Under the pieces are notes generated by a model. It was not told where the DNA came from. It saw only the letters and a program-made list of their open reading frames with translations, and did not search any database. Below are positions 1 through 64,000 of a stretch of 64,000 nt of DNA, piece by piece; position 1 is the first letter of the stretch, and each line of letters opens with the position of its first letter. Source of the stretch: Acidimicrobiales bacterium (lineage in GTDB: Bacteria; Actinomycetota; Acidimicrobiia; Acidimicrobiales; DATDAH01); the NCBI GenBank assembly GCA_016794585.1, contig JAEUJM010000001.1, positions 62,001 through 126,000 of the forward strand, read 5' to 3'. A program made the translations under genes and the position numbers.

Positions 1-483
1 TTCGACTTCATCGGCGCCCAGTACTACTCCGCGATGCGGGCCCTCCCCGTCCCGGTCCTCGGCGGCCTGCCGCTGCGCCTGCCCCTCCCCAAGGGCACCG
101 ACCGTGACCAGATGGGCCACTGGAACAACCCCCAGGGGCTCTACGACGCCATCGAGGTGGTCGCCCGCTACGACCGATGCCCGCGGATCGTGGTCACCGA
201 GAACGGGGCCTCGTTCCCCGACGAGGTCGAGGGCGAGGGCGAGGGCGCCCGCGTCCACGACCTGCGCCGCATCGACTACCTGCGTAAGCACCTCGGCGCG
301 GTGGCGCGGGCCAAGGCCGACGGCATGCCCGTCGACGGCTACTTCTACTGGTCCTTCATGGACAACTTCGAGTGGGCCCTCGGCTACCGCCCCCGCTTCG
401 GCCTCGTCCACGTCGACTTCGCCACCAAGGCCCGCGTGGTGAAGGACTCCGGCCACTGGTTCCGCGCCTTCCTCGACGCCTGA
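1..483 (+). CDS. Glycoside hydrolase family 1 (beta-glucosidase-like), C-terminal fragment
   Basis: The 5' end lies outside the window; the reading frame is open from base 1 and ends with TGA at 481-483, leaving 160 residues. Near the start FIGAQYYS matches the GH1 'DFIGxNYY' segment. VVTENGAS (residues ~64-71) is the family's TENG motif, whose Glu at bases 199-201 is the expected catalytic nucleophile. DGYFYWSFMDNFEWALGY and FGLVHVDF form the conserved C-terminal GH1 block that binds the sugar. GH1 enzymes cleave beta-linked glucosides or related sugars with retention of configuration. No signal peptide can be judged without the N-terminus. The GH1 assignment is firm; the substrate is unknown. 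Confidence 0.93.
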   Translation, partial: FDFIGAQYYSAMRALPVPVLGGLPLRLPLPKGTDRDQMGHWNNPQGLYDAIEVVARYDRCPRIVVTENGASFPDEVEGEGEGARVHDLRRIDYLRKHLGAVARAKADGMPVDGYFYWSFMDNFEWALGYRPRFGLVHVDFATKARVVKDSGHWFRAFLDA

Positions 484-785
484 CAGGCGGCGGCCTGATG
501 GGGCGCGGTCGCCAGTGACTGGCCATCGATCGACGCGTGTGCGGTGGCGACCCTGACGTGGTCCTCCCCGCGGCCGGGCTGGTGGCCGATGCCGCGGGGC
601 CGCTAGGTCCTCCGGTCGCGGCGGGCACCTCGGCGATGTCGACGACTTGCGGGTGTTGAGGGCAAGGCAACCTCGCTGGCCCGGCCGGCGGCAGCGTCGC
701 CGCTGCTCGTCGCTGTACGCGGCTGTCTATTGACTTCCGCGGCGGGGGGGGGGTTCCCTCTCATGATGGGCGCGGCGGCGGGCGG
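484..785. other. Intergenic region, no gene seen
   Basis: About 300 bases separate the GH1 gene from the next gene. It contains a run of ten G at 744-753. I see no convincing gene, tRNA or strong hairpin terminator. The promoter of the downstream lipoprotein gene presumably lies here, but no clear -35/-10 pair stands out. Confidence 0.5.
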
Positions 786-1346
786 GTGGGTCATCTGGTG
801 AAGGAATCGGACGCGGCAGCAGAGGCTCGGCTGCGTTGGGGATGGCTCCTTGCGGTGATGCTGGTCGTCGGGTGCGCCGCGTGCAATAGCGACGGGGGCG
901 GCGATCGAGGGTCGTCACCGACCTTCGGGGAGCCAGAGCCGGATGCGGTGACGGATGCAGCGTTGGTGGACTCGGCGGTCGAGGTGGTGGTCGAGACGGA
1001 GGACATGTCGGGCCCCGAGCGCCGGTGTGTGCGCCTGCGGCTGGAGCAGCAGCCCGAGTTGGCCGCGGTGCTGACCGGTTCGGGAGCTGGGGTGGCGGGT
1101 CGAGCGGCATCGTTGGTGGCGGACTGCGGGCGCGCGCTCGAGTTGGCGGACGTCTTTGCCGGCCAGCTCGGGGGCGGCGGGGGAGCGGCGGAGCAGGCGT
1201 GCTTGACGGACGTGTTCCTCGGTCTCTCGGCGACGGAACGGGTGGGGGTGACCGCGGCGGTGACAGGGACGGGAGACGACTCCGACATGGATGCGGCGGC
1301 CGAGATGGCTGACGGGGTGGCGGAATGCCGCGACGCAGAGCGGTGA
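786..1346 (+). CDS. Small putative lipoprotein of unknown function
   Basis: The product is 186 residues from GTG 786 (GTG 798 is a possible alternative). A short charged N-terminus is followed by a hydrophobic stretch (LLAVMLVVGCAACNS) that reads as a lipoprotein signal with a lipobox Cys around residue 30. A low-complexity Gly/Asp/Ser linker follows. The mature part is acidic, with spaced Cys residues (ERRCVRL, VADCGRA, EQACLTD, VAECRD), so internal disulfides are plausible. I do not recognise a family. It ends 73 bases before the RHS gene on the same strand, so co-transcription is possible, but nothing shows that it acts with the RHS protein. Confidence 0.62.
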   Translation: MGHLVKESDAAAEARLRWGWLLAVMLVVGCAACNSDGGGDRGSSPTFGEPEPDAVTDAALVDSAVEVVVETEDMSGPERRCVRLRLEQQPELAAVLTGSGAGVAGRAASLVADCGRALELADVFAGQLGGGGGAAEQACLTDVFLGLSATERVGVTAAVTGTGDDSDMDAAAEMADGVAECRDAER

Positions 1347-1419
1347 TGAGGATGTACTGCGGCGGCGAGCACCTCGGTCGCGGGCCTGGAGGGTGTCGGA
1401 GCAACGGGGGAGGCTTGTG

Positions 1420-4400
1420 ATGGCGGGACGACTGCGACTGGGTGCGTTGTGCGCGCTGATGGGTCTGGGGGCGACGATGTTGTCTTGGGTTCCGACGCCT
1501 GTGTCCGCGGTCGGTCCTGTTGGTGCGGAGCCGCCGGACGTGCCGGTGGACCCGATCGCTGCGTGGAGTTGGGGCTACAACGGGAGGGGTTACCTGGGTG
1601 TGGGTACGGCGTCGTTGATCAACCCGGGTGAGCTGAACTCGACCTCGTTGGCTCTACCTGTCCACCTACCTGGTGACGTCACCGACGTCTCGGCTGGACA
1701 CGATCACGTCCTGGCCGTTCGGGAGGATGGTGACGTGTGGGCGTGGGGGAAGAACGCCTATCGCGAGGTCGCTGCTGCGGGACCGGGGGTTCGCAGCACT
1801 CCTGGTCTTGCCTACGACGGCGGGGATGCGGTGAGGGTGACGGCCGGCCGTGAGTACTCGTTGGCGCTCCTCGACGACGGGACCGTCGTCGGGTGGGGCC
1901 GCAACGATTGCGGACAGCTGGGTCGTGGGAGTCAGACGACGAGCGGCCAGGATCCGGGACCGGTGCCTGATCTGGACGGTGTCGTCTCGATCGCGGCGGG
2001 CGAGGAGTCGTTGGCCGTGCTCGACGACGGGACCGTGTGGCATTGGGGCCACCCGACGGGTGACGATCCGGACACGTCGTACCCGTGCCTCGACGAGCCG
2101 GTGCAAGTAGCGGGCTTGAGTGACATCGTCGAGGTCAGCACTGGCACGAACGGTGGCAACAACCCGATGTACCAGACGCTCGCCTTGGATGCCGATGGGG
2201 CTCTGTGGGCGTGGGGGTACATGAACGGTCTCGAGGGAGTCTCGGGTTTCACAGCAACACCCACCGAGATCACGGGGTTGGCCGGTGAGGTGGTCGACTT
2301 CTCGGTCGGTGTGGATCACAGCCTGGCGCTGCTCGACGATGGGACCGTTTGGGGGTGGGGCGGGAACTTCATGGGGCAACTGGGTGGCGGCACGACCTCC
2401 GAGTTCGAGGAGGATCCGGTGCAGGCGGGGATCTCTGGCGTGGTCGATGTGAGCGCGGGTGCGGGGATCTCACTTGCGATCGACAGCGGCGGCCGGTTGT
2501 GGTCGTGGGGGCACGACTACCTCGGTGGGCTGGCGAACGGGAATCGGGATGACAACCCGGAGGAGTTCGCGCGGCCCGTCCCGACGCGGACAGTCGGCAT
2601 GAACCACATGACGATGGTGAGTGCCGGGGGAGCGAGCTTCTCGGTGGCGTTGGGGACGATCAGCACCCGCTTGGCGAACATGCTGGGGGTGTCGCCCACT
2701 GGAGGCTCGGCGGCGGACCCCGTGAACACCGGGACCGGCAGCTTCTACGACCGTACCGTCGACCTTGCCGCACCCGGCGGGTCCTACGGTTTGGAGTGGT
2801 CCCGGACCTACAACGCCATGGATGAGTTGTCGGTGCCGGACCCGGTCTCGCAGCGGGTCGGGGTACTGGGGGTCGGTTGGACGACGCCGCTGGACGTTTC
2901 GCTCCGGGAGATGCCGTGGGGGCTCGAGTTGCGCACCGAGGACGGCCGGCGGGTCACGTTCACCCCTGATCCAGAGCACGCTCTCACTTGGCTCGGCCCG
3001 GTTGAGTTGTACGCGACCGTGACCGAGGACACCGGTGCATCCACCCGGACGGTGTTGTTCGACAGTGGTGAGTTGTGGACCTTCGATCTCGACGGTCGCC
3101 TGCTCGGCAAGGACGACGGGCAGGGCCATTCGGTGGACGTCACCTACCAGATGACCGCGCCCTACACCGCTGGCGGCCTGGTCGCCTACAATGGGTCGAG
3201 CGAGGCCTATTCGATCGGGTTCGCGGACTCGAACGCGGACGGGCTGATCGACACGGCCACTGGGCCTGACGGCGCCGAGGTCGACTACCTGTACGAGGAC
3301 GGGCGGCTGGTGTGGGCGTCGCAGCCGCACCTGGCGACCGAGGATCCGGGCGGCGAGACCTTCACCTACTACCCGACGACGCACCAGCTCGAGACGATCA
3401 CGACCGCCGTTGCCGAGAGCGTCGATGTGCAACGCATCCACAACGACTACGACGACCAGGGTCGGGTGGTCGAGCAGGTGCTGTCCAGCGGGGATGTCGC
3501 GACGTTCGACTACGAGGAGTTCAACTCGTCGACTCAGACCGCGCTGACCACGGTCACCCACGACGACGGCGACGGATCGGTCGAGACGGTGAAGTACTTC
3601 CATGACGTCGACGGGCGTCTCTTGGCGGTGGAGGACCCGTTCAACCAGTCGGCGTCGTGGACGTGGTTGCGCGATCAGCTCGACCAGACCGATGACCGCT
3701 CGGGGGCGCGCACGGACCCGACGTTCGACACAGCGGGGCGGCTGACGCGGGTCGATCTTCCCGACCCCGACATCGCTCACACGACCGAGGGGTGGATCGG
3801 CGCCACGTACTGCAACGAGTCCACCTCGAGCGACCCCCGGGTGCTCTCGGTCACCGCGGCGGACGGCACGGTCACCGAGTACACCTACGGCGCCGACACC
3901 GACGCCGGGTATCCGTGCGTGCCCGGGGAGTTCTCGCCGTCCTCGGTGACCACGGCGGCCGGTACCGACGCCGAGGCCACCACCGAGATTGGACCTGACA
4001 CCGCGGGACCTGGGTTGCCGTCGTTCACCGAGGACGCGGACGGGGTGCGCACCGACTACTCGTGGGACGGCGCCACGGGGCAACTGCTCGCTTCGACGAT
4101 CGATGACGACATGGGGCAGGCCGGCGTGCAGACCACGTACTTCGGCTACGACGCCGCCGGTCGGCCACAGGTCGTGCGCACCCCGCTGGGCAACGAGACC
4201 TGGACGGTCTACGACGGCGCCGGCCGGGTGAGCGAGGAGATCGGGCCGGTGCAGGTGTCGCGGACGTGCGGAGCGTCCTCGTGTGAGTTCGGGTCCACGC
4301 CCCCGGCGGGGCCGACGATCCACTACACGTACTGGCTCGACGGCTCCCTCCACACCCGCACCGACCAGGCGGACAAGGTGTGGACCTACGAGCGCGACTA

Positions 4401-7400
4401 CTTGAGTGGCGGCGGGTGGACCGATACCGAGACCGAACCCGACCCCGACCACAGCGACGAGTCGGCTCCCGATATCCGGGTGTCGACTTACGACGCGGCG
4501 GGCAACCTCGTACAGGAACAGGTCGGGGACTCCTCTGATTCCGAGAACGACCCGCTCGCCACCACCACCCACACCTACTCGGATCTCGGCCGTCTCGAGC
4601 GCACCTCGAGCCCCGAAGGGGTTCTCACCTTCTACCGGTACGACGAGAGCGGCCGGCTCACCGAGACCACCGCCGGCACCGACAGCGAGGATCCTGACGA
4701 CCCGGCGAAGACGGGGACCACGGACTACGACTTGCGGGGCCGGGTCACCGACGTGTGGGGCCCTCAGGGAGACGTCGACCAGGACGACAACGCCGTGCGG
4801 GCTCACACCCACTACGAGTACGACAGCGCCGATCGGGTGATCGAAACGGTCGAGGGCGACGGGGCCGACGCGCGCCGCACCTGGACCCATTACGATGAGG
4901 CAGGCCGCGTCCAGTACGAGATCACTGACCTGAACGGCGACGACGACGCCCCGGACGAAGCGGACCCCGCCCAGTGGGACCACACCGACCGGGTGGTCGA
5001 GTACCGCTACACGGACGCCGGCCGTCTCGCCGCCGAGGTCCACCCCCCGGTCGATGCGGCCAGCTACGAGTGGGGCGACGACACAGCCGAGGTCCAGATC
5101 GTCACGGTGATCGCCCCGGGCGGCACGTTCCGCCTCGAGTTCGAGGGACACGAGACCGACGCCGTGTCCGTAGACGCCCCTGCCTCGGCGTTGCAGGACG
5201 CGCTGTTGGACCTCCCTAACGTGTTCGACGGCGACCTCACAGTAACCGGCGATGACGGCGGCCCTTATACCGTCACGTGGGCCTCGGAGCGGGGCGACGT
5301 AGGTGAGCTCGACGGAGGTGGCGAGGCAGCCGAGGTGGAGACCACCACCGAGGGTTTCGGCCCGACCGTGACCCGGTACCGCTACGACGACGCCGGTCAA
5401 CAGACCGACGTGATCGCCCCAGGCGGGCCCGCCGCGCACACCGACTACGACGCCGACGGGCGCGTGGAATCCGAGACCTCCCCCGGGGGTGCCACCCGCA
5501 GCTACGCCTACGACCCGGCCGGGCGGGTCGTGTCGACCACGACGCCGTCGCCGACCGGGACCGGCACCGCGGTGGCCACCAGCACCTACACCGACCGCGG
5601 TGAGCTCGCCACCAGCACCGAAGCGCACGACCCGGCAGACACCAGCTATCCAGCGACGGTCTACAGCTACTACTCGGACGGCACCCTGCGCACCGTCGCC
5701 GATCCTCGGGCCGAAGGTAGCTGCGCGTCAGCTTGCGTGGTCACCTACGGCTACGACGGGCGCAACAACCGCACCCACCGCACCACGTCGGCTCGCAACA
5801 CCCCGGCAGGAAGCGTGCACAGCGTCGGCGAGACCTGGGAGTACAACCTCGACGACCATGTGACCGGGGCGTCCCGAACCGGTGCGGCCGGTCCCACCCT
5901 CTACTCGTATGCGGACGACAACGGTGAGACCGGACGGCTGTCGGCGATCACCCGCCCGAGCGGCCGGGTAGAGGCCCGCACCTACTGGGCGAGCGGGCTG
6001 GTCCACACAACGACGTCGACTCTCGGCGAGGATGACGTGACGGTGGAGCAGTGGTACGACGACCACGGTCAACGCACCCAGATGACCGACCCCCAGGGCG
6101 ACACCACTTACACGTGGGATCGCACCGGGCAGATCACCGACTTCACGATGCCAGGCGTCCACAACGCCAGCTATAGCTACCGGTACACCTACGACCTCGA
6201 GGGCCGACCCGTCGGGCTCGTCTACAATCCCGCCCACGAGGACCACGAGCTCAGCCTGCGCGGCAGGCACGATCGACTCGGCCGCATGACGAACTCCGAC
6301 GTGTACGTGCCCCAGATCGACATGTGGTGGCCTGCCGCCAACTACTCCTACGACGACGACGGCCGCGTCACCCACGCTGGTTTGAACAATGAGGTCGGTG
6401 ACCGCAACTGGGGGTACCCAGCGAACCGTGGGCCGTTGGCGACCTCGTACGAGCAATGGGGCATCGCCAGCCAACAGATCCAGACGGGGCTCGCTTGGCG
6501 ACACGATGGACGGCGCGCCAGCGAGGACACCAACGGCTACACGGCGGAGTACTCCTACGACGAGGCCGGCCAGTTGCTCTCCCGGGCGGTGACCGGCCCC
6601 AACAGCTACGCGTCGACCACCGGCTACACCTACGACCCTCGCGGGGTTCGCCTCACAGAGACCGTTGATTCAGCGGTGACGGGCTACACGTCGAACGACC
6701 TCGGCCAGATCACCTTGGTCGACCCGCCCGGCGCCGGGGCCGACACCACCTACTCCTACGACGACGACGGCCGCCGCACCCAGGTGACCGACGGCACCGA
6801 CACCGACGCCACCACCTACGACCCACGCGGCCTGCCCACCACCATCGAGCACGAGACGGCGAGTGGGACGGCCATCACCGACCGTACCTACGACGGCGAC
6901 GGCCGCCTCACCGGGGTCAGCACCGACGACCACGACTTCGACCTCACCTGGGACCCCACCCGGGCCGTTCCCCAGGTGCTCGAGAACTACCTCGGCGAAG
7001 ACACCTGGAGCCGCAGCGTGTTCGGCAACGAACGCGTCGGCTACGAGTTCCTCGTGAACAACAGCACCGTCGCGTTCGGCTTCTACAGCTACAACTACGA
7101 CGGCTCCACCCTGCCCGCACCCGACGCCGCCGCCCCCGTCGGCTACGGCCCCTACGGGACGCCCAGCCATCCACCCGACTCGCCGATGTGGCCCGGCTAC
7201 CGGGCCGAGCTCCACCTCGACGGGCTCATCCACCTCCGCAACCGCGACTACGACCCCACCACCGGCACCTTCACCACCCCCGACCCCCTCGACAGCGTCG
7301 ACGGCACCCCGACAGTCGGCAACCCCTACCCCTACGCCAACAACGACCCCACCAACCGTACGGACCCCCTCGGGCTCCGAGCGAGTGATTCGATCTTCGG

Positions 7401-8040
7401 TGGCCGACAGATTGGATGCGGGCTTGGCGCGCTGGGCATTGGGGGTCCTGCCAGGTGCGTGGGAATCGTGATGCCGAGAGTTGCTCCGGATGCGACCATC
7501 CTTCAGTTGATCAAGGCCGTACTGCCCGTGACAAGAGGCCTGGTGCAGTCGACCTATGTGGCACTCGCGAGTTGGGTTGCTGCAGATGATAGTCCGAACT
7601 ACGACTACCACGGCGTGCCCCGATTCCAGCTCAACGCGACTGAGCAGTTCGTCTGCATCGATCTACTGCAGGTTGACTGTGGTGGGTATATTGAGGCGGC
7701 ATACCGATCAGCGCTGAATGCTGCTATCGAGTTCGGAACTGGCAGTGGTCTTGGTCCAGCGAATGCCTTTCAGCACGCGCTCTGGAGCTTCCATGTGGCC
7801 GAGCGTTATGGCTTGGGTAGTGCAGCATATCTTCTTGCTGCGCATGAGAACATCCGAGACCAAGACCAATGTGGCCGCCAAATGGATGTTCACAATGATG
7901 GTGCTGGACTAGCCGTAAGTGTTGTAGTCGGAAGGTCTGCAGTAACATCAGGTCTCATGGCCTCGGTGGAAGGGCCGTATTGGGTGCGCCGAATCGTGGA
8001 CACCGATTTAACTCGTAAATGCAAGGTGACCGACTCGTGA
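1420..8040 (+). CDS. Secreted RHS/YD-repeat polymorphic toxin with N-terminal RCC1 propeller
   Basis: ATG 1420 is chosen because a GGGGAGG ribosome site sits just upstream and the start yields a clean signal peptide (MAGRLRLGALCALMGLGATM, cleavage near VSA); the frame is also open further upstream. The product is 2,206 residues. Residues ~46-420 carry seven WGxN-type RCC1 blades (for example VVGWGRNDCGQLG, VWGWGGNFMGQLG). Around 433 the GTGSFYDRTVDLAAPGG segment opens the RHS part (DUF6531-like). YD repeats fill ~580-1925. A different domain interrupts them at ~1224-1313. The RHS core (LRNRDYDPTTGTFTTPDP to TDPLGL) ends near residue 1986. The last ~219 residues are a variable tip with NAFQHALW, AHE and MDVHNDGAG motifs, resembling the family I recall as DUF6973. 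The tip and downstream DNA are visibly lower in GC, typical of swapped toxin cassettes. RHS shells normally encapsulate and deliver the tip; the tip's activity is unknown. Confidence 0.9.
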   Translation: MAGRLRLGALCALMGLGATMLSWVPTPVSAVGPVGAEPPDVPVDPIAAWSWGYNGRGYLGVGTASLINPGELNSTSLALPVHLPGDVTDVSAGHDHVLAVREDGDVWAWGKNAYREVAAAGPGVRSTPGLAYDGGDAVRVTAGREYSLALLDDGTVVGWGRNDCGQLGRGSQTTSGQDPGPVPDLDGVVSIAAGEESLAVLDDGTVWHWGHPTGDDPDTSYPCLDEPVQVAGLSDIVEVSTGTNGGNNPMYQTLALDADGALWAWGYMNGLEGVSGFTATPTEITGLAGEVVDFSVGVDHSLALLDDGTVWGWGGNFMGQLGGGTTSEFEEDPVQAGISGVVDVSAGAGISLAIDSGGRLWSWGHDYLGGLANGNRDDNPEEFARPVPTRTVGMNHMTMVSAGGASFSVALGTISTRLANMLGVSPTGGSAADPVNTGTGSFYDRTVDLAAPGGSYGLEWSRTYNAMDELSVPDPVSQRVGVLGVGWTTPLDVSLREMPWGLELRTEDGRRVTFTPDPEHALTWLGPVELYATVTEDTGASTRTVLFDSGELWTFDLDGRLLGKDDGQGHSVDVTYQMTAPYTAGGLVAYNGSSEAYSIGFADSNADGLIDTATGPDGAEVDYLYEDGRLVWASQPHLATEDPGGETFTYYPTTHQLETITTAVAESVDVQRIHNDYDDQGRVVEQVLSSGDVATFDYEEFNSSTQTALTTVTHDDGDGSVETVKYFHDVDGRLLAVEDPFNQSASWTWLRDQLDQTDDRSGARTDPTFDTAGRLTRVDLPDPDIAHTTEGWIGATYCNESTSSDPRVLSVTAADGTVTEYTYGADTDAGYPCVPGEFSPSSVTTAAGTDAEATTEIGPDTAGPGLPSFTEDADGVRTDYSWDGATGQLLASTIDDDMGQAGVQTTYFGYDAAGRPQVVRTPLGNETWTVYDGAGRVSEEIGPVQVSRTCGASSCEFGSTPPAGPTIHYTYWLDGSLHTRTDQADKVWTYERDYLSGGGWTDTETEPDPDHSDESAPDIRVSTYDAAGNLVQEQVGDSSDSENDPLATTTHTYSDLGRLERTSSPEGVLTFYRYDESGRLTETTAGTDSEDPDDPAKTGTTDYDLRGRVTDVWGPQGDVDQDDNAVRAHTHYEYDSADRVIETVEGDGADARRTWTHYDEAGRVQYEITDLNGDDDAPDEADPAQWDHTDRVVEYRYTDAGRLAAEVHPPVDAASYEWGDDTAEVQIVTVIAPGGTFRLEFEGHETDAVSVDAPASALQDALLDLPNVFDGDLTVTGDDGGPYTVTWASERGDVGELDGGGEAAEVETTTEGFGPTVTRYRYDDAGQQTDVIAPGGPAAHTDYDADGRVESETSPGGATRSYAYDPAGRVVSTTTPSPTGTGTAVATSTYTDRGELATSTEAHDPADTSYPATVYSYYSDGTLRTVADPRAEGSCASACVVTYGYDGRNNRTHRTTSARNTPAGSVHSVGETWEYNLDDHVTGASRTGAAGPTLYSYADDNGETGRLSAITRPSGRVEARTYWASGLVHTTTSTLGEDDVTVEQWYDDHGQRTQMTDPQGDTTYTWDRTGQITDFTMPGVHNASYSYRYTYDLEGRPVGLVYNPAHEDHELSLRGRHDRLGRMTNSDVYVPQIDMWWPAANYSYDDDGRVTHAGLNNEVGDRNWGYPANRGPLATSYEQWGIASQQIQTGLAWRHDGRRASEDTNGYTAEYSYDEAGQLLSRAVTGPNSYASTTGYTYDPRGVRLTETVDSAVTGYTSNDLGQITLVDPPGAGADTTYSYDDDGRRTQVTDGTDTDATTYDPRGLPTTIEHETASGTAITDRTYDGDGRLTGVSTDDHDFDLTWDPTRAVPQVLENYLGEDTWSRSVFGNERVGYEFLVNNSTVAFGFYSYNYDGSTLPAPDAAAPVGYGPYGTPSHPPDSPMWPGYRAELHLDGLIHLRNRDYDPTTGTFTTPDPLDSVDGTPTVGNPYPYANNDPTNRTDPLGLRASDSIFGGRQIGCGLGALGIGGPARCVGIVMPRVAPDATILQLIKAVLPVTRGLVQSTYVALASWVAADDSPNYDYHGVPRFQLNATEQFVCIDLLQVDCGGYIEAAYRSALNAAIEFGTGSGLGPANAFQHALWSFHVAERYGLGSAAYLLAAHENIRDQDQCGRQMDVHNDGAGLAVSVVVGRSAVTSGLMASVEGPYWVRRIVDTDLTRKCKVTDS

Positions 8041-8107
8041 GTCAGGCGACGAGTTCGGCCACGGATCGAGACATCAGTTTGTCGCCTATGAGGACCGCAG
8101 GGTCACC

Positions 8108-8590
8108 ATGACGCGGCGCTGGCTGGCAGCTCTTCTAGCCGTAGTAGCGCTGCTAGCCACAGCACTACTCATCAGGGCATACTTATCCGCTGAGCAAAGT
8201 GACGGCGCATCAGATGAATTCGCAGAGCTGCGCACGGATGCGGTCTTTCGTGTAATCCCACAGGATGCCCTTTTGCTGGACACTACTGAACGCACGAGGT
8301 GCACTAGTGACGGTTCTGATGAGACCGAACCATATATTGAGCGGCGGTTCGCAGTGCGAGATCTTGAGGCACAGGCCGTCTCGGAGCTAGAGGACAGCCT
8401 GCGGCGAGGCGGCTGGGATGAAATCCGCGCGGAGCCGGTACGGTCAAGCCCCGTCGATGCTCCGCCTCCCGGGGTTTACCTGATTTTCGAGAAGCGATTC
8501 GCGTCCCAAACCAATGAGGTGGAGGTCTCGGTGCAGGCTGGAGGGCTAGTCGTACTGCGGGCATCAATCGCCAGCCCGTCGTCTTGCTGA
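8108..8590 (+). CDS. Membrane-anchored candidate immunity protein for the RHS tip
   Basis: The product is 160 residues from ATG 8108 and begins 67 bases after the RHS stop. Residues 3-27 (RRWLAALLAVVALLATALLI) form a single signal-anchor helix. The rest is a soluble, charged domain with two Cys (RTRCTSD near residue 63 and the C-terminal residue), predicted to lie outside the cytoplasm. I do not recognise the family. Position directly after a variable RHS tip, the same lower GC as the tip and the small size are the usual marks of a cognate immunity gene. An extracytoplasmic location would imply that the toxin acts in the envelope or is neutralised before entry. The immunity role is inference from context only. 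Confidence 0.6.
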   Translation: MTRRWLAALLAVVALLATALLIRAYLSAEQSDGASDEFAELRTDAVFRVIPQDALLLDTTERTRCTSDGSDETEPYIERRFAVRDLEAQAVSELEDSLRRGGWDEIRAEPVRSSPVDAPPPGVYLIFEKRFASQTNEVEVSVQAGGLVVLRASIASPSSC

Positions 8591-8995
8591 CCTGGCGCAG
8601 GCGCACGCGATGCGGGCGCTGAGCGCTCGGCACGGCAACGACGGGCGATTCGGAGAGCCTTCGGACTGGGTGCCTCTCCACCCTTGGCCCGGCCAGCCGG
8701 GGTGGGAGCGCGGCACGCTGATAGCGCCGGTGCACGCGGATGCCCGCAAGGCGCTCGCTCCCCTTCTCTTGTTCTCTTGCTCCGATCGTCCTTCGACGAG
8801 CGTCGGCCTACCGCCGATCCGTCAGCCGGTTGACCGGCGCAAGCGCCAGCATGTCGCTACTGCTAGGAGCACAACTGCGACCTTGAGAGCCGACGAGTCG
8901 GGCTCACCTACGGCCCTGCCCGGGAGGACCACGACCTCAGCCTGCGCAGCAGCCAACGACCGTCGGTGGAGGGCAGGGAGCTTTCCAACAAAGAT
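8591..8995. other. Intergenic region carrying RHS debris
   Basis: About 400 bases lie between the candidate immunity gene and the desaturase gene. The second half contains a decayed RHS fragment (separate entry). In 8591-8840 I see no gene I can support: short open frames exist but show no recognisable motif. The stretch is plausibly leftover DNA from earlier RHS tip/immunity cassettes. Confidence 0.5.
8879..8947 (+). pseudogene. RHS core remnant (decayed fragment)
   Basis: These 69 bases match 6193-6261 of the RHS gene at 56 of 69 positions without gaps. In frame they read LESRRVGLTYGPAREDHDLS, against LEGRPVGLVYNPAHEDHELS in the intact protein. Similarity continues weakly upstream from about 8846 but with stops and shifts. 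It is a relic of another RHS copy, lying 3' of the tip/immunity pair, where displaced RHS ends usually accumulate. Confidence 0.75.
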
Positions 8996-9009
8996 AGTGA
9001 CAAGTCACT
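8996..9009. promoter_or_regulatory. Palindrome, probable TetR operator
   Basis: AGTGAC-AA-GTCACT is a perfect inverted repeat with 6-base arms, centred about 30 bases before the desaturase start at 9032. A TetR-family gene is the second gene of that operon, so autoregulation is a natural inference. No Shine-Dalgarno sequence is visible between the palindrome and the ATG. Confidence 0.45.
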
Positions 9010-9031
9010 TTCTAAGTGTTACCGTCACCGC

Positions 9032-9931
9032 ATGGAGCACCTCATCGTGTTGTTGGTGTCGGTCCCGGTGTACCTCGTGGGCATCGGGGTCGAGGCGGTG
9101 GCGCTGCCCCGCCAGAGATCAGCCGGTCGCGACGTCCTCGGCTACGAGCGCCGCGACACGGTGGCCAACCTGGCCATGGGCGCCGGCTCGCTCGTCATCG
9201 GCGTGGTGTACGCCGCCCTGTCGGGCGCGCTGGCCGTCTTCCTGTACCGGTTCCGCCTGACGGAGCTCGACGGGGCGTGGGCCTGGGTGGTGGCCATGGT
9301 GGGCTGGGACTTCCTCTACTACTGGACCCACCGGTGGGAGCACGAGATCCGCTTCTTCTGGGCCGGCCACGTCAACCACCACTCGAGTGAGCGCTACAAC
9401 CTGTCGACGGCCCTGCGCCAGCCGTGGACGCCGTTCCTGACCCTCGTCACTTTCCCCCTGCTGGCGCTGGTCGGTGTCGAGCCGTGGCTCATCTTCGTGG
9501 CCGGCGGCCTGAACCTGCTGTACCAGTACTGGATCCACACCGAGGCCATCGACCGGATGCCGGCGTGGTTCGAAGCGGTCATGAACACGCCATCGCACCA
9601 CCGGGTGCACCACGGCTCCAACGGCAACTACCTCGACAAGAACCACGGCGGCATCCTCATCGTCTGGGACCGCCTCTTCGGCACCTTCGAGCGGGAGGGC
9701 GCCCGGGTGCGGTACGGCCTCACGAAGGACATCCGATCGTTCAACCTCGGGGTCATCGCCTTCCACGAGTACTTCGCCATCGCCCGCGACCTGCGCAGCG
9801 CGCGGACGTGGTCCGAGCGGTTGGGCTACGTGTTCCGGGGGCCGGGCTGGGCGCCGGCGACGGGGGCCGATGCAGCGGCCGCACCGGTCACGGGCTCATC
9901 GGTCTCGGCGGAGGCCGTGCAGGCGGCATGA
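9032..9931 (+). CDS. Sterol desaturase / fatty acid hydroxylase family membrane enzyme
   Basis: ATG 9032 gives 299 residues and starts at a membrane segment (EHLIVLLVSVPVYLVGIGV); GTG 8966 is possible but would put the upstream palindrome inside the gene. Several hydrophobic helices follow. The family's eight-histidine di-iron pattern is complete: HRWEH, HVNHH and HRVHH, with a further His in WIHTEAID. Such enzymes insert oxygen into, or desaturate, sterols, carotenoids or alkyl chains at the membrane. The GGILIVWDRLFGTFE segment is also typical of the family. The gene ends 7 bases before a TetR gene on the same strand. Substrate is not determinable. Confidence 0.92.
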   Translation: MEHLIVLLVSVPVYLVGIGVEAVALPRQRSAGRDVLGYERRDTVANLAMGAGSLVIGVVYAALSGALAVFLYRFRLTELDGAWAWVVAMVGWDFLYYWTHRWEHEIRFFWAGHVNHHSSERYNLSTALRQPWTPFLTLVTFPLLALVGVEPWLIFVAGGLNLLYQYWIHTEAIDRMPAWFEAVMNTPSHHRVHHGSNGNYLDKNHGGILIVWDRLFGTFEREGARVRYGLTKDIRSFNLGVIAFHEYFAIARDLRSARTWSERLGYVFRGPGWAPATGADAAAAPVTGSSVSAEAVQAA

Positions 9932-9938
9932 TCGACGG

Positions 9939-10565
9939 GTGAGCCCGGACGCCCGCCCGCCTCGTCGCACGCAGGAGGAGCGCCGCGCCGCCACCCGCCA
10001 GGCCCTCCTCGAGGCGGCGCTGGAGACGCTGGTCGAGGTCGGCGTCGCCGGGTTCACCACCACCGAGGTCGTCAAGCGGGCGGGGACCAGCCAGGGTGCC
10101 CTGTTCAAGCACTTCGCCACCAAGGCCGACCTCTGGACCGCCACCATCGACCACCTCTTCGCCGCCCTCCGCGCGGACTGGGCCCGCGACGTCGAGGCGG
10201 TGCGGCCCGACGAGCGCAGTGCCCACCTGGCGGTCGACCTGCTGTGGCGCCAGATGCACGACGAGCGCCTGGGCGCCGCCTTCGAGCTCTACACCGCGGC
10301 CCGCACCGACGCCGTGCTGCGGGCCAGCCTCGAACCGGTGGTGCGGGCCCACGTGGCCAGCCTTCACGAGCTCTCGCGCCTCGCCCTGCCCGACGGCCTC
10401 GGTGATCCTGACGAGCTCGCCGGCCTGGTCGATCTCGTGGTGCTGGCCGTCCAGGGTCTCGTCATCGACGACATGGCCGCGCCCGACAACCGGGCCGGCG
10501 ACCGCCTCCTCGCCACCATCCACGCGCTCGTCGACGGCGTCCTCGGGCCCCCGCCCGCCTCCTGA
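9939..10565 (+). CDS. TetR/AcrR-family transcriptional regulator
   Basis: GTG 9939 gives 208 residues. An N-terminal helix-turn-helix covers roughly residues 14-60: RQALLEAALETLVEVGVAGF, then TTTEVVKRAGTSQGALFKHF, the recognition-helix pattern of TetR proteins. The rest is a helical ligand-binding domain. The start lies 7 bases after the desaturase stop, so the two genes are co-transcribed. The palindrome at 8996-9009 is the likely operator. The regulated ligand is probably a substrate or product of the membrane enzyme; this is inference. Confidence 0.9.
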   Translation: MSPDARPPRRTQEERRAATRQALLEAALETLVEVGVAGFTTTEVVKRAGTSQGALFKHFATKADLWTATIDHLFAALRADWARDVEAVRPDERSAHLAVDLLWRQMHDERLGAAFELYTAARTDAVLRASLEPVVRAHVASLHELSRLALPDGLGDPDELAGLVDLVVLAVQGLVIDDMAAPDNRAGDRLLATIHALVDGVLGPPPAS

Positions 10566-10589
10566 CCAGGACCGAGGGAGCTGGTCAGG
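10561..10589. terminator. Hairpin between convergent genes, likely bidirectional terminator
   Basis: CCTGACCAG (10561-10569) and CTGGTCAGG (10581-10589) form a perfect 9-base stem with an 11-base loop. The stem contains both convergent stop codons (10563-10565 on plus, 10585-10587 on minus). No long T run follows, which is common in high-GC genomes. Confidence 0.5.
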
Positions 10590-11655
10590 CTTCGTCCGGC
10601 GGGCCGAGGAAGAACTCGAACATCAACGGCGTGGCCTCGATGTCGAGCGTCGTGGGCCCGAACTGCTCCTCGAAGCCCGGCGTGGGCCGCCCGGGCCAGG
10701 TGTGGCCGCCGCCCTCGACCACGTAGAGGACGGTCTCGGCCTCGCAGCCCTCCCACGTGAAGCGCAGGACCTCGGGGGAGACCCGCTCCTCGACCCGCCC
10801 CGGCTCGCAGCCGTTGTGGGCGGCCCAGTTGTCCATGGCCACGTCGACGCCCTCGTGCTCGGGCACGTCGGCGGGGATGTCGCCCTTCCAGTAGTGCATG
10901 TTGGCGATGGTGGCGGCGTTGAGACCCCCGCCCTCGTAGGTGACGATGGGGTCGGCGTCGCCGTGGAAGGCCATGACCGGCACGGGCCGGTCGTCGCACA
11001 CGCCCTCCTCGGCCGTGAACTCGACGCCGGCGATCGGGGCGACGGCGGTGATGCGGTCGGACACCTGACAGGCGAGCACCGACGACATCTGGGCGCCGTT
11101 GGACTGCCCCGTGCTGAAGACCTTGGTGGTGTCGATGCAGAGCTCGGACTCGAGCTCGTCGAGCAGCGCCTCCATGAACACGACGTCGGGGTTGTCGGGC
11201 ACCGGGGCCGCCATCCAGAAGAAGGTGCCGTTGTCGACGAGGTTCGACGGGGACACCCCGATGAAGTCGTAGTCCTCGGCGATCTCGGCGAAGCCGGCGC
11301 CCGCGGGCACGAAGGTGTAGCTGACGGTGAGCGCGTGCAGCCCGAAGACCAGCGGGAGGGGCTCGGTGCCGTCGTAGCCCTCGGGGACGATGAGCTGGTA
11401 GCGCCCCTCGTTGCCGTCGACGGTGATGATCTCGTCGGTGGTGCCCGGCGCTGCCGCGGGGGTCACCTCGCAGCCGGCCGAGGGGGACGGGCCGGCCACG
11501 GTCGTGGTCGTCGAGCCGGCGCCATCCGCCGCCGTGGTCGCCGAGGCGCCCTCGCTCGACCCGCCGTCGCCGTCGGACGAGCAGGCGCCGGCCAGCAGGC
11601 CGGCGGCGGCCACGAGGGCTACGAGGGCGAAGGTCGTTCGGGTGGTGCGCATCAT
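10585..11655 (-). CDS. Secreted lipoprotein esterase, poly(3-hydroxybutyrate) depolymerase / LpqC-like
   Basis: The product is 356 residues from ATG 11655. A signal with lipobox LLAGACSS is followed by a Ser/Thr/Gly-rich linker to about residue 60. The remainder is an alpha/beta hydrolase of the PHB-depolymerase type. GQSNGAQM carries the nucleophile Ser185, HGDADPIV supplies the Asp region, and GGGHTWPG the His. Members of this family cleave short-chain esters, feruloyl esters or polyhydroxyalkanoates outside the cell. Its ATG overlaps the stop of the upstream PQQ-repeat gene as ATGA, so translation of the two is probably coupled. Substrate is not known. Confidence 0.85.
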   Translation of the reverse strand: MMRTTRTTFALVALVAAAGLLAGACSSDGDGGSSEGASATTAADGAGSTTTTVAGPSPSAGCEVTPAAAPGTTDEIITVDGNEGRYQLIVPEGYDGTEPLPLVFGLHALTVSYTFVPAGAGFAEIAEDYDFIGVSPSNLVDNGTFFWMAAPVPDNPDVVFMEALLDELESELCIDTTKVFSTGQSNGAQMSSVLACQVSDRITAVAPIAGVEFTAEEGVCDDRPVPVMAFHGDADPIVTYEGGGLNAATIANMHYWKGDIPADVPEHEGVDVAMDNWAAHNGCEPGRVEERVSPEVLRFTWEGCEAETVLYVVEGGGHTWPGRPTPGFEEQFGPTTLDIEATPLMFEFFLGPPDEA

Positions 11656-13172
11656 TGGTCTCCGGACTCCGGATGGAAGGTGAGCAGGCCGCCGTCGCCG
11701 GGGCCCTCGAACAGGTTGTAGCCGTAGCCCCAGAGCAGCTCGCCCTCGGTGATCGAGGGGCCCGAGCCGGTCTGGGCCGGGGCCTGGAAGCGCCAGAGCT
11801 CGTCCCCGCTCCCGGCGTCGAGGGCGAGCAGCAGGCCGGTGCTCGTGCCGACGAAGGCCACGCCGGGGATGGCGCTGACCGGGGCGTACACGGTGCCCTC
11901 GAGGTCGAGCTCCCACTCGACGGTGCCCGTGGCCGGGTCCAGCGCCGCCACCTTCGACTCGTTCAGGGGCGCGTTGTTCTCCGGGTTCCCGACGTTCGAG
12001 GTGACCACGAGCAGGCCGTCCACGAATGCGGCGGTGCCGATGGCGCCGCCGAGCATGCTCCCGGGCGTGAGCGACGTCTGCCAGACCTCCTCGCCGGTCT
12101 CTCGGTCGAGGGCGTGGTACACGCCGGTCTTGTCGCCGGCGCCGACCAGATCCCGGCCGTCCGAGGTCCAGAGGTTCGGTGCCGCGCCCACGTCGGCGTC
12201 CTTGCCGCCGCCGGCGCCGGCGGCGAACACGTCCGGGTCGGTGAACTGCGTCGACCAGACGACCTCGCCGGACCCGACGTCGAGGGCGAGGATGCTGTCG
12301 GCCAGCTCGCTGCTGGGCTCCTCGTAGGTGTTGCCCGTGCCGACGTAGAGCACCCCCCGCTCCGAGTCGACGGCCGGGGTGGACCAGATGCCCACCCCGG
12401 CGCCACCGGTCTCGTCCCCGGGGGTGGTCATCGTGCGCCAGACCCGCTCGCCCGTCTCGGCGTCCCAGGCGCCGATGGAGCCCCGGAAGGTGTAGTCCTC
12501 CTGGGGAACGGTGACCTCGCCGCTGGCGACGCCCTGGAAGACGAGGCCGTCGGCCACGACGGGCGACGACGAGATCATGGCGAACGGGTGTTGGTGGGTG
12601 GTGGCCTCCCACTCGATGACGCCGGTGGCGCGGTCGAGGCGGTGGAGCGTGACGCCGCTGGAGGCGAAGAGCCCATCGTCGGCGATCCCCACCGAGCCCA
12701 TGACCGGCCCGCCGAGGGCCTGGGTCCACTGCTCCTCGCCCGTGGCCGGGTCGACGGCGTGCACCGTGCCCTGCCAGTCGCCGAAGTACGCCACTCCGTC
12801 GGCCACGGTGGGCGTGCCGGTGACGCCGGTGACGCCGTCGATCGACCAGCCCGGCACCAGGTCGGCGACGGAGGCGGCCGTGACCGCCGACGGTTCGGTG
12901 TCGAGGCGGCTGTTGGCGAGGTCGTGCCCGTACTGCACCCACCCCGGACCGTCGGCGTCCACGGTCGACCCCTCGGCGGCGGGCGCGGCCGTCGTCGTCG
13001 GCGGCGCCGAGGACGGACGTCCCGTCTCCTCACCGTCGGACGCGCAGGCCGTGACGAGGAGCAGGCCGATGACGAGGGCCCCGGACCATCGCCGCGCCGG
13101 CGCCCTGCGGTGCGCGTCGGTTCGGCGCGCCGCCGTCCCGCTCGTCGGTCGGCCCCCCGGCCCGCCTCCCAT
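11652..13172 (-). CDS. PQQ-like beta-propeller lipoprotein
   Basis: ATG 13172 gives 506 residues. An Arg-rich start, a hydrophobic segment and the lipobox GLLLVTACAS indicate a lipoprotein. After a Thr/Ala-rich linker, WVQYGHDLANSRLD opens a series of quinoprotein (PQQ enzyme) repeats with the pattern AxDxxTGExxW, for example AVDPATGEEQW, AWDAETGERVW, ALDRETGEEVW. This is the eight-bladed propeller of alcohol dehydrogenase-like proteins. I did not verify the dehydrogenase active-site residues, so a ligand-binding or scaffold role is equally possible. It heads a two-gene operon with the esterase. An inverted repeat shared with the neighbouring two-component operon lies 44 bases upstream. Confidence 0.83.
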   Translation of the reverse strand: MGGGPGGRPTSGTAARRTDAHRRAPARRWSGALVIGLLLVTACASDGEETGRPSSAPPTTTAAPAAEGSTVDADGPGWVQYGHDLANSRLDTEPSAVTAASVADLVPGWSIDGVTGVTGTPTVADGVAYFGDWQGTVHAVDPATGEEQWTQALGGPVMGSVGIADDGLFASSGVTLHRLDRATGVIEWEATTHQHPFAMISSSPVVADGLVFQGVASGEVTVPQEDYTFRGSIGAWDAETGERVWRTMTTPGDETGGAGVGIWSTPAVDSERGVLYVGTGNTYEEPSSELADSILALDVGSGEVVWSTQFTDPDVFAAGAGGGKDADVGAAPNLWTSDGRDLVGAGDKTGVYHALDRETGEEVWQTSLTPGSMLGGAIGTAAFVDGLLVVTSNVGNPENNAPLNESKVAALDPATGTVEWELDLEGTVYAPVSAIPGVAFVGTSTGLLLALDAGSGDELWRFQAPAQTGSGPSITEGELLWGYGYNLFEGPGDGGLLTFHPESGDQ

Positions 13173-13215
13173 CCCGCCATCAGAGCACGGTGGCGATGTC
13201 CCGGTGCACGCGACG

Positions 13216-13231
13216 CTGAAGGTCTCTTCAG
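13216..13231. promoter_or_regulatory. 16-bp inverted repeat, copy A (candidate response-regulator site)
   Basis: CTGAAG-GTCT-CTTCAG is a perfect palindrome with 6-base arms. It overlaps the stop codon of the histidine kinase gene and lies 44 bases upstream of the PQQ-lipoprotein start. Fifteen of its 16 bases recur at 15364-15379 in front of the response regulator and the P450. Confidence 0.5.
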
Positions 13232-14634
13232 ACAGGCAGTTCGACGGCGCTGCGATCCGCCGCGGGGAGCCGCACGGTGAAGCGGGCACCGCGGCCGTCA
13301 CCGTCGCCCACGGTGACCGTCCCGCCGTGGCCGGCGACGATGGCGGCGACGATCGACAGGCCGAGTCCGGTCCCCCCGCGGGCGCCGGAGCGGCTGTCAT
13401 CGAGCGTCGTGAAGCGCTCGAACACCCGCGAGCGATCGCTCTCGGGGATGCCCGGGCCGTCGTCGGTCACGGTGAAGACCACGGTCTCCCCTTCCTGTCG
13501 GACGGCGAAGGTGATGGTGCTGACGGCGTACCGGGCGGCGTTCGCCGCGAGGTTCTCGACCACGCGCCCGAGCTCGGTGTCGCGGCCGTGCACCTGACCA
13601 CCGGACACCCCCGTGGTGTCGATGGACAGCCCGGTCGAGCGCTCGAGCGAGCGGGCCTGCGCAAGCACCAGGTCGTCGAGGTCGACGGGCCCGCCGAGGA
13701 AGGGTGCCGGTGCGCCGGCGATGCCGTCGGCCCTGGCCAGTTCCAAGAGGTCGTCGACGAGATCCGCCAGTGCGTCGACGGCGGCCAGTGCCTCCGCCCG
13801 TGAAGCGCGCACCGCGGCGAGGTCGTGGGGCTCGGACTCGAGCAGGGCGCGGACCCCGGTGATGGGGGTTCGCAGGTCGTGGCTGGCATCTGACACGAAG
13901 CGCCGCTCCCTGGTGAGCGCCGCGTCGAGTCGCTCGAGGAGGTCGTTGAGGGTGTCGGCCAGGCGGTCGAGCTCGTCCCCGGTGCCGGGGCGGTCCAGGC
14001 GACTGAGGTCCCGGTCGTCCATCGCCGCGGCGCTGCGGGCCATCGTGTCGACGGGGCGAAGGGCACGGCCGACGACCACCCACACGACCAGTCCCAGGAA
14101 GACCGTCAGCCCCGCGGTCATGGCGAGGAGGAGGCGCTCGAGCGAGCGCCGCACCTCGCCGACGTGTTCGGACGACTTGGCGAGCACGAGGGTGACCGAC
14201 GGATCGACCGGTGACGGCTCGGTGAGCACGCGGACCGTGCCGAACCGAGCAGTCTCGGCCGTGGTGATCCCGCCGGGCCCCTTGCGCAACGGCGTGGTGA
14301 GGGCCGGTGCCCCCAGCGCCGCGTCGCTGGCGCCGAGCACGCGGCCGTCGGCGGCGAGGAACTGGACGTAGAGGTCGTTGGGCCCCTCCTCGGTGGGGAG
14401 CCCCTCGCCGCTCGTCAGCGCGCGGTCGACGTAGTCGGCAGTCGAGGTGAGCGAGGCGTCGACCTGCTCCAGCATCTCGTGCTCGAGGACCCCGATCACG
14501 GCGCGGCCGGCACCGGCCACGGCCAGGAGGACGACGAGCAGCGCGCCGGCGGTGATGCGCACCCGGAGGGAGAGCCGGCGCCGCCCTGTGCGACCGGCGG
14601 CACGACCGGCGGCTCGACTCACGGCTCGGCTCAC
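13228..14634 (-). CDS. Two-component sensor histidine kinase
   Basis: GTG 14634 gives 468 residues and overlaps the response-regulator stop as GTGA. An Arg-rich start is followed by a first membrane helix (VRITAGALLVVLLAVAGAG), an extracytoplasmic sensor region of ~130 residues and a second helix (LLLAMTAGLTVFLGLVVWVV). A HAMP linker (ALRPVDTMARSAAAM) follows. The HisKA motif VSDASHDLRTPI carries the phosphorylated His252. The ATPase domain has N (VENLAANAARYA), G1 (DDGPGIP), F (VFERF) and G2 (GGTGLGLSIV) boxes. It should phosphorylate the OmpR-type regulator encoded just upstream. The signal is unknown. Confidence 0.94.
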   Translation of the reverse strand: MSRAVSRAAGRAAGRTGRRRLSLRVRITAGALLVVLLAVAGAGRAVIGVLEHEMLEQVDASLTSTADYVDRALTSGEGLPTEEGPNDLYVQFLAADGRVLGASDAALGAPALTTPLRKGPGGITTAETARFGTVRVLTEPSPVDPSVTLVLAKSSEHVGEVRRSLERLLLAMTAGLTVFLGLVVWVVVGRALRPVDTMARSAAAMDDRDLSRLDRPGTGDELDRLADTLNDLLERLDAALTRERRFVSDASHDLRTPITGVRALLESEPHDLAAVRASRAEALAAVDALADLVDDLLELARADGIAGAPAPFLGGPVDLDDLVLAQARSLERSTGLSIDTTGVSGGQVHGRDTELGRVVENLAANAARYAVSTITFAVRQEGETVVFTVTDDGPGIPESDRSRVFERFTTLDDSRSGARGGTGLGLSIVAAIVAGHGGTVTVGDGDGRGARFTVRLPAADRSAVELPV

Positions 14635-15311
14635 GGTTCGACCGCATCGGTCCGGAGCCGGTAGCCCTCGCCTCGCACGGTCACGATCGAGCACTGCCCC
14701 ACCGGGTCGGCCAGCTTTTGACGCAGATGGCCGACGTACACCTCGACGATGTTCTCGTCCCCGGCGAACGACGGGCCCCACACCCGCTCGAGGATCTCGG
14801 CCTTGGTGACGGTGTGATCGGCGTGGTCCATGAGGAGGGCGAGCACCTCCATCTCCCGGTTGGTCAGTTCGACCCCCACGTCGCCGCGGTAGCAGCGGCG
14901 ACGGATCGGATCGAGGCGCAGGTCGCCCACGGCGGGCCAGTCCACCCGTCGTCGGGGACGGCGAAGCAGCGCGTGGACGCGCGCCTGGAGGACCACCGTG
15001 GAGAAGGGCTTGGTGAGGAAGTCGTCGGCACCCGTGTCGAGCCCTTCGGCCTCGTCGTACTCTCCCGACTTCGCCGTGAGCATGAGAATGGGGGTCCAGT
15101 CGTCTGCCTCGCGCAGCGCGCGACACACGCGGAACCCGTTCATGGTGGGCAGCATCAGGTCCAGCACGATGAGGTCGTAGCGGCCCGACCGTGCTCGGGA
15201 CAGGCCCTCGGCGCCGTCGTCGACCGTGTCCACCGAGAAGCCTTCGGTGGTCAGGCAGCGGGCGACACCGCGCGCGACGGTCGGGTCGTCCTCGACGACG
15301 AGTACCTGCAC
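14631..15311 (-). CDS. OmpR/PhoB-family response regulator
   Basis: GTG 15311 gives 226 residues, with a GAGGG ribosome site upstream. The receiver domain has the acidic pair EDD (7-9), phospho-acceptor Asp51 in VLDLMLP, Thr79 and Lys101 in TKPF. The C-terminal winged helix (VELTNREMEVLALLMDHADH through VYVGHLRQKL) is the DNA-binding domain. It is divergent from the P450 gene. A near-palindrome at 15364-15379 sits midway, 53 bases from each start, and recurs before the PQQ-lipoprotein operon. This suggests autoregulation and a small regulon, but binding is not shown. Confidence 0.95.
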   Translation of the reverse strand: MQVLVVEDDPTVARGVARCLTTEGFSVDTVDDGAEGLSRARSGRYDLIVLDLMLPTMNGFRVCRALREADDWTPILMLTAKSGEYDEAEGLDTGADDFLTKPFSTVVLQARVHALLRRPRRRVDWPAVGDLRLDPIRRRCYRGDVGVELTNREMEVLALLMDHADHTVTKAEILERVWGPSFAGDENIVEVYVGHLRQKLADPVGQCSIVTVRGEGYRLRTDAVEP

Positions 15312-15363
15312 CGCACCACCCTCGCACGCCACCCGACCCGTCGCGCCGGCGCTAGGCGTGCGG

Positions 15364-15379
15364 CTGAAGGTCTGTTCAG
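15364..15379. promoter_or_regulatory. 16-bp inverted repeat, copy B (candidate response-regulator site)
   Basis: CTGAAG-GTCT-GTTCAG differs from copy A by one base. It is centred between the divergent response-regulator (start 15311) and P450 (start 15433) genes, so one site could serve both promoters. OmpR-type proteins usually bind direct repeats, so another DNA-binding protein is possible. Confidence 0.5.
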
Positions 15380-15432
15380 GGGGCTCGCGGGGAGGCCGTA
15401 CCATCGAATCGAGCTTCCAGGAGGACCCTCCC

Positions 15433-16704
15433 ATGTCTGAGACCAGCGTCACGCCCGTGCTCCACAGCGACCCACGCGGAGCCATCTTCATCACGCCGGA
15501 CCTCTACCAGGACATGGAGCACTGGCACGAGGTGGCCGCCGAGATCCGGCGGGACACGCCCGTGCTGCGGGTCGAGGCCGAGGGGTGGCCGGCGTTCTGG
15601 GCGATCACCACCCACGCCGACGTGTTCGAGGTGTCCCGTCGCAGCGACATCTTCTGGAACACCGAGAAGTCCGCCCCTGGCCCCGACGGCATGTACGACC
15701 TGCTCCAGGCGATGGGCTTCGCCCTGCCCCGCACCCTCGTCCACATCCACGGCGACGAGCACCAGAAGTACCGCCAGGTCACCAACGACTGGTTCAAGCC
15801 CGCCGCGGTGTCGCGCCTCCAGCCCGCCATCGACAAGATCGCCGACGAGTACGCCGACCGCCTCGCCGACCTCGGCGGGAGCTGCGACCTCGCGCAGGAC
15901 CTCGCCGTGCCCTTCACCCTCCACGTGATCATGACCATCTTCGGGGTGCCCGAGCAGGACGAGGCGATGATGCTGCGCCTCACGCAGGGGATCTTCGGCG
16001 CCGGCGACCCCGAGTACCTGGGCGACTTCTCCGATCCGATGGCCTTCCTCACCGACACGCTCGACACGTTCACCGAGTACTTCAGCGAGCTCACCGACGA
16101 CCGCCGGGCCCACCCCGCCGAGGACCTCGCCACCGTGCTGGCCAACGGGACGGTCGACGGCGGCCCGCTCGGCGAGACCGAGCTGCTCTGGTACTACATC
16201 ATCGTGGCCACGGCCGGCCACGACACCACGTCGTTCGCCTTCGCCGGGGGCATGGAGCAGCTGCTGCGCCATCCCGATCAGCTGCGGGCCGTGCAGCAGG
16301 ACCCGTCGCTGGCGCAGAACGCGGCCGAGGAGATGATCCGCTGGACCAGCCCGGTGCGCAGCTTCTTCCGCTGGACCCAGGAGGACACCGTGATCGGCGA
16401 CCAGCCCATCGCCAAGGGCGACGTGGTGCTCACCTCGTATCCGTCGGCCAACCGGGACGACACGGTGTTCGTCGACCCGATGCGCTTCGACGTCGCCCGG
16501 CCCGACGCCGACAAGACCCTGTCGTTCGGCCTCGGCATGCACTACTGCCTCGGCGCCCAGGTGGCCCGCCGCGAGGTGCGCACCCTTCTGGCCAAGGTGC
16601 TCGAGCGGGTCGACACCATCGAGCTGGCCGGCGAGCCCGAGTACCAGCGGGCCCACTTCGTCAGCGGCGTGAAGCACCTCCCGGTGACCTACACCCTCCG
16701 CTGA
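15433..16704 (+). CDS. Cytochrome P450
   Basis: ATG 15433 follows CAGGAGG at a proper distance; the product is 423 residues, normal for a soluble bacterial P450. The I-helix oxygen-activation motif AGHDTTS lies at ~261-267, the K-helix ExxR is EMIR, and the heme loop FGLGMHYCLGAQ carries the axial ligand Cys372. The enzyme hydroxylates an organic substrate and needs a ferredoxin and reductase, which are not encoded nearby. The next gene, a carotenoid oxygenase, begins 37 bases downstream, so both may act on the same terpenoid or aromatic compound. Substrate is not determinable. Confidence 0.95.
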   Translation: MSETSVTPVLHSDPRGAIFITPDLYQDMEHWHEVAAEIRRDTPVLRVEAEGWPAFWAITTHADVFEVSRRSDIFWNTEKSAPGPDGMYDLLQAMGFALPRTLVHIHGDEHQKYRQVTNDWFKPAAVSRLQPAIDKIADEYADRLADLGGSCDLAQDLAVPFTLHVIMTIFGVPEQDEAMMLRLTQGIFGAGDPEYLGDFSDPMAFLTDTLDTFTEYFSELTDDRRAHPAEDLATVLANGTVDGGPLGETELLWYYIIVATAGHDTTSFAFAGGMEQLLRHPDQLRAVQQDPSLAQNAAEEMIRWTSPVRSFFRWTQEDTVIGDQPIAKGDVVLTSYPSANRDDTVFVDPMRFDVARPDADKTLSFGLGMHYCLGAQVARREVRTLLAKVLERVDTIELAGEPEYQRAHFVSGVKHLPVTYTLR

Positions 16705-16741
16705 CGACCCCGGAACGGACCTTGCCGCGGCAGGCTCAGGG

Positions 16742-18445
16742 GTGAACACTGTTCAGATGGCGACGCTGACCACGAACCTCTTCTGGGGGCAGGGAGAGCG
16801 CGACCATCGCCTCCGGGTGGTCGAGGGCCACTGGCCCGACGACGTGGAGGGGTCGGTGTTCATCGTCGGCCCGGACAAGCGTCGCCCCGGTGGCCACTGG
16901 TTCGGTGAGCACGGCCTCATCGAGAAGATCCGGCTCCGCCCGGACGCCGACGGCGCCATCGTGGTCGAGCACCGGCGGGTGGACACGCCGGTGAACCGGT
17001 TGCGCCGACGCTTCCCCCGGCTCTTCACGAAGGTCGCCTTCATGGAGCTGTCCCCGTTCGGGGTCACCAACATGGCCAACACCAACGTCCAGCCCCTCGA
17101 CGACCGCCTCTTCGTCGGCTACGACGCCGGTCGTCCCGTCGAGGTCGACCCCGAGACCCTCGCGTTCCTCACCCCGGTGGGGGCCAACGACGAGTGGCTC
17201 CAGGGGGTGCCCGGGCTCGTCGAGCCACTGTGCGCCGTGGCCGCGCACCCGGCGCCGGACCACGACGAGCACGCCCTCTGGTTCGTGAACTACAGCCAGG
17301 TCTCCCCACCCGACGTGGCCGCCGACACCTATCTCGCCCGGTGGGACCTCGAGGGGCCCGTGCACCGGTGGCGCATCGAGGGGATGTCGCCCTTCGACTC
17401 CATCCACGACGTCAAGGTCTCGGCCGACCACGTCGTGTTCAGCGATCTCCCGTTCCAGGTGGGGCCCGAGACCTTCCGGGGCCTGCCGCCCTCGCAGCGC
17501 AACCAGGACCACACGAAGCTCTGGATCGTGGCCAAGGCCGATGTCGCCGCCACGGCACCGGGCGGCACCGTGCGCGCCCTCGAGGTGCGCCTGCCGATGC
17601 CCACCGGTCACCTCTACGTCGACGCGGACGAGCCCGACGGGCGCCTCCGGGTGATCCTCCAGCACGCGCCGCTCGCGGACCTCGTGCTCACGCTCACCGC
17701 CGACGAGCTCGACCACCGCAACGGCCGGCCCATCGCCAAGGACTACGAGGGCCTCATCGCGCTGGCGGTGCAGCCGTCGGTGATCGGGCGCTACGTCATC
17801 GACCCCGCCACCGGCGAGGTGGTCGAGGGTGACGTCGCCGTCGATGGCGAACGGGTGTGGGGTGGGGTCCTGCCCACCGCCGACACCTACCGGCCCGCCT
17901 CCCGGGCCCACCACCGCCAGCTCTGGTACGCCGGCGCCGGATTCGACCCCGACCTGATCCCCGAGACCTGGTGGCAGCTCTACCACGACGCCACCGACGG
18001 CGTGGTGGCCCCCGACGACCTCCCCGACGTGGCGGTCCCCGGCACCCTGTCCCGGGTCGACCTCGAGGCCATGAAGGTGGCCGAGGTGTGGAGCTACGAG
18101 GACGGCGCCTTCCCCTCGCCGCCGACGTTCGTGCCCCGGGCCGGCGCCGACGACCCCGACGACGGCTACGTCGTGGTCGTGGTGCACCGCAACGGCCCCA
18201 AGGAGATCCAGGTCTTCGACGCCGGCCATCTCGAGGCCGGCCCCCTGGCCCGAGCCACGGCGCCCGGCTTCAACCCCAACCTGATGCTGCACTCCTGCTG
18301 GATGCCCGACCGCGTCGGCCCCCGCACCAGCACCTACCGGGTGCCCCTGCGGCGGGACATCCGGGGCGCGGTGGCGGGCATGCCCGGCGTGCTCCGCAGC
18401 CTCGCCGCCATGGGCAAGGCCATGGCCGGCGCCGCCCGCACCTGA
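16742..18445 (+). CDS. Carotenoid oxygenase family (RPE65/CCD-like) dioxygenase
   Basis: GTG 16742 gives 567 residues; ATG 16757 in frame is an alternative and would leave the TGAACACTGTTCA palindrome outside the gene. The protein matches carotenoid cleavage oxygenases in length and layout, with the family's dispersed Fe-binding histidines represented by segments such as DSIHDVKVS and NLMLHSCWM, and C-terminal FVPR. These non-heme iron enzymes split a C=C bond in carotenoids, stilbenes or lignin fragments. It follows the P450 gene closely and converges on a TetR gene with only three bases between stops. Specific substrate unknown. Confidence 0.85.
   Translation: MNTVQMATLTTNLFWGQGERDHRLRVVEGHWPDDVEGSVFIVGPDKRRPGGHWFGEHGLIEKIRLRPDADGAIVVEHRRVDTPVNRLRRRFPRLFTKVAFMELSPFGVTNMANTNVQPLDDRLFVGYDAGRPVEVDPETLAFLTPVGANDEWLQGVPGLVEPLCAVAAHPAPDHDEHALWFVNYSQVSPPDVAADTYLARWDLEGPVHRWRIEGMSPFDSIHDVKVSADHVVFSDLPFQVGPETFRGLPPSQRNQDHTKLWIVAKADVAATAPGGTVRALEVRLPMPTGHLYVDADEPDGRLRVILQHAPLADLVLTLTADELDHRNGRPIAKDYEGLIALAVQPSVIGRYVIDPATGEVVEGDVAVDGERVWGGVLPTADTYRPASRAHHRQLWYAGAGFDPDLIPETWWQLYHDATDGVVAPDDLPDVAVPGTLSRVDLEAMKVAEVWSYEDGAFPSPPTFVPRAGADDPDDGYVVVVVHRNGPKEIQVFDAGHLEAGPLARATAPGFNPNLMLHSCWMPDRVGPRTSTYRVPLRRDIRGAVAGMPGVLRSLAAMGKAMAGAART
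16743..16755. promoter_or_regulatory. Palindrome at the start of the carotenoid oxygenase gene
   Basis: TGAACA-C-TGTTCA is a perfect inverted repeat with 6-base arms and a one-base centre, overlapping the GTG start and ending just before ATG 16757. Its size fits a TetR/GntR-type operator. Confidence 0.4.
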
Positions 18446-18448
18446 GGT

Positions 18449-19042
18449 TCAGGCGTCCAGGCCGTCGCGGAGGCGGTCGAGCACGGTGGTCAGGAGTGCG
18501 GTGAGGTCGCCGCGGCCGCCGTCCTCGACCCAGAGGTCGGTGGCGACGCCGAGGGCGGTGGCGCTGGTGGCCACGGCGAGGCGCAGGTCGAGCTCGCTCA
18601 TGCGCTCGGCGCGCGCCGAGCCTCGGACGGCGTCGATCACGTCGGCGACCCAACTGTGGTGGCGCTCGATGGCCCGGCTCTGCAGCGCCGGCGTGGTGCG
18701 CACCACCTGGTGGCGGAGGAGCTTCAGGTCGCGCTCGTGCTCGTACTCGTCCACCACGGTCAGCACCGCCGCCCGCAGCGCCTCGAGGACCGAGGCGTCG
18801 GCGGGCTGTTCAGCGAAGCTCACGAGCAGGCGCTCCCGGGCGCCGTCGACGTCGCCGAACAGCACTTCCTCCTTCGACGTGAAGTAGCGGAAGAAGGTGC
18901 GGGGCGAGACGTCGCAGTCCTCGGCGATGTCGTCCACCGTGACCTCGTCGAAGCCGCGGTCGCGGAACTGGCGCAGCGCCGAGCGCACGAGTGCGTCCCG
19001 GGTCTGGGCCTTCTTCCGCTCACGGAGTCCGGTGGCCGCCAT
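18449..19042 (-). CDS. TetR/AcrR-family transcriptional regulator
   Basis: ATG 19042 gives 197 residues. The N-terminal helix-turn-helix spans ~10-55: RDALVRSALRQFRDRGFDEV, TVDDIAEDCDVSPRTFFRYF, then TSKEEVLFGD. This FFRYFTSKEE pattern is common in actinobacterial TetR repressors. The gene is divergent from an MFS exporter 110 bases away, and a long imperfect inverted repeat lies between them. Repression of the exporter, relieved by its substrate, is the simplest model. A role for the carotenoid oxygenase/P450 pair, whose stop is only three bases from its own, is also possible. Confidence 0.92.
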   Translation of the reverse strand: MAATGLRERKKAQTRDALVRSALRQFRDRGFDEVTVDDIAEDCDVSPRTFFRYFTSKEEVLFGDVDGARERLLVSFAEQPADASVLEALRAAVLTVVDEYEHERDLKLLRHQVVRTTPALQSRAIERHHSWVADVIDAVRGSARAERMSELDLRLAVATSATALGVATDLWVEDGGRGDLTALLTTVLDRLRDGLDA

Positions 19043-19071
19043 GCGGTCAGGGTACTCCCGGCGCCAAGAAA

Positions 19072-19105
19072 CTGTCAGTCTGTGCCGTATTTCACAGTGT
19101 GACAG
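19072..19105. promoter_or_regulatory. Imperfect inverted repeat between tetR and MFS gene, probable operator
   Basis: CTGTCAGTCTGTG (19072-19084) and CACAGTGTGACAG (19093-19105) pair at 11 of 13 positions across an 8-base spacer. It lies between the divergent TetR and MFS starts, where a repressor would control both promoters. Confidence 0.55.
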
Positions 19106-19152
19106 AGGTCAGGCACTGCCATCCTTGCCCCGACCACTGCGAAAGGGCCCCG

Positions 19153-20937
19153 ATGGCGAGCGCCACCACCTCTGCACCGATCGACGACGGGCCCGCGGCC
19201 GCCACCGATCCCTACGACAAGCGCTGGTGGACCCTCGGGGTGCTCTGCCTCAGCCTGCTCATCGTCTTCGTGGGCAACTCGAGTCTCAACGTGGCCCTCC
19301 CCACGCTGTCCCGCGACCTCGGCGCCACCACCTCGCAGCTCCAGTGGGTCGTCGCCTCGTACTCGCTGGTGTTCGCCGGCCTGCTCTTCACCGCCGGCGC
19401 CATCGGTGACCGCTTCGGTCGCAAGGGCGTGCTCCAGGCCGGCCTGCTCGGCTTCCTCGTGGCCGCCGCCCTGGCCTCGGAGGCGTCGTCGATGTGGCAG
19501 CTCATCGCCTGCCGGGCGCTGATGGGTGCCGCGGCGGCGTTCATCATGCCGTCGACCCTGTCCATCCTCGTCAACATCTTCCCGCCCGACGAGCGCACCA
19601 AGGCCATCGCCATCTGGGCGGGCGTCACCGGCGCGGCCGGCGCGATCGGCCCCGTGGCCAGCGGCTGGCTGCTCGGCCACTTCTGGTTCGGGTCGGTGTT
19701 CCTCGTCAACGTCCCCATCGTCCTGCTCGCCCTCGTGCTCGGGGTCTTCCTCGTGCCCACGTCCAGGGACCCGGAGGAGGCCCGCCTCGACCTGGTGGGC
19801 GCGGGCCTGTCCATCGTCGGGCTCGGCTCGCTCGTCTACGCCCTCATCCAGGCGCCCGACGTCGGCTGGACCAGCACCGAGACCGTCGTCGCCTTCGTGG
19901 TCTCCCTCGTGGTGCTCGGCCTTTTCGTGGTCTGGGAGTCCCGCGTCGACGAGCCCATGCTCGACATGTCCTACTTCCGCAACCGCGCCTTCAGCACCGC
20001 CACCGGCGGCATGGTGCTGGTCTTCCTCTCGATGTTCGGGGTGATGTTCCTGATCACCCAGTACTTCCAGCTGATCCTCGGCTACTCCCCGCTCTCGTCG
20101 GCCGTCCGCTTCCTGCCCATGGCGCCGATCATGATCATCGTGTCGCCCCTCACGCCGCGGCTCGTCGCCCGATTCGGTGCCAACCGCACGGTGGCCGCGG
20201 GGATGGGGCTGGTCGCCCTCGGCTTCCTGATGTTCACCCGCCTCGCGGTCGACACCTCGTACCCGTACGTCCTGGCCTGTGTCCTGGCCCTCGTGAGCGG
20301 CATGGCCCTGGCGATGTCGCCCATGACCGCCGCCATCATGTCGGCCGTCCCGCCCCGGCGGGCAGGGGCGGGCTCGGCCATGAACGACGTGAGCCGCGAG
20401 CTCGGCGCCGCCCTCGGCGTGGCCGTGCTGGGCAGCCTGGCGGCCTCGAGGTACAGCGCCGCCATCGACTCGTACCTCGGGCCGCTCTCCGCGGGCGAGC
20501 GCAGCGAGGCGTCACGTTCGTTGGCCGGGGCCCTCCAGGCCGCGGCCCAGGCGGGGCCCGAGGCCGGCGGCCGGCTGGTCCAAGGCGCCCAGGAGGCGTT
20601 CGTCTCGGGTATCCACTTCGCCGCCTTCGCCGGCGCCGTCCTGGCCGGGGTCGCCGCCCTGCTCGTGTTGCGCTTCCTGCCCCGTCAGATCGCCCAGCAC
20701 GGCGCCCTGCACAGCGGGGTCGAGGCCATGGAGGCCACCGCCGAGCTCGGCCTCGCCGGCGTGCCCCCTCGGGTCGCCGACGACGGCGACAACGCCGACA
20801 ACGCCGACGGGCGGGATGGCAACGCCGGCGGGCGGGACGGCGACGCCGACGGGCAGGGCCGCGACGCCGCCGTCCACGAGGCCGAGGTCGGCGACGCCGG
20901 TACGACGCCCGGGCCGGTCCCGGTCCCGTCGTCCTGA
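19153..20937 (+). CDS. MFS transporter, DHA2 (EmrB/QacA) drug:H+ antiporter type
   Basis: ATG 19153 follows GAAAGGG; the product is 594 residues. About fourteen hydrophobic helices are visible, starting with WWTLGVLCLSLLIVFVGNSS. LNVALPTLSRDL is the DHA2 motif in the first helix, and GAIGDRFGRKGVLQ is MFS motif A in the loop between helices 2 and 3. SGWLLGHFWFGSVFLVNVPI is typical of helices 5-6. The C-terminus ends in a hydrophilic tail of roughly 60 residues rich in Asp, Gly and Asn, repeating NADG/RDG/DADG. It likely exports hydrophobic compounds and is divergent from a TetR repressor. The substrate could be a product of the neighbouring oxygenases; this is speculation. Confidence 0.93.
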   Translation: MASATTSAPIDDGPAAATDPYDKRWWTLGVLCLSLLIVFVGNSSLNVALPTLSRDLGATTSQLQWVVASYSLVFAGLLFTAGAIGDRFGRKGVLQAGLLGFLVAAALASEASSMWQLIACRALMGAAAAFIMPSTLSILVNIFPPDERTKAIAIWAGVTGAAGAIGPVASGWLLGHFWFGSVFLVNVPIVLLALVLGVFLVPTSRDPEEARLDLVGAGLSIVGLGSLVYALIQAPDVGWTSTETVVAFVVSLVVLGLFVVWESRVDEPMLDMSYFRNRAFSTATGGMVLVFLSMFGVMFLITQYFQLILGYSPLSSAVRFLPMAPIMIIVSPLTPRLVARFGANRTVAAGMGLVALGFLMFTRLAVDTSYPYVLACVLALVSGMALAMSPMTAAIMSAVPPRRAGAGSAMNDVSRELGAALGVAVLGSLAASRYSAAIDSYLGPLSAGERSEASRSLAGALQAAAQAGPEAGGRLVQGAQEAFVSGIHFAAFAGAVLAGVAALLVLRFLPRQIAQHGALHSGVEAMEATAELGLAGVPPRVADDGDNADNADGRDGNAGGRDGDADGQGRDAAVHEAEVGDAGTTPGPVPVPSS

Positions 20938-20966
20938 GCGGGCCCGGAGGTGGCACGCTGGGGTGC

Positions 20967-22658
20967 GTGTCCGGCGGCGGGGCTCCTTACGACGAGAGCG
21001 TCTACCACCTCGATCTGTGCATCCTGGCCTACCAGCTGTACACCCAGACGCTGCTGTGGCCCATGGACCCCTACAGCGAGCAGATGGCCCGCCCGTGGAC
21101 CAGCCGCCGTGACGCCTTCCTCGGTCGGGCCCGCAAGCGCTTCGCCGAGCGCCGGGTCCCGGCCCACCTCGACCCCATCCTCACCGACCTGCGCCGCCTC
21201 GGGCCCGTGCGCCCGTGCTTCGTCAAGCCCGAGCGGCTCGGCACGTGGGAGGCGTTCGACGCCCCGGCGGCCATCGCCGACCGCATCGGCGAGGTGTGGC
21301 TGTCGACCTACCGCTCGGCCGAGCCCGTGCTCGTGTGGCGGGCGGCGGGGGACCGGGCGGCCCGCCCCGACCAGCTGCTCTGCTTCGAGGGGCTCACCGG
21401 CCAGGTGTGGCGGCGGGGCGGTCACGGCAGCTTCCTCGGGTACGTGCTCGTGCGCGACCTCGGCGGCGCCGGTGAGCCCGTCGGCGCCGGCGACGCTTAT
21501 GACGTGCACGTGGTGTTCCGGGGGAGTCGCAGCGGCTGGGTGATCCGCTCGGCGATGCGGGGCTTCTTGGCCGGCCAGGGCAACCCCGACTGGACCACGG
21601 CAATGGACCTGTGGCGCCAGGTCGAGGACCCGGCCATCTCCGGCACGGGTCGCTCGAGCCGGGGCTTCGCCCGCAGCATGGCCGAGACCCTCCCCAACAT
21701 CACCCGCTGCCTCGACGCCATCGACCGGCCCGGTCCGCCGCGGGCCATCCACGTGAGCGGACACAGCCTGGGCGGCGCGCTCGCCACCCACTTCACCGCA
21801 GCGATGGTGCTGGCGGCGCCGGAGGGGTCGGCCCGGGCCCAGTCCTCGGGCGAGGCCGGCTGGCGCTCGTGGCCCTGGGACAACGTCCACCTCAGCACCT
21901 ACGGGGCCCCGACGGTCGGCGACGCGTCCTTCCGGGCCGCCCTCGAGTACTCGGTGACCGCCGACCGGTACCTCATCGCCGGCGACCCGGTCGTCACCGA
22001 CCGGGTCGAGCGCTTCGGCGTGCACGTGGGGGAGCAGCACCTGCTCGACCCGCCCGCCGACCTGCGCCCCAAGCGCCGCCCGTGGCAGCGCGCCGACCGC
22101 GAGCAGCGGGCCCGGGTGCGCCAGGCCTTCCACGCCCCCCAGATCATCCGACGCTCGCTCGTCGAGGCGCTGCGGGAGGCCGGCACCGACCTCTCGACCC
22201 TGCCGGCGTCGTCGGGAACGGACGGGCCCGACGCCCCGTGGAAGAGCTACGAGTCGCTCGGTGCCCTCCTCGGGGACCACCGCCGGTTCCGGGGCCGGCC
22301 GCAGAACCTCGAGGTCGTCCTGCGGGGGATCGGCGCCCAGCTCGTCACCTACCTCGAGCTCGCCGAGTGGACCCTCGGCCGGCGCCGGTCGTACCGGTTC
22401 CACCTCAAGAGCGCCCGCCAGCGCCGCCTCGTGACCGGCGCGGTTCGCCAGGTGATCGAGGCCATCCGCGAGATCGAGGAGGACCCCCGCGACCCCATCG
22501 CCAGCGAGCGGGTCTGGCTGCGCATCCGCGACGCCGTCAACGACGACGTGCTCCACCGCTTCCTCGGCCAGTGCCTGGTGCTGGCCCACCTGGCCAAGGT
22601 CCCCGACCTCCCCCTCCGCTCCTTCGGCGAGCTCCGGGTCTGCGTCGACGAGTTCTAG
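20967..22658 (+). CDS. Class-3 lipase-like alpha/beta hydrolase
   Basis: GTG 20967 gives 563 residues. The core motif VSGHSLGGALA holds the probable nucleophile Ser267 and is typical of the fungal class-3 lipase family; VHVVFRGSRSGW upstream fits the oxyanion region, and LSTYGAPTVGD is the next conserved strand. A His for the triad is likely near FGVHVGEQHLLDP. No signal peptide or membrane helix is evident, so it appears cytoplasmic. The N-terminal 120 and C-terminal 180 residues match nothing I recognise. The stop overlaps the stop of the convergent dioxygenase gene (CTAG). Substrate unknown. Confidence 0.75.
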   Translation: MSGGGAPYDESVYHLDLCILAYQLYTQTLLWPMDPYSEQMARPWTSRRDAFLGRARKRFAERRVPAHLDPILTDLRRLGPVRPCFVKPERLGTWEAFDAPAAIADRIGEVWLSTYRSAEPVLVWRAAGDRAARPDQLLCFEGLTGQVWRRGGHGSFLGYVLVRDLGGAGEPVGAGDAYDVHVVFRGSRSGWVIRSAMRGFLAGQGNPDWTTAMDLWRQVEDPAISGTGRSSRGFARSMAETLPNITRCLDAIDRPGPPRAIHVSGHSLGGALATHFTAAMVLAAPEGSARAQSSGEAGWRSWPWDNVHLSTYGAPTVGDASFRAALEYSVTADRYLIAGDPVVTDRVERFGVHVGEQHLLDPPADLRPKRRPWQRADREQRARVRQAFHAPQIIRRSLVEALREAGTDLSTLPASSGTDGPDAPWKSYESLGALLGDHRRFRGRPQNLEVVLRGIGAQLVTYLELAEWTLGRRRSYRFHLKSARQRRLVTGAVRQVIEAIREIEEDPRDPIASERVWLRIRDAVNDDVLHRFLGQCLVLAHLAKVPDLPLRSFGELRVCVDEF

Positions 22659-23467
22659 GGCGCCGGCGGCCAGACGGGGAGGCAGGCCGGCATCCCGAGG
22701 GCGGCGCCGGGGGCCAGGGCGGCGTGGTGCTCGTTGAGGGGGACGCCGGGGCGGGGCGCCCACGTGACGCCGTCGCCGCAGTAGCGGACGGACAGGGCGC
22801 GGCGCCGGCGGTCGGCGGAGCCGTTGGCGGGGGCACCGTGCAGCGTGCGGGCGTGGTGGACGGTCAGGTCGCCGGGCCGGAGGTCGAAGCTCAGCAGCTG
22901 GTCGGCGAGGGCCGGGTCGGCCAGCACGTCGGGCACGACCTCGCCCTCGGTGCCGGGGATGGGGTCGGTGGTGACGAAGAGGTTGGGGCGGAAGTCCCGG
23001 TCCCAGCGGTGGCTGCCGGCGACGAAGGTGAGGGTGCCGTTGGCCTGGTCGGTCGGGTCGAGGGGCACCCAGAAGGTGCACATGGCGTCGCCGGCGGCGT
23101 GGAAGTAGGCGGCGTCGGTGTGGAACTCGGTGCGGAGGGCAGAGCCGGGCTCCTTCACGAGGACGCTGTCCTCGTAGAGCCACACGTGCTCGCTGCGCAG
23201 CAGGTCGGCGGCGATGGCGGGCAGCGGGGACTCCGCGGCGAAGGCGCGGAGGTCGTCGCTCGTGCGCCAGTGGTCGGTGCCGGCCACGAAACGGCCCGAG
23301 CCGCCCGTCCCTGGCGCCGCCAGCACGCCCAGGTCGGCCGACTCGCCGGAGGTCATGGTGGCCTCGACCGGCGCCTCGATGCGCTCGAGCCATGCGTCGG
23401 GCACCGCCCCCCGCAGGCACACCACCCCGTCCCGCCAGAACGCCTCGACGTCCGCCTCGCTGATCAT
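22655..23467 (-). CDS. Phytanoyl-CoA dioxygenase (PhyH) family protein
   Basis: ATG 23467 gives 270 residues. The Fe(II)-binding facial triad is visible: FHTDAAYF supplies His and Asp, and TLHGAPANGSADRR supplies the distal His with a downstream Arg for 2-oxoglutarate. MCTFWVPLDPTDQANGTLTF and GSHRWDRDF are the central PhyH segments. Such enzymes hydroxylate a carbon next to a carboxyl or CoA ester, or act in natural-product tailoring. It converges with the lipase-like gene; the two stop codons share a CTAG. Actual substrate unknown. Confidence 0.88.
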   Translation of the reverse strand: MISEADVEAFWRDGVVCLRGAVPDAWLERIEAPVEATMTSGESADLGVLAAPGTGGSGRFVAGTDHWRTSDDLRAFAAESPLPAIAADLLRSEHVWLYEDSVLVKEPGSALRTEFHTDAAYFHAAGDAMCTFWVPLDPTDQANGTLTFVAGSHRWDRDFRPNLFVTTDPIPGTEGEVVPDVLADPALADQLLSFDLRPGDLTVHHARTLHGAPANGSADRRRRALSVRYCGDGVTWAPRPGVPLNEHHAALAPGAALGMPACLPVWPPAP

Positions 23468-23504
23468 GGTCGCCGAGGCTAGGCCACACCCCACCCCACC
23501 CCGC

Positions 23505-24812
23505 TCAGGCGAGGACCTGCGCCACGGTGTGCAGGACGAGGCCGGCGAGGGCGCCGACGACCGTCCCGTTGATGCGGATGAACTGGAGGTCGGGGCCGAG
23601 GAGCAGTTCGAGGCGCTCGGCGGTCTCCTCGGCGTCCCAGCGGGCGATGGTGCCGCTGACGAGGCCGACGATCTCGCCGTGGAAGTGCTCGACGAGGTAG
23701 GCCGCGGCGGTGGCGACGGCGTCGTCGAGGCGGGCGGCGAGCTCGGGGTCGGTGTCGAGGCGCTCACCGGTGGCGATCACCACGTCGGTGAGGCGCCGGC
23801 GCAGGTCGGAGTCGGGGTCCTCGGCCTGCGTGCGCAGCTGGGTCTTGGCGTCCTGCCACAGCGCTGCCACCCACTCGCTCACCTGGGGCTGGGCCAGCAG
23901 CTCGGCCTTCAGCTCCTCGCCCCGCAGGCGGTACGCCTCGTCGTGCTGGAGGTCGTCGGCCAGCTTCGCCAGCCGCTCCTCGAAGCGCTGGCGCAGGTGG
24001 TGGCCCTCGTCCACGAGCATGGCGCCGAGCAGGGTGTGGGCACCCTCCATGAGGCGCTCGAAGAGGCGGTCCTCGGCGGCGCCGGGCAGCCACCACGGCG
24101 ACTTGGTGCCGAGCTGCGCCCGCAGATCGTCCCCGTTCTCGGCGAGGTAGCGGTCGAGCTCGCGGATCCCGACCGACAGGGCCTGCTGGTGGCGGCCGTC
24201 GCGGATCATGAAGTCGAGGGCGCGCCCCGCCATCGGCGCGACGGGGACGGTCTCGAGGCGGTCCCGGACCACGCCCTGGAGCACCCGGTGCACGTCCTCG
24301 TCTCGCACGAGGTCGCTCACCTGCACGGCGCCGTCCATCGCCTCCGCGGCGACCCGGGCGGCGTTGTCCGGGTCCCGCAGCCAGCCCGCCACCCGCACGC
24401 CGACGTTGGCGGCCCGGATGCGCTCGGTCACCGCTTCGGGGGTGAGGAACGCGTCCTGGATGAACTCGCCGAGGGTCTCGGCGAACTGGTCCTTCTTGGC
24501 CACGATGATGGCCGTGTGGGGGATCGGGATCCCCAGCGGGTGGCGGAACAGGGCGGTGACCGCGAACCAGTCGGCCAGGCCACCGACCATGGCCGCCTCG
24601 GCGGTGGCCTGCACGTAGCCGGCGGCGGTGGAGTCGCCGCCCCAGACCGTGACCGCCAGGAAGATCGCGGTGGCCAGGCCGAGCAGGGCCGTGGCGCGCC
24701 GCTTCATCACCGCGAGGCGGCGCTTGCGCTCGGCCTGCGCGGTCACGGCCGGGAGGGCCGGCCCCGGAGGCCGGGGAGGCGGCGCCGGGGGCGCGGTGGT
24801 GGGCGCGGTCAT
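23505..24812 (-). CDS. DUF445 family membrane-associated protein (YjiN-like)
   Basis: ATG 24812 gives 435 residues. After a Pro/Ala-rich start, a hydrophobic helix (RATALLGLATAIFLAVTVWG) is followed by the signature AEAAMVGGLADWFAVTALFR and HPLGIPIPHTAIIVAKKDQF, which define DUF445. A long helical middle and a closing segment (FIRINGTVVGALAGLVLHTV) complete the usual layout. The function of the family is unsettled; a membrane-linked structural role is suspected. It lies upstream of the PhyH gene on the same strand with a 37-base gap. Confidence 0.88.
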   Translation of the reverse strand: MTAPTTAPPAPPPRPPGPALPAVTAQAERKRRLAVMKRRATALLGLATAIFLAVTVWGGDSTAAGYVQATAEAAMVGGLADWFAVTALFRHPLGIPIPHTAIIVAKKDQFAETLGEFIQDAFLTPEAVTERIRAANVGVRVAGWLRDPDNAARVAAEAMDGAVQVSDLVRDEDVHRVLQGVVRDRLETVPVAPMAGRALDFMIRDGRHQQALSVGIRELDRYLAENGDDLRAQLGTKSPWWLPGAAEDRLFERLMEGAHTLLGAMLVDEGHHLRQRFEERLAKLADDLQHDEAYRLRGEELKAELLAQPQVSEWVAALWQDAKTQLRTQAEDPDSDLRRRLTDVVIATGERLDTDPELAARLDDAVATAAAYLVEHFHGEIVGLVSGTIARWDAEETAERLELLLGPDLQFIRINGTVVGALAGLVLHTVAQVLA

Positions 24813-24852
24813 CGCAGGTGTCTACCCCGGTCGGCTCGCCGGCGTCGGCCCG

Positions 24853-25473
24853 TCAGTCGCCGAGGGCGTCCTTGATGCGCTCGACGGTGCCCTCGTCGAG
24901 GTTCGCGTAGACGAGCTCGGCGCCGGCGAAGCGCTCGACCTCGACCACCAGGGCATCAGGGTCGAGGTCCTCGACCAGCAGGGCCACGATGGTGCGCCCC
25001 GGCTCCACGGCCTGCTTGAACCAGCCCACCCACTCGTCGGGGATGCCGAGGTCCACGAGCTTGGCCGTGACCGCCCCGGTCCCGGCCCCGAGGGCCAGGC
25101 CGGCGGCCCACCCGACCGGGCCCCCGAGGATCAGGCCGAACAGGCCCGCCCACAGCGCCGCGGAGAACGCCGTGCGCCCGGGGGAGAGGTCCATGGTCTC
25201 GGTGACGTGGGTGCGCCCCTCGGGCGTCTTGGCCACCACGACGGCGTCTTTCAGGGTGAAGCCGTGGTGGGCGGCGAGGCCCTGGGCGGCGGTGAAGAAC
25301 TCCTGGGCCCGGAAGGTGTCGTCGAAGGAGATGCCCACGAGCGTGGGCGCCACACCGTCCTCCTCGTCGGTGTCCGACAGGGCGAGGCCGATCCCGGGCC
25401 CTGCGGGTGGCTCGCGGTCGGCGTCGTCGTCGGGCACGGGCGCGGTGTCGGCGTCTGACTCGGGGCGGTCCAC
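24853..25473 (-). CDS. DUF1269-like membrane protein
   Basis: GTG 25473 gives 206 residues. An acidic start is followed by [31 protein letters not shown] and a Gly/Ala-rich hydrophobic hairpin ([20 protein letters not shown], then [20 protein letters not shown]) with the conserved ending [20 protein letters not shown]. This arrangement matches DUF1269. Function is unknown in the family; the glycine zipper suggests membrane insertion or oligomerisation. The start is only 25 bases from the divergent hisE start, so the two promoters must overlap neighbouring genes or each other. Confidence 0.78.
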
Positions 25474-25498
25474 GGGGTCCAGCCTAAGGTGCAGGGCG

Positions 25499-25804
25499 AT
25501 GTCCCCCGCCGACGCGACCGACGCCGCCGACGAGTCCTTCGAGGCCCACTTCCGGCTGCTGCTCGAGCGGGCCGCGGCCCGTCCCGAGGGTTCGTCCACC
25601 GTCGCCGCCCTCGACGCGGGCGTCCACGAGATCGGCAAGAAGGTGCTCGAGGAGGCCGGCGAGGTGTGGCTCGCGGCCGAGCAGGGCGGGCGTGACGACC
25701 TCGCCGAGGAGATGAGCCAGCTCGTCTACTGGCTCCAGGTGCTCATGGTCCACGCCGGCATCGGCCCCGACGAGGTGATCGGCTACCTGTACCGCCCCCG
25801 CTGA
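25499..25804 (+). CDS. hisE: Phosphoribosyl-ATP pyrophosphatase
   Basis: ATG 25499 gives 101 residues, normal for stand-alone His[21 protein letters not shown] and [20 protein letters not shown] followed by [16 protein letters not shown] form the MazG-like, Mg-binding helical bundle (E-E-x-x-E and E-x-x-Q patterns). It hydrolyses phosphoribosyl-ATP to phosphoribosyl-AMP, the second step of histidine synthesis. It is the first gene of a block containing tRNA-His, hisS, hisZ and hisG, with 80 bases to the tRNA. The usual PR-AMP cyclohydrolase partner hisI is not in the window. Confidence 0.92.
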
Positions 25805-25829
25805 CCCTCCTCCGGTCGCGCCTATCCAG

Positions 25830-25858
25830 TTGCGCGAGGGGGAGGGGACCGGTACACA
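25830..25858 (+). promoter_or_regulatory. Possible promoter for tRNA-His/hisS
   Basis: TTGCGC (25830-25835) and TACACA (25853-25858) are separated by 17 bases and lie just before the tRNA. The -10 match is weak. A GTGCGC/GCGCAC hairpin (25864-25869 with 25879-25884) abuts the tRNA 5' end and could aid processing. Confidence 0.35.
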
Positions 25859-25884
25859 CTCTTGTGCGCCTTCCGGGCGCGCAC

Positions 25885-25958
25885 GCTGCCGTAGCTCAGT
25901 TGGCCAGAGCGCCTGGTTGTGGACCAGGAGGTCATGGGTTCAAGCCCCATCGGCAGTA
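25885..25958 (+). tRNA. tRNA-His (GTG anticodon), atypical acceptor: G1:U72, A73, no G-1
   Basis: A complete cloverleaf folds. Acceptor GCTGCCG (25885-25891) pairs with CGGCAGT (25951-25957), leaving a G1:U72 wobble; discriminator A is at 25958. The D arm is GCTC/GAGC, the anticodon stem CCTGG/CCAGG with loop TTGTGGA and anticodon GTG (25919-25921), the variable loop has 5 bases, and the T stem is ATGGG/CCCAT with TTCAAGC. CCA is not encoded. In most bacteria tRNA-His carries an extra G-1 paired to C73; here the base before G1 is C and position 73 is A. This combination is known from Alphaproteobacteria with a divergent HisRS. The matching synthetase gene begins 50 bases downstream. Confidence 0.95.
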
Positions 25959-26008
25959 CTGACGGCCCACGCGACACGTACGTCGCCGGCAGACGGAGCC
26001 TCGCCCAC

Positions 26009-27490
26009 GTGTCCACCGATCGCCCCAGCGCCCGCCTCCCGAGCGGTTTCGCCGACGCGCGGGCGGACGACGTCCTGGCCCGCCAGGCCCTCATCGAGCA
26101 GGTCGTGGGCGTCTACCGCCTCCACGGCTTCGAGGCCCTCGAGACGCCGGCCATCGAGTACCTCGACGCGCTGGGCAAGCACCTGCCCGACGAGGACGCG
26201 CCCGACGAGGGCGTGTTCGCGCTCCGGGACGACGACGAGCAGTGGATCGCCCTCCGCTACGACCTCACCGCGCCCCTCGCCCGGTTCGTGGCCCAGGCGG
26301 GCCAGCACCTCGTCCGCCCCTTCCGCCGCTACCAGGTCGGCCCGGTGTGGCGTCGGGAGAAGCCGGGCCCGGGGCGCTTCCGCCAGTTCTACCAGTGCGA
26401 CTTCGACACCGTTGGCAGCGCCTCGGTGGGCGTCGACGCCGAGGTCTGCGCCGTGCTGGCCGCTGCCCTCGAGGCCATCGGCATCGACCGCGGCGACTAC
26501 ATCGTGCGGGTCAACGACCGGCGCGTCCTGACCGGCGTCCTGCACGAGGCCGGCATCAGCGACGCCCGGGCCCAGCTCACCGTCCTGCGGGCGGTCGACA
26601 AGCTCGACCGCCTCGGCCTCGACGCCGTCGCCGAGCTGCTCGGCGAGGGCCGGACCGACGCCTCGGGCGACCGCACCCAGGGCGCCGGCCTCGACCCCGC
26701 CCAGGTCGACGCCGTCCTCGGGTTCGTCCGCGCCGGCGGCGGCACCCGCGCCGACGTGATCGGCCGACTCGGCGAGCTGGTGGGCGGCGACGAGGTGGGC
26801 CGGGCCGGCGTCGACGAGCTCGCCCGCATGGCCGAGCTGCTCGACGCCAGCGGCCTCGGCGACGACCGGGTGGTGTTCGACCCCACCGTCGTGCGCGGCC
26901 TCGCCTACTACACCGGTCCGGTGTTCGAGGCCGAGCTCACCGCCGAGATCGTCGACGAGAAGGGCCGCAAGCGCAGCTTCGGCTCGGTCGCCGGCGGCGG
27001 GCGCTACGACGACCTCGTCGAACGCTTCACGGGCGAGCGGGTACCGGCGTGCGGGGCCAGTATCGGCGTCGACCGCCTCCTGGCCGCCCTCCGGGCGCTG
27101 CACGGCGAGCAGGCCGCCCCCCGGGGCCCCGTCGTCGTCACCGTGATGGACCGCGACCGCCTCGGCGCCTACCAGGCCATGGTCGCCGAGCTGAGGGCGG
27201 CCGGCATCGCCGCCGAGCTCTACCCGGATGAGCGCTCGTTCAAGGCGCAGATGAAGTACGCCGACCGTCGCCGGTCGCCCGTCGCCGTCATCGCCGGCGG
27301 CCAGGAGTTCGAGGCCGGCGAGGTGCAGGTGAAGGACCTCGTCCTCGGCGAGGAGCTGGCCAAGGGCATCGCCGACCGCGACGAGTGGCGCACCGGGCAG
27401 CCCGCCCAGCGCTCGGTGCCCCGTGCCGACCTCGTGGCCACCGTGGCCGAGATCCTCGGCCGCCCCGCTCCCGGCGGGCAGGGGAGCTGA
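26009..27490 (+). CDS. hisS: Histidyl-tRNA synthetase, divergent alphaproteobacterial type
   Basis: GTG 26009 gives 493 residues; earlier in-frame codons would run into the tRNA. The class II core begins [20 protein letters not shown]. Motif 1 is near [20 protein letters not shown]. Motif 2 reads [20 protein letters not shown] (~113-132), followed by [13 protein letters not shown]. Ordinary bacterial HisRS instead has ERPQxGRxRQFxQ. [11 protein letters not shown] and DTVGSASV are the pattern I know from alphaproteobacterial HisRS that reads tRNA-His without G-1. Motif 3 region is [15 protein letters not shown] and [14 protein letters not shown]. The C-terminal anticodon-binding domain ([20 protein letters not shown] to the end) is intact. 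It is co-directional with its tRNA and with hisZ, 2 bases downstream. Confidence 0.95.
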
Positions 27491-27492
27491 CC

Positions 27493-28719
27493 ATGGCCGA
27501 CACGCAGCCCGTCTCGGGCGCCTTCGACCTCGCCGAGGAGCAGGCCGTCCGGGCCGAGGCGCTCGCCGAGGCCTCCCGGGCCTGGTTCCGCTCGCAGGGC
27601 TACGGCCCGGTGAAGCCGCCCATCCTCGAGCGCGCCGCGCCCTTCCTCGACCGCCTCGGCGAGGAGATCCGCAGCCGCATGTACATCTTCGCCGACCCGG
27701 GCGGCCACGAGGTCTGCCTTCGGCCCGAGATGACCATCCCCACGGCGCGTCTCTACGCCGACAGCATCCACGAGCGCGGTGGCCCGTTCCGCTGCTACTA
27801 CGTCGGCAGCGTCTTCCGCTTCGACTGGCCCCGCGAAGGGCGGTACCGCCAGTTCACCCAGACCGGCGCCGAGTTCTTCGGAGGCGTCGATGCCGCCGAC
27901 GCCGATGCCGAGGTGCTGGCCCTGGCCCACGGGCTGCTGGGGTCCTACGGCCTGTCCGACCTGCAGGTGCAAGTGGGTGACGTGTCCTTCTTCGCCGCCC
28001 TGCTCGGCGACGAGCGTCTGGCCCCGGCGTGGCGCGTGCGCCTGGCGCGGGCGGCGCCGGACTTCGCCACCCTCGAGCGCGAGCTGGCCCAGGACGCCGA
28101 GCGTCGGGCCGCCACCCCGGTTGCCGCGGACACGTCCACCGCACCGAGCCCCGCCGCCGGCAGTGAGATCGGCGACCTGCTCGACCAGACGCCGGCCGCC
28201 CAGCGTGACGCGCTGCTCGGCCACGTCCTCACCACGGTCGGCCCCGAGCACTTCGGGGTGCGCACGCCCGAGCAGATCGCCCGACGCCTGCTCAACCGGG
28301 CCGAGGCCCGCGGTCCCATCGAGCCCGCCATCGCCGGCGCCCTCACGGCGCTCCTCGCCATCGACCTGCCTCTGCACGAGGGCCTCGCCGAGGTGCGCCG
28401 CATCGCCGACGAGGCCGGGTCGGCCGCGCTGGCGGCCGCCGCCGACGGGTGGGATCGCCGGGTCGCGCTGCTGGCCGAGCGTGGTGTCGACCCCGCCGGC
28501 GTCCGCCTCCGCCCCCGCATGGGCCGCGGCATCCACTACTACACCGGCTTCGTGTTCGAGATCCACGACGGCACCGGTTCCGCCGAGAGCCAGCTGTGCG
28601 GCGGCGGGCGCTACGACGACCTCGTCGAGTCCGTGGGCGGCACCGAGCCCGTCCCCGCGGTCGGCTTCTCCCTCGGCCTCGAGCGGGTCCAGCTCCGGTT
28701 GGGCCAGGAGGCACCGTGA
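27493..28719 (+). CDS. hisZ: ATP phosphoribosyltransferase regulatory subunit
   Basis: ATG 27493 gives 408 residues and lies two bases after the hisS stop. It is a HisRS catalytic-core paralogue without the anticodon-binding domain: FRSQGYGPVKPPILERAAPF, LRPEMTIPTARLYAD, RFDWPREGRYRQFTQTGAEF, GRGIHYYTGFVFEIHDG and [14 protein letters not shown]. HisZ binds HisG and supplies histidine feedback inhibition. Its stop overlaps the hisG start as GTGA. The hisS-hisZ-hisG order is one I associate with Alphaproteobacteria; this is recollection, not a search. Confidence 0.93.
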   Translation: MADTQPVSGAFDLAEEQAVRAEALAEASRAWFRSQGYGPVKPPILERAAPFLDRLGEEIRSRMYIFADPGGHEVCLRPEMTIPTARLYADSIHERGGPFRCYYVGSVFRFDWPREGRYRQFTQTGAEFFGGVDAADADAEVLALAHGLLGSYGLSDLQVQVGDVSFFAALLGDERLAPAWRVRLARAAPDFATLERELAQDAERRAATPVAADTSTAPSPAAGSEIGDLLDQTPAAQRDALLGHVLTTVGPEHFGVRTPEQIARRLLNRAEARGPIEPAIAGALTALLAIDLPLHEGLAEVRRIADEAGSAALAAAADGWDRRVALLAERGVDPAGVRLRPRMGRGIHYYTGFVFEIHDGTGSAESQLCGGGRYDDLVESVGGTEPVPAVGFSLGLERVQLRLGQEAP

Positions 28720-29708
28720 CCGCGTCCGACACGCTCGTCCTGACCGTCGTGGCGAAGGGCTCGCTGCACGACGGCACCCTCGACCTGCTCGACCGGTGCT
28801 TCCTCCCCATCAAGCGTGGCGGCCGGTCGTACGCGGCACGCATGCCGGGGCTGCCCGCGGTCGAGGTGCTGCTGTCGCGGGCCGACGAGATCCCCGAGCT
28901 GATCGCGTCCGGGCAGGCCCACGCCGGCATCACGGGCCTGGACCTGGTGAGCGAGGCCAACGGCGAGCCCGGCACGCGACCCCGTGTCAGCGTCGTCATC
29001 GAGGACCTGCGCTTCGGCCGGGCCGACCTCGTGCTCGGCGTGCCCGCGGTGTGGCTGGACGTCGCCACCCTCGACGACCTCATCGAGGTGGCCTCCGACA
29101 TCCGCCACGACCACGGTCGGGTGCTGCGGGTGGCCACCAAGTTCCCCAACCTCACGCGGGCCTACTTCGCCCGGGCAGGCTTCACCGACTTCCGCATCGT
29201 CCCGTCCCTCGGCGCCACCGAGGGGGCGCCCAAGGCGGGCACCGCCGACGTGATCGTGGACCTCACCTCCACGGGGACCACCCTCGACGCCAACGGTCTG
29301 AAGCAGATCGACGGCGGGCGCGCCCTGCGGTCACAAGCGTGCCTGGTGGGTGCCGGCGATCCGACGGTGTGGACCCCGGGACGGCGCCAGGCCTTCACCC
29401 AGGTGATCGACCTGATCGAGTCCGCCCTCGCCGCCGACGAGACCCGGGTCGTGCGGGCCCACTTCGCCGACGCCCCCGAGGGCGCGCCGGTGCGAGCGGC
29501 CCTCGACTCGGTCCTCCTCGACCACGCCTGGATCGAGGCCGATCACGGCACCGAGCTCGACGGGCACCTCGCGGTCACCGACGTGCACGAGGTGCTGCGC
29601 CTCCTCCGGGCCCACGGCGCCGAGAACGCGGTCATCGAGGCCGTCGACCTGATGGTGCGTCCCACGCACCACTACGCCGAGGCCTTCTTCAACTCCCTCG
29701 AAGGCTGA
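28716..29708 (+). CDS. hisG: ATP phosphoribosyltransferase catalytic subunit
   Basis: GTG 28716 follows CCAGGAGG and gives 330 residues, longer than the usual short HisG (~210). VVAKGSLHDGTLDLLDR is the start of the periplasmic-binding-like fold. FGRADLVLGVPAVWLDVATL, RVATKFPNLTRAYFARAGF and SLGATEGAPKAGTADVIVDL (PRPP-binding region) follow. The length and these segments resemble alphaproteobacterial HisG (~325 residues), which works with HisZ. The enzyme condenses ATP and PRPP, the first step of histidine synthesis. It ends the block; a GC-rich hairpin follows. Confidence 0.94.
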   Translation: MTASDTLVLTVVAKGSLHDGTLDLLDRCFLPIKRGGRSYAARMPGLPAVEVLLSRADEIPELIASGQAHAGITGLDLVSEANGEPGTRPRVSVVIEDLRFGRADLVLGVPAVWLDVATLDDLIEVASDIRHDHGRVLRVATKFPNLTRAYFARAGFTDFRIVPSLGATEGAPKAGTADVIVDLTSTGTTLDANGLKQIDGGRALRSQACLVGAGDPTVWTPGRRQAFTQVIDLIESALAADETRVVRAHFADAPEGAPVRAALDSVLLDHAWIEADHGTELDGHLAVTDVHEVLRLLRAHGAENAVIEAVDLMVRPTHHYAEAFFNSLEG

Positions 29709-29713
29709 GCGCC

Positions 29714-29732
29714 CCGCCGGTTCAGCCGGCGG
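29714..29732. terminator. Hairpin after hisG, probable terminator
   Basis: CCGCCGG (29714-29720), loop TTCAG, CCGGCGG (29726-29732) form a perfect 7-base stem between the convergent hisG and universal-stress genes. No T run follows. Confidence 0.5.
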
Positions 29733-29753
29733 TCTCCACCGGCACGACCGGCC

Positions 29754-30185
29754 TCAGCTCGTGGCGCGGACCACGACCACGGGCACGGGGCTGTGGTGGA
29801 CGACGTGCTGGCTCACCGAGCCCAACAGGAGCTCCTTGACGCCGCCCAGGCCCCGGGCGCCGACGACGACGAGGTCGGCGGCCTTCGCGGCCTCGAGGAT
29901 GGCGTGGGTGGGGAGCTCGCAGGCAGCGTCGAGGCGGACCTCGACGCCGGCGAGCTCGGGGTCCTCCCCCTGCACGCCCTCGACGATGGCGGCCAGTGCG
30001 GCGTCGGCGGCGGCCTGGTCGAACGCCGGGTCGAACTCGCGCCCGGTCAGCGCCGCCTGGTCGAGGAAGCTCCACGCCCCGACCACCGTGACCGGGTCCT
30101 CGCGCAGCGCGCCTTCACGGAGCGCCCACAGCAACGCCTGGCGGGCAGGCTCGGAGGCGTCGACCCCGACCACGATCAGTCCCAT
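29754..30185 (-). CDS. Universal stress protein (UspA family)
   Basis: ATG 30185 gives 143 residues, one Usp domain. LIVVGVDASEPARQALLWAL is the first strand and helix; VVVGARGLGGVKELLLGSVS is the ATP-binding GxxGxGGxxxxxxGS signature; HSPVPVVVV is the last strand. ATP-binding Usp proteins act in stress and dormancy responses in actinobacteria. It lies 9 bases after the PfpI-like gene on the same strand, so they form an operon, consistent with a joint stress role. Confidence 0.94.
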   Translation of the reverse strand: MGLIVVGVDASEPARQALLWALREGALREDPVTVVGAWSFLDQAALTGREFDPAFDQAAADAALAAIVEGVQGEDPELAGVEVRLDAACELPTHAILEAAKAADLVVVGARGLGGVKELLLGSVSQHVVHHSPVPVVVVRATS

Positions 30186-30194
30186 GCGCTCACC

Positions 30195-30938
30195 TTACGA
30201 GTCGAGCAGGGCGGCGAAGCGCTCGGCGAAGAGGTAGGCGTCGCCGGGCCAGCGGGCAGAGACGTACCGGCCGTCCTCGACGACGAAGGCGGCCCGGTGG
30301 TCCTCACGGGTGCCGCGACGCGAGAGCGTGCGTGGACCCCGCTCGAACTGGCCGTCGGGGTCGTCGAGGGCGGCGCGCACCTCGTCCTCCACGTAGGCCG
30401 GGTACGTGCGGTAGTAGCGACCCCGGCGCCAGGCGGTGGCGAGGAACGCGGTCCGCTCGAGGTACTTCGGGAGGCAGGTGGTGCGCCGGTCCGCCAAGAG
30501 GCTCCGGCCGTTCTCGTCGGTGGCGCGGGCGAGGACCAGCACGCCGTGGCAGATGGCGGCCACCGGACGCTCGAGCGCCCAGAACTCCGCCACGCGGAGC
30601 TGGAGCACCGGCGAGCCCAGGTACTGGCGCATCCGGGGGGCGTGGCCACCCGGGAGGAGCAGCGCGTCGTAGTCGGCGACGTCGAGGTCGATCCAGGCCT
30701 CGGTGGCCCGAAACGCAGGGGAGGCGGCCAGCTCCCGGTAGAAGGCCTTCGGTTCGGGGTCAGCGCCGAGCTGCCCGAAGACGACGCCGTCGAGCAGCAG
30801 CGGGTCGGCCTCGGGGACGACGCCGGCCCGCTCGGTGGCGAACACCACCTCGTGCCCGGCCTCGGTCAGGAGCTTCCACGGCACGGCCACCTCGGTCACG
30901 TCGACGTCGTGGTCGGGGACGGGCACCAGCACGCGCAC
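30195..30938 (-). CDS. DJ-1/PfpI family protein
   Basis: ATG 30938 gives 247 residues. YDALLLPGGHAPRMRQYL and RPVAAICHGVLVLARA place a nucleophile-elbow Cys in the AICHG motif, as in the DJ-1/PfpI/Hsp31 superfamily, with Glu/His partners to be expected nearby. Family members act as glyoxalases, chaperones, deglycases or amidases; the exact role cannot be told. No signal peptide is seen. It is the upstream gene of a two-gene operon with a universal stress protein. Confidence 0.87.
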   Translation of the reverse strand: MRVLVPVPDHDVDVTEVAVPWKLLTEAGHEVVFATERAGVVPEADPLLLDGVVFGQLGADPEPKAFYRELAASPAFRATEAWIDLDVADYDALLLPGGHAPRMRQYLGSPVLQLRVAEFWALERPVAAICHGVLVLARATDENGRSLLADRRTTCLPKYLERTAFLATAWRRGRYYRTYPAYVEDEVRAALDDPDGQFERGPRTLSRRGTREDHRAAFVVEDGRYVSARWPGDAYLFAERFAALLDS

Positions 30939-30978
30939 GTCGCCGACCGTACCGGCCGGCCGCCCGGCTGAGGGTCGG

Positions 30979-32871
30979 TCAGAAGCGCCAGAGGCGGTCG
31001 CGGCGCTCCGGGTCGCCGTGGAAGATGATGTCGTCGCGGCCGTTGCCGTCGAAGTCGCCGCTGCGGGCGATGCCGAACGATCCGCCCATGTTCACTCCGG
31101 AGCCGAGGAACCCGCCGTTGGCGGTGCCCAGCCAGAAGGCGTCGCGGGCGTCGCCGCGGCCGTACCAGAAGATGTCCGTGCGCTGGTCGCCGTTGTAGTC
31201 CCCCGGCACGGCGACGGCGTCGTGATCGATGTCCACGGAGCGGGCGGAGAACCGGTTGCCGCTCTCGCCCCGCCACAGGGTGTCTCGGGCGCCGCCCGGG
31301 CCGTACCAGAAGATGTCGTCCCGGCCATCGCCGTTGAAGTCGCCGGCGAACGGCTGGTACGTGCCGTTGGCACGCTCGGTGCGGCCCACGAAGCGCCCGT
31401 AGATCGTGCCGTACCAGACGGGGTCCGAAGGGGCGCCGGCCCGGTACCAGAAGATGTCGTCGGACCGATCGCCGTTGAAGTCGCCCACGATCGGCCAGTA
31501 GTCGCCGTTGACGGTCACGTCGAGGTTGCGGAACGACCGGTTCGGCGTGCCCAGCCAGATGTGGTCCCGGGCGGTACCGGGCCCGTACCAGAAGATGTCG
31601 TCACGGCAGTCGCCGTTGAAGTCGCCGGTGAACACCCGGTAGTCGCCGCCGACGTTGCGGAGGTTGTCCGAGAAGCGGCCACCGCCGGCGGAGAACCAGA
31701 TGTGGTCCGTCTCCCCGCCCGGGCGGTACCAGAGGATGTCGTCACGCCCGTCGCCGTCGAAGTCACCCGTGTTGGTTCGGTCCCACGCCGGGTTCACGTC
31801 GATGCCCTGCACGTAGCGGCTCGAGGGCGAGAAGCGCGGCGCGTGGAAGACCCGCGACCAGTAGCTCACCCTGCCGGCGCCGCCGTCGCGGGTGAGGCTG
31901 AAGTGCACGTGATCGGTGTGGGGCGACGCCCCGGAGTACGGCGACCACCCCCGGTCGGTGTCGTACATGCGGAACATCTGGCGGTTCCAGATGATGTACA
32001 TGACCCCGAGGCGACGGGCGTTGGCGAACGTGTTGCAGTTGTTGTCGGTGGCGAAGAGGAAGTCGAACAGCGACTGCACCCGAGCCCGGTCGGAGGCGCG
32101 GCCGGCGTTCATCGCCCAGTCCCACGCCCGGCCCTCCTTGTGCTCGCTCGTCCCGCCGATGTTGCACGCCCGCCCCACGCCGAGGCTGCCGCCGCCGTAG
32201 TTGGCCTGTACGAGGCGCCGGAACGCAGCCATCCCGGGCTTCTCGCTCGTGCTGCACGTGGACTGGCCGTCGTAGTCGGGGAAGGGCTCGATGCCGCCGT
32301 TGAACGGGGGAGCGGTGGCGCCCTCGGTCGTGGCGTTCGGGCCTTCGCCGGTGACCGTGAACGTCCGCTTCGTGTACGTGACCGGGTCGGGCTCGTCCTC
32401 CTCGCTCGGGTAGGCGCACACCGCCTTGATCCGGTACGGGTCGACCGGCGTGCCGGCCGGCACGGTGAGCGTGCCCTCCCAACGGCCGTCGTCGCCGACC
32501 TCGATCGTGGCGTCGGCGAACACGGCGCCGTCGTGGACGAGGGTCACCACCACGCCGTCGCCGGGCTCGTCGGTGCCGGGCAAGAGGCAGTCGGCGCCTG
32601 AGACCTCGATGGCGGTGCCGGTGACGCCCTCGGCCGGGCTGCTGGAGAACCCCGGCCCGGCCTCGGGTGCGGCCTGCGCCTCGGGGACGGCCTGGGCCTC
32701 CGGGTCCTGAGTCTCCGGGTCCTGGGTCTCCGGGTCCGCTTGGCCCGTCACGGCGCCGGCGGGGATCAGCGGGACGGAGGCGGCCAGCAGCAACACCAGC
32801 AGGGGCAGGGCGACGGTGCTCGCTGAGGGGCCGAACCGCCCCCGGCGGGTCCGCCCCTCGATCGTGCGCAC
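30979..32871 (-). CDS. Secreted protein with LAS-peptidase-like domain and six FG-GAP repeats
   Basis: GTG 32871 follows AGGAGG and gives 630 residues. A signal peptide (VALPLLVLLLAASVPLIPAG) is followed by a degenerate repeat of PETQD/PEAQA and an Ig-like region (~70-170). The central domain (~215-345) contains SEHKEGRAWDWAMN and PHTDHVHFSL, an H-x6-D and HxxHxH arrangement typical of LAS-type zinc peptidases acting on cell-wall peptides. The C-terminal ~270 residues hold six FG-GAP/VCBS units of the form GDFNGDGRDDIFWYGPG, which bind Ca2+ through DxDGxxD and fold as a propeller. A wall-remodelling or adhesive enzyme is likely; substrate unknown. Confidence 0.82.
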   Translation of the reverse strand: MRTIEGRTRRGRFGPSASTVALPLLVLLLAASVPLIPAGAVTGQADPETQDPETQDPEAQAVPEAQAAPEAGPGFSSSPAEGVTGTAIEVSGADCLLPGTDEPGDGVVVTLVHDGAVFADATIEVGDDGRWEGTLTVPAGTPVDPYRIKAVCAYPSEEDEPDPVTYTKRTFTVTGEGPNATTEGATAPPFNGGIEPFPDYDGQSTCSTSEKPGMAAFRRLVQANYGGGSLGVGRACNIGGTSEHKEGRAWDWAMNAGRASDRARVQSLFDFLFATDNNCNTFANARRLGVMYIIWNRQMFRMYDTDRGWSPYSGASPHTDHVHFSLTRDGGAGRVSYWSRVFHAPRFSPSSRYVQGIDVNPAWDRTNTGDFDGDGRDDILWYRPGGETDHIWFSAGGGRFSDNLRNVGGDYRVFTGDFNGDCRDDIFWYGPGTARDHIWLGTPNRSFRNLDVTVNGDYWPIVGDFNGDRSDDIFWYRAGAPSDPVWYGTIYGRFVGRTERANGTYQPFAGDFNGDGRDDIFWYGPGGARDTLWRGESGNRFSARSVDIDHDAVAVPGDYNGDQRTDIFWYGRGDARDAFWLGTANGGFLGSGVNMGGSFGIARSGDFDGNGRDDIIFHGDPERRDRLWRF

Positions 32872-32984
32872 GGTGTGGGTCCTCCTCGGAGGTCGGCCGG
32901 TGCCCGCGGTCCGCCCCGTGTCCGGACGCAGGTCGACTGCGCCCGCGGGTGGCCCGTCACTACCCCGTCCGCGGAGGAGGAAGA

Positions 32985-34208
32985 ATGGGAGTCCGCAATT
33001 CCTTCCCTCGAAGCGAGGCCCCCGTGGATCCCAGCACCGCTCCCGACCCGTTCGGCCCCGCGTCCCTCGGCCCCCTGCGGCTGCGCAACCGCATCGTCAA
33101 GGCCGCCACCTTCGAGGGCATGACCTTCGACCACGTGGTGTCCGACCGCCTCGTCGAGTTCCACCGCGCGATGGCCGCCGGTGGCGTGGCCATGACCACG
33201 GTCGCCTACTGCGCGGTGTCGCCGGAGGGCTGCGGCACCCCGAACGAGATCATCTTGAGCCCGGAGGCGGTCCCCGGGCTCCAGCGCCTCGCCGACGCCG
33301 TGCACGACGAGGGCGCCGCCGTGTCGGCGCAGCTCGGCCACGCCGGTGCGGTCGCCGCCGGCGCCGGCTACCAGGGCCTCTCGCCCTCGGCGATGTTCAG
33401 CCCGCTGGCCATGCGCCGGACGCGGGCGGTGTCGGCCGAGGACATCGACCGCATCACCGGGGACTTCGCCGCTGCCGCTCGCATCGTGGTCGACGGGGGC
33501 TTCGACGCCATCGAGATCCACCTCGGCCACGGCTACCTGCCGAGCGAGTTCCTCAGCCCCAAGCTCAACAAGCGCACCGACCAGTGGGGTGGGTCACTCG
33601 AGAACCGGGCCCGGTTCCCGCGCTCGATCGTGGCTGCGGTACGCGAGGCGGTCGGCGACCAGGTGGCGGTGCTGGCCAAGGTGAACATGGCCGACGGCGT
33701 CCCCGGCGGGTTCTGGCTCGACGAGAGCGTGCCCTTCGCCCGCCTGCTCGAGGCCGACGGCCACCTCGACGCCATCGAGCTCACCGGTGGGAGCTCGCTC
33801 CAGAACCCCATGTACCTGTTCCGGGGTGAGGCGCCCGTGCGGGAGATGGCGCGGTCGATGCCGAAGTTCGTGCGGCCCGCGTTCAAGGTGCTCGGGGGGC
33901 GCTTTCTGCCCTCGTACCCGTACGAGGAGGCCTACTTCCTGCCCTACGCCCGCCAGTTCCGCGACGCCCTCGACCTGCCCCTCGTCCTGCTCGGCGGCAT
34001 CAGTCGCCGCGACACGCTGGACACCGCGATGGCCGAGGGCTTCGAGTTCGTGGCCATGGGTCGGGCCCTGCTGCGCGAGCCCGACCTCGTCAACAAGATG
34101 GCGGCCGGCGAGTCCGCGGAGTCGCTGTGCGTGCACTGCAACAAGTGCATGCCCACGATCTACCGCGGCACCCACTGCGTGCTCGTCCCCGAGGGCGAGC
34201 GCGCCTGA
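32985..34208 (+). CDS. NADH:flavin oxidoreductase (Old Yellow Enzyme / 2,4-dienoyl-CoA reductase-like)
   Basis: ATG 32985 sits five bases after GGAGGAGG and gives 407 residues; GTG 33024 is possible. The FMN barrel begins FGPASLGPLRLRNRIVKAAT. IEIHLGHGYLPSEFLSPKLN and KRTDQWGGSLENRARF are the OYE catalytic and signature segments. LVLLGGISRRDTLDTAMAEG and FVAMGRALLREPDLV bind the FMN phosphate. The C-terminus has CVHCNKCMP, resembling the iron-sulfur cysteine motif of dienoyl-CoA-reductase-type members, but the second domain of those enzymes is absent. It reduces activated C=C bonds. Convergent with fadD, 18 bases apart; likely part of the same catabolic region. Confidence 0.9.
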   Translation: MGVRNSFPRSEAPVDPSTAPDPFGPASLGPLRLRNRIVKAATFEGMTFDHVVSDRLVEFHRAMAAGGVAMTTVAYCAVSPEGCGTPNEIILSPEAVPGLQRLADAVHDEGAAVSAQLGHAGAVAAGAGYQGLSPSAMFSPLAMRRTRAVSAEDIDRITGDFAAAARIVVDGGFDAIEIHLGHGYLPSEFLSPKLNKRTDQWGGSLENRARFPRSIVAAVREAVGDQVAVLAKVNMADGVPGGFWLDESVPFARLLEADGHLDAIELTGGSSLQNPMYLFRGEAPVREMARSMPKFVRPAFKVLGGRFLPSYPYEEAYFLPYARQFRDALDLPLVLLGGISRRDTLDTAMAEGFEFVAMGRALLREPDLVNKMAAGESAESLCVHCNKCMPTIYRGTHCVLVPEGERA

Positions 34209-34226
34209 GCCCGCAGCCTCCGACGA

Positions 34227-35864
34227 TCAGTCGGCGATGGGGGTCTCCTGGGCGGTCTGCTTGGCCCAGCGGTAGTCGGCCTTGCCGCTGGGGGACCGGG
34301 TGATGGTCTCGACGAGGTGCAGCTCGCGGGGGACCTTGTAGCCGGCCACCTTCGTGCGGCAGTGGTCGGCCAGATCGGCCAGCTTCGGCGTCGTCCCCGG
34401 GCGGGGGGCGACGACCGCGGTGACCCGCTCGCCGAAGCGCTCGTCGGGGACGCCCACCACCACGGCGTCGAAGACCTCGGGGTGGCTCTTCAGGGCGGCC
34501 TCGACCTCCTCGGGGAAGATCTTCTCGCCGCCGGAGTTGATGGACACCGAGCCGCGGCCGAACAGCGTGATGGTGCCGTTCTCCTCGACGGTGGCCCAGT
34601 CGCCGGGCAGCACCCAGCGCACGCCGTGCCGGTCCAGCTTGAAGGTCTCGGCGGTCTTGGCCTCGGCCTTGTAGTAGCCGAGTGGGATGTGGCCGGTGCG
34701 GGCCAGGAGGCCCTTCACGCCGGACCCGGGCACGACAGGGTCGAGGTGCTCGTCGAGCACGTTGGTGTTCTCGGTGACCGCGAACTGGGGGTGGCCCTCT
34801 TCCGAGGCGCCGACGGCGGAGCCCTGGGCGCCCGTCTCGGACGCCCCGAAGGCGTCGCTGATGACCAGGCTGGGCAGCACCTCGAGGAGCTGCTGCTTGA
34901 CGCCGGCGGACAGGATGGCGCCGCCCGAGCCGAGGGCGAAGAAGTTGGACAGGTCGTAGTCGTCGCGGTTGGCGACCAGCTCCTCGACGAGGGGGCGGGC
35001 CATGGCGTCGCCCACGACGGTCATGGTCATGACCTTCTCGTCGCACACGGCCCGCCAGATGGCGGCCGGGTCGAACTTGCGGGTGGACGGGAGCACCATC
35101 GCACTGCCCGAGTGCAGGCAGATGAAGGTGACCCACTGGGCGGCGCCGTGCATGAGGGGCGCGGCCGTGGCCATCGTGAGGGTGCCGCCGGCGTTCTTCA
35201 CGCGCTCGGCGAGGTCCTCGGGGGTCTCGGGCCGGTCCACGATGCCCATGGCCGAGCCGTCCATGGCCGCGAAGAAGATGTCCTCCTGGCGCCACATCAC
35301 GCCCTTGGGCATGCCGGTGGTGCCGCCGGTGTAGAGCACGTAGAGGTCGTCGCCCGAGCGCTCGGCGAAGTCGCGCTCGGTGCTCTGCTCGGCGAGGGCG
35401 GCCTCGTACTCGGCCACCGGGTGCTCGGGGGTGTCCAGGCCGCTGACGTCGACGTCGGTGCCGTCCTCGACGTAGAGGAAGCTCTTGACCCCGGGGACCC
35501 GGTGGGTGACCGCGTCGATGGTGGGGGCGAACTCGCGGTGGTGGACGACCGACACCAGGTCGGCGTCGTCGAACAGGTAGACGAGCTCGTCCTCGACGTA
35601 GCGGTAGTTGACGTTGACGGGGACGGCCCGGATCTTCCAGGCGGCGAGCATGGCCTCGACGTACTCGGTGCCGTTGTGGAGGTAGAGGCCGATGTGGTCG
35701 CCCACCCCCACGCCGCGGGCCTGGAGCGCGTGGGCCAGCTGCGTGGCTCGGTCGTCGAGCTCCCGGTAGGTGATGCGGCGGCCGTCGGTGATGAGCGCCA
35801 TGTTGTCGGGGACGGTGTCGGCGACGACTTCGATGGTGTCGGCGAAGGTGAAGGGGCGGGCCAT
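34227..35864 (-). CDS. Acyl-CoA synthetase, FadD19/FadD17-like
   Basis: ATG 35864 gives 545 residues, normal for the ANL family. LYVLYTGGTTGMPKGVMW is the P-loop (A3), GASETGAQ the A5-like region, VLPGDWATVEENGTITLFGR the A7 hinge, INSGGEKIFPEEVEAALKSH the A8 region, and SPSGKADYRWAKQ carries the A10 catalytic Lys. HNGTEYVEAMLAAWKIRAVP and VNYRYVEDELVYLFDDADLV closely recall mycobacterial FadD19, which activates steroid side chains; this is from memory. It activates a carboxylic acid to its CoA ester with ATP. It is divergent from an aldehyde dehydrogenase, 147 bases apart. Confidence 0.92.
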   Translation of the reverse strand: MARPFTFADTIEVVADTVPDNMALITDGRRITYRELDDRATQLAHALQARGVGVGDHIGLYLHNGTEYVEAMLAAWKIRAVPVNVNYRYVEDELVYLFDDADLVSVVHHREFAPTIDAVTHRVPGVKSFLYVEDGTDVDVSGLDTPEHPVAEYEAALAEQSTERDFAERSGDDLYVLYTGGTTGMPKGVMWRQEDIFFAAMDGSAMGIVDRPETPEDLAERVKNAGGTLTMATAAPLMHGAAQWVTFICLHSGSAMVLPSTRKFDPAAIWRAVCDEKVMTMTVVGDAMARPLVEELVANRDDYDLSNFFALGSGGAILSAGVKQQLLEVLPSLVISDAFGASETGAQGSAVGASEEGHPQFAVTENTNVLDEHLDPVVPGSGVKGLLARTGHIPLGYYKAEAKTAETFKLDRHGVRWVLPGDWATVEENGTITLFGRGSVSINSGGEKIFPEEVEAALKSHPEVFDAVVVGVPDERFGERVTAVVAPRPGTTPKLADLADHCRTKVAGYKVPRELHLVETITRSPSGKADYRWAKQTAQETPIAD

Positions 35865-36011
35865 GGGTCCGTGCAGCTCCTGGAGGTCTCGTCGGCTGCG
35901 ACACTTTGCCACGGGGCGCCCCGCCCGACCCATTGGGACGCGGCGGCCGTGCGCCACGCGTCCCGAGGCCTCGGTAGAGTCCACTGGAACCTGTTCTACG
36001 GAGGAGCACCC

Positions 36012-37451
36012 ATGGATACCCGCGACGTTCTCTACATCGGTGGCGAGTGGGTCGCCCCCGCCAGCACCAAGACCTTCACGGTGGTCAACCCGGCGACCCA
36101 GGAGGTCGTGGCGACGGTCCCCGAGGGCACCGAGGCCGACATGGACCGCGCCGTCGCGGCCGCCCGTGAGGCCTTCGACAACGGGCCGTGGCCCAAGACC
36201 TCCGCCAAGGAGCGGGCCGAGATGCTGCGGGCGCTGTCCCAGGGCATCCAGGGCCGCATGGGCGAGTTCGCCGAGACCATCACCAAGGAGAACGGCGCCC
36301 CCGCCACCTTCTCGCTGATGGGCCAGGTGCTCGCCGCCACCATGGTGCTCGACGGCTTCGCCAACGCCACCGAGTCGTTCCCCTTCGTCGAGGAGCGCCA
36401 GGGCATGATGGGCCAGGTCCTCGTGAACAAGGCGCCCGTCGGGGTCGCCGCCGGGATCATCCCGTGGAACGTCCCGCTGTTCATCGCCACCATGAAGCTG
36501 GGCGCGGCGCTGGCGTCGGGCTCCACCATGGTCCTCAAGCCCGCCCCCGAGACCCCCTGGGACAGCTACCTGCTGGCCGAGGTCCTCGAGTCGATCGACC
36601 TCCCGCCGGGTGTGGTGAACATCGTCGCCGCCGGCCGTGAGGCGGGCGAGCACCTCGTGCGCCACCCGGGCGTCGACAAGGTGAGCTTCACCGGCAGCAC
36701 CGCCGCCGGTCGCAAGGTCGGCGCCATCTGCGGCGAGCAGCTCAAGCGCTGCACCCTCGAGCTGGGCGGCAAGTCCGCGGCGGTCATCCTCGACGACGCC
36801 GACCTCGATGCCGCCATCCCCGAGCTGATGCCGGCTGCGATGATGAACAACGGGCAGGCCTGCGTGGCCCAGACCCGCGTCCTCGCCCCCCGCAGCCGCT
36901 ACGACGAGGTGGTCGACGCGCTGGCCGCCGCCGTGGGCGCCCAGAAGATCGGCGACCCCGCCGACCCCGAGGTCGAGATCGGCCCGCTCGTGGCCGAGCG
37001 CCAGCGCGAGCGCGTCGAGGGCTACCTCGAGGCCGGTCGCAAGGAAGGCGCCCGCGTGGTCGTGGGTGGCGGTCGTCCCGACGGCCTCGAGGGCGGCTGG
37101 TTCGTCGAGCCCACCGTGTTCGCCGACGTCACCAACACCATGACCATCGCCCGGGAGGAGATCTTCGGCCCGGTCGTCTCGGTCATCGCCTACGACGACG
37201 AGGCCGACGCCGTGCGTATCGCCAACGAGTCCGAGTACGGCCTGTCCGGCTCGGTGTGGACCGCCGACCGCGAGCGCGGCATCAACGTGGCCAAGGGTGT
37301 GCGCACTGGCACCTACGGCGTGAACACCGGCGTGGTCATCGACCTCCACAGCCCCTTCGGCGGCTTCAAGGCCTCCGGCGTCGGCCGCGAGCTCGGCCCC
37401 GAGGGCATCGAGGAGTTCACCGAGATCCAGACCATCGTGCTGGGCGGCTGA
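36012..37451 (+). CDS. Aldehyde dehydrogenase (NAD(P)+-dependent)
   Basis: ATG 36012 follows ACGGAGGAG and gives 479 residues. GIIPWNVPLFIATMKLGAAL and GSTMVLKPAPETPW are the coenzyme-binding segments, FTGSTAAGRKVG the Rossmann turn, LELGGKSA the general-base Glu, and NNGQACVAQTR the catalytic Cys284. EEIFGPVVSVIAYDD and PFGGFKASGVGRELG complete the family. It oxidises an aldehyde to an acid, feasibly supplying substrate to the divergent acyl-CoA synthetase. A DDN-family gene starts 11 bases downstream. Confidence 0.95.
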   Translation: MDTRDVLYIGGEWVAPASTKTFTVVNPATQEVVATVPEGTEADMDRAVAAAREAFDNGPWPKTSAKERAEMLRALSQGIQGRMGEFAETITKENGAPATFSLMGQVLAATMVLDGFANATESFPFVEERQGMMGQVLVNKAPVGVAAGIIPWNVPLFIATMKLGAALASGSTMVLKPAPETPWDSYLLAEVLESIDLPPGVVNIVAAGREAGEHLVRHPGVDKVSFTGSTAAGRKVGAICGEQLKRCTLELGGKSAAVILDDADLDAAIPELMPAAMMNNGQACVAQTRVLAPRSRYDEVVDALAAAVGAQKIGDPADPEVEIGPLVAERQRERVEGYLEAGRKEGARVVVGGGRPDGLEGGWFVEPTVFADVTNTMTIAREEIFGPVVSVIAYDDEADAVRIANESEYGLSGSVWTADRERGINVAKGVRTGTYGVNTGVVIDLHSPFGGFKASGVGRELGPEGIEEFTEIQTIVLGG

Positions 37452-37462
37452 GCCCACCACCC

Positions 37463-38002
37463 ATGAGCGACGCGACCGGCCCTGGGGGGCCACAAGGACC
37501 CCAGGGCTGGTTCGCCCGCTCGATGTCGAAGCTGTCGTCGACGCGGGCCTTCGCCAAGGTGGCGCCGCCCATCGTCACCAACCTCGACCGGGCCGCGTAC
37601 AAGGTCAGCGGTGGCCGGTGGGTGCTGACGGGCAACAAGAAGGTGCTGCCCATCCTCATGCTCATCACCACGGGCGCCGTCTCGGGCGAGGAGCGGCGGG
37701 TGCCGCTCGCCACCATCCCCGACGGCGACGTCCTCTACCTGGTGGGCAGCAACTTCGGCCGCGAGAAGCACCCGGCCTGGACGGGCAACCTCATCAAGAC
37801 GCCCCGGGCCACGGTCACCTACGAGAAGGAGACCTTCCCGGTCACCGCCACCCTGCTCGACGCCGACGAGAAGGCCGAGGTCTGGCCCAAGCTGCTCGCC
37901 CTCTGGCCGAACTACGACGGCTACCAGGAGCGCAGCGGCCGCGACATCCGCGTCTTCCGCCTCGAGCGCGACGAGGGCGACGAAAGCGCCGGAACGGTGT
38001 GA
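37463..38002 (+). CDS. DDN-family (deazaflavin/F420-dependent) nitroreductase-like protein
   Basis: ATG 37463 gives 179 residues. LMLITTGAVSGEERRVPLAT, LYLVGSNFGREKHPAWTGNL and KTPRATVTYE form the split-barrel core typical of the DDN family: the 'TTGRxSGxxRxxPL' and 'SxxGxxxHPxWxxNL' motifs are easily seen. Family members bind F420 or, less often, FMN/heme and reduce quinones or nitro compounds. It lies directly after the aldehyde dehydrogenase, so a common transcript is likely. F420 use suggests an actinobacterial host. Confidence 0.88.
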   Translation: MSDATGPGGPQGPQGWFARSMSKLSSTRAFAKVAPPIVTNLDRAAYKVSGGRWVLTGNKKVLPILMLITTGAVSGEERRVPLATIPDGDVLYLVGSNFGREKHPAWTGNLIKTPRATVTYEKETFPVTATLLDADEKAEVWPKLLALWPNYDGYQERSGRDIRVFRLERDEGDESAGTV

Positions 38003-38051
38003 GCGCGGTGCTGCGGTAGGTTCGCCCGGGACCAGAGGGAGGGGCGCCGAC

Positions 38052-38837
38052 GTGGCGAACGAGCGAGTGCACCTGGAGATCGACGGCTCGGTGGCCGTCA
38101 TCACCAACGACAACCCGGACAAGCACAACGCGTTCGACGACGAGATGGACCTCGCGCTGTTCGAGATCCTGGCCGAGCTGCGGGGGCGGGGCCCCGAGGT
38201 GCGCGCCGTCGTCTGGCGGGGCGAGGGCAAGTCGTTCTCGTCGGGCCGCGACGTCGGCTCGATCGGCAACCTCAAGGTGGACATGCCCCACACCGAGCTG
38301 ATGCGTCGCGGTCACCGCGGCATCCAGCAGCTGTGGGAGCTCGACGCGCCGGTCATCGTCGCCTGCAAGGGCTGGGTCATGGGCGGCTCATTCCAGCGGG
38401 CGCTGCTCTGCGACCTGCGCTTCGCCGCCGAGGGCACCCGCTTCCGGCTCCCCGAGCTGACCCACGGCGTCATCCCCGACACCGGAGGCATGGCGGTGCT
38501 GCACCAGATGTGCGGGCCCGGCGTGGTGAGCGACCTCGTCCTCACGGGTCGGGTGATGGACGCCGAGGAGGCGCTCTCGCACGGCGTCGTCAGCCGGGTG
38601 GTGCCCGCTGAGGGCCTCGACGAGGTGTGCCTCGAGGCCGCCCACCAGGTGGCCAAGGCGCCGCTGCTCACCGTGCGCCTCGCCCGCGACGTGCTGCGCC
38701 ACCTGACCGTGCCCGAGGTGAAGTCGTCGATGGCCGACGAGGCCGTCTACCAGACCATGATCAACCGCAGCGACGACTTCGCCGAGTTCCGTGCCGCCCA
38801 CGCCGAGGGCCGCGAGCCCCGCTACCAGGGAAGCTGA
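38052..38837 (+). CDS. Enoyl-CoA hydratase/isomerase family protein
   Basis: GTG 38052 follows GGGAGG and gives 261 residues. NPDKHNAFDDEMDLALFEIL and GKSFSSGRDVGSIG form the first oxyanion-hole segment; VIVACKGWVMGGSFQRALLC is the second, with MGGS in place of the usual GGG. RLPELTHGVIPDTGGMAVLH contains the catalytic-face region with Glu at the classic ExxxG position (ELTHG). It hydrates or isomerises a 2-enoyl-CoA. Encoded between the DDN protein and a DECR-type reductase, it is likely part of an acyl-CoA catabolic operon. Confidence 0.9.
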   Translation: MANERVHLEIDGSVAVITNDNPDKHNAFDDEMDLALFEILAELRGRGPEVRAVVWRGEGKSFSSGRDVGSIGNLKVDMPHTELMRRGHRGIQQLWELDAPVIVACKGWVMGGSFQRALLCDLRFAAEGTRFRLPELTHGVIPDTGGMAVLHQMCGPGVVSDLVLTGRVMDAEEALSHGVVSRVVPAEGLDEVCLEAAHQVAKAPLLTVRLARDVLRHLTVPEVKSSMADEAVYQTMINRSDDFAEFRAAHAEGREPRYQGS

Positions 38838-38849
38838 GGAGGCTCGAAG

Positions 38850-39806
38850 ATGGGTGACGTTGCGGAGCGGAGCGGAGCAGCGGGGGAGTCGGGCGCCGGA
38901 TCCCGAAGGGGCGCCGACGAAGGAGGCGCGAGGCAAGCGGGATTGCCGGCGCCGCCGGCGGTGGGCGCCACCGCGCTGGTGCCGGGCACCTTCGACGGGG
39001 TGTGCGTCTTCGTCACCGGCGGCGGCACCGGCCTGGGCAAGGCCATCGCCGGCGAGTTCGCCCGACTGGGCGCCTCGATCGTGGTGGCGAGTCGCAAGCC
39101 CGAGCACCTCGACGCCGCGGTCGAGGCCATCGAGGCCATCGGCGCCCCGGTCGTCACCACCGCCTGCGACATCCGCGACGCCGACGCGGTGGCGGCGGCC
39201 TTCGACGCCGCCACCGAGGCCTTCGGCATGCCCCAGGTGCTCATCAACAACGCCGCCGCCAACTTCCCGGTCCCGGCCGAGGACATGTCGCCCAACGCCT
39301 GGCGCACCGTGGTGGACATCACCCTCAACGGCACCTTCCTGTGTGCCCGCGAGTTCGGCCGGCGCCACCTCGCCGCCGGCACGCCGGGGTCGATCGTCAA
39401 CATCGCCGCGTCCTACGCATGGACGGGCGGGCCCGGCTTCGCCCACTCCGCCGCGGCCAAGGCGGGCGTGGTCAACCTCACCGAGACGCTGGCGGTCGAG
39501 TGGGGCCCCTACGGCATCCAGGTGAACGCGCTCGTGCCCGGTCTGTTCCCCCACGAGGACATGACCGCCGACATCACCGGCAGCCTCGACCGTACCCACG
39601 ACAAGGACGTGTGCCAGCCGGCGCTGCGGGTGGGCCAGCGCCAGGAGCTCGGGTGGGCGGCCACGTTCCTGGCCTCGCCCTACGCCCGCTTCATCAGCGG
39701 CCACACCCTGGTGGTCGACGGCGCCAACTGGCAGCGCCGCACGCTGACCAACCCGCCCGTGGTCACCGTCCGCGACCAGATGGGCCTCGACCCCTTCACC
39801 GGCTGA
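38850..39806 (+). CDS. SDR-family oxidoreductase of the 2,4-dienoyl-CoA reductase type
   Basis: ATG 38850 gives 318 residues, with a low-complexity extension of ~45 residues before the fold. VFVTGGGTGLGKAIAGEFAR is the cofactor motif and LINNAAANF the NAG region. The active site is not the usual YxxxK: in SYAWTGGPGFAHSAAAKAGV a Tyr is 11 residues before a Ser, which is four before the Lys. This Tyr-x10-Ser-x3-Lys spacing is that of mammalian 2,4-dienoyl-CoA reductase. It probably reduces dienoyl-CoA intermediates with NADPH. It starts 12 bases after the enoyl-CoA hydratase. The true start could be one of the later codons, as the N-terminus is unusual. Confidence 0.88.
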   Translation: MGDVAERSGAAGESGAGSRRGADEGGARQAGLPAPPAVGATALVPGTFDGVCVFVTGGGTGLGKAIAGEFARLGASIVVASRKPEHLDAAVEAIEAIGAPVVTTACDIRDADAVAAAFDAATEAFGMPQVLINNAAANFPVPAEDMSPNAWRTVVDITLNGTFLCAREFGRRHLAAGTPGSIVNIAASYAWTGGPGFAHSAAAKAGVVNLTETLAVEWGPYGIQVNALVPGLFPHEDMTADITGSLDRTHDKDVCQPALRVGQRQELGWAATFLASPYARFISGHTLVVDGANWQRRTLTNPPVVTVRDQMGLDPFTG

Positions 39807-39817
39807 CCAGCGGCGCC

Positions 39818-40450
39818 TCAGATGGGCGCCGGCGGGAGGTGGATGGTGATGTCGGTGTCGGGGTGGCGGAACGCGGACTGCGGCCGCTGGCCGGCGGTCA
39901 CGAGGCCGAGCGCCTCGAAGGTCGCCACGCCGGCGCACCCGGCCCGCCCCGGGACCACGGCGTCGTCGGCGAACGCCACCGAGAAGCGCCGGACCCCTCG
40001 CCGCCCCAGGAACCATCCGACGGTGGCCGAGGCCACTTCGGGCGCCGGCGGCGGGGCGCCCTCGGGGCAGGCGACCACGGCGAGGTCGATGCCCTCCGCG
40101 GCGACCCGCACCTGGCCGGCGGCGTCCTCGTCGATGGCCACCGTGCCGCGCTCCCAGGGCATCCCCCAGACCCGGCGGGGGAGCGTGGCGAAGGCGCTGT
40201 CCTGGACCGTGCGCAGGAACCAGACGCCCCGCGTCTCGCCGACGCGGACGTAGGCCCGGAGGTGCACTTGGTCGCCGGACAGGCGGGGGTGCGGGATCCC
40301 GTCGAGGCCCAAGCCCACGTAGCGGTAGGCCACGGCGCTCACGAGGGGCAGGTCGACGACCACCCCCGGGGGCAGGAGGGCGGCGAGGACGGTCGGGTCG
40401 GCGTCGAAGGTCACCACCGCGAAGTGCTCGAGGCGCGCGGTGGCGAGCAC
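39818..40450 (-). CDS. DUF2071-like protein
   Basis: GTG 40450 gives 210 residues. HFAVVTFDADPTVLAALLPP, AVAYRYVGLG, LRAYVRVGETRGVWFLRT and WGMPWERG resemble DUF2071 (YqjF), in which a barrel domain like acetoacetate decarboxylase is seen; there is no assured function. It starts four bases after the stop of the LLM oxidoreductase gene, so the two are one transcript. The 3' end contains GGCGCC repeats (39812-39817, 39825-39830) that can fold into a small hairpin facing the convergent SDR gene. Confidence 0.6.
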   Translation of the reverse strand: MLATARLEHFAVVTFDADPTVLAALLPPGVVVDLPLVSAVAYRYVGLGLDGIPHPRLSGDQVHLRAYVRVGETRGVWFLRTVQDSAFATLPRRVWGMPWERGTVAIDEDAAGQVRVAAEGIDLAVVACPEGAPPPAPEVASATVGWFLGRRGVRRFSVAFADDAVVPGRAGCAGVATFEALGLVTAGQRPQSAFRHPDTDITIHLPPAPI

Positions 40451-40454
40451 GGGC

Positions 40455-41528
40455 TCAGCCCGGCCCGGCTCCGGCGGCCGCCCCGGCCGGTGCGTCGACG
40501 GTCGATCGGCCTGCGGCGGCCAGCCCGGCCGCTTCGGCCAGCAGGGTGACGGAGCGCTCGCGATCCTCGGGGGAGGCGAGCATGGTGGAGATCATCAGCT
40601 CCTGGACCCCGGTGCGGCGGACGAGCTCGGCCAGTCCCTCGACGACCACCTCGGGGGTGCCCACGACGTGCGACGAGGTCCAGGCCTTGATGGCCTCGCT
40701 CTCGTTCGGCGTGTACTGGTACGCGGCGGCATCCTCGGGTCGGGGGTAGCGGCCCGGTCGCCCCTGGCGGAGGCGGAGGAACGCCAGCCCGCCGGGCGCC
40801 GCCAGCCAACGGGCCTGCTCGGTGGTCTCGGCACACACCGTCGAGACCCCCAGCACGACGTAGGGCTCGGGGCAGTCGTCGGAAGGGTCGAAGGCCGAGC
40901 GGTAGGCGTGGAGCGCGCTCTCGAGGCCTGCGGGGGCGAAGTGGTAGGCGAAGGAGAAGGGCAGGCCGAGGCGCCCCGCCAGCGTCGCGCTGAAGTCGCT
41001 CGAGCCCAGGAGCCAGATGGCGGGCCGGTAGCCACGTGCGGGCGTCGCTTCGATCTTCGAGAACGGGTGGTCGGCCGGGATGGTGCCGTCGAAGTAGCCG
41101 ACCAGCTCGGCCAGCTGGGAGGGGAACTCGTCGGGCCCGTCGAGGCGCTGGCGGCGGATGGCGTGGGCGGTCACCTGGTCCGTGCCCGGGGCGCGCCCGA
41201 GGCCGAGGTCGATGCGACCCGGGTGCAGCGCCTCGAGCATGCCGAACTGCTCGGCCACCACGAGCGGGGCGTGGTTGGGCAGCATCACCCCGCCGGAGCC
41301 CAGGCGGATGGTGGAGGTGGCGCTGGCCACGTGGGCCAACAGCACCGCCGGCGCCGAACTGGCGATGCCCGGCATGCCGTGGTGCTCGGCCACCCAGTAG
41401 CGCTGGTAGCCGAGGGCCTCGACGGCCCGAGCGAAGCCGGCGGCGGCGTTGAGGGCGTCCGCCGGCGTCGTGCCCTCCCCGACGGGGGCGAGGTCGAGCA
41501 CGGACAGAGGCACACCGAGTCGGTTCAT
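40455..41528 (-). CDS. LLM class flavin-dependent oxidoreductase (luciferase-like)
   Basis: ATG 41528 gives 357 residues; a start at 41591 is also open but would add an N-terminus not typical of the family (members normally begin just before LSVLDLAPV). [40 protein letters not shown] and [20 protein letters not shown] are hallmark segments of the flavin-binding barrel. [20 protein letters not shown] is typical of the MsnO8/YhbW-like group. It uses FMNH2 or F420 to oxidise an unknown substrate. It is followed by a DUF2071-like gene four bases away. Confidence 0.92.
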
Positions 41529-41575
41529 CAGCGGTACAAACGCCTCGACCGCTCGTTGTCTTCCGACGAAGCTCG

Positions 41576-41623
41576 TTCTGGCCGCGACCATCTGTTGTCA
41601 CGGAAGAGATCTCGCGGCCAGAA
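41576..41623. repeat. 12-base inverted repeat, possible terminator or leader hairpin
   Basis: TTCTGGCCGCGA (41576-41587) and TCGCGGCCAGAA (41612-41623) are perfect complements separated by 24 bases. It lies between the enoyl-CoA hydratase stop and the LLM start on the minus strand, so it may end the first transcript or form a leader of the second. Confidence 0.5.
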
Positions 41624-41624
41624 G

Positions 41625-41666
41625 CGGGGCTCGGGGGTCAGGGGGCGGGGCTCGGGGGTCAGGGGG
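41625..41666. repeat. Two perfect tandem copies of a 21-base unit spanning a stop codon
   Basis: CGGGGCTCGGGGGTCAGGGGG occurs at 41625-41645 and again at 41646-41666 without any difference. The second copy contains the stop (41659-41661) of the enoyl-CoA hydratase gene, so the last codons and stop are duplicated just downstream. A recent slippage duplication is likely. Confidence 0.85.
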
Positions 41667-42477
41667 CGATGTCCGAGGCGTGGCGGGCGGTGTCGACGGG
41701 GTGGGCGGCGTCGACGGTGGCGAAGTCGGCTGGGCGCCGCTCGGCCATGGCCGTGAAGGCCTCGATGTTGGCGGGCTGGCCGAGCAGGCGGATGAAGGCC
41801 TGGTCCTCGCGGGCGCGGGCGGCGACGAGGCCGTCGCTCAGGCCCGCGGTGATGGTGCGCTTGGTCTCGATGAGCGAGGCGATGGGCTTCGCGGCGAGCA
41901 CCTTGGCCCGGGCGAGGGTCTCGTCCATCAGGTCGTCGGGCGCGCAGACCTTCCAGGCCAGGCCCATGGCGAGGCACTCCTCGGCGCTGAACCACTCCGA
42001 GCTCATCAGCATCCAGGAGGCGTCCTGGCGGCCCAGCAGGAGCGGGAAGGTGAAGCTGCTGGCCGCCTCCGGCGCCACCGCGAGATCGGTGAACGGGCAG
42101 CGCACCCGGGCCTCGGTGGACATGAACACGAGGTCGGCGTAGCCGAGGATGGTGGCGCCGATGCCCAGCGCCAGGCCGTTGACCGCGCACACCAGGGGCT
42201 TGGGGAACGCCACGAGCTGGTCGACGAGGCCCGGGAAGCCGTGGCCCTCGCCCGAGTCCTCGCCCGACGCGAGCGAGGACATCTCGGTGATGTCGGTCCC
42301 GGTGGAGAAGGCCCGCCCGGTCCCGGTGATGACCACGACGGCCACCGCGGGGTCGGCCGCGGCGTCGGCGAGTGCTGTTGCGGTGGCGTTGTAGAGCGCG
42401 TCGTTGAAGGCGTTCAGCTTGTCGGGGCGGTCGAGGGTGAGGGTCCGCACCCGTGCGTCATCGTCGATCCGGATCAT
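41659..42477 (-). CDS. Enoyl-CoA hydratase/isomerase family protein
   Basis: ATG 42477 gives 272 residues. RPDKLNAFNDALYNATATAL and RAFSTGTDITEMSSL, then KPLVCAVNGLALGIGATILG (oxyanion hole GIG) and FMSTEARVRCPFTDLAVAPE define a crotonase. The usual Glu pair is replaced: the position before LAVAP is Asp, so the activity could be isomerase or another crotonase reaction. C-terminal AERRPADF is typical of hydratases. The gene ends inside a 21-base tandem repeat. A lipoprotein gene lies upstream on the same strand, 28 bases away. Confidence 0.9.
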   Translation of the reverse strand: MIRIDDDARVRTLTLDRPDKLNAFNDALYNATATALADAAADPAVAVVVITGTGRAFSTGTDITEMSSLASGEDSGEGHGFPGLVDQLVAFPKPLVCAVNGLALGIGATILGYADLVFMSTEARVRCPFTDLAVAPEAASSFTFPLLLGRQDASWMLMSSEWFSAEECLAMGLAWKVCAPDDLMDETLARAKVLAAKPIASLIETKRTITAGLSDGLVAARAREDQAFIRLLGQPANIEAFTAMAERRPADFATVDAAHPVDTARHASDIAP

Positions 42478-42505
42478 GCCCCCAGCATGACCCGCCGGGC
42501 CCGGC

Positions 42506-42982
42506 TCAGCCGGCGACGGTGGTGGGAGCGCTGATCTGGCAGTCCGAGAGCTCGCTGCTGGCGCTGCTCACGAGGCCATCGACGGCCTGCACCAGGTCGG
42601 TGATGTCCGCGCCCAGCGCCGAGACGGTGTCGCTCACGCCGGCACCGCTGCCGAGGTCGCTGACCGAGGACTCGAGGGCGTCGAGTGCCTGCGTCACGGC
42701 GTCGACGTCGCTGCTCAATGCCTCACCGGCCACGTCGCCGAGCTCCTGCGCCGCCGACTCGACGTCGGAGAGGGCGGCGTCGATGGCGTCCTCGCCGCCG
42801 CTCAGGGTGTCGGTGCTGATGAGGGTGGCGACCGAGTCGGCGAGGCCCTGCACCGCGTCGCAGGTGCTGGGCGCCGTCGTGGTGGTGGCGTCGGCGGACT
42901 CGCCGGACGACGAGCAACCGGCGAGGGCGAGTGCGCCCACCAGGGCGATGGCGGCGACGGGCTTCCAGCTGGGGGTGCGCAC
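42506..42982 (-). CDS. Small lipoprotein, helical, unknown function
   Basis: GTG 42982 follows GGAGG and gives 158 residues. A signal with lipobox ALALAGCSSS is followed by a short Thr linker. The mature part is almost purely acidic, Ala/Ser/Leu-rich helical sequence (ALSDVESAAQELGDVAGEAL, AVTQALDALESSVSDLGSG), with two Cys near the ends (PSTCDAV and LSDCQIS), suggesting a disulfide-closed helical bundle. No family recognised. It is divergent from the spermidine-synthase-like membrane protein, 130 bases away. Confidence 0.75.
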   Translation of the reverse strand: MRTPSWKPVAAIALVGALALAGCSSSGESADATTTTAPSTCDAVQGLADSVATLISTDTLSGGEDAIDAALSDVESAAQELGDVAGEALSSDVDAVTQALDALESSVSDLGSGAGVSDTVSALGADITDLVQAVDGLVSSASSELSDCQISAPTTVAG

Positions 42983-43112
42983 GGGAGGGTCCTCCGACGG
43001 GGTGTGGGCGGCGGGTTGCACCCTACCCACGGGCTCCGGCCGCCCCTTCACGCCCCGGGCCGCTGGTCGAGGGCCCGGCTGCCCGGCCGGTCGGGCCGAC
43101 TGGAAGCCCCCC

Positions 43113-45626
43113 ATGCGCCCTCCTAGGCTCGCCCGGTTGTCTTCCACCACTGAAACCCCCGAACCCGCGCCGGTCCACATCGACGCCGACCCCGACGACT
43201 ACGCCGTCCGGGACGCGGGGGACAAGCGCACGTACTACTTCGAGATCTTCGTGATCTCGATGGCCGGGCTGCTCATCGAGATCTCGTACACCCGGATCAT
43301 CTCGTACAAGCTCTTCTACTACTGGGTGTACCTGGTCATCGGCCTGGCCCTGCTCGGCATCGGCTCGGGCAGCGTCTTCGTCACCATCTCGAAGCGCCTG
43401 CGCCACTCGGCCACGCGGCCCATCATCATGTGGGGCTCGCTGGCCGCTGCGCTCAGCGTCGGTGCCGGCTACGTGGTGCTGGCCCGCACCCCCATCGACA
43501 CGCTGAAGATCTGGGACTACGGCACCCGGGCGTCGATCCAGAACCTGGGCGCTCTCGTGCTCATCTCGTTCTGCCTCTTCGCCTCCTTCGTGGCCATCGG
43601 CATCATGATCGCCACCCTGTTCGGCCGGCGCAGCGAGCGGATCGGCCGCCTCTACTTCGCCGACCTCGTCGGCGCCGGCCTCGCCTGCCTGGTCGTGGTG
43701 TTCCTCATCAGCACCATCGGCCCGCCCTCGGTGGTGTGCCTCGCCGGCGTGCTGCTGGCGGTCGTGGGGCTTCGCCTGGCGTGGAGGTCCTCGAAGGCTG
43801 CGCTCGGGGGCGGCGCCGTGCTCGCCCTCGTGCTCGGCGCCGGCGTGGTGGCGCCCAGCCTGCTGCCCACCCTGGCCCTCGACGGCGTGAAGGAGGACGT
43901 CTCCGGCAAGGAGAACGTCTACTCGGCCTGGAGCCCGGTGTTCCGGGTCGACGCCGTCCAGGTGACCGACGAGACCAAGCTGCTCTACCACGACGGCCTG
44001 CCGGGCTCGGCCATCTACCGCTACGACGGTGACCCGACCGGGCTCACCCGGTTCGACTCCGATCCGCGGTCGCTGCCGTTCGCCGTGGCCGGCGAGTCCC
44101 CCGACGACGTGATGATCATCGGCGCCGCCGGCGGCAACGAGATCCTGGCCTCGCTGTACTACGACACCGGCCACATCGACGCCATCGAGCTGAACCCGGT
44201 CACCTACGACCTCGTGGCCAACCGCTTCGCCGACTACGCCGGCAACATCGCCGACGATCCCCGGGTCAACTACGTCAACGGCGACGGCCGCTCGTTCCTG
44301 GCCCGTAGCGACGACACCTTCGACATCGTGTGGTTCCCGGCGCCCGACAGCTACGCCGCCACCAACGCCGCGAGCTCGGGGGCCTTCGTGCTCTCCGAGA
44401 GCTACCTGTACACGCAGGAGGCCATCGAGGACAGCCTCGACCACCTGGGCGGCGACGGCATCCTCGCCGCGCAGTTCGGCGAGTTCGACTACGAGAACAA
44501 GCCCAACCGCACCACCCGCTACGTGGCGACGGCCCGCCAGGCCCTGGCCGACCGCGGCATCGAGGACCCCTCCGAGCACATCCTGGTGGCCACCACCCCG
44601 GCGGTCGGCTTCGGCACCCAGCTCTCCACCATCCTCGTGAAGGAGGAGCCCTTCACCGAGGAGCAGATCGAGGCCTTCACCACCGGCCTCGAGCCCATCG
44701 AGGGCTCGACCCTGCGCTACGCCCCGGGCCAGCCCGTCGAGGGCGAGCCCGTCAGCGACCTCGTCACGGCCTCGGACGAAGAGCTCGACGCGTTCTTCGA
44801 GGAGTACCCCTTCGAGGTGCACGCCATCACCGACGACGGCCCCTTCTTCTGGCACTTCACCACCTTCGGCGAGGTGGCGGGCGACTTCGGCCGGTCCGTC
44901 GTGGCCGACGACCTCGAGGTGGCCATCGGCGAGCGGGTGCTCATCCTGTTGCTCCTCGTGGCCACCGGCTTCGCCGCCGTGTTCCTCCTGCTGCCGTTCG
45001 TGGCCATCCGAGACATCTTCGTGGCGCTGCCCCAGAAGGGCCGCTCGGCGGTCTACTTCGCCTGTCTCGGCTTCGGCTTCCTGTTCTTCGAGATCACGCT
45101 CATCCAGAAGCTGACCCTCTTCCTCGGGTACCCCACCTACTCGCTGACGGTGACGCTGGCCTCGATCCTGCTCTTCACCGGCGTCGGGGCCCTCCTCAGT
45201 GGGCGGTTCAAGGACCGGCCCCACCGGGCCATCCCCGTGCTCCTCGGCGCCATCATCGCCCTGACGCTCTTCTACGCCTTCGGCCTCCAGCCGCTCACCG
45301 ACGCCCTGCTGACCGCGCCGCTGTTCGTGCGCATCGCCGTTGCCTTCCTCGTGCTGGCCCCGCTGGGCATCTGTCTCGGCGCCTTCATGCCCCTCGGCCT
45401 CGGCGCCGTGGCCGCCAAGACGGACCACCCCTCCGAGTACGTGGCCTGGGGCTGGGCCGTCAACGGCTTCGCCTCGGTGGTCGGCTCGGTGCTCACCACC
45501 ATGTTGGCCATGACCTTCGGCTTCCAGACCGTGCTCTTCGTGGCCCTGGGCGTCTACTGCGTGGCGCTGCTGGCCCTGCGTGGCCTCGTCGGCCCCGACC
45601 GGTCGACCGCTAGCGTGTCGTCGTGA
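43113..45626 (+). CDS. Polytopic membrane protein with embedded spermidine synthase-like domain
   Basis: ATG 43113 follows GGAAG and gives 837 residues. The N-terminal ~250 residues hold about six helices (YYFEIFVISMAGLLIEISYT onward). The middle (~330-560) is a SAM-dependent, spermidine-synthase-like Rossmann domain: DVMIIGAAGGNEILASLYYD, HIDAIELNPVTYDLV and VNYVNGDGRSFLARSDDTFD, the order of motif I, acidic loop and DGR segment. The C-terminal ~280 residues hold further helices. Spermidine-synthase-like membrane proteins are common in bacteria; whether they make polyamines is unknown. The downstream SRPBCC gene overlaps its stop as GTGA. Confidence 0.85.
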   Translation: MRPPRLARLSSTTETPEPAPVHIDADPDDYAVRDAGDKRTYYFEIFVISMAGLLIEISYTRIISYKLFYYWVYLVIGLALLGIGSGSVFVTISKRLRHSATRPIIMWGSLAAALSVGAGYVVLARTPIDTLKIWDYGTRASIQNLGALVLISFCLFASFVAIGIMIATLFGRRSERIGRLYFADLVGAGLACLVVVFLISTIGPPSVVCLAGVLLAVVGLRLAWRSSKAALGGGAVLALVLGAGVVAPSLLPTLALDGVKEDVSGKENVYSAWSPVFRVDAVQVTDETKLLYHDGLPGSAIYRYDGDPTGLTRFDSDPRSLPFAVAGESPDDVMIIGAAGGNEILASLYYDTGHIDAIELNPVTYDLVANRFADYAGNIADDPRVNYVNGDGRSFLARSDDTFDIVWFPAPDSYAATNAASSGAFVLSESYLYTQEAIEDSLDHLGGDGILAAQFGEFDYENKPNRTTRYVATARQALADRGIEDPSEHILVATTPAVGFGTQLSTILVKEEPFTEEQIEAFTTGLEPIEGSTLRYAPGQPVEGEPVSDLVTASDEELDAFFEEYPFEVHAITDDGPFFWHFTTFGEVAGDFGRSVVADDLEVAIGERVLILLLLVATGFAAVFLLLPFVAIRDIFVALPQKGRSAVYFACLGFGFLFFEITLIQKLTLFLGYPTYSLTVTLASILLFTGVGALLSGRFKDRPHRAIPVLLGAIIALTLFYAFGLQPLTDALLTAPLFVRIAVAFLVLAPLGICLGAFMPLGLGAVAAKTDHPSEYVAWGWAVNGFASVVGSVLTTMLAMTFGFQTVLFVALGVYCVALLALRGLVGPDRSTASVSS

Positions 45627-46099
45627 CCGACGCCGCCCCGAACCCCGATGTGATCTCCGTCGAGCGGGAGATCGCCGCCCCCGCCGAGGCCATCTTCGCC
45701 CTCCTCGCCGATGCCACCCGCCACAAGGACATCGACGGGTCGGGCACCGTGGTCGAGGCCAAGGGCGAGCCCGAGCCCCTCACCCTGGGCTCCACTTTCG
45801 GCATGTCCATGAAGATGGGGGTGCCGTACTCGATGGTCTCCACGGTCATCGAGTTCGAACCGAACCGCCGCATCGCCTGGCAGACCCGGGGTCCGGGCAA
45901 GATCGGCGGCCACGTCGGCGGTCGCATCTGGCGCTACGAGCTCGAGCCCACCGACGGGGGCACCCTCGTGCGCGAGAGCTGGGACATCAGCCAGGAGTCG
46001 GCCTTCACCAAGCCGGTCGTGAAGCTGTTCGCCTCCAAGGAGACGGGCAAGAACATCGCCAAGACCCTCGAGCGCATCGAGCAGGCCGTCACCGCCTGA
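45623..46099 (+). CDS. SRPBCC (START/polyketide cyclase-like) protein
   Basis: GTG 45623 overlaps the previous stop (GTGA) and gives 158 residues. ISVEREIAAPAEAIFALLAD, STVIEFEPNRRIAWQ, RYELEPTDGGTLVRESWDIS and a C-terminal helix (NIAKTLERIEQAVTA) show the helix-grip fold with a hydrophobic ligand pocket. Members bind lipids or polyketides, or assist their conversion. Translational coupling to the spermidine-synthase-like protein suggests a joint task; the ligand is unknown. Confidence 0.87.
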   Translation: MTDAAPNPDVISVEREIAAPAEAIFALLADATRHKDIDGSGTVVEAKGEPEPLTLGSTFGMSMKMGVPYSMVSTVIEFEPNRRIAWQTRGPGKIGGHVGGRIWRYELEPTDGGTLVRESWDISQESAFTKPVVKLFASKETGKNIAKTLERIEQAVTA

Positions 46100-46109
46100 G
46101 GCTCGCCTC

Positions 46110-46916
46110 TCAGTCGTTGTAGACCGGGTCGCGGCCTTCCTTGCGGCTGCGGATGTACTCGTCGAGGTTCTGGGTGGTGAGGCGCACGAGGAGTTGGTTG
46201 CGGTTCTCCATGTCGATGGCCGCCTCCAGGCTGCCGACCTCGAGCGCCGACCACAGAACCTTCTTGGTCATGGCCACGCCGTGGGTCGAGAAGCCGCAGA
46301 TGCGCTCGGCCAGCTCGTAGGTCACGTCGAGCAGCTCGTCGTCGGGCACCGTGCGCGCGACCAGCCCGATGCGCTCGGCCTCCTCGGCGTGGACGTCGCG
46401 ACCCGACAGGCAGATCTCGAAGGCCCTGGCGGACCCGATGGCGCGGGTGAGGGTGTAGCTCAGGCCGAGCTCGACCGCTCCGAGGCCGTTGTTGATGCCC
46501 GCCGCGCGCCAGTAGGCGGATTCGGCGGCGAGGCGGATGTCGGCGCCCAGCGACAGGCACATGCCGCCGCCGATGGCCGGGCCGTTGACCGCGGCGATGA
46601 CCGGCTGGGGCAGGGCCCGCATGATCGGGATCAGGTCGCTGAAGTGCTCCATGGCCCGGATGGCCAGACGAGACAGCGGGAGGCCGTCGGTCCCCGGCGG
46701 GATGCCGGCGTCCTCGAGGTCGAGGCCCGAGCAGAAGCCGGCGCCGGCGCCCGTGAGGATCACGACCCAGGTGTCGTGGTCCTCGCCCGCCTCACGGAGG
46801 GCGTCGCGCAGCGGCGTGACGGTGTCGAACGACATGGCGTTCATCCGATCGGGCCGGTTCAGGGTGAGCTGGCGCACGTGCGGGCGCGGCTCGGACACCT
46901 CGAGGAAGCTCGTCAT
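46110..46916 (-). CDS. Enoyl-CoA hydratase/isomerase family protein
   Basis: ATG 46916 gives 268 residues. LNRPDRMNAMSFDTVTPLRD, GAGAGFCSGLDLEDAG, QPVIAAVNGPAIGGGMCLSL (oxyanion hole IGGG) and INNGLGAVELGLSYTLTRAI identify a crotonase with Glu at the ExxxG position (VELGLS). It is one of three such paralogues in the window. C-terminal TTQNLDEYIRSRKEGRDPVY is typical of the mycobacterial EchA group. It converges with the SRPBCC gene, 10 bases between stops. Confidence 0.92.
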   Translation of the reverse strand: MTSFLEVSEPRPHVRQLTLNRPDRMNAMSFDTVTPLRDALREAGEDHDTWVVILTGAGAGFCSGLDLEDAGIPPGTDGLPLSRLAIRAMEHFSDLIPIMRALPQPVIAAVNGPAIGGGMCLSLGADIRLAAESAYWRAAGINNGLGAVELGLSYTLTRAIGSARAFEICLSGRDVHAEEAERIGLVARTVPDDELLDVTYELAERICGFSTHGVAMTKKVLWSALEVGSLEAAIDMENRNQLLVRLTTQNLDEYIRSRKEGRDPVYND

Positions 46917-46953
46917 GGAGCCGGACGCTATCCGCCCATCCCGACCGGGTCGG

Positions 46954-48189
46954 TCAGTCGATCAACGCCTGCTTCACGAGCTGCTTGAACTGGGCGCGGA
47001 GGTTGTAGGTGCTTGACGGGAGGAGCTGGGTCATGAACACCGCGGTGATGTCCTCGACCGGGTCGACCCAGAAGCCGGTGCTGGCGGCGCCACCCCACGA
47101 GAACTCGCCGACCGAGGAGGGGGTCTTGGCCGCGGCCGGGTCGATGACCACGGCGAAGCCGAGGCCGAAGCCGACGCCGTCGTAGGCCGTCTCCGCGAAG
47201 GTCGACTGGCCGAAGTGCTCGAGGTCGACGCCCCCGGGCAGGTGGTTGGTGGTCATGTAGGCGAGGGTACGGGGCCCGAGCAGGCGGGCGCCGTCGAGCT
47301 CGCCGCCGCGGCGCAGCATCTCGCAGAAGCGCAGGTAGTCGTGGGTCGTCGAGACGAGGCCACCGCCGCCCGAGAGGTACGACGGGGCGCGCTTGGCGGC
47401 CTCGCCGATCGGGTCGTACCGGAAGATGGTGCCGTCCTTCGGGTTGGGCACGTAGAGGGCGCCGAGCCGGTCGGTCAGGTCGCCGTCGGCCCAGAACGCG
47501 GTGTCGTGCATGCCGAGGGGCTCGAAGACGCGCTCCCGCAGGAACTGGTCCAAGGGCACGCCCGCCAGCACCTCGACCAGGCGGCCCAGCACGTCCGTGG
47601 CGTGCGAGTAGTTGAAGCGGGCGCCTGGCTCGTTGACGAGGGGCAGGCCCGCCCAGAGGTCGACGCAGCCCTCGAGGTCGTACCCGCGCGGGGGCCCGAA
47701 GTCGAAGCCGGCGTTGCGGTAGATCTCGTCGGTGGCGTGGACGTGGTGGAACCCGTAGGTGAGCCCGGCGGTGTGGGTGAGCAGGTGCCAGATGCGCACC
47801 GGCTCGGCGGCGGGGGCGGTGGCGGGGTTCTCGGCGGTGCCGCCGGTGAAGACGCGGACGTCGGCGAACGACGGGATCCAGCGGCTGACCGGGTCCTTCA
47901 GCTCGAAGAGGCCCTCCTCGTAGAGGAGCATCGTGGCCACGGAGGTGACCGGCTTGGTCATCGAGTAGATGCGGAACACCGTGTCGTCCTCGACGGGGAG
48001 GCCGGCCTCGACGTCGCGGTGCCCGTGGCGGGCCAGGTGGACGACCTTGCCGCCCCGGGTGAGCGCGAGCTGCCAGCCCGGCAGCCTCCCCTCGTCGACG
48101 TAGCGGCGGAAGTGGGCGTCGATGCGGCCGAGACGGGCGGCGTCCATGCCCACCTCGCCGGGATCGACCTCGACGGTCAGCGCGGTCAC
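46954..48189 (-). CDS. Serine hydrolase, beta-lactamase class C/esterase family
   Basis: GTG 48189 gives 411 residues. YSMTKPVTSVATMLLYEEGL contains the SxxK nucleophile motif; NYSHATDVLGRLVEVLAGVP holds the second motif as YSH rather than the classic YxN, as in esterase-like members (EstB/LpqF type). WHLLTHTAGLTYGF and LGMHDTAFWADG are conserved. C-terminal FSWGGAASTGFWVDP takes the place of the KTG box. No signal peptide is seen, so it may act in the cytoplasm on small esters. The transcript direction matches the hydratase below, 37 bases away. Confidence 0.9.
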   Translation of the reverse strand: MTALTVEVDPGEVGMDAARLGRIDAHFRRYVDEGRLPGWQLALTRGGKVVHLARHGHRDVEAGLPVEDDTVFRIYSMTKPVTSVATMLLYEEGLFELKDPVSRWIPSFADVRVFTGGTAENPATAPAAEPVRIWHLLTHTAGLTYGFHHVHATDEIYRNAGFDFGPPRGYDLEGCVDLWAGLPLVNEPGARFNYSHATDVLGRLVEVLAGVPLDQFLRERVFEPLGMHDTAFWADGDLTDRLGALYVPNPKDGTIFRYDPIGEAAKRAPSYLSGGGGLVSTTHDYLRFCEMLRRGGELDGARLLGPRTLAYMTTNHLPGGVDLEHFGQSTFAETAYDGVGFGLGFAVVIDPAAAKTPSSVGEFSWGGAASTGFWVDPVEDITAVFMTQLLPSSTYNLRAQFKQLVKQALID

Positions 48190-48210
48190 GCCGAGACCGT
48201 AGCGGTGGGC

Positions 48211-49134
48211 TCAGCGCCCGTTGGCGCTGAAGTGCTGGAAGTCCTTCAGGCTCGACCAGTCGCCGCCCCACTCCCATCCGATGGCGGCGAAGGCCTCGAC
48301 CACGGCGTCGCCGTCGTGCAGGACGCCGGGCTCGGTGCGGGACCGGTCGGTGTAGGCCGAGGCCAGCTCGGGGAGGAGGAGATCGCCCTTCACATAGGGG
48401 TTGAGGAAGGGGTTGACGTCCACGGCGAGGCCGTATGCGTGCTCGGACCAGCTGGTCGAGCCGCGCACGGGGCGACACACGAAGGCGGTGGTGTTGTTGC
48501 CGTCACCGGTGGGCGGGAGGTCGAGCTCGGGGGCGGCGACCACCCGCATCTCCTCGATCGGATAGCGGGCGGCGTCGACGGCCCGGAAGACCTCGACGAT
48601 GGCGTCGGCGGCGTCGGCGTGCACCAGCAGCTCACCGCGGTGGTGCTCGCCGTCGAAGCCCCAGTAGGTGACGGTGACGTAGCGCAGCTGGTCGAGGCCA
48701 ACCGGGCAGGCCGCCGACCAGGTCGAGCGCTCCACCACGTCGGCGGGGACGGGCTCGACGGTGGATTCGAAGCCGTCGCCGGCCGGGGGCGGCAACACGT
48801 CGGGCATCTGGATGGCGCGGGGGTCGAGCTCGGCGGGCGTGGGCTGGACCTGCCCGAACCCGTCGGCGTCCGTGGGCAGCACCCGGGTCCCCAGCCACGC
48901 CGGCGGGGCGAACGGGTCGACCGTCGTCGAGGTCGTGGCCGGCGCGATCGTCGTCGTGGGCGCCGCCGTCGAGGGAGTCGGCGCCTCGGTGGGCTCGGCC
49001 TCGGCCCGCTCACCCGCGTCCTCACCCGAGGCGCAGGCGCCCAGCATCAGCGCCGCGCCGAGGAGCGCGACGCCGAAGGCCGTGACGCGGGGGACGGTGC
49101 GGGGGCTCAGGGGAAGCCGGTGCGGGACTCGCAC
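48211..49134 (-). CDS. Lipoprotein with M15-type D-Ala-D-Ala carboxypeptidase-like domain
   Basis: GTG 49134 is chosen because it is the only upstream start that gives a complete lipoprotein signal (FGVALLGAALMLGACASG); it overlaps the previous gene by 28 bases. The product is 307 residues. A Pro/Thr/Glu-rich linker precedes the catalytic part. SWSEHAYGLAVDVNPFLNPY carries the HxxxxxxD zinc motif, and the C-terminal WGGDWSSLKDFQHF provides the remaining His. This is the LAS/VanY-like layout, so trimming of peptidoglycan stem peptides is expected at the membrane surface. Confidence 0.83.
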   Translation of the reverse strand: MRVPHRLPLSPRTVPRVTAFGVALLGAALMLGACASGEDAGERAEAEPTEAPTPSTAAPTTTIAPATTSTTVDPFAPPAWLGTRVLPTDADGFGQVQPTPAELDPRAIQMPDVLPPPAGDGFESTVEPVPADVVERSTWSAACPVGLDQLRYVTVTYWGFDGEHHRGELLVHADAADAIVEVFRAVDAARYPIEEMRVVAAPELDLPPTGDGNNTTAFVCRPVRGSTSWSEHAYGLAVDVNPFLNPYVKGDLLLPELASAYTDRSRTEPGVLHDGDAVVEAFAAIGWEWGGDWSSLKDFQHFSANGR

Positions 49135-50489
49135 GTCTGGTGCGTGTCCGTGCCGCCGTTGCCCCGGCAGGTGTCGTTGCCCGCCCCGCCCACGGTGCGG
49201 TCGTTCCCGGGTCCTCCGTTCAGCGTGTCGGAGCCTTTGAACCCGAACATGCGGTCGTTGCCCTCGCCACCGTTGATGGTGTCGCCGCGGTCCCCGCCGC
49301 AGATCCGGTCGTTGCCGCCCAGCGCGTTGATGGTGTCGGGCCCGGGCGTGCCGAGGATCACGTCGTCGCCGTTGGTGGGCGAGTCCCCCTGGTTGAGATC
49401 CACCGTGATGGGGAGGCCGTCGCACGACGGCGGGTTGACCTCGACCCGGGCGATCCGCCGGGTCGACCCCCCGCCGCCGGCCCACAGCGTGTTGCCGGGG
49501 CCCGGCGCGATCTCCTGGGGGCTGGGGCCGAACGACAGGTTCGGCGCCGTGAACGTGGCGTAGCCGGTGCCGGCGGGGCTGATCCTGGCGATGGTGTTCG
49601 TGTTGCCGCGGATGAACCAGAGGTTGCCGTCGTCGCCGGCGGTGATGCCCTTGGGATTGCTGCCGGCGGGGATGGGGAAATTCGTGAAGGTGTTGGTGCC
49701 GATCACGTAGCGCATGACGCCGGGCTGCGCGAGCCCCGTGTGGGTGAACCACAGGTTGTTGTCGGGGCCGATGGTCAGCTGGCGTGGGCCGAGATCCTGG
49801 GGGAGTCCGAAGGCGGTGGTGCTTCCGGTGGTCGGGTTCACGCGGAGCAGCGAGTGCGCGGTCACGCCGCCGACGTTCGCGTTCTGCGACTTGGTGATCC
49901 AGATGTTGCCGTCGGGGCCACGAGCGATGTCGCCCGTCGTTCCGCCCGTGTTGGTCTGCACGCTCAGCACCCCGGCCGTGCCGGTCCCGCCGGTGTGCAT
50001 CCGTTGGGCCACGCTGCCGCCGCCGGTGAACCAGACGCTTCCGTCGGGAGCCGTGGCGATCTTGAACGGGAAGATCACGCTGCCGGAGGAGAAGAAGGTG
50101 AACACATTGGTGGTCGGGTTGAACCGCCCGATCTGACCGGTGCCGGCGCCGGGGCTCGGGCCGGTGGGGTCGGTGAACCAGATGTTGCCATCACCCCCCA
50201 CGGTGAGGTCGGCCGGTCCGTCGATGCCGGCTGCGGTGTGGAACGTGATGGCGCCTCCCGGCGTCACCTCGCCGATCCCGTTCGTGGCGCCCGACCCCCA
50301 CGGATTCGCGAAGTAGACGTTCCCGTCCGGCCCCTCGACGATGCCGCCCGTCGGGAAGAGGCTCGACGCCGTGAACAGCGAGATCGAGCCCGTCGCCGCC
50401 TGCGCGCTCGGCGAGTGGGCGGTGATCAGTCCAACCACCAGGGCGGTGACGGCAAGCGCCGCCGTACGAATCATGGACTTGCGGGGCAC
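49107..50489 (-). CDS. Secreted Vgb-like propeller with C-terminal RTX calcium repeats
   Basis: GTG 50489 follows GGGAGG and gives 460 residues. Signal peptide IRTAALAVTALVVGLITAHS ends near AQA. Residues ~40-370 contain repeated GPDGNVYFANP, GGDGNIWFTDP, APDGSVWFTGG, GPDGNIWITKS, GPDNNLWFTHT and GDDGNLWFIRG units, as in virginiamycin B lyase and SMP-30 propellers. The last ~90 residues contain RTX-type nonapeptides (GGNDRICGGDRGDTINGGEG, NDRMFGFKGSDTLNGGPGND), binding Ca2+. The catalytic His of Vgb was not located, so an antibiotic-lyase role is unproven. Adhesive or Ca-dependent surface function is as likely. Confidence 0.83.
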   Translation of the reverse strand: MPRKSMIRTAALAVTALVVGLITAHSPSAQAATGSISLFTASSLFPTGGIVEGPDGNVYFANPWGSGATNGIGEVTPGGAITFHTAAGIDGPADLTVGGDGNIWFTDPTGPSPGAGTGQIGRFNPTTNVFTFFSSGSVIFPFKIATAPDGSVWFTGGGSVAQRMHTGGTGTAGVLSVQTNTGGTTGDIARGPDGNIWITKSQNANVGGVTAHSLLRVNPTTGSTTAFGLPQDLGPRQLTIGPDNNLWFTHTGLAQPGVMRYVIGTNTFTNFPIPAGSNPKGITAGDDGNLWFIRGNTNTIARISPAGTGYATFTAPNLSFGPSPQEIAPGPGNTLWAGGGGSTRRIARVEVNPPSCDGLPITVDLNQGDSPTNGDDVILGTPGPDTINALGGNDRICGGDRGDTINGGEGNDRMFGFKGSDTLNGGPGNDRTVGGAGNDTCRGNGGTDTHQTCESRTGFP

Positions 50490-50549
50490 GGACCCACCTC
50501 CCTCGTCGCCCCGCGAGGCTAGCGAAGGAGGTGGCCCGTGTCCCGGCGC

Positions 50550-51290
50550 CTACGCGGACTTCGAGAAGCTGAGGGCGAACTCCATCTCACCGCTGTCCTC
50601 GACCTGCGCGGGGCCGCCGCTCGGGTCGCTGATGTCGTAGTCGGCCCAGGTGATGGGGATCGAGCCGGTGACCTCGATGGCGTCACCGTTGCGGCGCGCG
50701 GTGAGGTCGAAGGTGACCGACTGGGTGACCCCGTGGACGGTCAGGTCGCCGGTGGCCTCGGCGGTGATCTCCTCGAGGTCGCCCGGCTCCTCGCCGAAGT
50801 CGATGGGCGCCGTGAGCTCGAAGGTGGCGGTGGGGAACTGCGCGGTCTCGAGGATGCGGTTCTGCACCTGGCCGTCGCGCTGGGACTCGTCGCTCTCGAG
50901 GGTGGTGAGGTCGACCTCGAAGCTGGCCTCGGTGGCGCTCGTGCCCTCGATCACGAGCGTGCCGGTGACGTCCTCGGTGCGGCCGGCGCCCTCGGTGGAC
51001 TGCCCGAAGAGCACCTCGGTGGCCCGGTAGCCGGCGGTCGAGCCCGCGGCGACCTCCCAGGTCCCCTCGATGCCTTCGCTGGTGGCGCCGCCGCCCGCCG
51101 CCGTGGTGTCGGTGGTGCCGGCGACGGTCGAGGTGGTGGTGCCGATGTCGTCGAAGGTGAGCGGGTCCGGCGCGTCCTCCTTGATGAAGTTGATGTAGAC
51201 GAACGGTCCGACGGTGACGGCCAGCAGGATCACCACGGGCACGGCGATCAGCCAGAACTTGGGCTTGCGGAGGGTCTCGGAGAACGACAT
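50550..51290 (-). CDS. YceI-family protein with membrane anchor
   Basis: ATG 51290 gives 246 residues. A signal-anchor helix (FWLIAVPVVILLAVTVGPFV) and a Thr/Gly linker precede the YceI lipocalin-like barrel (~75-246): GTWEVAAGSTAGYRATEVLF, VDLTTLESDESQRDGQVQNR, ETAQFPTATFELT, ATGDLTVHGVTQSVTFDLTA. YceI proteins bind isoprenoid or quinone-like lipids in the envelope; a polyisoprenoid ligand would fit. It lies downstream of the Vgb-like gene's start, with 60 bases between, same strand. Confidence 0.93.
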   Translation of the reverse strand: MSFSETLRKPKFWLIAVPVVILLAVTVGPFVYINFIKEDAPDPLTFDDIGTTTSTVAGTTDTTAAGGGATSEGIEGTWEVAAGSTAGYRATEVLFGQSTEGAGRTEDVTGTLVIEGTSATEASFEVDLTTLESDESQRDGQVQNRILETAQFPTATFELTAPIDFGEEPGDLEEITAEATGDLTVHGVTQSVTFDLTARRNGDAIEVTGSIPITWADYDISDPSGGPAQVEDSGEMEFALSFSKSA

Positions 51291-51384
51291 GGCCGACAGC
51301 TTGCCCGGCGGACCTTGGATTTCGCTGGGAATCCCGGGTTTTCTCGCCGGCGGCGCGGGTCCGCGATGGCGAAGTGGCGGGGGT

Positions 51385-53592
51385 TCACGGCGCGATCACC
51401 CGCTCCGCCCAGAACCTGGTGAACGTCGTCCCATCGCCGATGTTGCCGTCGTTCTGGCCCCAGCATCTCGCCTCGCCCGAGTCGAGGGAGGCGCAGGCGG
51501 TGTTCCAGCCGACGGAGATCCCCGACACACCGTCGAGGGGTGCAGCCGTCGACCGTTGGACGACCGGCTGCGCAAGCGGCTCGAAGTTGTTCTGTGTCCC
51601 GTGGCCCAACTCGCCGAGGTCGTTGTGTCCCCAGCACCAGGCGGTGCCCGCAGATCGGACGACGCAGACGCTGTTCACCCCGGCTGCGATCGATGCGATA
51701 TCGGTGGCCGGGGCCACGCCGGTCTCGTCCAACACGGGATGGGGCACCGACTGGTTCCACGGTGCACCCGGTTCGAGCACCGGTGCCGGGCCCGGCCCCC
51801 AACACATCGCTCGTCCGGTAGCCAGAAGCGCGCACGTCCCCGAACCGCTCGACAGCGCGACGACCCCCGTCAGTGGCTCGACGCCGCCCTGATCTCTCAC
51901 GGTGACCGGGTGGAGCGCGGGTGGGGCGTTCGCCTCGACGGGTTCGCCGTCGCCGAGGGCACCATAAGCACGCTGGCCCCAGCACCGAACCTCGGTGGAC
52001 ACCAGCAGCGCACAGGTCTGACCGAGGCCGACCTCGATCTGGGTGATGCCCTCGAGCGGCGCCTCACCCGTTTCGTCCAGCACCACGACGGGGAGGGTGG
52101 TCTCGGCCGTCGTGCCATCGCCGAGCGTGCCGTACTCATTTCGACCCCAGCAACGAGCCTGCCCGCTGTCGAGCAGCGCACAGGCTCGTAGCGGCCCGGC
52201 GCTGACCTGCCGCACTCCGGTGAGGGGCCCCGACCCGTCGGGCGTCAGTACCCGCACAGGTCGGAGCACGGACTCCTCATGGAAGATCCCGTCTCCGAGC
52301 CCGCTTTCCGAAGCGCCCCAGCACGCGGCGGTTCCATCCGCGAGCGCTGCGCAATTGTGTGAGTAGCTGCCGGTTATGTCAGTGACACCCGACAGTGGGT
52401 CGGCGCCCTCGACCGCCGGGACGGTGACGGGCCGCGTGGTCGGCCTGCTAGAGGAACCTGGGGCCGTGAACCTTCCCCAGCATCGGGCCTCGCCGTTGAA
52501 GAGTCGGGCACACGTCGCGAACGCACCGCTCGCGATCTCGGCGACACCGTTCAAAGAGTTGGGGACGGGGCGGTTCGTGAAGGTGCAGATGCGGTGCTCG
52601 CCGGCGGTGAGGGTGATGGTGCCGGTCCGCGCGAGGAGGTCGGTGGCTTCCCCCGTGCAGGTGAGGCCCGTGAGCTCCCAGCCCGGCAGCGCCTCCTGGG
52701 TGAGGGTGTACGTCCCAGTCGGGATCGGCCCGGTGGCGACCTGGCGCGGTAGGGCGGGATCGGCGTCGTCGTCCAGGGTGAACGACGAGCAGCCGCCGTT
52801 CCCGCAGCCCGTGTAGGCCTGGTCCTGGCCGGAGTCGGTGAGGTCGTCGTCGACGAGGGTGATCGACTGGGTGGTGTCGGTGAAGGTGCACACCGGGTGG
52901 TCGGTGGGCTGGCTGAGGACAATGGTCACGCGCCGATTGGGCACGTCCCTGGTGATCCCCGTCGTGGTGCTGCAGGTGATTCCCGAGAGCGACCAAGGCA
53001 CGCCGGGGCTCTGGGTGATGGTGTAGGTGCCGGGGGTCAGAGCCCCGCTGGTCACCCTGGTCGGGACCGAGGGATCGGCGTCGTCGTCGAGGGCGAAAGT
53101 GCCGCAGCCAGAGCCGAGGCAACCGGTGTAGCTGAAGTCGCGAGTGTCGTCGGGGCTGGTGTCCTGGACGATCGTGATCGACGGCGCCTGGTTCTTGAAC
53201 GTGCAGGCGATGTCGGCGCCGGCGGCCAGTGCGATCGTGGCGCGGCGTTCGGCGACGCTGGTGGACACACCGCTGGTGCAGGAGATCGACGTGAGCGTCC
53301 AGCCAGGGACGGCGTCCTGGGTGATCGTGTAGGTGGCGGGGGCGAGGCCGCTGGCGCTGATGCGGTCGGGGAGCGCTCCGTCGGCGTCGTCGTCGAGGGT
53401 GAACGGCGCGCAGCCGGTGCCCTGGCAGCCGGTGAAGCCGACATCGGTGCCGTCGGCCGGCGCGGTGTCGAGGATGACGGTGATCGACCCGCCGGTCGCG
53501 GCGGCGACGGGGGTGGGCTGGCTCACCGCCAGGGCCGCGGCGATGGCGGCCGCGGCGGCCACCAGCGCGACGAGGTGGCGGCGCAGGCGCAT
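51385..53592 (-). CDS. Secreted RCC1 propeller protein with three prealbumin-like repeats
   Basis: ATG 53592 gives 735 residues and a signal peptide (RHLVALVAAAAAIAAALAVS). Three tandem repeats of ~85-90 residues follow (about 30-300), each with FTLDDDADPALP, GTYTITQ..PGW and a closing CTFxN; this resembles the prealbumin-like (SpaA-type) fold of adhesins. Residues ~310-735 hold seven RCC1 blades in which every strand pair carries two Cys: CARLFNGEARCWG, CALLDSGQARCWG, CASLDSGEARCWG. The C-x9-C pairs probably form disulfides within each blade, fitting an extracellular place. Function unknown; adhesion or binding is likely. Confidence 0.85.
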   Translation of the reverse strand: MRLRRHLVALVAAAAAIAAALAVSQPTPVAAATGGSITVILDTAPADGTDVGFTGCQGTGCAPFTLDDDADGALPDRISASGLAPATYTITQDAVPGWTLTSISCTSGVSTSVAERRATIALAAGADIACTFKNQAPSITIVQDTSPDDTRDFSYTGCLGSGCGTFALDDDADPSVPTRVTSGALTPGTYTITQSPGVPWSLSGITCSTTTGITRDVPNRRVTIVLSQPTDHPVCTFTDTTQSITLVDDDLTDSGQDQAYTGCGNGGCSSFTLDDDADPALPRQVATGPIPTGTYTLTQEALPGWELTGLTCTGEATDLLARTGTITLTAGEHRICTFTNRPVPNSLNGVAEIASGAFATCARLFNGEARCWGRFTAPGSSSRPTTRPVTVPAVEGADPLSGVTDITGSYSHNCAALADGTAACWGASESGLGDGIFHEESVLRPVRVLTPDGSGPLTGVRQVSAGPLRACALLDSGQARCWGRNEYGTLGDGTTAETTLPVVVLDETGEAPLEGITQIEVGLGQTCALLVSTEVRCWGQRAYGALGDGEPVEANAPPALHPVTVRDQGGVEPLTGVVALSSGSGTCALLATGRAMCWGPGPAPVLEPGAPWNQSVPHPVLDETGVAPATDIASIAAGVNSVCVVRSAGTAWCWGHNDLGELGHGTQNNFEPLAQPVVQRSTAAPLDGVSGISVGWNTACASLDSGEARCWGQNDGNIGDGTTFTRFWAERVIAP

Positions 53593-53719
53593 GGGTTCAT
53601 ATCGGCGAAATCGGGGGTTCTCTGAGGTGCTGATTGTGCAGAAGCGGCGAGTGAGGCGGGGCGCCGCGGATGCGGATGCCTCCGGTCGGGGAAGCAGGTG
53701 GGTCACACTCGTCGGCGGG

Positions 53720-54781
53720 ATGATCAAGTACCTGGGGTCGAAGCGCCGGCTGGTGCCGGTGCTCGGCGAGCTGTTCGCCGCGTCGGGGGCGCGCACGGCC
53801 CTGGACCTGTTCACGGGCACCACCCGGGTAGCGCAGGAGCTGAAGCGGCGGGGCGGGTTCGTCACCGCCGTCGACACCGCCCGCTACAGCGAGGTGTTCG
53901 CCCGCTGTTACGTCGAGCTCGACGCCGGCGACGTCGACGAGGCCGAGCTCGACGCCGCCCTCGCCCACCTCGCCGCCCTGCCCGGCCGCCCCGGGTACTT
54001 CACCGAGACGTTCTGCGTGCAGTCCCGCTTCTTCCAGCCCTTCAACGGCGAGCGGGTCGACGCCGTCCGCGACGCCATCGCCGCCGAGTTCCCTGGTCAC
54101 CCGCTCGAGCCGGTGCTGCTCACCAGCCTCATCGAGGCCGCCGACCGGGTCGACTCCACGACTGGCGTGCAGATGGCCTACGTGAAGCAGTGGGCCAAGC
54201 GCTCCTTCAACCCGCTCGAGCTGCGCCGCCCCAAGCTGCTGGCCGGCGGCGGCCGCGCCCTGCGGGCCGACGCCGTCGAGGTGGCGCCGACCCTCGGCCC
54301 GGTCGACTTCGCCTACCTCGACCCGCCCTACAACCAGCACCGGTACTTCACGAACTACCACGTCTGGGAGACGCTCGTGGCCTGGGATGCGCCCGAGCAC
54401 TACGGCGTCGCCTGCAAGCGGGTCGACGCCCGCGACCCCGCCACCAAGAGCGTGTTCAACGCGAAGCGGGCCATGCCCGACGCCCTGCGGTCGGTGATCG
54501 CCGCGGTGGACGCCCGCCTGCTGGTGCTGTCGTACAACGACGAGTCGTGGCTGGCGCTCGACGAGCTCGTCGACGCCTGCGCGCCCCGCGGCAGCGTGGA
54601 GGTGCTGGCCTTCGACTCGAAGCGCTACGTGGGCGCCCAGATCGGCATCCACAACCCGGCCGGCGAGCGGGTCGGCGAGGTCTCGCACCTGCGCAACGTC
54701 GAGTACGTGCTCGTCGCGGGCGCGCCGGCCGACGTCGAGCGGGCCGTCGCCGGCCGGGCCCCGTCGCTCGTCGACAGCTGA
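53720..54781 (+). CDS. D12-class DNA adenine methyltransferase (Dam-like), orphan
   Basis: ATG 53720 gives 353 residues and starts directly at MIKYLGSKRRLVPVLGEL, the N-terminal SAM-binding motif of the D12 class (K-x-x-G-x-K). LDLFTGTTRVAQELKRRGGF is the FxGxG-like motif I, and VDFAYLDPPYNQHRYFTNYH the catalytic DPPY motif IV, indicating N6-adenine methylation. No endonuclease or specificity gene is visible nearby, so it is either a solitary methylase or part of a phage or defence remnant. Target site cannot be told. Confidence 0.92.
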   Translation: MIKYLGSKRRLVPVLGELFAASGARTALDLFTGTTRVAQELKRRGGFVTAVDTARYSEVFARCYVELDAGDVDEAELDAALAHLAALPGRPGYFTETFCVQSRFFQPFNGERVDAVRDAIAAEFPGHPLEPVLLTSLIEAADRVDSTTGVQMAYVKQWAKRSFNPLELRRPKLLAGGGRALRADAVEVAPTLGPVDFAYLDPPYNQHRYFTNYHVWETLVAWDAPEHYGVACKRVDARDPATKSVFNAKRAMPDALRSVIAAVDARLLVLSYNDESWLALDELVDACAPRGSVEVLAFDSKRYVGAQIGIHNPAGERVGEVSHLRNVEYVLVAGAPADVERAVAGRAPSLVDS

Positions 54782-54819
54782 CACGCCGACGGCGCAGCGG
54801 CCATGATGGGGAAGTGCCG

Positions 54820-56862
54820 GTGGGGGACACCAGGGGTGGGACGCGCCGTCGCGGCGCCGCGACGCTGACCGTCGTCGCGCTCGTCGCCGGCTTCCTCGCC
54901 GCGGTGACCACCACGGCCGCCGCGCCGGTCCCGGCGGCCGCAGCCGACAACGACGACTACGTGGCCCTCGGTGACTCGTACGTCGCGGGGCCGCTGATCC
55001 CCGACCAGAGCGGTCAGCCCACGGGCTGCCTGCGCTCGGACCGCAACTACCCCCGGCTGGTCGCGCAGGCCCTGGGCCTCTCGCTCACCGACGTGAGCTG
55101 CAGCGGGGCCGAGACCACGGACATGGCCAACAGCCAGGGTGTCACCCCCGGGCCCAACCCGCCGCAGTTCAACGCGCTGAGCGCCGACACCGACATCGTG
55201 ACGCTGGGCATCGGGGGCAACGACATCGGCTTCTCGAGCATCGTCACCGACTGCATCGCCTTGTTGCCCATCAGCAATGCGGTCTGCCAGCCCGACTACG
55301 TGCGGAACGGCGTCGACGAGATCTCCAACCGGATCACCGCCACCGCCCCCAAGGTGGCCGCGGTGATCCAGGGCGTCCGCTCCCGGGCGCCCCACGCCCG
55401 CATCTACGTGGTGGGCTACCCGGCCATCCTCCCGGAGTCGGGCGGCGGGTGCTGGCCCTCCTTGCCGCTCTCCAACGCCGACCTGCCGTGGCTGCGCGCC
55501 AAGAACAAGGAGCTGAACTCGATGCTCGCCGCGCAGGCGGCGGCCAACGGGGCCCGCTACGTGGACGTGTACACCCCCGGCATCGGCCACGACGCCTGCC
55601 AGGACAACGGCGTGCGCTGGGTCGAGGGCATCGTCCCGCGCCTGCTCCAGGCGGCGCCGGTGCACCCCAACGCCACCGGCATGGCGGGGGTCGCGTCGGT
55701 GGTCGGTGCCCGCATCACGGCCACCCCGAACCTGCCCAGCGTCCCGCGGAACGTCGTGGCCGTGCCCGGCAACGCCCAGGTGAGCCTGACCTGGGCGGAG
55801 CCCAACGACGACGGCGGCGGGGCCGTGACGGCCTACCGGGTGTTCCGCAACGGCACCCTCGTCCACACCACGCCGAACGGCGCCACCCGTGCGTTCATCG
55901 ACACGGGCCGCACGAACGGCACCACCTACGCCTACACCGTCGCCGCGGTCAACGCCTCGGGCCCCGGGCCGCTGTCGACCGCGGTGCAGGCCACGCCGCG
56001 CTCGGTCCCCGGCACTCCCGCGGCGCCGGCGGCAACGGCCGGCGACGGCGAGGTGCAGGTGACGTGGACTCCGCCGGCGACCAACGGTGGGTCCGCCATC
56101 ACCGGCTACCGCCTGTATCGGGACGACGTGGCCATCGGGACGACCTTCCCGGCCGCGACCACGTCGTACCTCGACGAGTCGGTGGCGAACGGCCAGACCT
56201 ACGGCTACCGGGTCGCCGCGCTCAACGTGGTGGGCGAGGGCCCTCGCAGCGCGGCCGCCTCGGCCACACCGACCGCCGGGTTCACCTGCTGCCCACCCCA
56301 CGGCTTCAGCGACGTACCTGCCTCGCTCGGCGGCGCGGTCGACTGGGGCGCCTGGTTCGGGGTCACCCCGGGCTTCCCCGACGGCACGTTCCGCCCGACG
56401 CGCAACGCCAAGCGAAGCCAGGTGGTGACCATGCTCTGGCGCCTGATGGACGAGCCCGCCGCGACGACGCGCCGCTCGTTTCCCGACGTGCCCAGGACCG
56501 CGGGCTATGCGGACGCCGCCGAGTGGGCGGTGGGCGAGGGCATCCTGACGGCCTCGCCGAACGGCTCGTTTCGGCCCAAGGATCCGGTCACCCGCAGCCA
56601 GTTGGTGGTGATGCTCTGGCACCTCGTGGGTGACCCCCAGGTCGACACCCACCACCCCTACTCCGACACCCGCTCGGGCGCCTACTACCAGGAGGCACTC
56701 GACTGGGCCACGCGCCACGCCGTTGCCCCGGTCCGCGGCAGTCGCTTCCGGCCGACGGCCACGGCCACCCGGGCCAACGCGGCGGCGTGGCTCTACAACC
56801 TGGCGTGGACCGAGGCGGCGTGGTCCGCCACCACTGCCCGCCCTGACGCCATCCTGTTCTGA
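54820..56862 (+). CDS. Secreted SGNH/GDSL esterase with two Fn3 domains and SLH domains
   Basis: GTG 54820 is placed after GGGGAA; GTG 54814 is six bases earlier. The product is ~680 residues. A signal peptide (VVALVAGFLAAVTTTAAAP) precedes the SGNH domain (~45-305): ALGDSYVAG (block I Ser), TLGIGGNDIGF (block III GxND) and VHPNATGM (block V Asp/His region). Two fibronectin type III domains follow (~310-485), then three SLH repeats (FSDVPASLGGAVDWGA, FPDVPRTAGYADAAEWAVGE, YSDTRSGAYYQEALDWATRH) which anchor to the wall or S-layer polymer. It likely deacylates a lipid or polysaccharide at the surface. An M23 peptidase gene starts two bases downstream. Confidence 0.92.
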   Translation: MGDTRGGTRRRGAATLTVVALVAGFLAAVTTTAAAPVPAAAADNDDYVALGDSYVAGPLIPDQSGQPTGCLRSDRNYPRLVAQALGLSLTDVSCSGAETTDMANSQGVTPGPNPPQFNALSADTDIVTLGIGGNDIGFSSIVTDCIALLPISNAVCQPDYVRNGVDEISNRITATAPKVAAVIQGVRSRAPHARIYVVGYPAILPESGGGCWPSLPLSNADLPWLRAKNKELNSMLAAQAAANGARYVDVYTPGIGHDACQDNGVRWVEGIVPRLLQAAPVHPNATGMAGVASVVGARITATPNLPSVPRNVVAVPGNAQVSLTWAEPNDDGGGAVTAYRVFRNGTLVHTTPNGATRAFIDTGRTNGTTYAYTVAAVNASGPGPLSTAVQATPRSVPGTPAAPAATAGDGEVQVTWTPPATNGGSAITGYRLYRDDVAIGTTFPAATTSYLDESVANGQTYGYRVAALNVVGEGPRSAAASATPTAGFTCCPPHGFSDVPASLGGAVDWGAWFGVTPGFPDGTFRPTRNAKRSQVVTMLWRLMDEPAATTRRSFPDVPRTAGYADAAEWAVGEGILTASPNGSFRPKDPVTRSQLVVMLWHLVGDPQVDTHHPYSDTRSGAYYQEALDWATRHAVAPVRGSRFRPTATATRANAAAWLYNLAWTEAAWSATTARPDAILF

Positions 56863-56864
56863 CC

Positions 56865-57518
56865 GTGCCCCGCCCCCGTCCCTTCGCGCGCGCCGTCTCG
56901 GCGGCGCCCCTGCTCATGCTCGGGCTTCTGGTCGCGCTGGTGGGTCCCGCCTCGGCCGAGCCCGCCGACCAGCGCGTCGGCGGGGCGAACGGGGTCGACC
57001 AGGGCGACTTCCAGATGCCCTTCCCGTGCGGCCAGGTGTGGGGAGCCAGCACCCACAGCAACCACCCGGCCGTGGACTGGAACGGGGTCGGGCCCGCCGC
57101 AGGGTCCAACGACCACGGCCTGCCGGTGCTGGCCGGCCTCGGTGGCATCGTCGTCGCGGTGGGCGACCAGGCGGGCTACGGCACCCGGGTCGTCGTCGAC
57201 CACGGCGACGGTTGGTCGAGCGTCTACGGGCACCTGTCCGCCATCACCGTCGCCGAGGGCCAGGAAGTCTCGGCCGTGACGCAGGTCGGCAACGTCGGGA
57301 ACACAGGCGCGTCGGGCGGGGCCCATCTGCACTGGGAGCAGCGCTACCTCGGCCAGCGGGTTCCGGTGCTGTGGGCCGCGGGTGCGCCCATCGAGACCAC
57401 CTACGGGTCACCCGGCCCCACCTACACGAGCGCGAACTGCCCGGCCCGCACGTTCGGGGTTTCACTCGTGACGCCACCGGGGCGACCTCGCCAGGGGCCC
57501 GTCCTGGCCAAGGACTGA
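56865..57518 (+). CDS. Secreted M23-family metallopeptidase
   Basis: GTG 56865 gives 217 residues. Signal peptide PLLMLGLLVALVGPASA leads into a mature M23 domain: STHSNHPAVDWNGVG supplies the HxxxD zinc ligands, DGWSSVYGHLSAITV the YGHLS motif, and GGAHLHWEQRY the HxH. Such enzymes cut peptide cross-bridges of peptidoglycan or act as hydrolytic scaffolds. It starts two bases after the SGNH-SLH stop, so the two envelope enzymes are one transcript. Confidence 0.94.
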   Translation: MPRPRPFARAVSAAPLLMLGLLVALVGPASAEPADQRVGGANGVDQGDFQMPFPCGQVWGASTHSNHPAVDWNGVGPAAGSNDHGLPVLAGLGGIVVAVGDQAGYGTRVVVDHGDGWSSVYGHLSAITVAEGQEVSAVTQVGNVGNTGASGGAHLHWEQRYLGQRVPVLWAAGAPIETTYGSPGPTYTSANCPARTFGVSLVTPPGRPRQGPVLAKD

Positions 57519-57522
57519 CCAG

Positions 57523-57543
57523 GGCTCGGGTCGTCCCCGAGCC
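57523..57543. terminator. Hairpin between M23 and glyoxalase-fold genes
   Basis: GGCTCGGG (57523-57530), loop TCGTC, CCCGAGCC (57536-57543) form an 8-base perfect stem. A pyrimidine tract TTCCTCT follows on the plus strand. A terminator for the SGNH/M23 transcript is likely. Confidence 0.65.
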
Positions 57544-57548
57544 TTCCT

Positions 57549-58004
57549 CTACAGCCGCAAGGGCTTGATGGGGCTCATGATCAGCTCGGGATCGTTGGCC
57601 CAGTCGACGCCGGGCACGTCGATGTACAGCTCGATCTCGTTGCCGTCGGGGTCGTGGATGTAGAGGCTGTGGGTCACGGTGTGGTCGCTGGCGCCGGCGA
57701 TGGGCACGCCGGCGGCCTGGACGGTGGCGAGCGCCTCGCGCAGCTCGTCGTCGCTGTCTCCGACCTTGAGGCCGAAGTGGTACAGCCCCACCCGTCGGCC
57801 CTGCGGGATGGCGGCGGCGTCGGGGCCGACCTCGATGAGCAGCAGCTCGTGGTGGGTCCGACCGCTGGAGAACGCCATCGCCGGGAAGGGGAGGGCGGCA
57901 TCGGGGAACGCCGGCTTCCAGCCGAGCACGTCGCGGTAGAAGGCCACGGACCGCTCGAGGTCCCGCACGTACAGCACCAGGTGGCCGAGCTCTTTGACTT
58001 CCAT
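57549..58004 (-). CDS. VOC-fold (glyoxalase/dioxygenase) protein
   Basis: ATG 58004 follows GAGGAG at a good distance and gives 151 residues; a start at 58049 would add 15. KELGHLVLYVRDLERSVAFY, YRDVLGW, LIEVGPDA and YIHDPDGNEIELYID are the beta-alpha-beta-beta-beta units of the VOC fold. The His/Glu residues fit metal binding. Function may be glyoxalase, fosfomycin-type or dioxygenase-like; not decided. Confidence 0.88.
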   Translation of the reverse strand: MEVKELGHLVLYVRDLERSVAFYRDVLGWKPAFPDAALPFPAMAFSSGRTHHELLLIEVGPDAAAIPQGRRVGLYHFGLKVGDSDDELREALATVQAAGVPIAGASDHTVTHSLYIHDPDGNEIELYIDVPGVDWANDPELIMSPIKPLRL

Positions 58005-58089
58005 GGTGATCTCCTCTGCCGTGAAATCCTTGTGTGTGCAAGTACCCAACCGGCACGGGGTCGTGGATATGCCCGACGGTCGGGGCCGA

Positions 58090-59057
58090 TCAGGTCGCGG
58101 CCAGCGCCTTCCGGAACGCCCCGAGGCTGTCGAGGTCCCGCACCGCCGCGGTGGCCCGTTCGAGCCCGGAGCGCCACTGGGCCTCGGGTTGGAGGCGGTC
58201 GCCCATGGCCGCGGTGAACACGGCGCCCCGGAGGGGGTCGACCGCGTAGAGGCGGTAGTGGGACCAGGCGTCGTCCTCGCTCGGCGCGTCGGCTCCCAGG
58301 GCTGCGAGCTCGTCGAGGTAGCGACGGACCCACCCCCGCTCGTGCTCGCGCCGCAGCGCGGTAGGTGTCGAGAGCACGGTGAAGTAGGCGATGTCGCGCA
58401 GGCCGTGGCCCTGCTGGATCACCTGCCAGTCGTAGAGGCCGGCGGTGCCGTCGGGCAGTGCGTAGGTGTTGCCGAGATGGGTGTCGCCATGGAGCGGCGC
58501 AGCGCGCTCGCCACCATCAGGCGCTGGATGCGGCGGACGCGGTCGCCGTCGGCCGGTCGGAACACCCAGCGGAGATCGCCGCCGTCGCGCAGCCGGGGGC
58601 TGTTCCAGAGCGGGGCGTGCACCCGGGCCAGGGCGACCACCACCGCCTCGGCGTGCTCGGCGGTGCAGCCGTCGGCGACCGTGGGGAACCGGGCGCCGGC
58701 GGCGGCGAGGTCCTCGAGCACGAGGGCGAAGCCGCCCCGCCGGCCGGGCTGCGCCACGAGGGCGCGTGGCGCAGGGAGTTCGAGGTCGGGCCGGACCGAC
58801 CCGTAGAACCCCACCTCGCTGGCGCCGAGGCCGACGAGGGTGCCGAAGGCCCGGGCGCCGAAGCCGTCGGCGGGCAGCTTCACGAACAGCGTGGTCGGCC
58901 CCGCGGCGGGGTCCCGCCAGGTCAGCCGGAGGCGCGCACGCGACGTCGTGCCCGAGTCGAGCGGCTCGACCTCCACCCACTCGAGCCCGTCGGCCGCCCC
59001 CTCGCCGCCCGCGGTCAGAAGCGCCGCCGCCAGCCAGTCCCGGTCGATGTCCCCCAT
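58090..59057 (-). pseudogene. Aminoglycoside phosphotransferase-like gene with frameshift
   Basis: From ATG 59057 (GTG 59066 also open) the first part reads as the N-lobe of an APH/choline-kinase fold: DWLAAALLTAGGEG, GTTSRARLRL, TTLFVKLPADGFGARAFGTL, GGFALVLEDLAAAGARFP. It stays in frame to QRLMVASA near 58505. The second part, in another frame, then carries the catalytic APLHGDTHLGNTYALPDG (HGDxHxxN) and LYDWQVIQQGHGLRDIAY (DxQ). The 968-base span is one base short of a whole number of codons plus two, as expected for a single indel near 58495-58515. Active-site residues are intact, so the shift is recent, a sequencing error or a programmed event. Confidence 0.75.
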
Positions 59058-59095
59058 GGTCAGCACCAGCCCACCCCCATGGGGAAGAGTGAACC

Positions 59096-59743
59096 ATGCC
59101 TCGACTCCGTGAGATCCCCCGCAGCGAGGTGACGGCGCCGATCGTCACCGTCATGTACGACCACCTCTTCGGCGAGCGTGACCCCGTGGCCGAGCCCGGG
59201 ACCACCACCGGCACCCCGGGGGACTGGTGGACGGTGTTCGCCGCCGCCCCCGATGTGTTCGAGCACGCCGTCGCCGGCTTCGGCCTCTACCAGAGCCCCA
59301 AGCGGGTGCTGGACCCGGTGCTGCGCGAGCTGGGCCAGACCCGCGCGGGATGGGCGGTGGGCAGCCAGTTCGTGTTCTCGCAGCACTGCAAGTCGTGCCG
59401 GCTGCTCGGCATGCCCGAGTCGAAGATCGCGGCCATCGCCTACTGGGGGGCCTCCGACGAGTTCAGCGAGGTGGAGCGGGCCGTGCTGGCCTACACCGAC
59501 GCGCTGGCCCTCCAGGGCGGGCGGGTGCACGACGGGCTGTTCGCCAAGCTGCACGAGCACCTGAGCGACGTCGAGATCATCGAGCTGACCTACATCACCA
59601 CCATGTACGTGATGCACGCCATCATGAGCCGGGCGCTGCGCACCGAGTGGGATGACCGCGACGACCCGATCGTCGAGGTGGCCAGCCCCGAGGGCTTCGC
59701 CGGCTACGACGTCGGCGCCGCCATCGCCCGCCCCGACGACTGA
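59096..59743 (+). CDS. Carboxymuconolactone decarboxylase/AhpD-like protein
   Basis: ATG 59096 gives 215 residues. QFVFSQHCKSCRLLGMPESK contains the CxxC motif of AhpD-type alkylhydroperoxidases, here with a preceding His as in that family. FSEVERAVLAYTDALALQGG and LSDVEIIELTYITTMYVMHA are the helical signature. Members are thiol peroxidase partners or decarboxylases of aromatic degradation; which applies is not clear. It is divergent from the phosphotransferase-like gene, 38 bases apart. Confidence 0.88.
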   Translation: MPRLREIPRSEVTAPIVTVMYDHLFGERDPVAEPGTTTGTPGDWWTVFAAAPDVFEHAVAGFGLYQSPKRVLDPVLRELGQTRAGWAVGSQFVFSQHCKSCRLLGMPESKIAAIAYWGASDEFSEVERAVLAYTDALALQGGRVHDGLFAKLHEHLSDVEIIELTYITTMYVMHAIMSRALRTEWDDRDDPIVEVASPEGFAGYDVGAAIARPDD

Positions 59744-59755
59744 TGCCCGAGGGCC

Positions 59756-62011
59756 TCAGGCCGGCGTGACGGTGACGGGCACGCCGTTGAGGACGGCGTT
59801 GCCCGACAGCGGGTCGAGGGGGCCGTCGTCGGTGAGGACGTTGCAGTTCACCCCGGCGTGGGCGGCGGCGACGGCCATGTCGACGGCGGGGTCGTCGTGG
59901 CCCCAGCCGTGGGGGAGCGAGACGACGCCGGCGAGGATCTCGTCGGTCACCTCGACCGGCGCCACCACCTTGCCGACCCGGGACGCCACCTCGGCCGGGC
60001 CGCCGTCGGTGAGGCCCAGGCGGGCGGCGTCGTCGGGGTGCACCTGGAGGGTGCAGCGGTCCTTGCCCTTCACCAGCACCTCGACGTTGTGCATCCAAGA
60101 GTTGTTCGAGCGGACGTGGCGGCGCCCGATGAGGGTGAGGTGGCCGTTGGGGGCGGCGGCGTCGGCCAGCGCCTCGACGAGGCGGGGAAGGTCGGCGAGG
60201 AACTGGGCCGGGGCCAGCTCGACCTGGCCGCTCGGGGTCTTGAGCACCTCGGGGAGGCGGGGCTCGAGGGCGCCGAGGTCGAGGCCGTGGGGGTGGTCGA
60301 GCAGGGTCTGGAACGTGACCCCGTCGGGGTTGGCGCCGAACCCGTCGCCGTAGGCGCCCGTGCGGACCATGGCCTCGAGCACCCGCTCGGGCGTGTCCTC
60401 GGCGACCATCAGGTCGACCAGGTCTGCGACGGTCTTGCCCTCGGCGACGCCCCCCGGCTTGGTGGCCCGGCTGAGCACCCGGTCGAGCACGAGGCCGTCG
60501 ATGATGGCCGGGTCCGCGGTGGCGCCCATGCCGCTGAGCACGAGCGCGAGGCGGGCGAGGATGGTGTGCTCGGGCAGCTGCTCGGTGGGGTCGGGGGGCA
60601 GGACCGCGGGCGAGTAGTTGGCCACGTTGCGCACCGACAGGGTGCTGAAGGCCAGGTCGTAGTGGCTCTTCTCCAGCGCGTCGGGCGGCGGGAGGATCAC
60701 GTCGGCGTGGCGGGTGGTCTCGTTGCGGTAGGGGTCGATGCTCACCATGAAGTCGAGCGTCGCCAGCGCCGACTCGAGATGGGCGCTGTTGGGGGCCGAG
60801 CGGGCCGGGTTGCCGGCGAAGGTGATCAGGGCCCGGACCTGTCCGTCGCCAGGGGTCTCGATCTCGTCGGCGAGGGTGGCGATGGGGAACTCCGAGCGGA
60901 CCTCGGGGTGGCCCTTGACCCGGCTGGTGGAGCGCCCGGTGCTGAAGCCCCGGCCCTTGCCCGACCCCCGCGCGCTGGTGAGGGCCAGCGGGAACATCAT
61001 CCCGCCGACCCGGTCGAGGTTGCCGGTGAGCGCGGTGACGAGGTCCGACGCCCACGAGGCGACCGTGCCGAAGGCCACGGTGTTGGTCCCGATGCGGCCG
61101 TAGACCGCGGCGGACTCGGCGGCGGCGACCTCCCGGGTGAGGCGGCGGATGGTGTCGGCGTCGATGCCGGTGTGCTCGGCCACGGCCTCGGGGGATAACG
61201 GCTCGACGGCGTCACGCACCGCGTCGATGCCGTTGAACACCGACGGGTCGAGCTCGGCCGAGACGAGGTCCTCGGCGAAGAGCACGTGGACCATGGCCAG
61301 CAGCAGGTGGCCGTCGGCCCCCGGGCGGATGGGCACGTGCTCGTCGGCGTTCTTGGCGGTCTTGGTCAGGCGGGGGTCGACCACCACGACCTTGCCGCCC
61401 CGCGCCCGGATGGCCTCGAGCCGGCCAGGGAAGTCGGGTGCGGTGCACAGACTGCCGTTCGACTCGTAGGGGTTGGCGCCCAGCATGAGCAGGTAGCCGG
61501 TGCGGTCGAGGTCGGGCACGGGGATGGCGTCGGGGCTGCCGTACATCGCCCCGCAGGAGACGTGACGCGGCATCTGGTCGACGGTGCTGGCCGAGTAGAG
61601 GTTGCGGCTGGCCAGCGAGGTGATGAGGGCCCGGGCGTAGATGCCGGCGCCGAGGTTGTGCACCGTCGGGTTGCCCAGGTACAGCGCCACGGCGTCCCGG
61701 CCGTGCTCCTCCATGATGGGCAGCAGGCGGCGCTCGATCTCGGCGAAGGCCTCGTCCCAGCTCACTTCTGTCCAGGTGGCGTCGGCGCCCTGCCCCGAGC
61801 GGACGAGCGGCCGGCGCACCCGGTCCGGGTCGGTGTGCAGCTGCTTCAGCGTCGACCCCTTGGGGCAGATGAACCCGCGGCTGAACACGTCGTCACGGTC
61901 ACCCCGGATGCGCACCACCTCGTCGCCCCTGGTGGTGATCTCCAGCCCGCACGTGGCCTCGCACAGCGGGCAGGTGCGGAAGTGCGTCTGGGTCTCGGCG
62001 GCGTCGGTCAC
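59756..62011 (-). CDS. Molybdopterin-dependent oxidoreductase (FdhA/nitrate reductase-like) catalytic subunit
   Basis: GTG 62011 follows GAGGGGG and gives 751 residues. CPLCEATCGLEI with the later FICPKG binds a 4Fe-4S cluster. Conserved segments follow: ALITSLASRNLYSASTVDQM, LLMLGANPYESNGSLC, GKVVVVDPRLTKTAKNADEH, IRPGADGHLLLAMVHVLF, and a C-terminal dinucleotide-binding part (SNNSWMHNVEVLVKGKDRCT, VSLPHGWGHDD). A candidate molybdenum ligand Cys is in HVSCGAMYG. No electron-transfer subunit is encoded nearby, and no Tat signal is seen, so it is a single cytoplasmic protein. Substrate uncertain. Confidence 0.92.
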   Translation of the reverse strand: MTDAAETQTHFRTCPLCEATCGLEITTRGDEVVRIRGDRDDVFSRGFICPKGSTLKQLHTDPDRVRRPLVRSGQGADATWTEVSWDEAFAEIERRLLPIMEEHGRDAVALYLGNPTVHNLGAGIYARALITSLASRNLYSASTVDQMPRHVSCGAMYGSPDAIPVPDLDRTGYLLMLGANPYESNGSLCTAPDFPGRLEAIRARGGKVVVVDPRLTKTAKNADEHVPIRPGADGHLLLAMVHVLFAEDLVSAELDPSVFNGIDAVRDAVEPLSPEAVAEHTGIDADTIRRLTREVAAAESAAVYGRIGTNTVAFGTVASWASDLVTALTGNLDRVGGMMFPLALTSARGSGKGRGFSTGRSTSRVKGHPEVRSEFPIATLADEIETPGDGQVRALITFAGNPARSAPNSAHLESALATLDFMVSIDPYRNETTRHADVILPPPDALEKSHYDLAFSTLSVRNVANYSPAVLPPDPTEQLPEHTILARLALVLSGMGATADPAIIDGLVLDRVLSRATKPGGVAEGKTVADLVDLMVAEDTPERVLEAMVRTGAYGDGFGANPDGVTFQTLLDHPHGLDLGALEPRLPEVLKTPSGQVELAPAQFLADLPRLVEALADAAAPNGHLTLIGRRHVRSNNSWMHNVEVLVKGKDRCTLQVHPDDAARLGLTDGGPAEVASRVGKVVAPVEVTDEILAGVVSLPHGWGHDDPAVDMAVAAAHAGVNCNVLTDDGPLDPLSGNAVLNGVPVTVTPA

Positions 62012-62072
62012 GAGTGGTCCCCCTCGGTGGCGTACCCCCGATCCTGCCACCCGCCGCCACGGCGGCGCCCGC

Positions 62073-64000
62073 TCAGCCCGGCGGCGTGCGGACCGCGCTC
62101 GGCCGGAACCGGGCGATCGCGTCGGTGCCGTCGCCCAGGGTGCCGAGGTACCCGAATCCCCAGCACCACACCCCGCCGTCCCGGGTCAGGCACGCGCCGC
62201 TGGTTCGGGTCGCGAGGCCGGTGGCGCCCGCGACCGGCTCGCCCGTGTCCGGATCGAGCACGAGTGTGGGGCGCCCGGTCGTCGCCGGGGGCAGGGTGCC
62301 GAGCTGGCCGTAGGCGTTCGACGCCGACCAGCACGCGACCTGCCCCGCAGTGAGCAGCGCGCAGGTGACGTCGCTGGAACGACTGATCGACTGGACACCA
62401 GTGAGGGGCCCCGCGCCCGATGGGCTGGGGACCACCGTAGGGGTGGAGCTGTCGAGAACGGAGCTCGTCCAGCACCGGGCCTCGCCGTTCGCCAGCGTGG
62501 CGCACCCGGCGTCGATCTGCGCCACGCCGGTGAGGGGGCCGACGCCGCTGACGTCGGGGAGAGGGGCGGGAAGCACGTGGTTGTTCCCCCAGCACCGGAC
62601 CTGCCCCGAGTCCAGCAGCGCACACGTGAGCGGGCCTCGCGCAGAGAGCTGCGTGATGCCGGTCAGCGGGGTGGTGCCGGTCTCGTCCAGGACGGCGACG
62701 GGAGTCGCTCTGTCGGTGGTGCCGCCGTCGCCCAGCTCGCCTCGGCTGTTCTCGCCCCAGCACCGGGCCTCACCACTGTCGAGCAGGGCGCAGGTTCGAT
62801 CCATCCCAGCCGACACCGCGACCACGTCCCCGAGCGTGGCGATCCCGCCGACGCCGACGACGGAGGCCGGGAGCTGCCGGCCGAGGGCGGTGCCGTCCCC
62901 GAGCTGTCGAGACTCGTTCGACCCCCAGCACCGCACCCCGCCGTCGTCCATCGCCGCGCAGGCGTGCTCGGCGCCGACGGACACGCTGTGGGCGCCAGAG
63001 AGTCCGTCGCTGTCCTCGCTGTCGCGGATCTCGACGGCGCTGCGGGCCACGACGGCATCGGGGTTGCCGAGCGCACCATGGCCCCAGCAGCGCAGCTGCC
63101 CGGAACCCGACGCACAGGCGAGGTACTCGTTCGCGTCGATCTGGCTGACCCCCGTGATGGCCGGCTGCGCAAGAGGGTCGACCACCAGGGTCGGTCGTGC
63201 GCGGGGTGTCTCCGTGCCGTCGCCGAGAAGCCCACCCGAACCGCCCCAGCACCGGGCCTGACCGTCGGTCAGCACGGCACAGGCCGAGTTGCGACTCACG
63301 GTGACCGCCACCACGTCATCCAGGACGCCTGCGCCCGTCTCGTCCAGCACGGGCTCCGGCCGGACGACGACGTCGCTGGTCGAGCCGGTGCCGAGCAGCC
63401 CATCGCCGTTGGTTCCCCAGCAGGACAAGGAGCCGTCGATCAGGAGCGCGCAGGTCTTCTCGCCGCCGGCGTGGACGCTGCGCACCCCGGTGAGCGGGCC
63501 GGTCCCGTCCCCGTTCGAGACGGTGACGGGCCGCGACCGGTCGGCCTGCGTGCCGTCTCCGAGCTCGCCGGCGCCGTTGCGCCCCCAGCACCGCACCTGC
63601 GTGGATGTGAGCACGGCGCAGGTGTGCTGATGGCCGGCGCTCACCTGCACCACGTCCTCGAGAACGCCGGGCCCGTTCGGCGCGAGCACCTCGCCGGGCC
63701 GGACCCGCTGGGTGGTCGTGCCGTCACCCGACTGTCCCCTGTTGTTCGCTCCCCAGCACGAGACCGTGCCGCCGTCCATCAATGTGCAGGCGTGGAAGAG
63801 CCCGACCGTGAGTGCTCGAGCTCCGGTGAGTGGACCCAGGCCGTCGGGATCGGAGACGGCAGCGGGTCTGGGGTGGTCGGTCGTCGTACCGTCGCCCAAC
63901 TCCCCGTCGCTGTTGCCGCCCCAGCAGTGCACCTCGCTCGATCGGAGAAGCGCACAGCTGACGTTTCCGCCGGTGCCGACCGTGGTGACCCCCGTCAGGG
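62073..64000 (-). CDS. RCC1-repeat secreted protein, N-terminus beyond the window
   Basis: The frame is open to the last base and reads LTGVTTVGTGGNVSCALLRS before SSEVHCWGGN, so the start lies outside. At least 642 residues are visible, holding about twelve RCC1 blades of the form CAVLTSTQVRCWGRNGAGEL, CALLDSGEARCWGENSRGEL, CALLDSGQVRCWGNNH. As in the protein at 51385-53592, each blade has a C-x9-C pair, absent from the RHS protein. Twelve or more blades suggest two propellers. A C-terminal LFRPSAVRTPPG end gives no anchor. Function unknown. Confidence 0.87.
   Translation of the reverse strand, partial: LTGVTTVGTGGNVSCALLRSSEVHCWGGNSDGELGDGTTTDHPRPAAVSDPDGLGPLTGARALTVGLFHACTLMDGGTVSCWGANNRGQSGDGTTTQRVRPGEVLAPNGPGVLEDVVQVSAGHQHTCAVLTSTQVRCWGRNGAGELGDGTQADRSRPVTVSNGDGTGPLTGVRSVHAGGEKTCALLIDGSLSCWGTNGDGLLGTGSTSDVVVRPEPVLDETGAGVLDDVVAVTVSRNSACAVLTDGQARCWGGSGGLLGDGTETPRARPTLVVDPLAQPAITGVSQIDANEYLACASGSGQLRCWGHGALGNPDAVVARSAVEIRDSEDSDGLSGAHSVSVGAEHACAAMDDGGVRCWGSNESRQLGDGTALGRQLPASVVGVGGIATLGDVVAVSAGMDRTCALLDSGEARCWGENSRGELGDGGTTDRATPVAVLDETGTTPLTGITQLSARGPLTCALLDSGQVRCWGNNHVLPAPLPDVSGVGPLTGVAQIDAGCATLANGEARCWTSSVLDSSTPTVVPSPSGAGPLTGVQSISRSSDVTCALLTAGQVACWSASNAYGQLGTLPPATTGRPTLVLDPDTGEPVAGATGLATRTSGACLTRDGGVWCWGFGYLGTLGDGTDAIARFRPSAVRTPPG

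Follow-up and report, generated by a model that had tools for sequence, protein, structure and literature searches.

A tRNA-His gene lacking G-1:C73 and a divergent histidyl-tRNA synthetase gene of the alphaproteobacterial type in an Acidimicrobiales genome

Introduction

The nucleotide G-1 of tRNA-His is among the most conserved features of tRNAs. A tRNA-His gene without it lies in a 64,000-nucleotide stretch (the window) from a bacterium of the order Acidimicrobiales (5.49 Mb in 51 contigs, 98.4% complete), and this locus raises the questions of how such a tRNA could serve as the histidine tRNA of the cell and how it came to be there. A first-pass annotation, made from the sequence of the window, described the tRNA as atypical. 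That description stands, but the type is already known from an alphaproteobacterial subgroup, and what was unexpected is its occurrence in Acidimicrobiales. According to PMC3937112, loss of G-1 together with A73 is regarded as having had a likely single origin in bacteria and has served as a marker in alphaproteobacterial phylogeny.

Structure of the tRNA-His gene

ARAGORN and the Rfam tRNA covariance model agreed with the first-pass annotation on the position of the gene (Table 1), and all 71 positions of the Rfam model were matched. As read from the sequence, the base encoded at position –1 is C (25884) and not G, the 73rd base is A (25958; the next letters are CTGA), and the acceptor helix (GCTGCCG/CGGCAGT) consists of a G1:U72 wobble and six Watson-Crick pairs, including C2:G71. 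The absence of G-1:C73, the A73, the U72 wobbling with G1 and the preceding C had all been described correctly. The first-pass annotation had proposed a comparison with a covariance model and with the tRNA-His genes of related genomes, and had named a mis-called acceptor end as a possible source of error. Such an error is ruled out, since the register is fixed by a T stem of 5 bp (AUGGG/CCCAU) and by homologs in the related genomes G108, G406 and G407. The acceptors of G108 and G406 are identical to that of the source genome; G407 has another acceptor helix (GCCGCGG/CCGCGGT), yet keeps G1:U72 and A73. Position 20a of the source tRNA is C. When the tRNA was folded as a single strand, the cloverleaf was not the minimum free energy structure.

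The 44 tRNAs of the source genome cover all 20 amino acids, and tRNA-His is present in one copy only. This gene does not encode CCA; because CCA is encoded by just 24 of the 44 tRNAs, its absence is uninformative, and we rejected it as a sign of foreign origin.

The histidyl-tRNA synthetase gene and its neighbors

The first-pass annotation was silent on a matching histidyl-tRNA synthetase (HisRS) gene located 50 bases downstream of the tRNA gene. This hisS encodes the sole full-length HisRS of the source genome, all further matches being to HisZ or, weakly, to parts of other proteins. The order on one strand is hisE, tRNA-His, hisS, hisZ, hisG.

Table 1. Features of the tRNA-His/hisS locus, in positions of the window
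Feature	Position	Strand	Evidence
hisE, phosphoribosyl-ATP diphosphatase (upstream neighbor)	25499..25804	+	NCBIfam NF001610, 117.2 bits, over cut-off
tRNA-His(GTG)	25885..25958	+	ARAGORN; Rfam RF00005, 69.7 bits; sequence read
hisS, histidyl-tRNA synthetase, alphaproteobacterial (G-1-independent) type	26009..27490	+	TIGR00442, 370.5 bits, over cut-off; tree; GTG start inferred
hisS motif-2 loop	26351..26386	+	Sequence comparison; Gly120 (26366-26368) at the canonical bacterial Gln site
hisZ, ATP phosphoribosyltransferase regulatory subunit	27493..28719	+	Best NCBIfam model of PRK12295 type; NF008953, 285.5 bits, below the curated cut-off of 384
hisG, ATP phosphoribosyltransferase	28716..29708	+	TIGR00070, 161 bits, over cut-off; start inferred

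The motif-2 loop of the source HisRS reads REKPGPGRF, with Gly at the site of the canonical bacterial Gln; canonical enzymes of the same order have, for example, RYEQPQSGRLRQHH (G408, G409) or RYERPQAGRYRQHH (G111, G415). According to PMC3937112, G-1:C73 is contacted by the Gln at this site, and Gly there is a derived state that marks the alphaproteobacterial RRCH clade (Rhodobacteraceae, Rhizobiales, Caulobacterales and Hyphomonadaceae), whose tRNA-His has A73 and lacks G-1. Histidine identity in Caulobacter crescentus resides in A73, U72 and the anticodon, as stated in PMC9976931, and the critical elements for the Consotaella HisRS are G1:U72 with A73 (PMC7590224).

Simple scans found no promoter-like or terminator-like sites between 25400 and 26200, and the spacing of tRNA-His and hisS suggests that the two may be co-transcribed. 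The tRNA gene lies directly upstream of hisS, at a distance of approximately 50-85 bases, in the source genome, G108, G406 and the distant bacterium ADurb.Bin236, and apart from hisS in G407 and in the alphaproteobacterial loci examined; the adjacency hints at a module that travels together. The order hisS-hisZ-hisG is shared by the source genome and many alphaproteobacterial loci, and G407 has hisS-hisZ; no hisZ was seen within 1.5 kb of hisS in G108 and G406. Farther along the window, a long secreted-looking protein is encoded on the minus strand (30979-32871), with repeated GDFNGDGRDDIFWYxPG units that resemble FG-GAP/VCBS repeats by eye.

Phylogeny and distribution of the synthetase

The source HisRS is about 28-30% identical to the canonical enzymes of a related family and 49-60% identical to alphaproteobacterial ones. 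We constructed a HisRS tree of 54 rows in which the motif-2 columns (about 10 of 500) were kept. Four Acidimicrobiales sequences formed a clade (support 100/100) on their own branch beside the alphaproteobacteria, a placement whose support (93/95) falls just below the starred threshold. The enclosing clade of 43 rows (95/98) also contained sequences from Planctomycetota, Zixibacteria, SKW228 and ADurb.Bin236, and the other Acidimicrobiia HisRS sampled fell outside it. The Acidimicrobiales sequences are not nested within the alphaproteobacteria, and the tree does not point to a donor or a direction of transfer.

High-similarity matches to this HisRS were confined to the source genome and G108 (69% identity) among 394 genomes of the class, and to the same two among 396 genomes of the phylum; the source genome is the sole genome sampled from its family. 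Of the 24 genomes in the family of G108, four belong to genus g22; three of these four (G108, G406 and G407) have the divergent HisRS, and it is absent from the fourth, G408, and from the other genomes of the family. G408 possesses a canonical enzyme and a canonical tRNA-His. In G407, an additional open reading frame (L224, C1:2893147-2894298) shares 43-48% identity with the canonical HisRS found in its family; the frame is still open, and the catalytic motifs (the R-E of motif 2 and LVRGLDYY) are gone. These features are as expected for a displaced canonical HisRS that has decayed, possibly into a protein with a new role.

We further scanned one genome per species using two short peptide patterns, a procedure that does not amount to a census. 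Among the best 80 of 168 relatives were ADurb.Bin236 with two near-identical metagenome-assembled genomes (MAGs), six Planctomycetota MAGs, one Zixibacteria MAG, bacterium SKW228, one Acidobacteria MAG and many alphaproteobacteria; many of the records are MAGs, a point against the reading given below. The pair is not restricted to alphaproteobacteria, as it is in PMC3937112, but occurs as well in Acidimicrobiales and Planctomycetota, in Zixibacteria and in two lineages that are unplaced. A literature search, with most subscription papers outside its reach, returned no report of the divergent pair in non-alphaproteobacterial bacteria, and we claim no priority.

Covariation of the tRNA end and the HisRS type

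We fetched tRNA-His genes from representative genomes and read their ends. G1:U72 and A73 were found in 17 of 17 genomes with a divergent-clade HisRS (the source genome, G108, G406, G407, ADurb.Bin236, SKW228, Zixibacteria, five Planctomycetota and five Proteobacteria records), and G-1, C72 and C73 in all 11 Acidimicrobiia without one, although the genomes of both sets are interrelated and the counts do not represent independent events. The sharpest individual contrast lies within one genus, between G408 and G407. The loop was EKPGPGR in 15 of the 17 divergent genomes and EKPEPGR in two planctomycetes. For the canonical Acidimicrobiia it was read in nine of the 11 (all but G002 and G171), with mostly Gln at the site and Ala in G155. 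The base at position –1 of the divergent tRNA-His varies among C, T, A and G, as would be predicted for a base that is cleaved off.

Three other observations emerged from these comparisons. The two planctomycete enzymes with EKPEPGR (L172 and L174) carry Glu in place of Gly, and their tRNA-His still has G1:U72 and A73. The A73 tRNA-His genes also share C2:G71 (17/17), where the canonical genes in the sample have U2:A71; C2:G71 may be a further identity element or reflect shared ancestry. Finally, the Acidobacteria MAG G420 combines a canonical tRNA-His with a canonical HisRS and a second HisRS, which has the loop EKTDVGRF and is related to the divergent clade; this second enzyme is either a paralog that serves another function or the result of a binning error.

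Origin of the pair

We consider that the tRNA-His and HisRS of the source genome form a divergent, G-1-independent pair of the Caulobacter kind, which arose by lateral replacement of HisRS together with a switch of tRNA identity (probability approximately 0.92). From established tRNA biology, RNase P would cut off C-1, so that the mature tRNA-His begins at G1, and the CCA-adding enzyme would supply CCA. By analogy with the tested alphaproteobacterial enzymes, HisRS would then charge this tRNA by means of A73, U72 and the GUG anticodon, reading it with a motif-2 loop in which Gly stands in place of the Gln that serves G-1:C73. In transplant tests by Yuan et al. in 2011, U20a reportedly aided the C. 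crescentus enzyme, and C20a in the source tRNA counts against this mechanism. As for the history, an ancestor of these few Acidimicrobiales would have gained HisRS laterally, in the order hisS-hisZ-hisG in the case of the source genome; the incoming enzyme would have ousted the resident one, and the resident identity rule would have switched along with it. The tRNA gene may have either arrived with HisRS or adapted in place: its body (positions 8-65) is 85% identical to canonical Acidimicrobiia tRNA-His and likewise 85% to the divergent planctomycete type, and these equal values favor neither co-transfer nor adaptation in place. The 5΄ end of the mature tRNA, its charging and the direction of transfer are what we infer.

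The similarity of the tRNA body is also compatible with a resident tRNA-His that drifted, together with its own HisRS, to the same rule by convergence and without gene transfer. Such a history is contradicted by the tree, in which the enzyme belongs to the divergent clade, by its lower identity to the canonical enzymes than to the alphaproteobacterial ones and by the decayed old enzyme retained in the relative G407, and we regard it as highly improbable. We give slightly more credence, though still very little, to an unrecognized enzyme that adds G-1 after transcription and yields a eukaryote-like G-1:A73 tRNA. The source HisRS is eukaryote-like overall, with human cytoplasmic HisRS among its best PDB matches, and eukaryotes do place G-1 opposite A73; the first-pass annotation had called such an addition unusual, but it is the eukaryotic rule (PMC6471195). 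It is nevertheless unlikely here, because a search for the Thg1 family (PF04446) gave no match in the source genome and was positive in the control, Methanosarcina acetivorans. In addition, alphaproteobacterial HisRS that carry this loop use tRNA lacking G-1 as their substrate (PMC9976931, PMC7590224).

That the gene is mis-called or non-functional, with the functional tRNA-His absent from the assembly, can hardly be credited: the assembly is fragmented and slightly incomplete, but the cloverleaf is intact with a strong score, the HisRS type matches, and the tRNA is conserved in three relatives, one of them a single-contig genome.

The presence of the pair in other phyla, mixed with canonical pairs inside one genus, suggests that the identity rule can move or switch, and weakens the A73/G-1-less identity as a phylogenetic marker. 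We tentatively propose, as an idea somewhat short of probable, that this identity is a portable tRNA-His and hisS module and not a one-time alphaproteobacterial invention, that it has taken the place of the canonical pair on several occasions, in different phyla and even within a single genus, and that the degenerate HisRS of G407 may have acquired another role. G408, compared with G407, G108 and G406, offers a natural before-and-after comparison for the replacement of an essential tRNA-synthetase rule, and the pairs found here are new candidates for orthogonal HisRS/tRNA pairs.

Comparison with known systems

The canonical bacterial HisRS/tRNA-His pair, used by the other Acidimicrobiia examined, has its function and cloverleaf in common with the pair described here, but the source tRNA-His lacks G-1, C72 and C73 and the HisRS loop differs. 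The Thg1-dependent tRNA-His of eukaryotes shares A73, whereas a Thg1 match is absent here. The tRNA-His of Trypanosoma and Acanthamoeba is also without G-1 and without a Thg1 that adds it, according to PMC9976931 and PMC4284800, and the protist enzymes bear no similarity to the bacterial ones (PMC4284800). The closest counterpart is the RRCH pair, for example that of C. crescentus, with which the present pair shares the lack of an encoded G-1, G1:U72, A73, Gly in the HisRS motif-2 loop, a HisRS identity of 49-60% and, in many cases, the order hisS-hisZ-hisG. It differs from the RRCH pair in its actinobacterial host, in the tRNA-His gene directly upstream of hisS, in C at position 20a and in a HisRS on its own branch. 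All sequence features of the alphaproteobacterial type that we tested are present, and the taxonomic restriction alone does not hold; what is new is where the pair occurs, that is, its distribution and not its mechanism.
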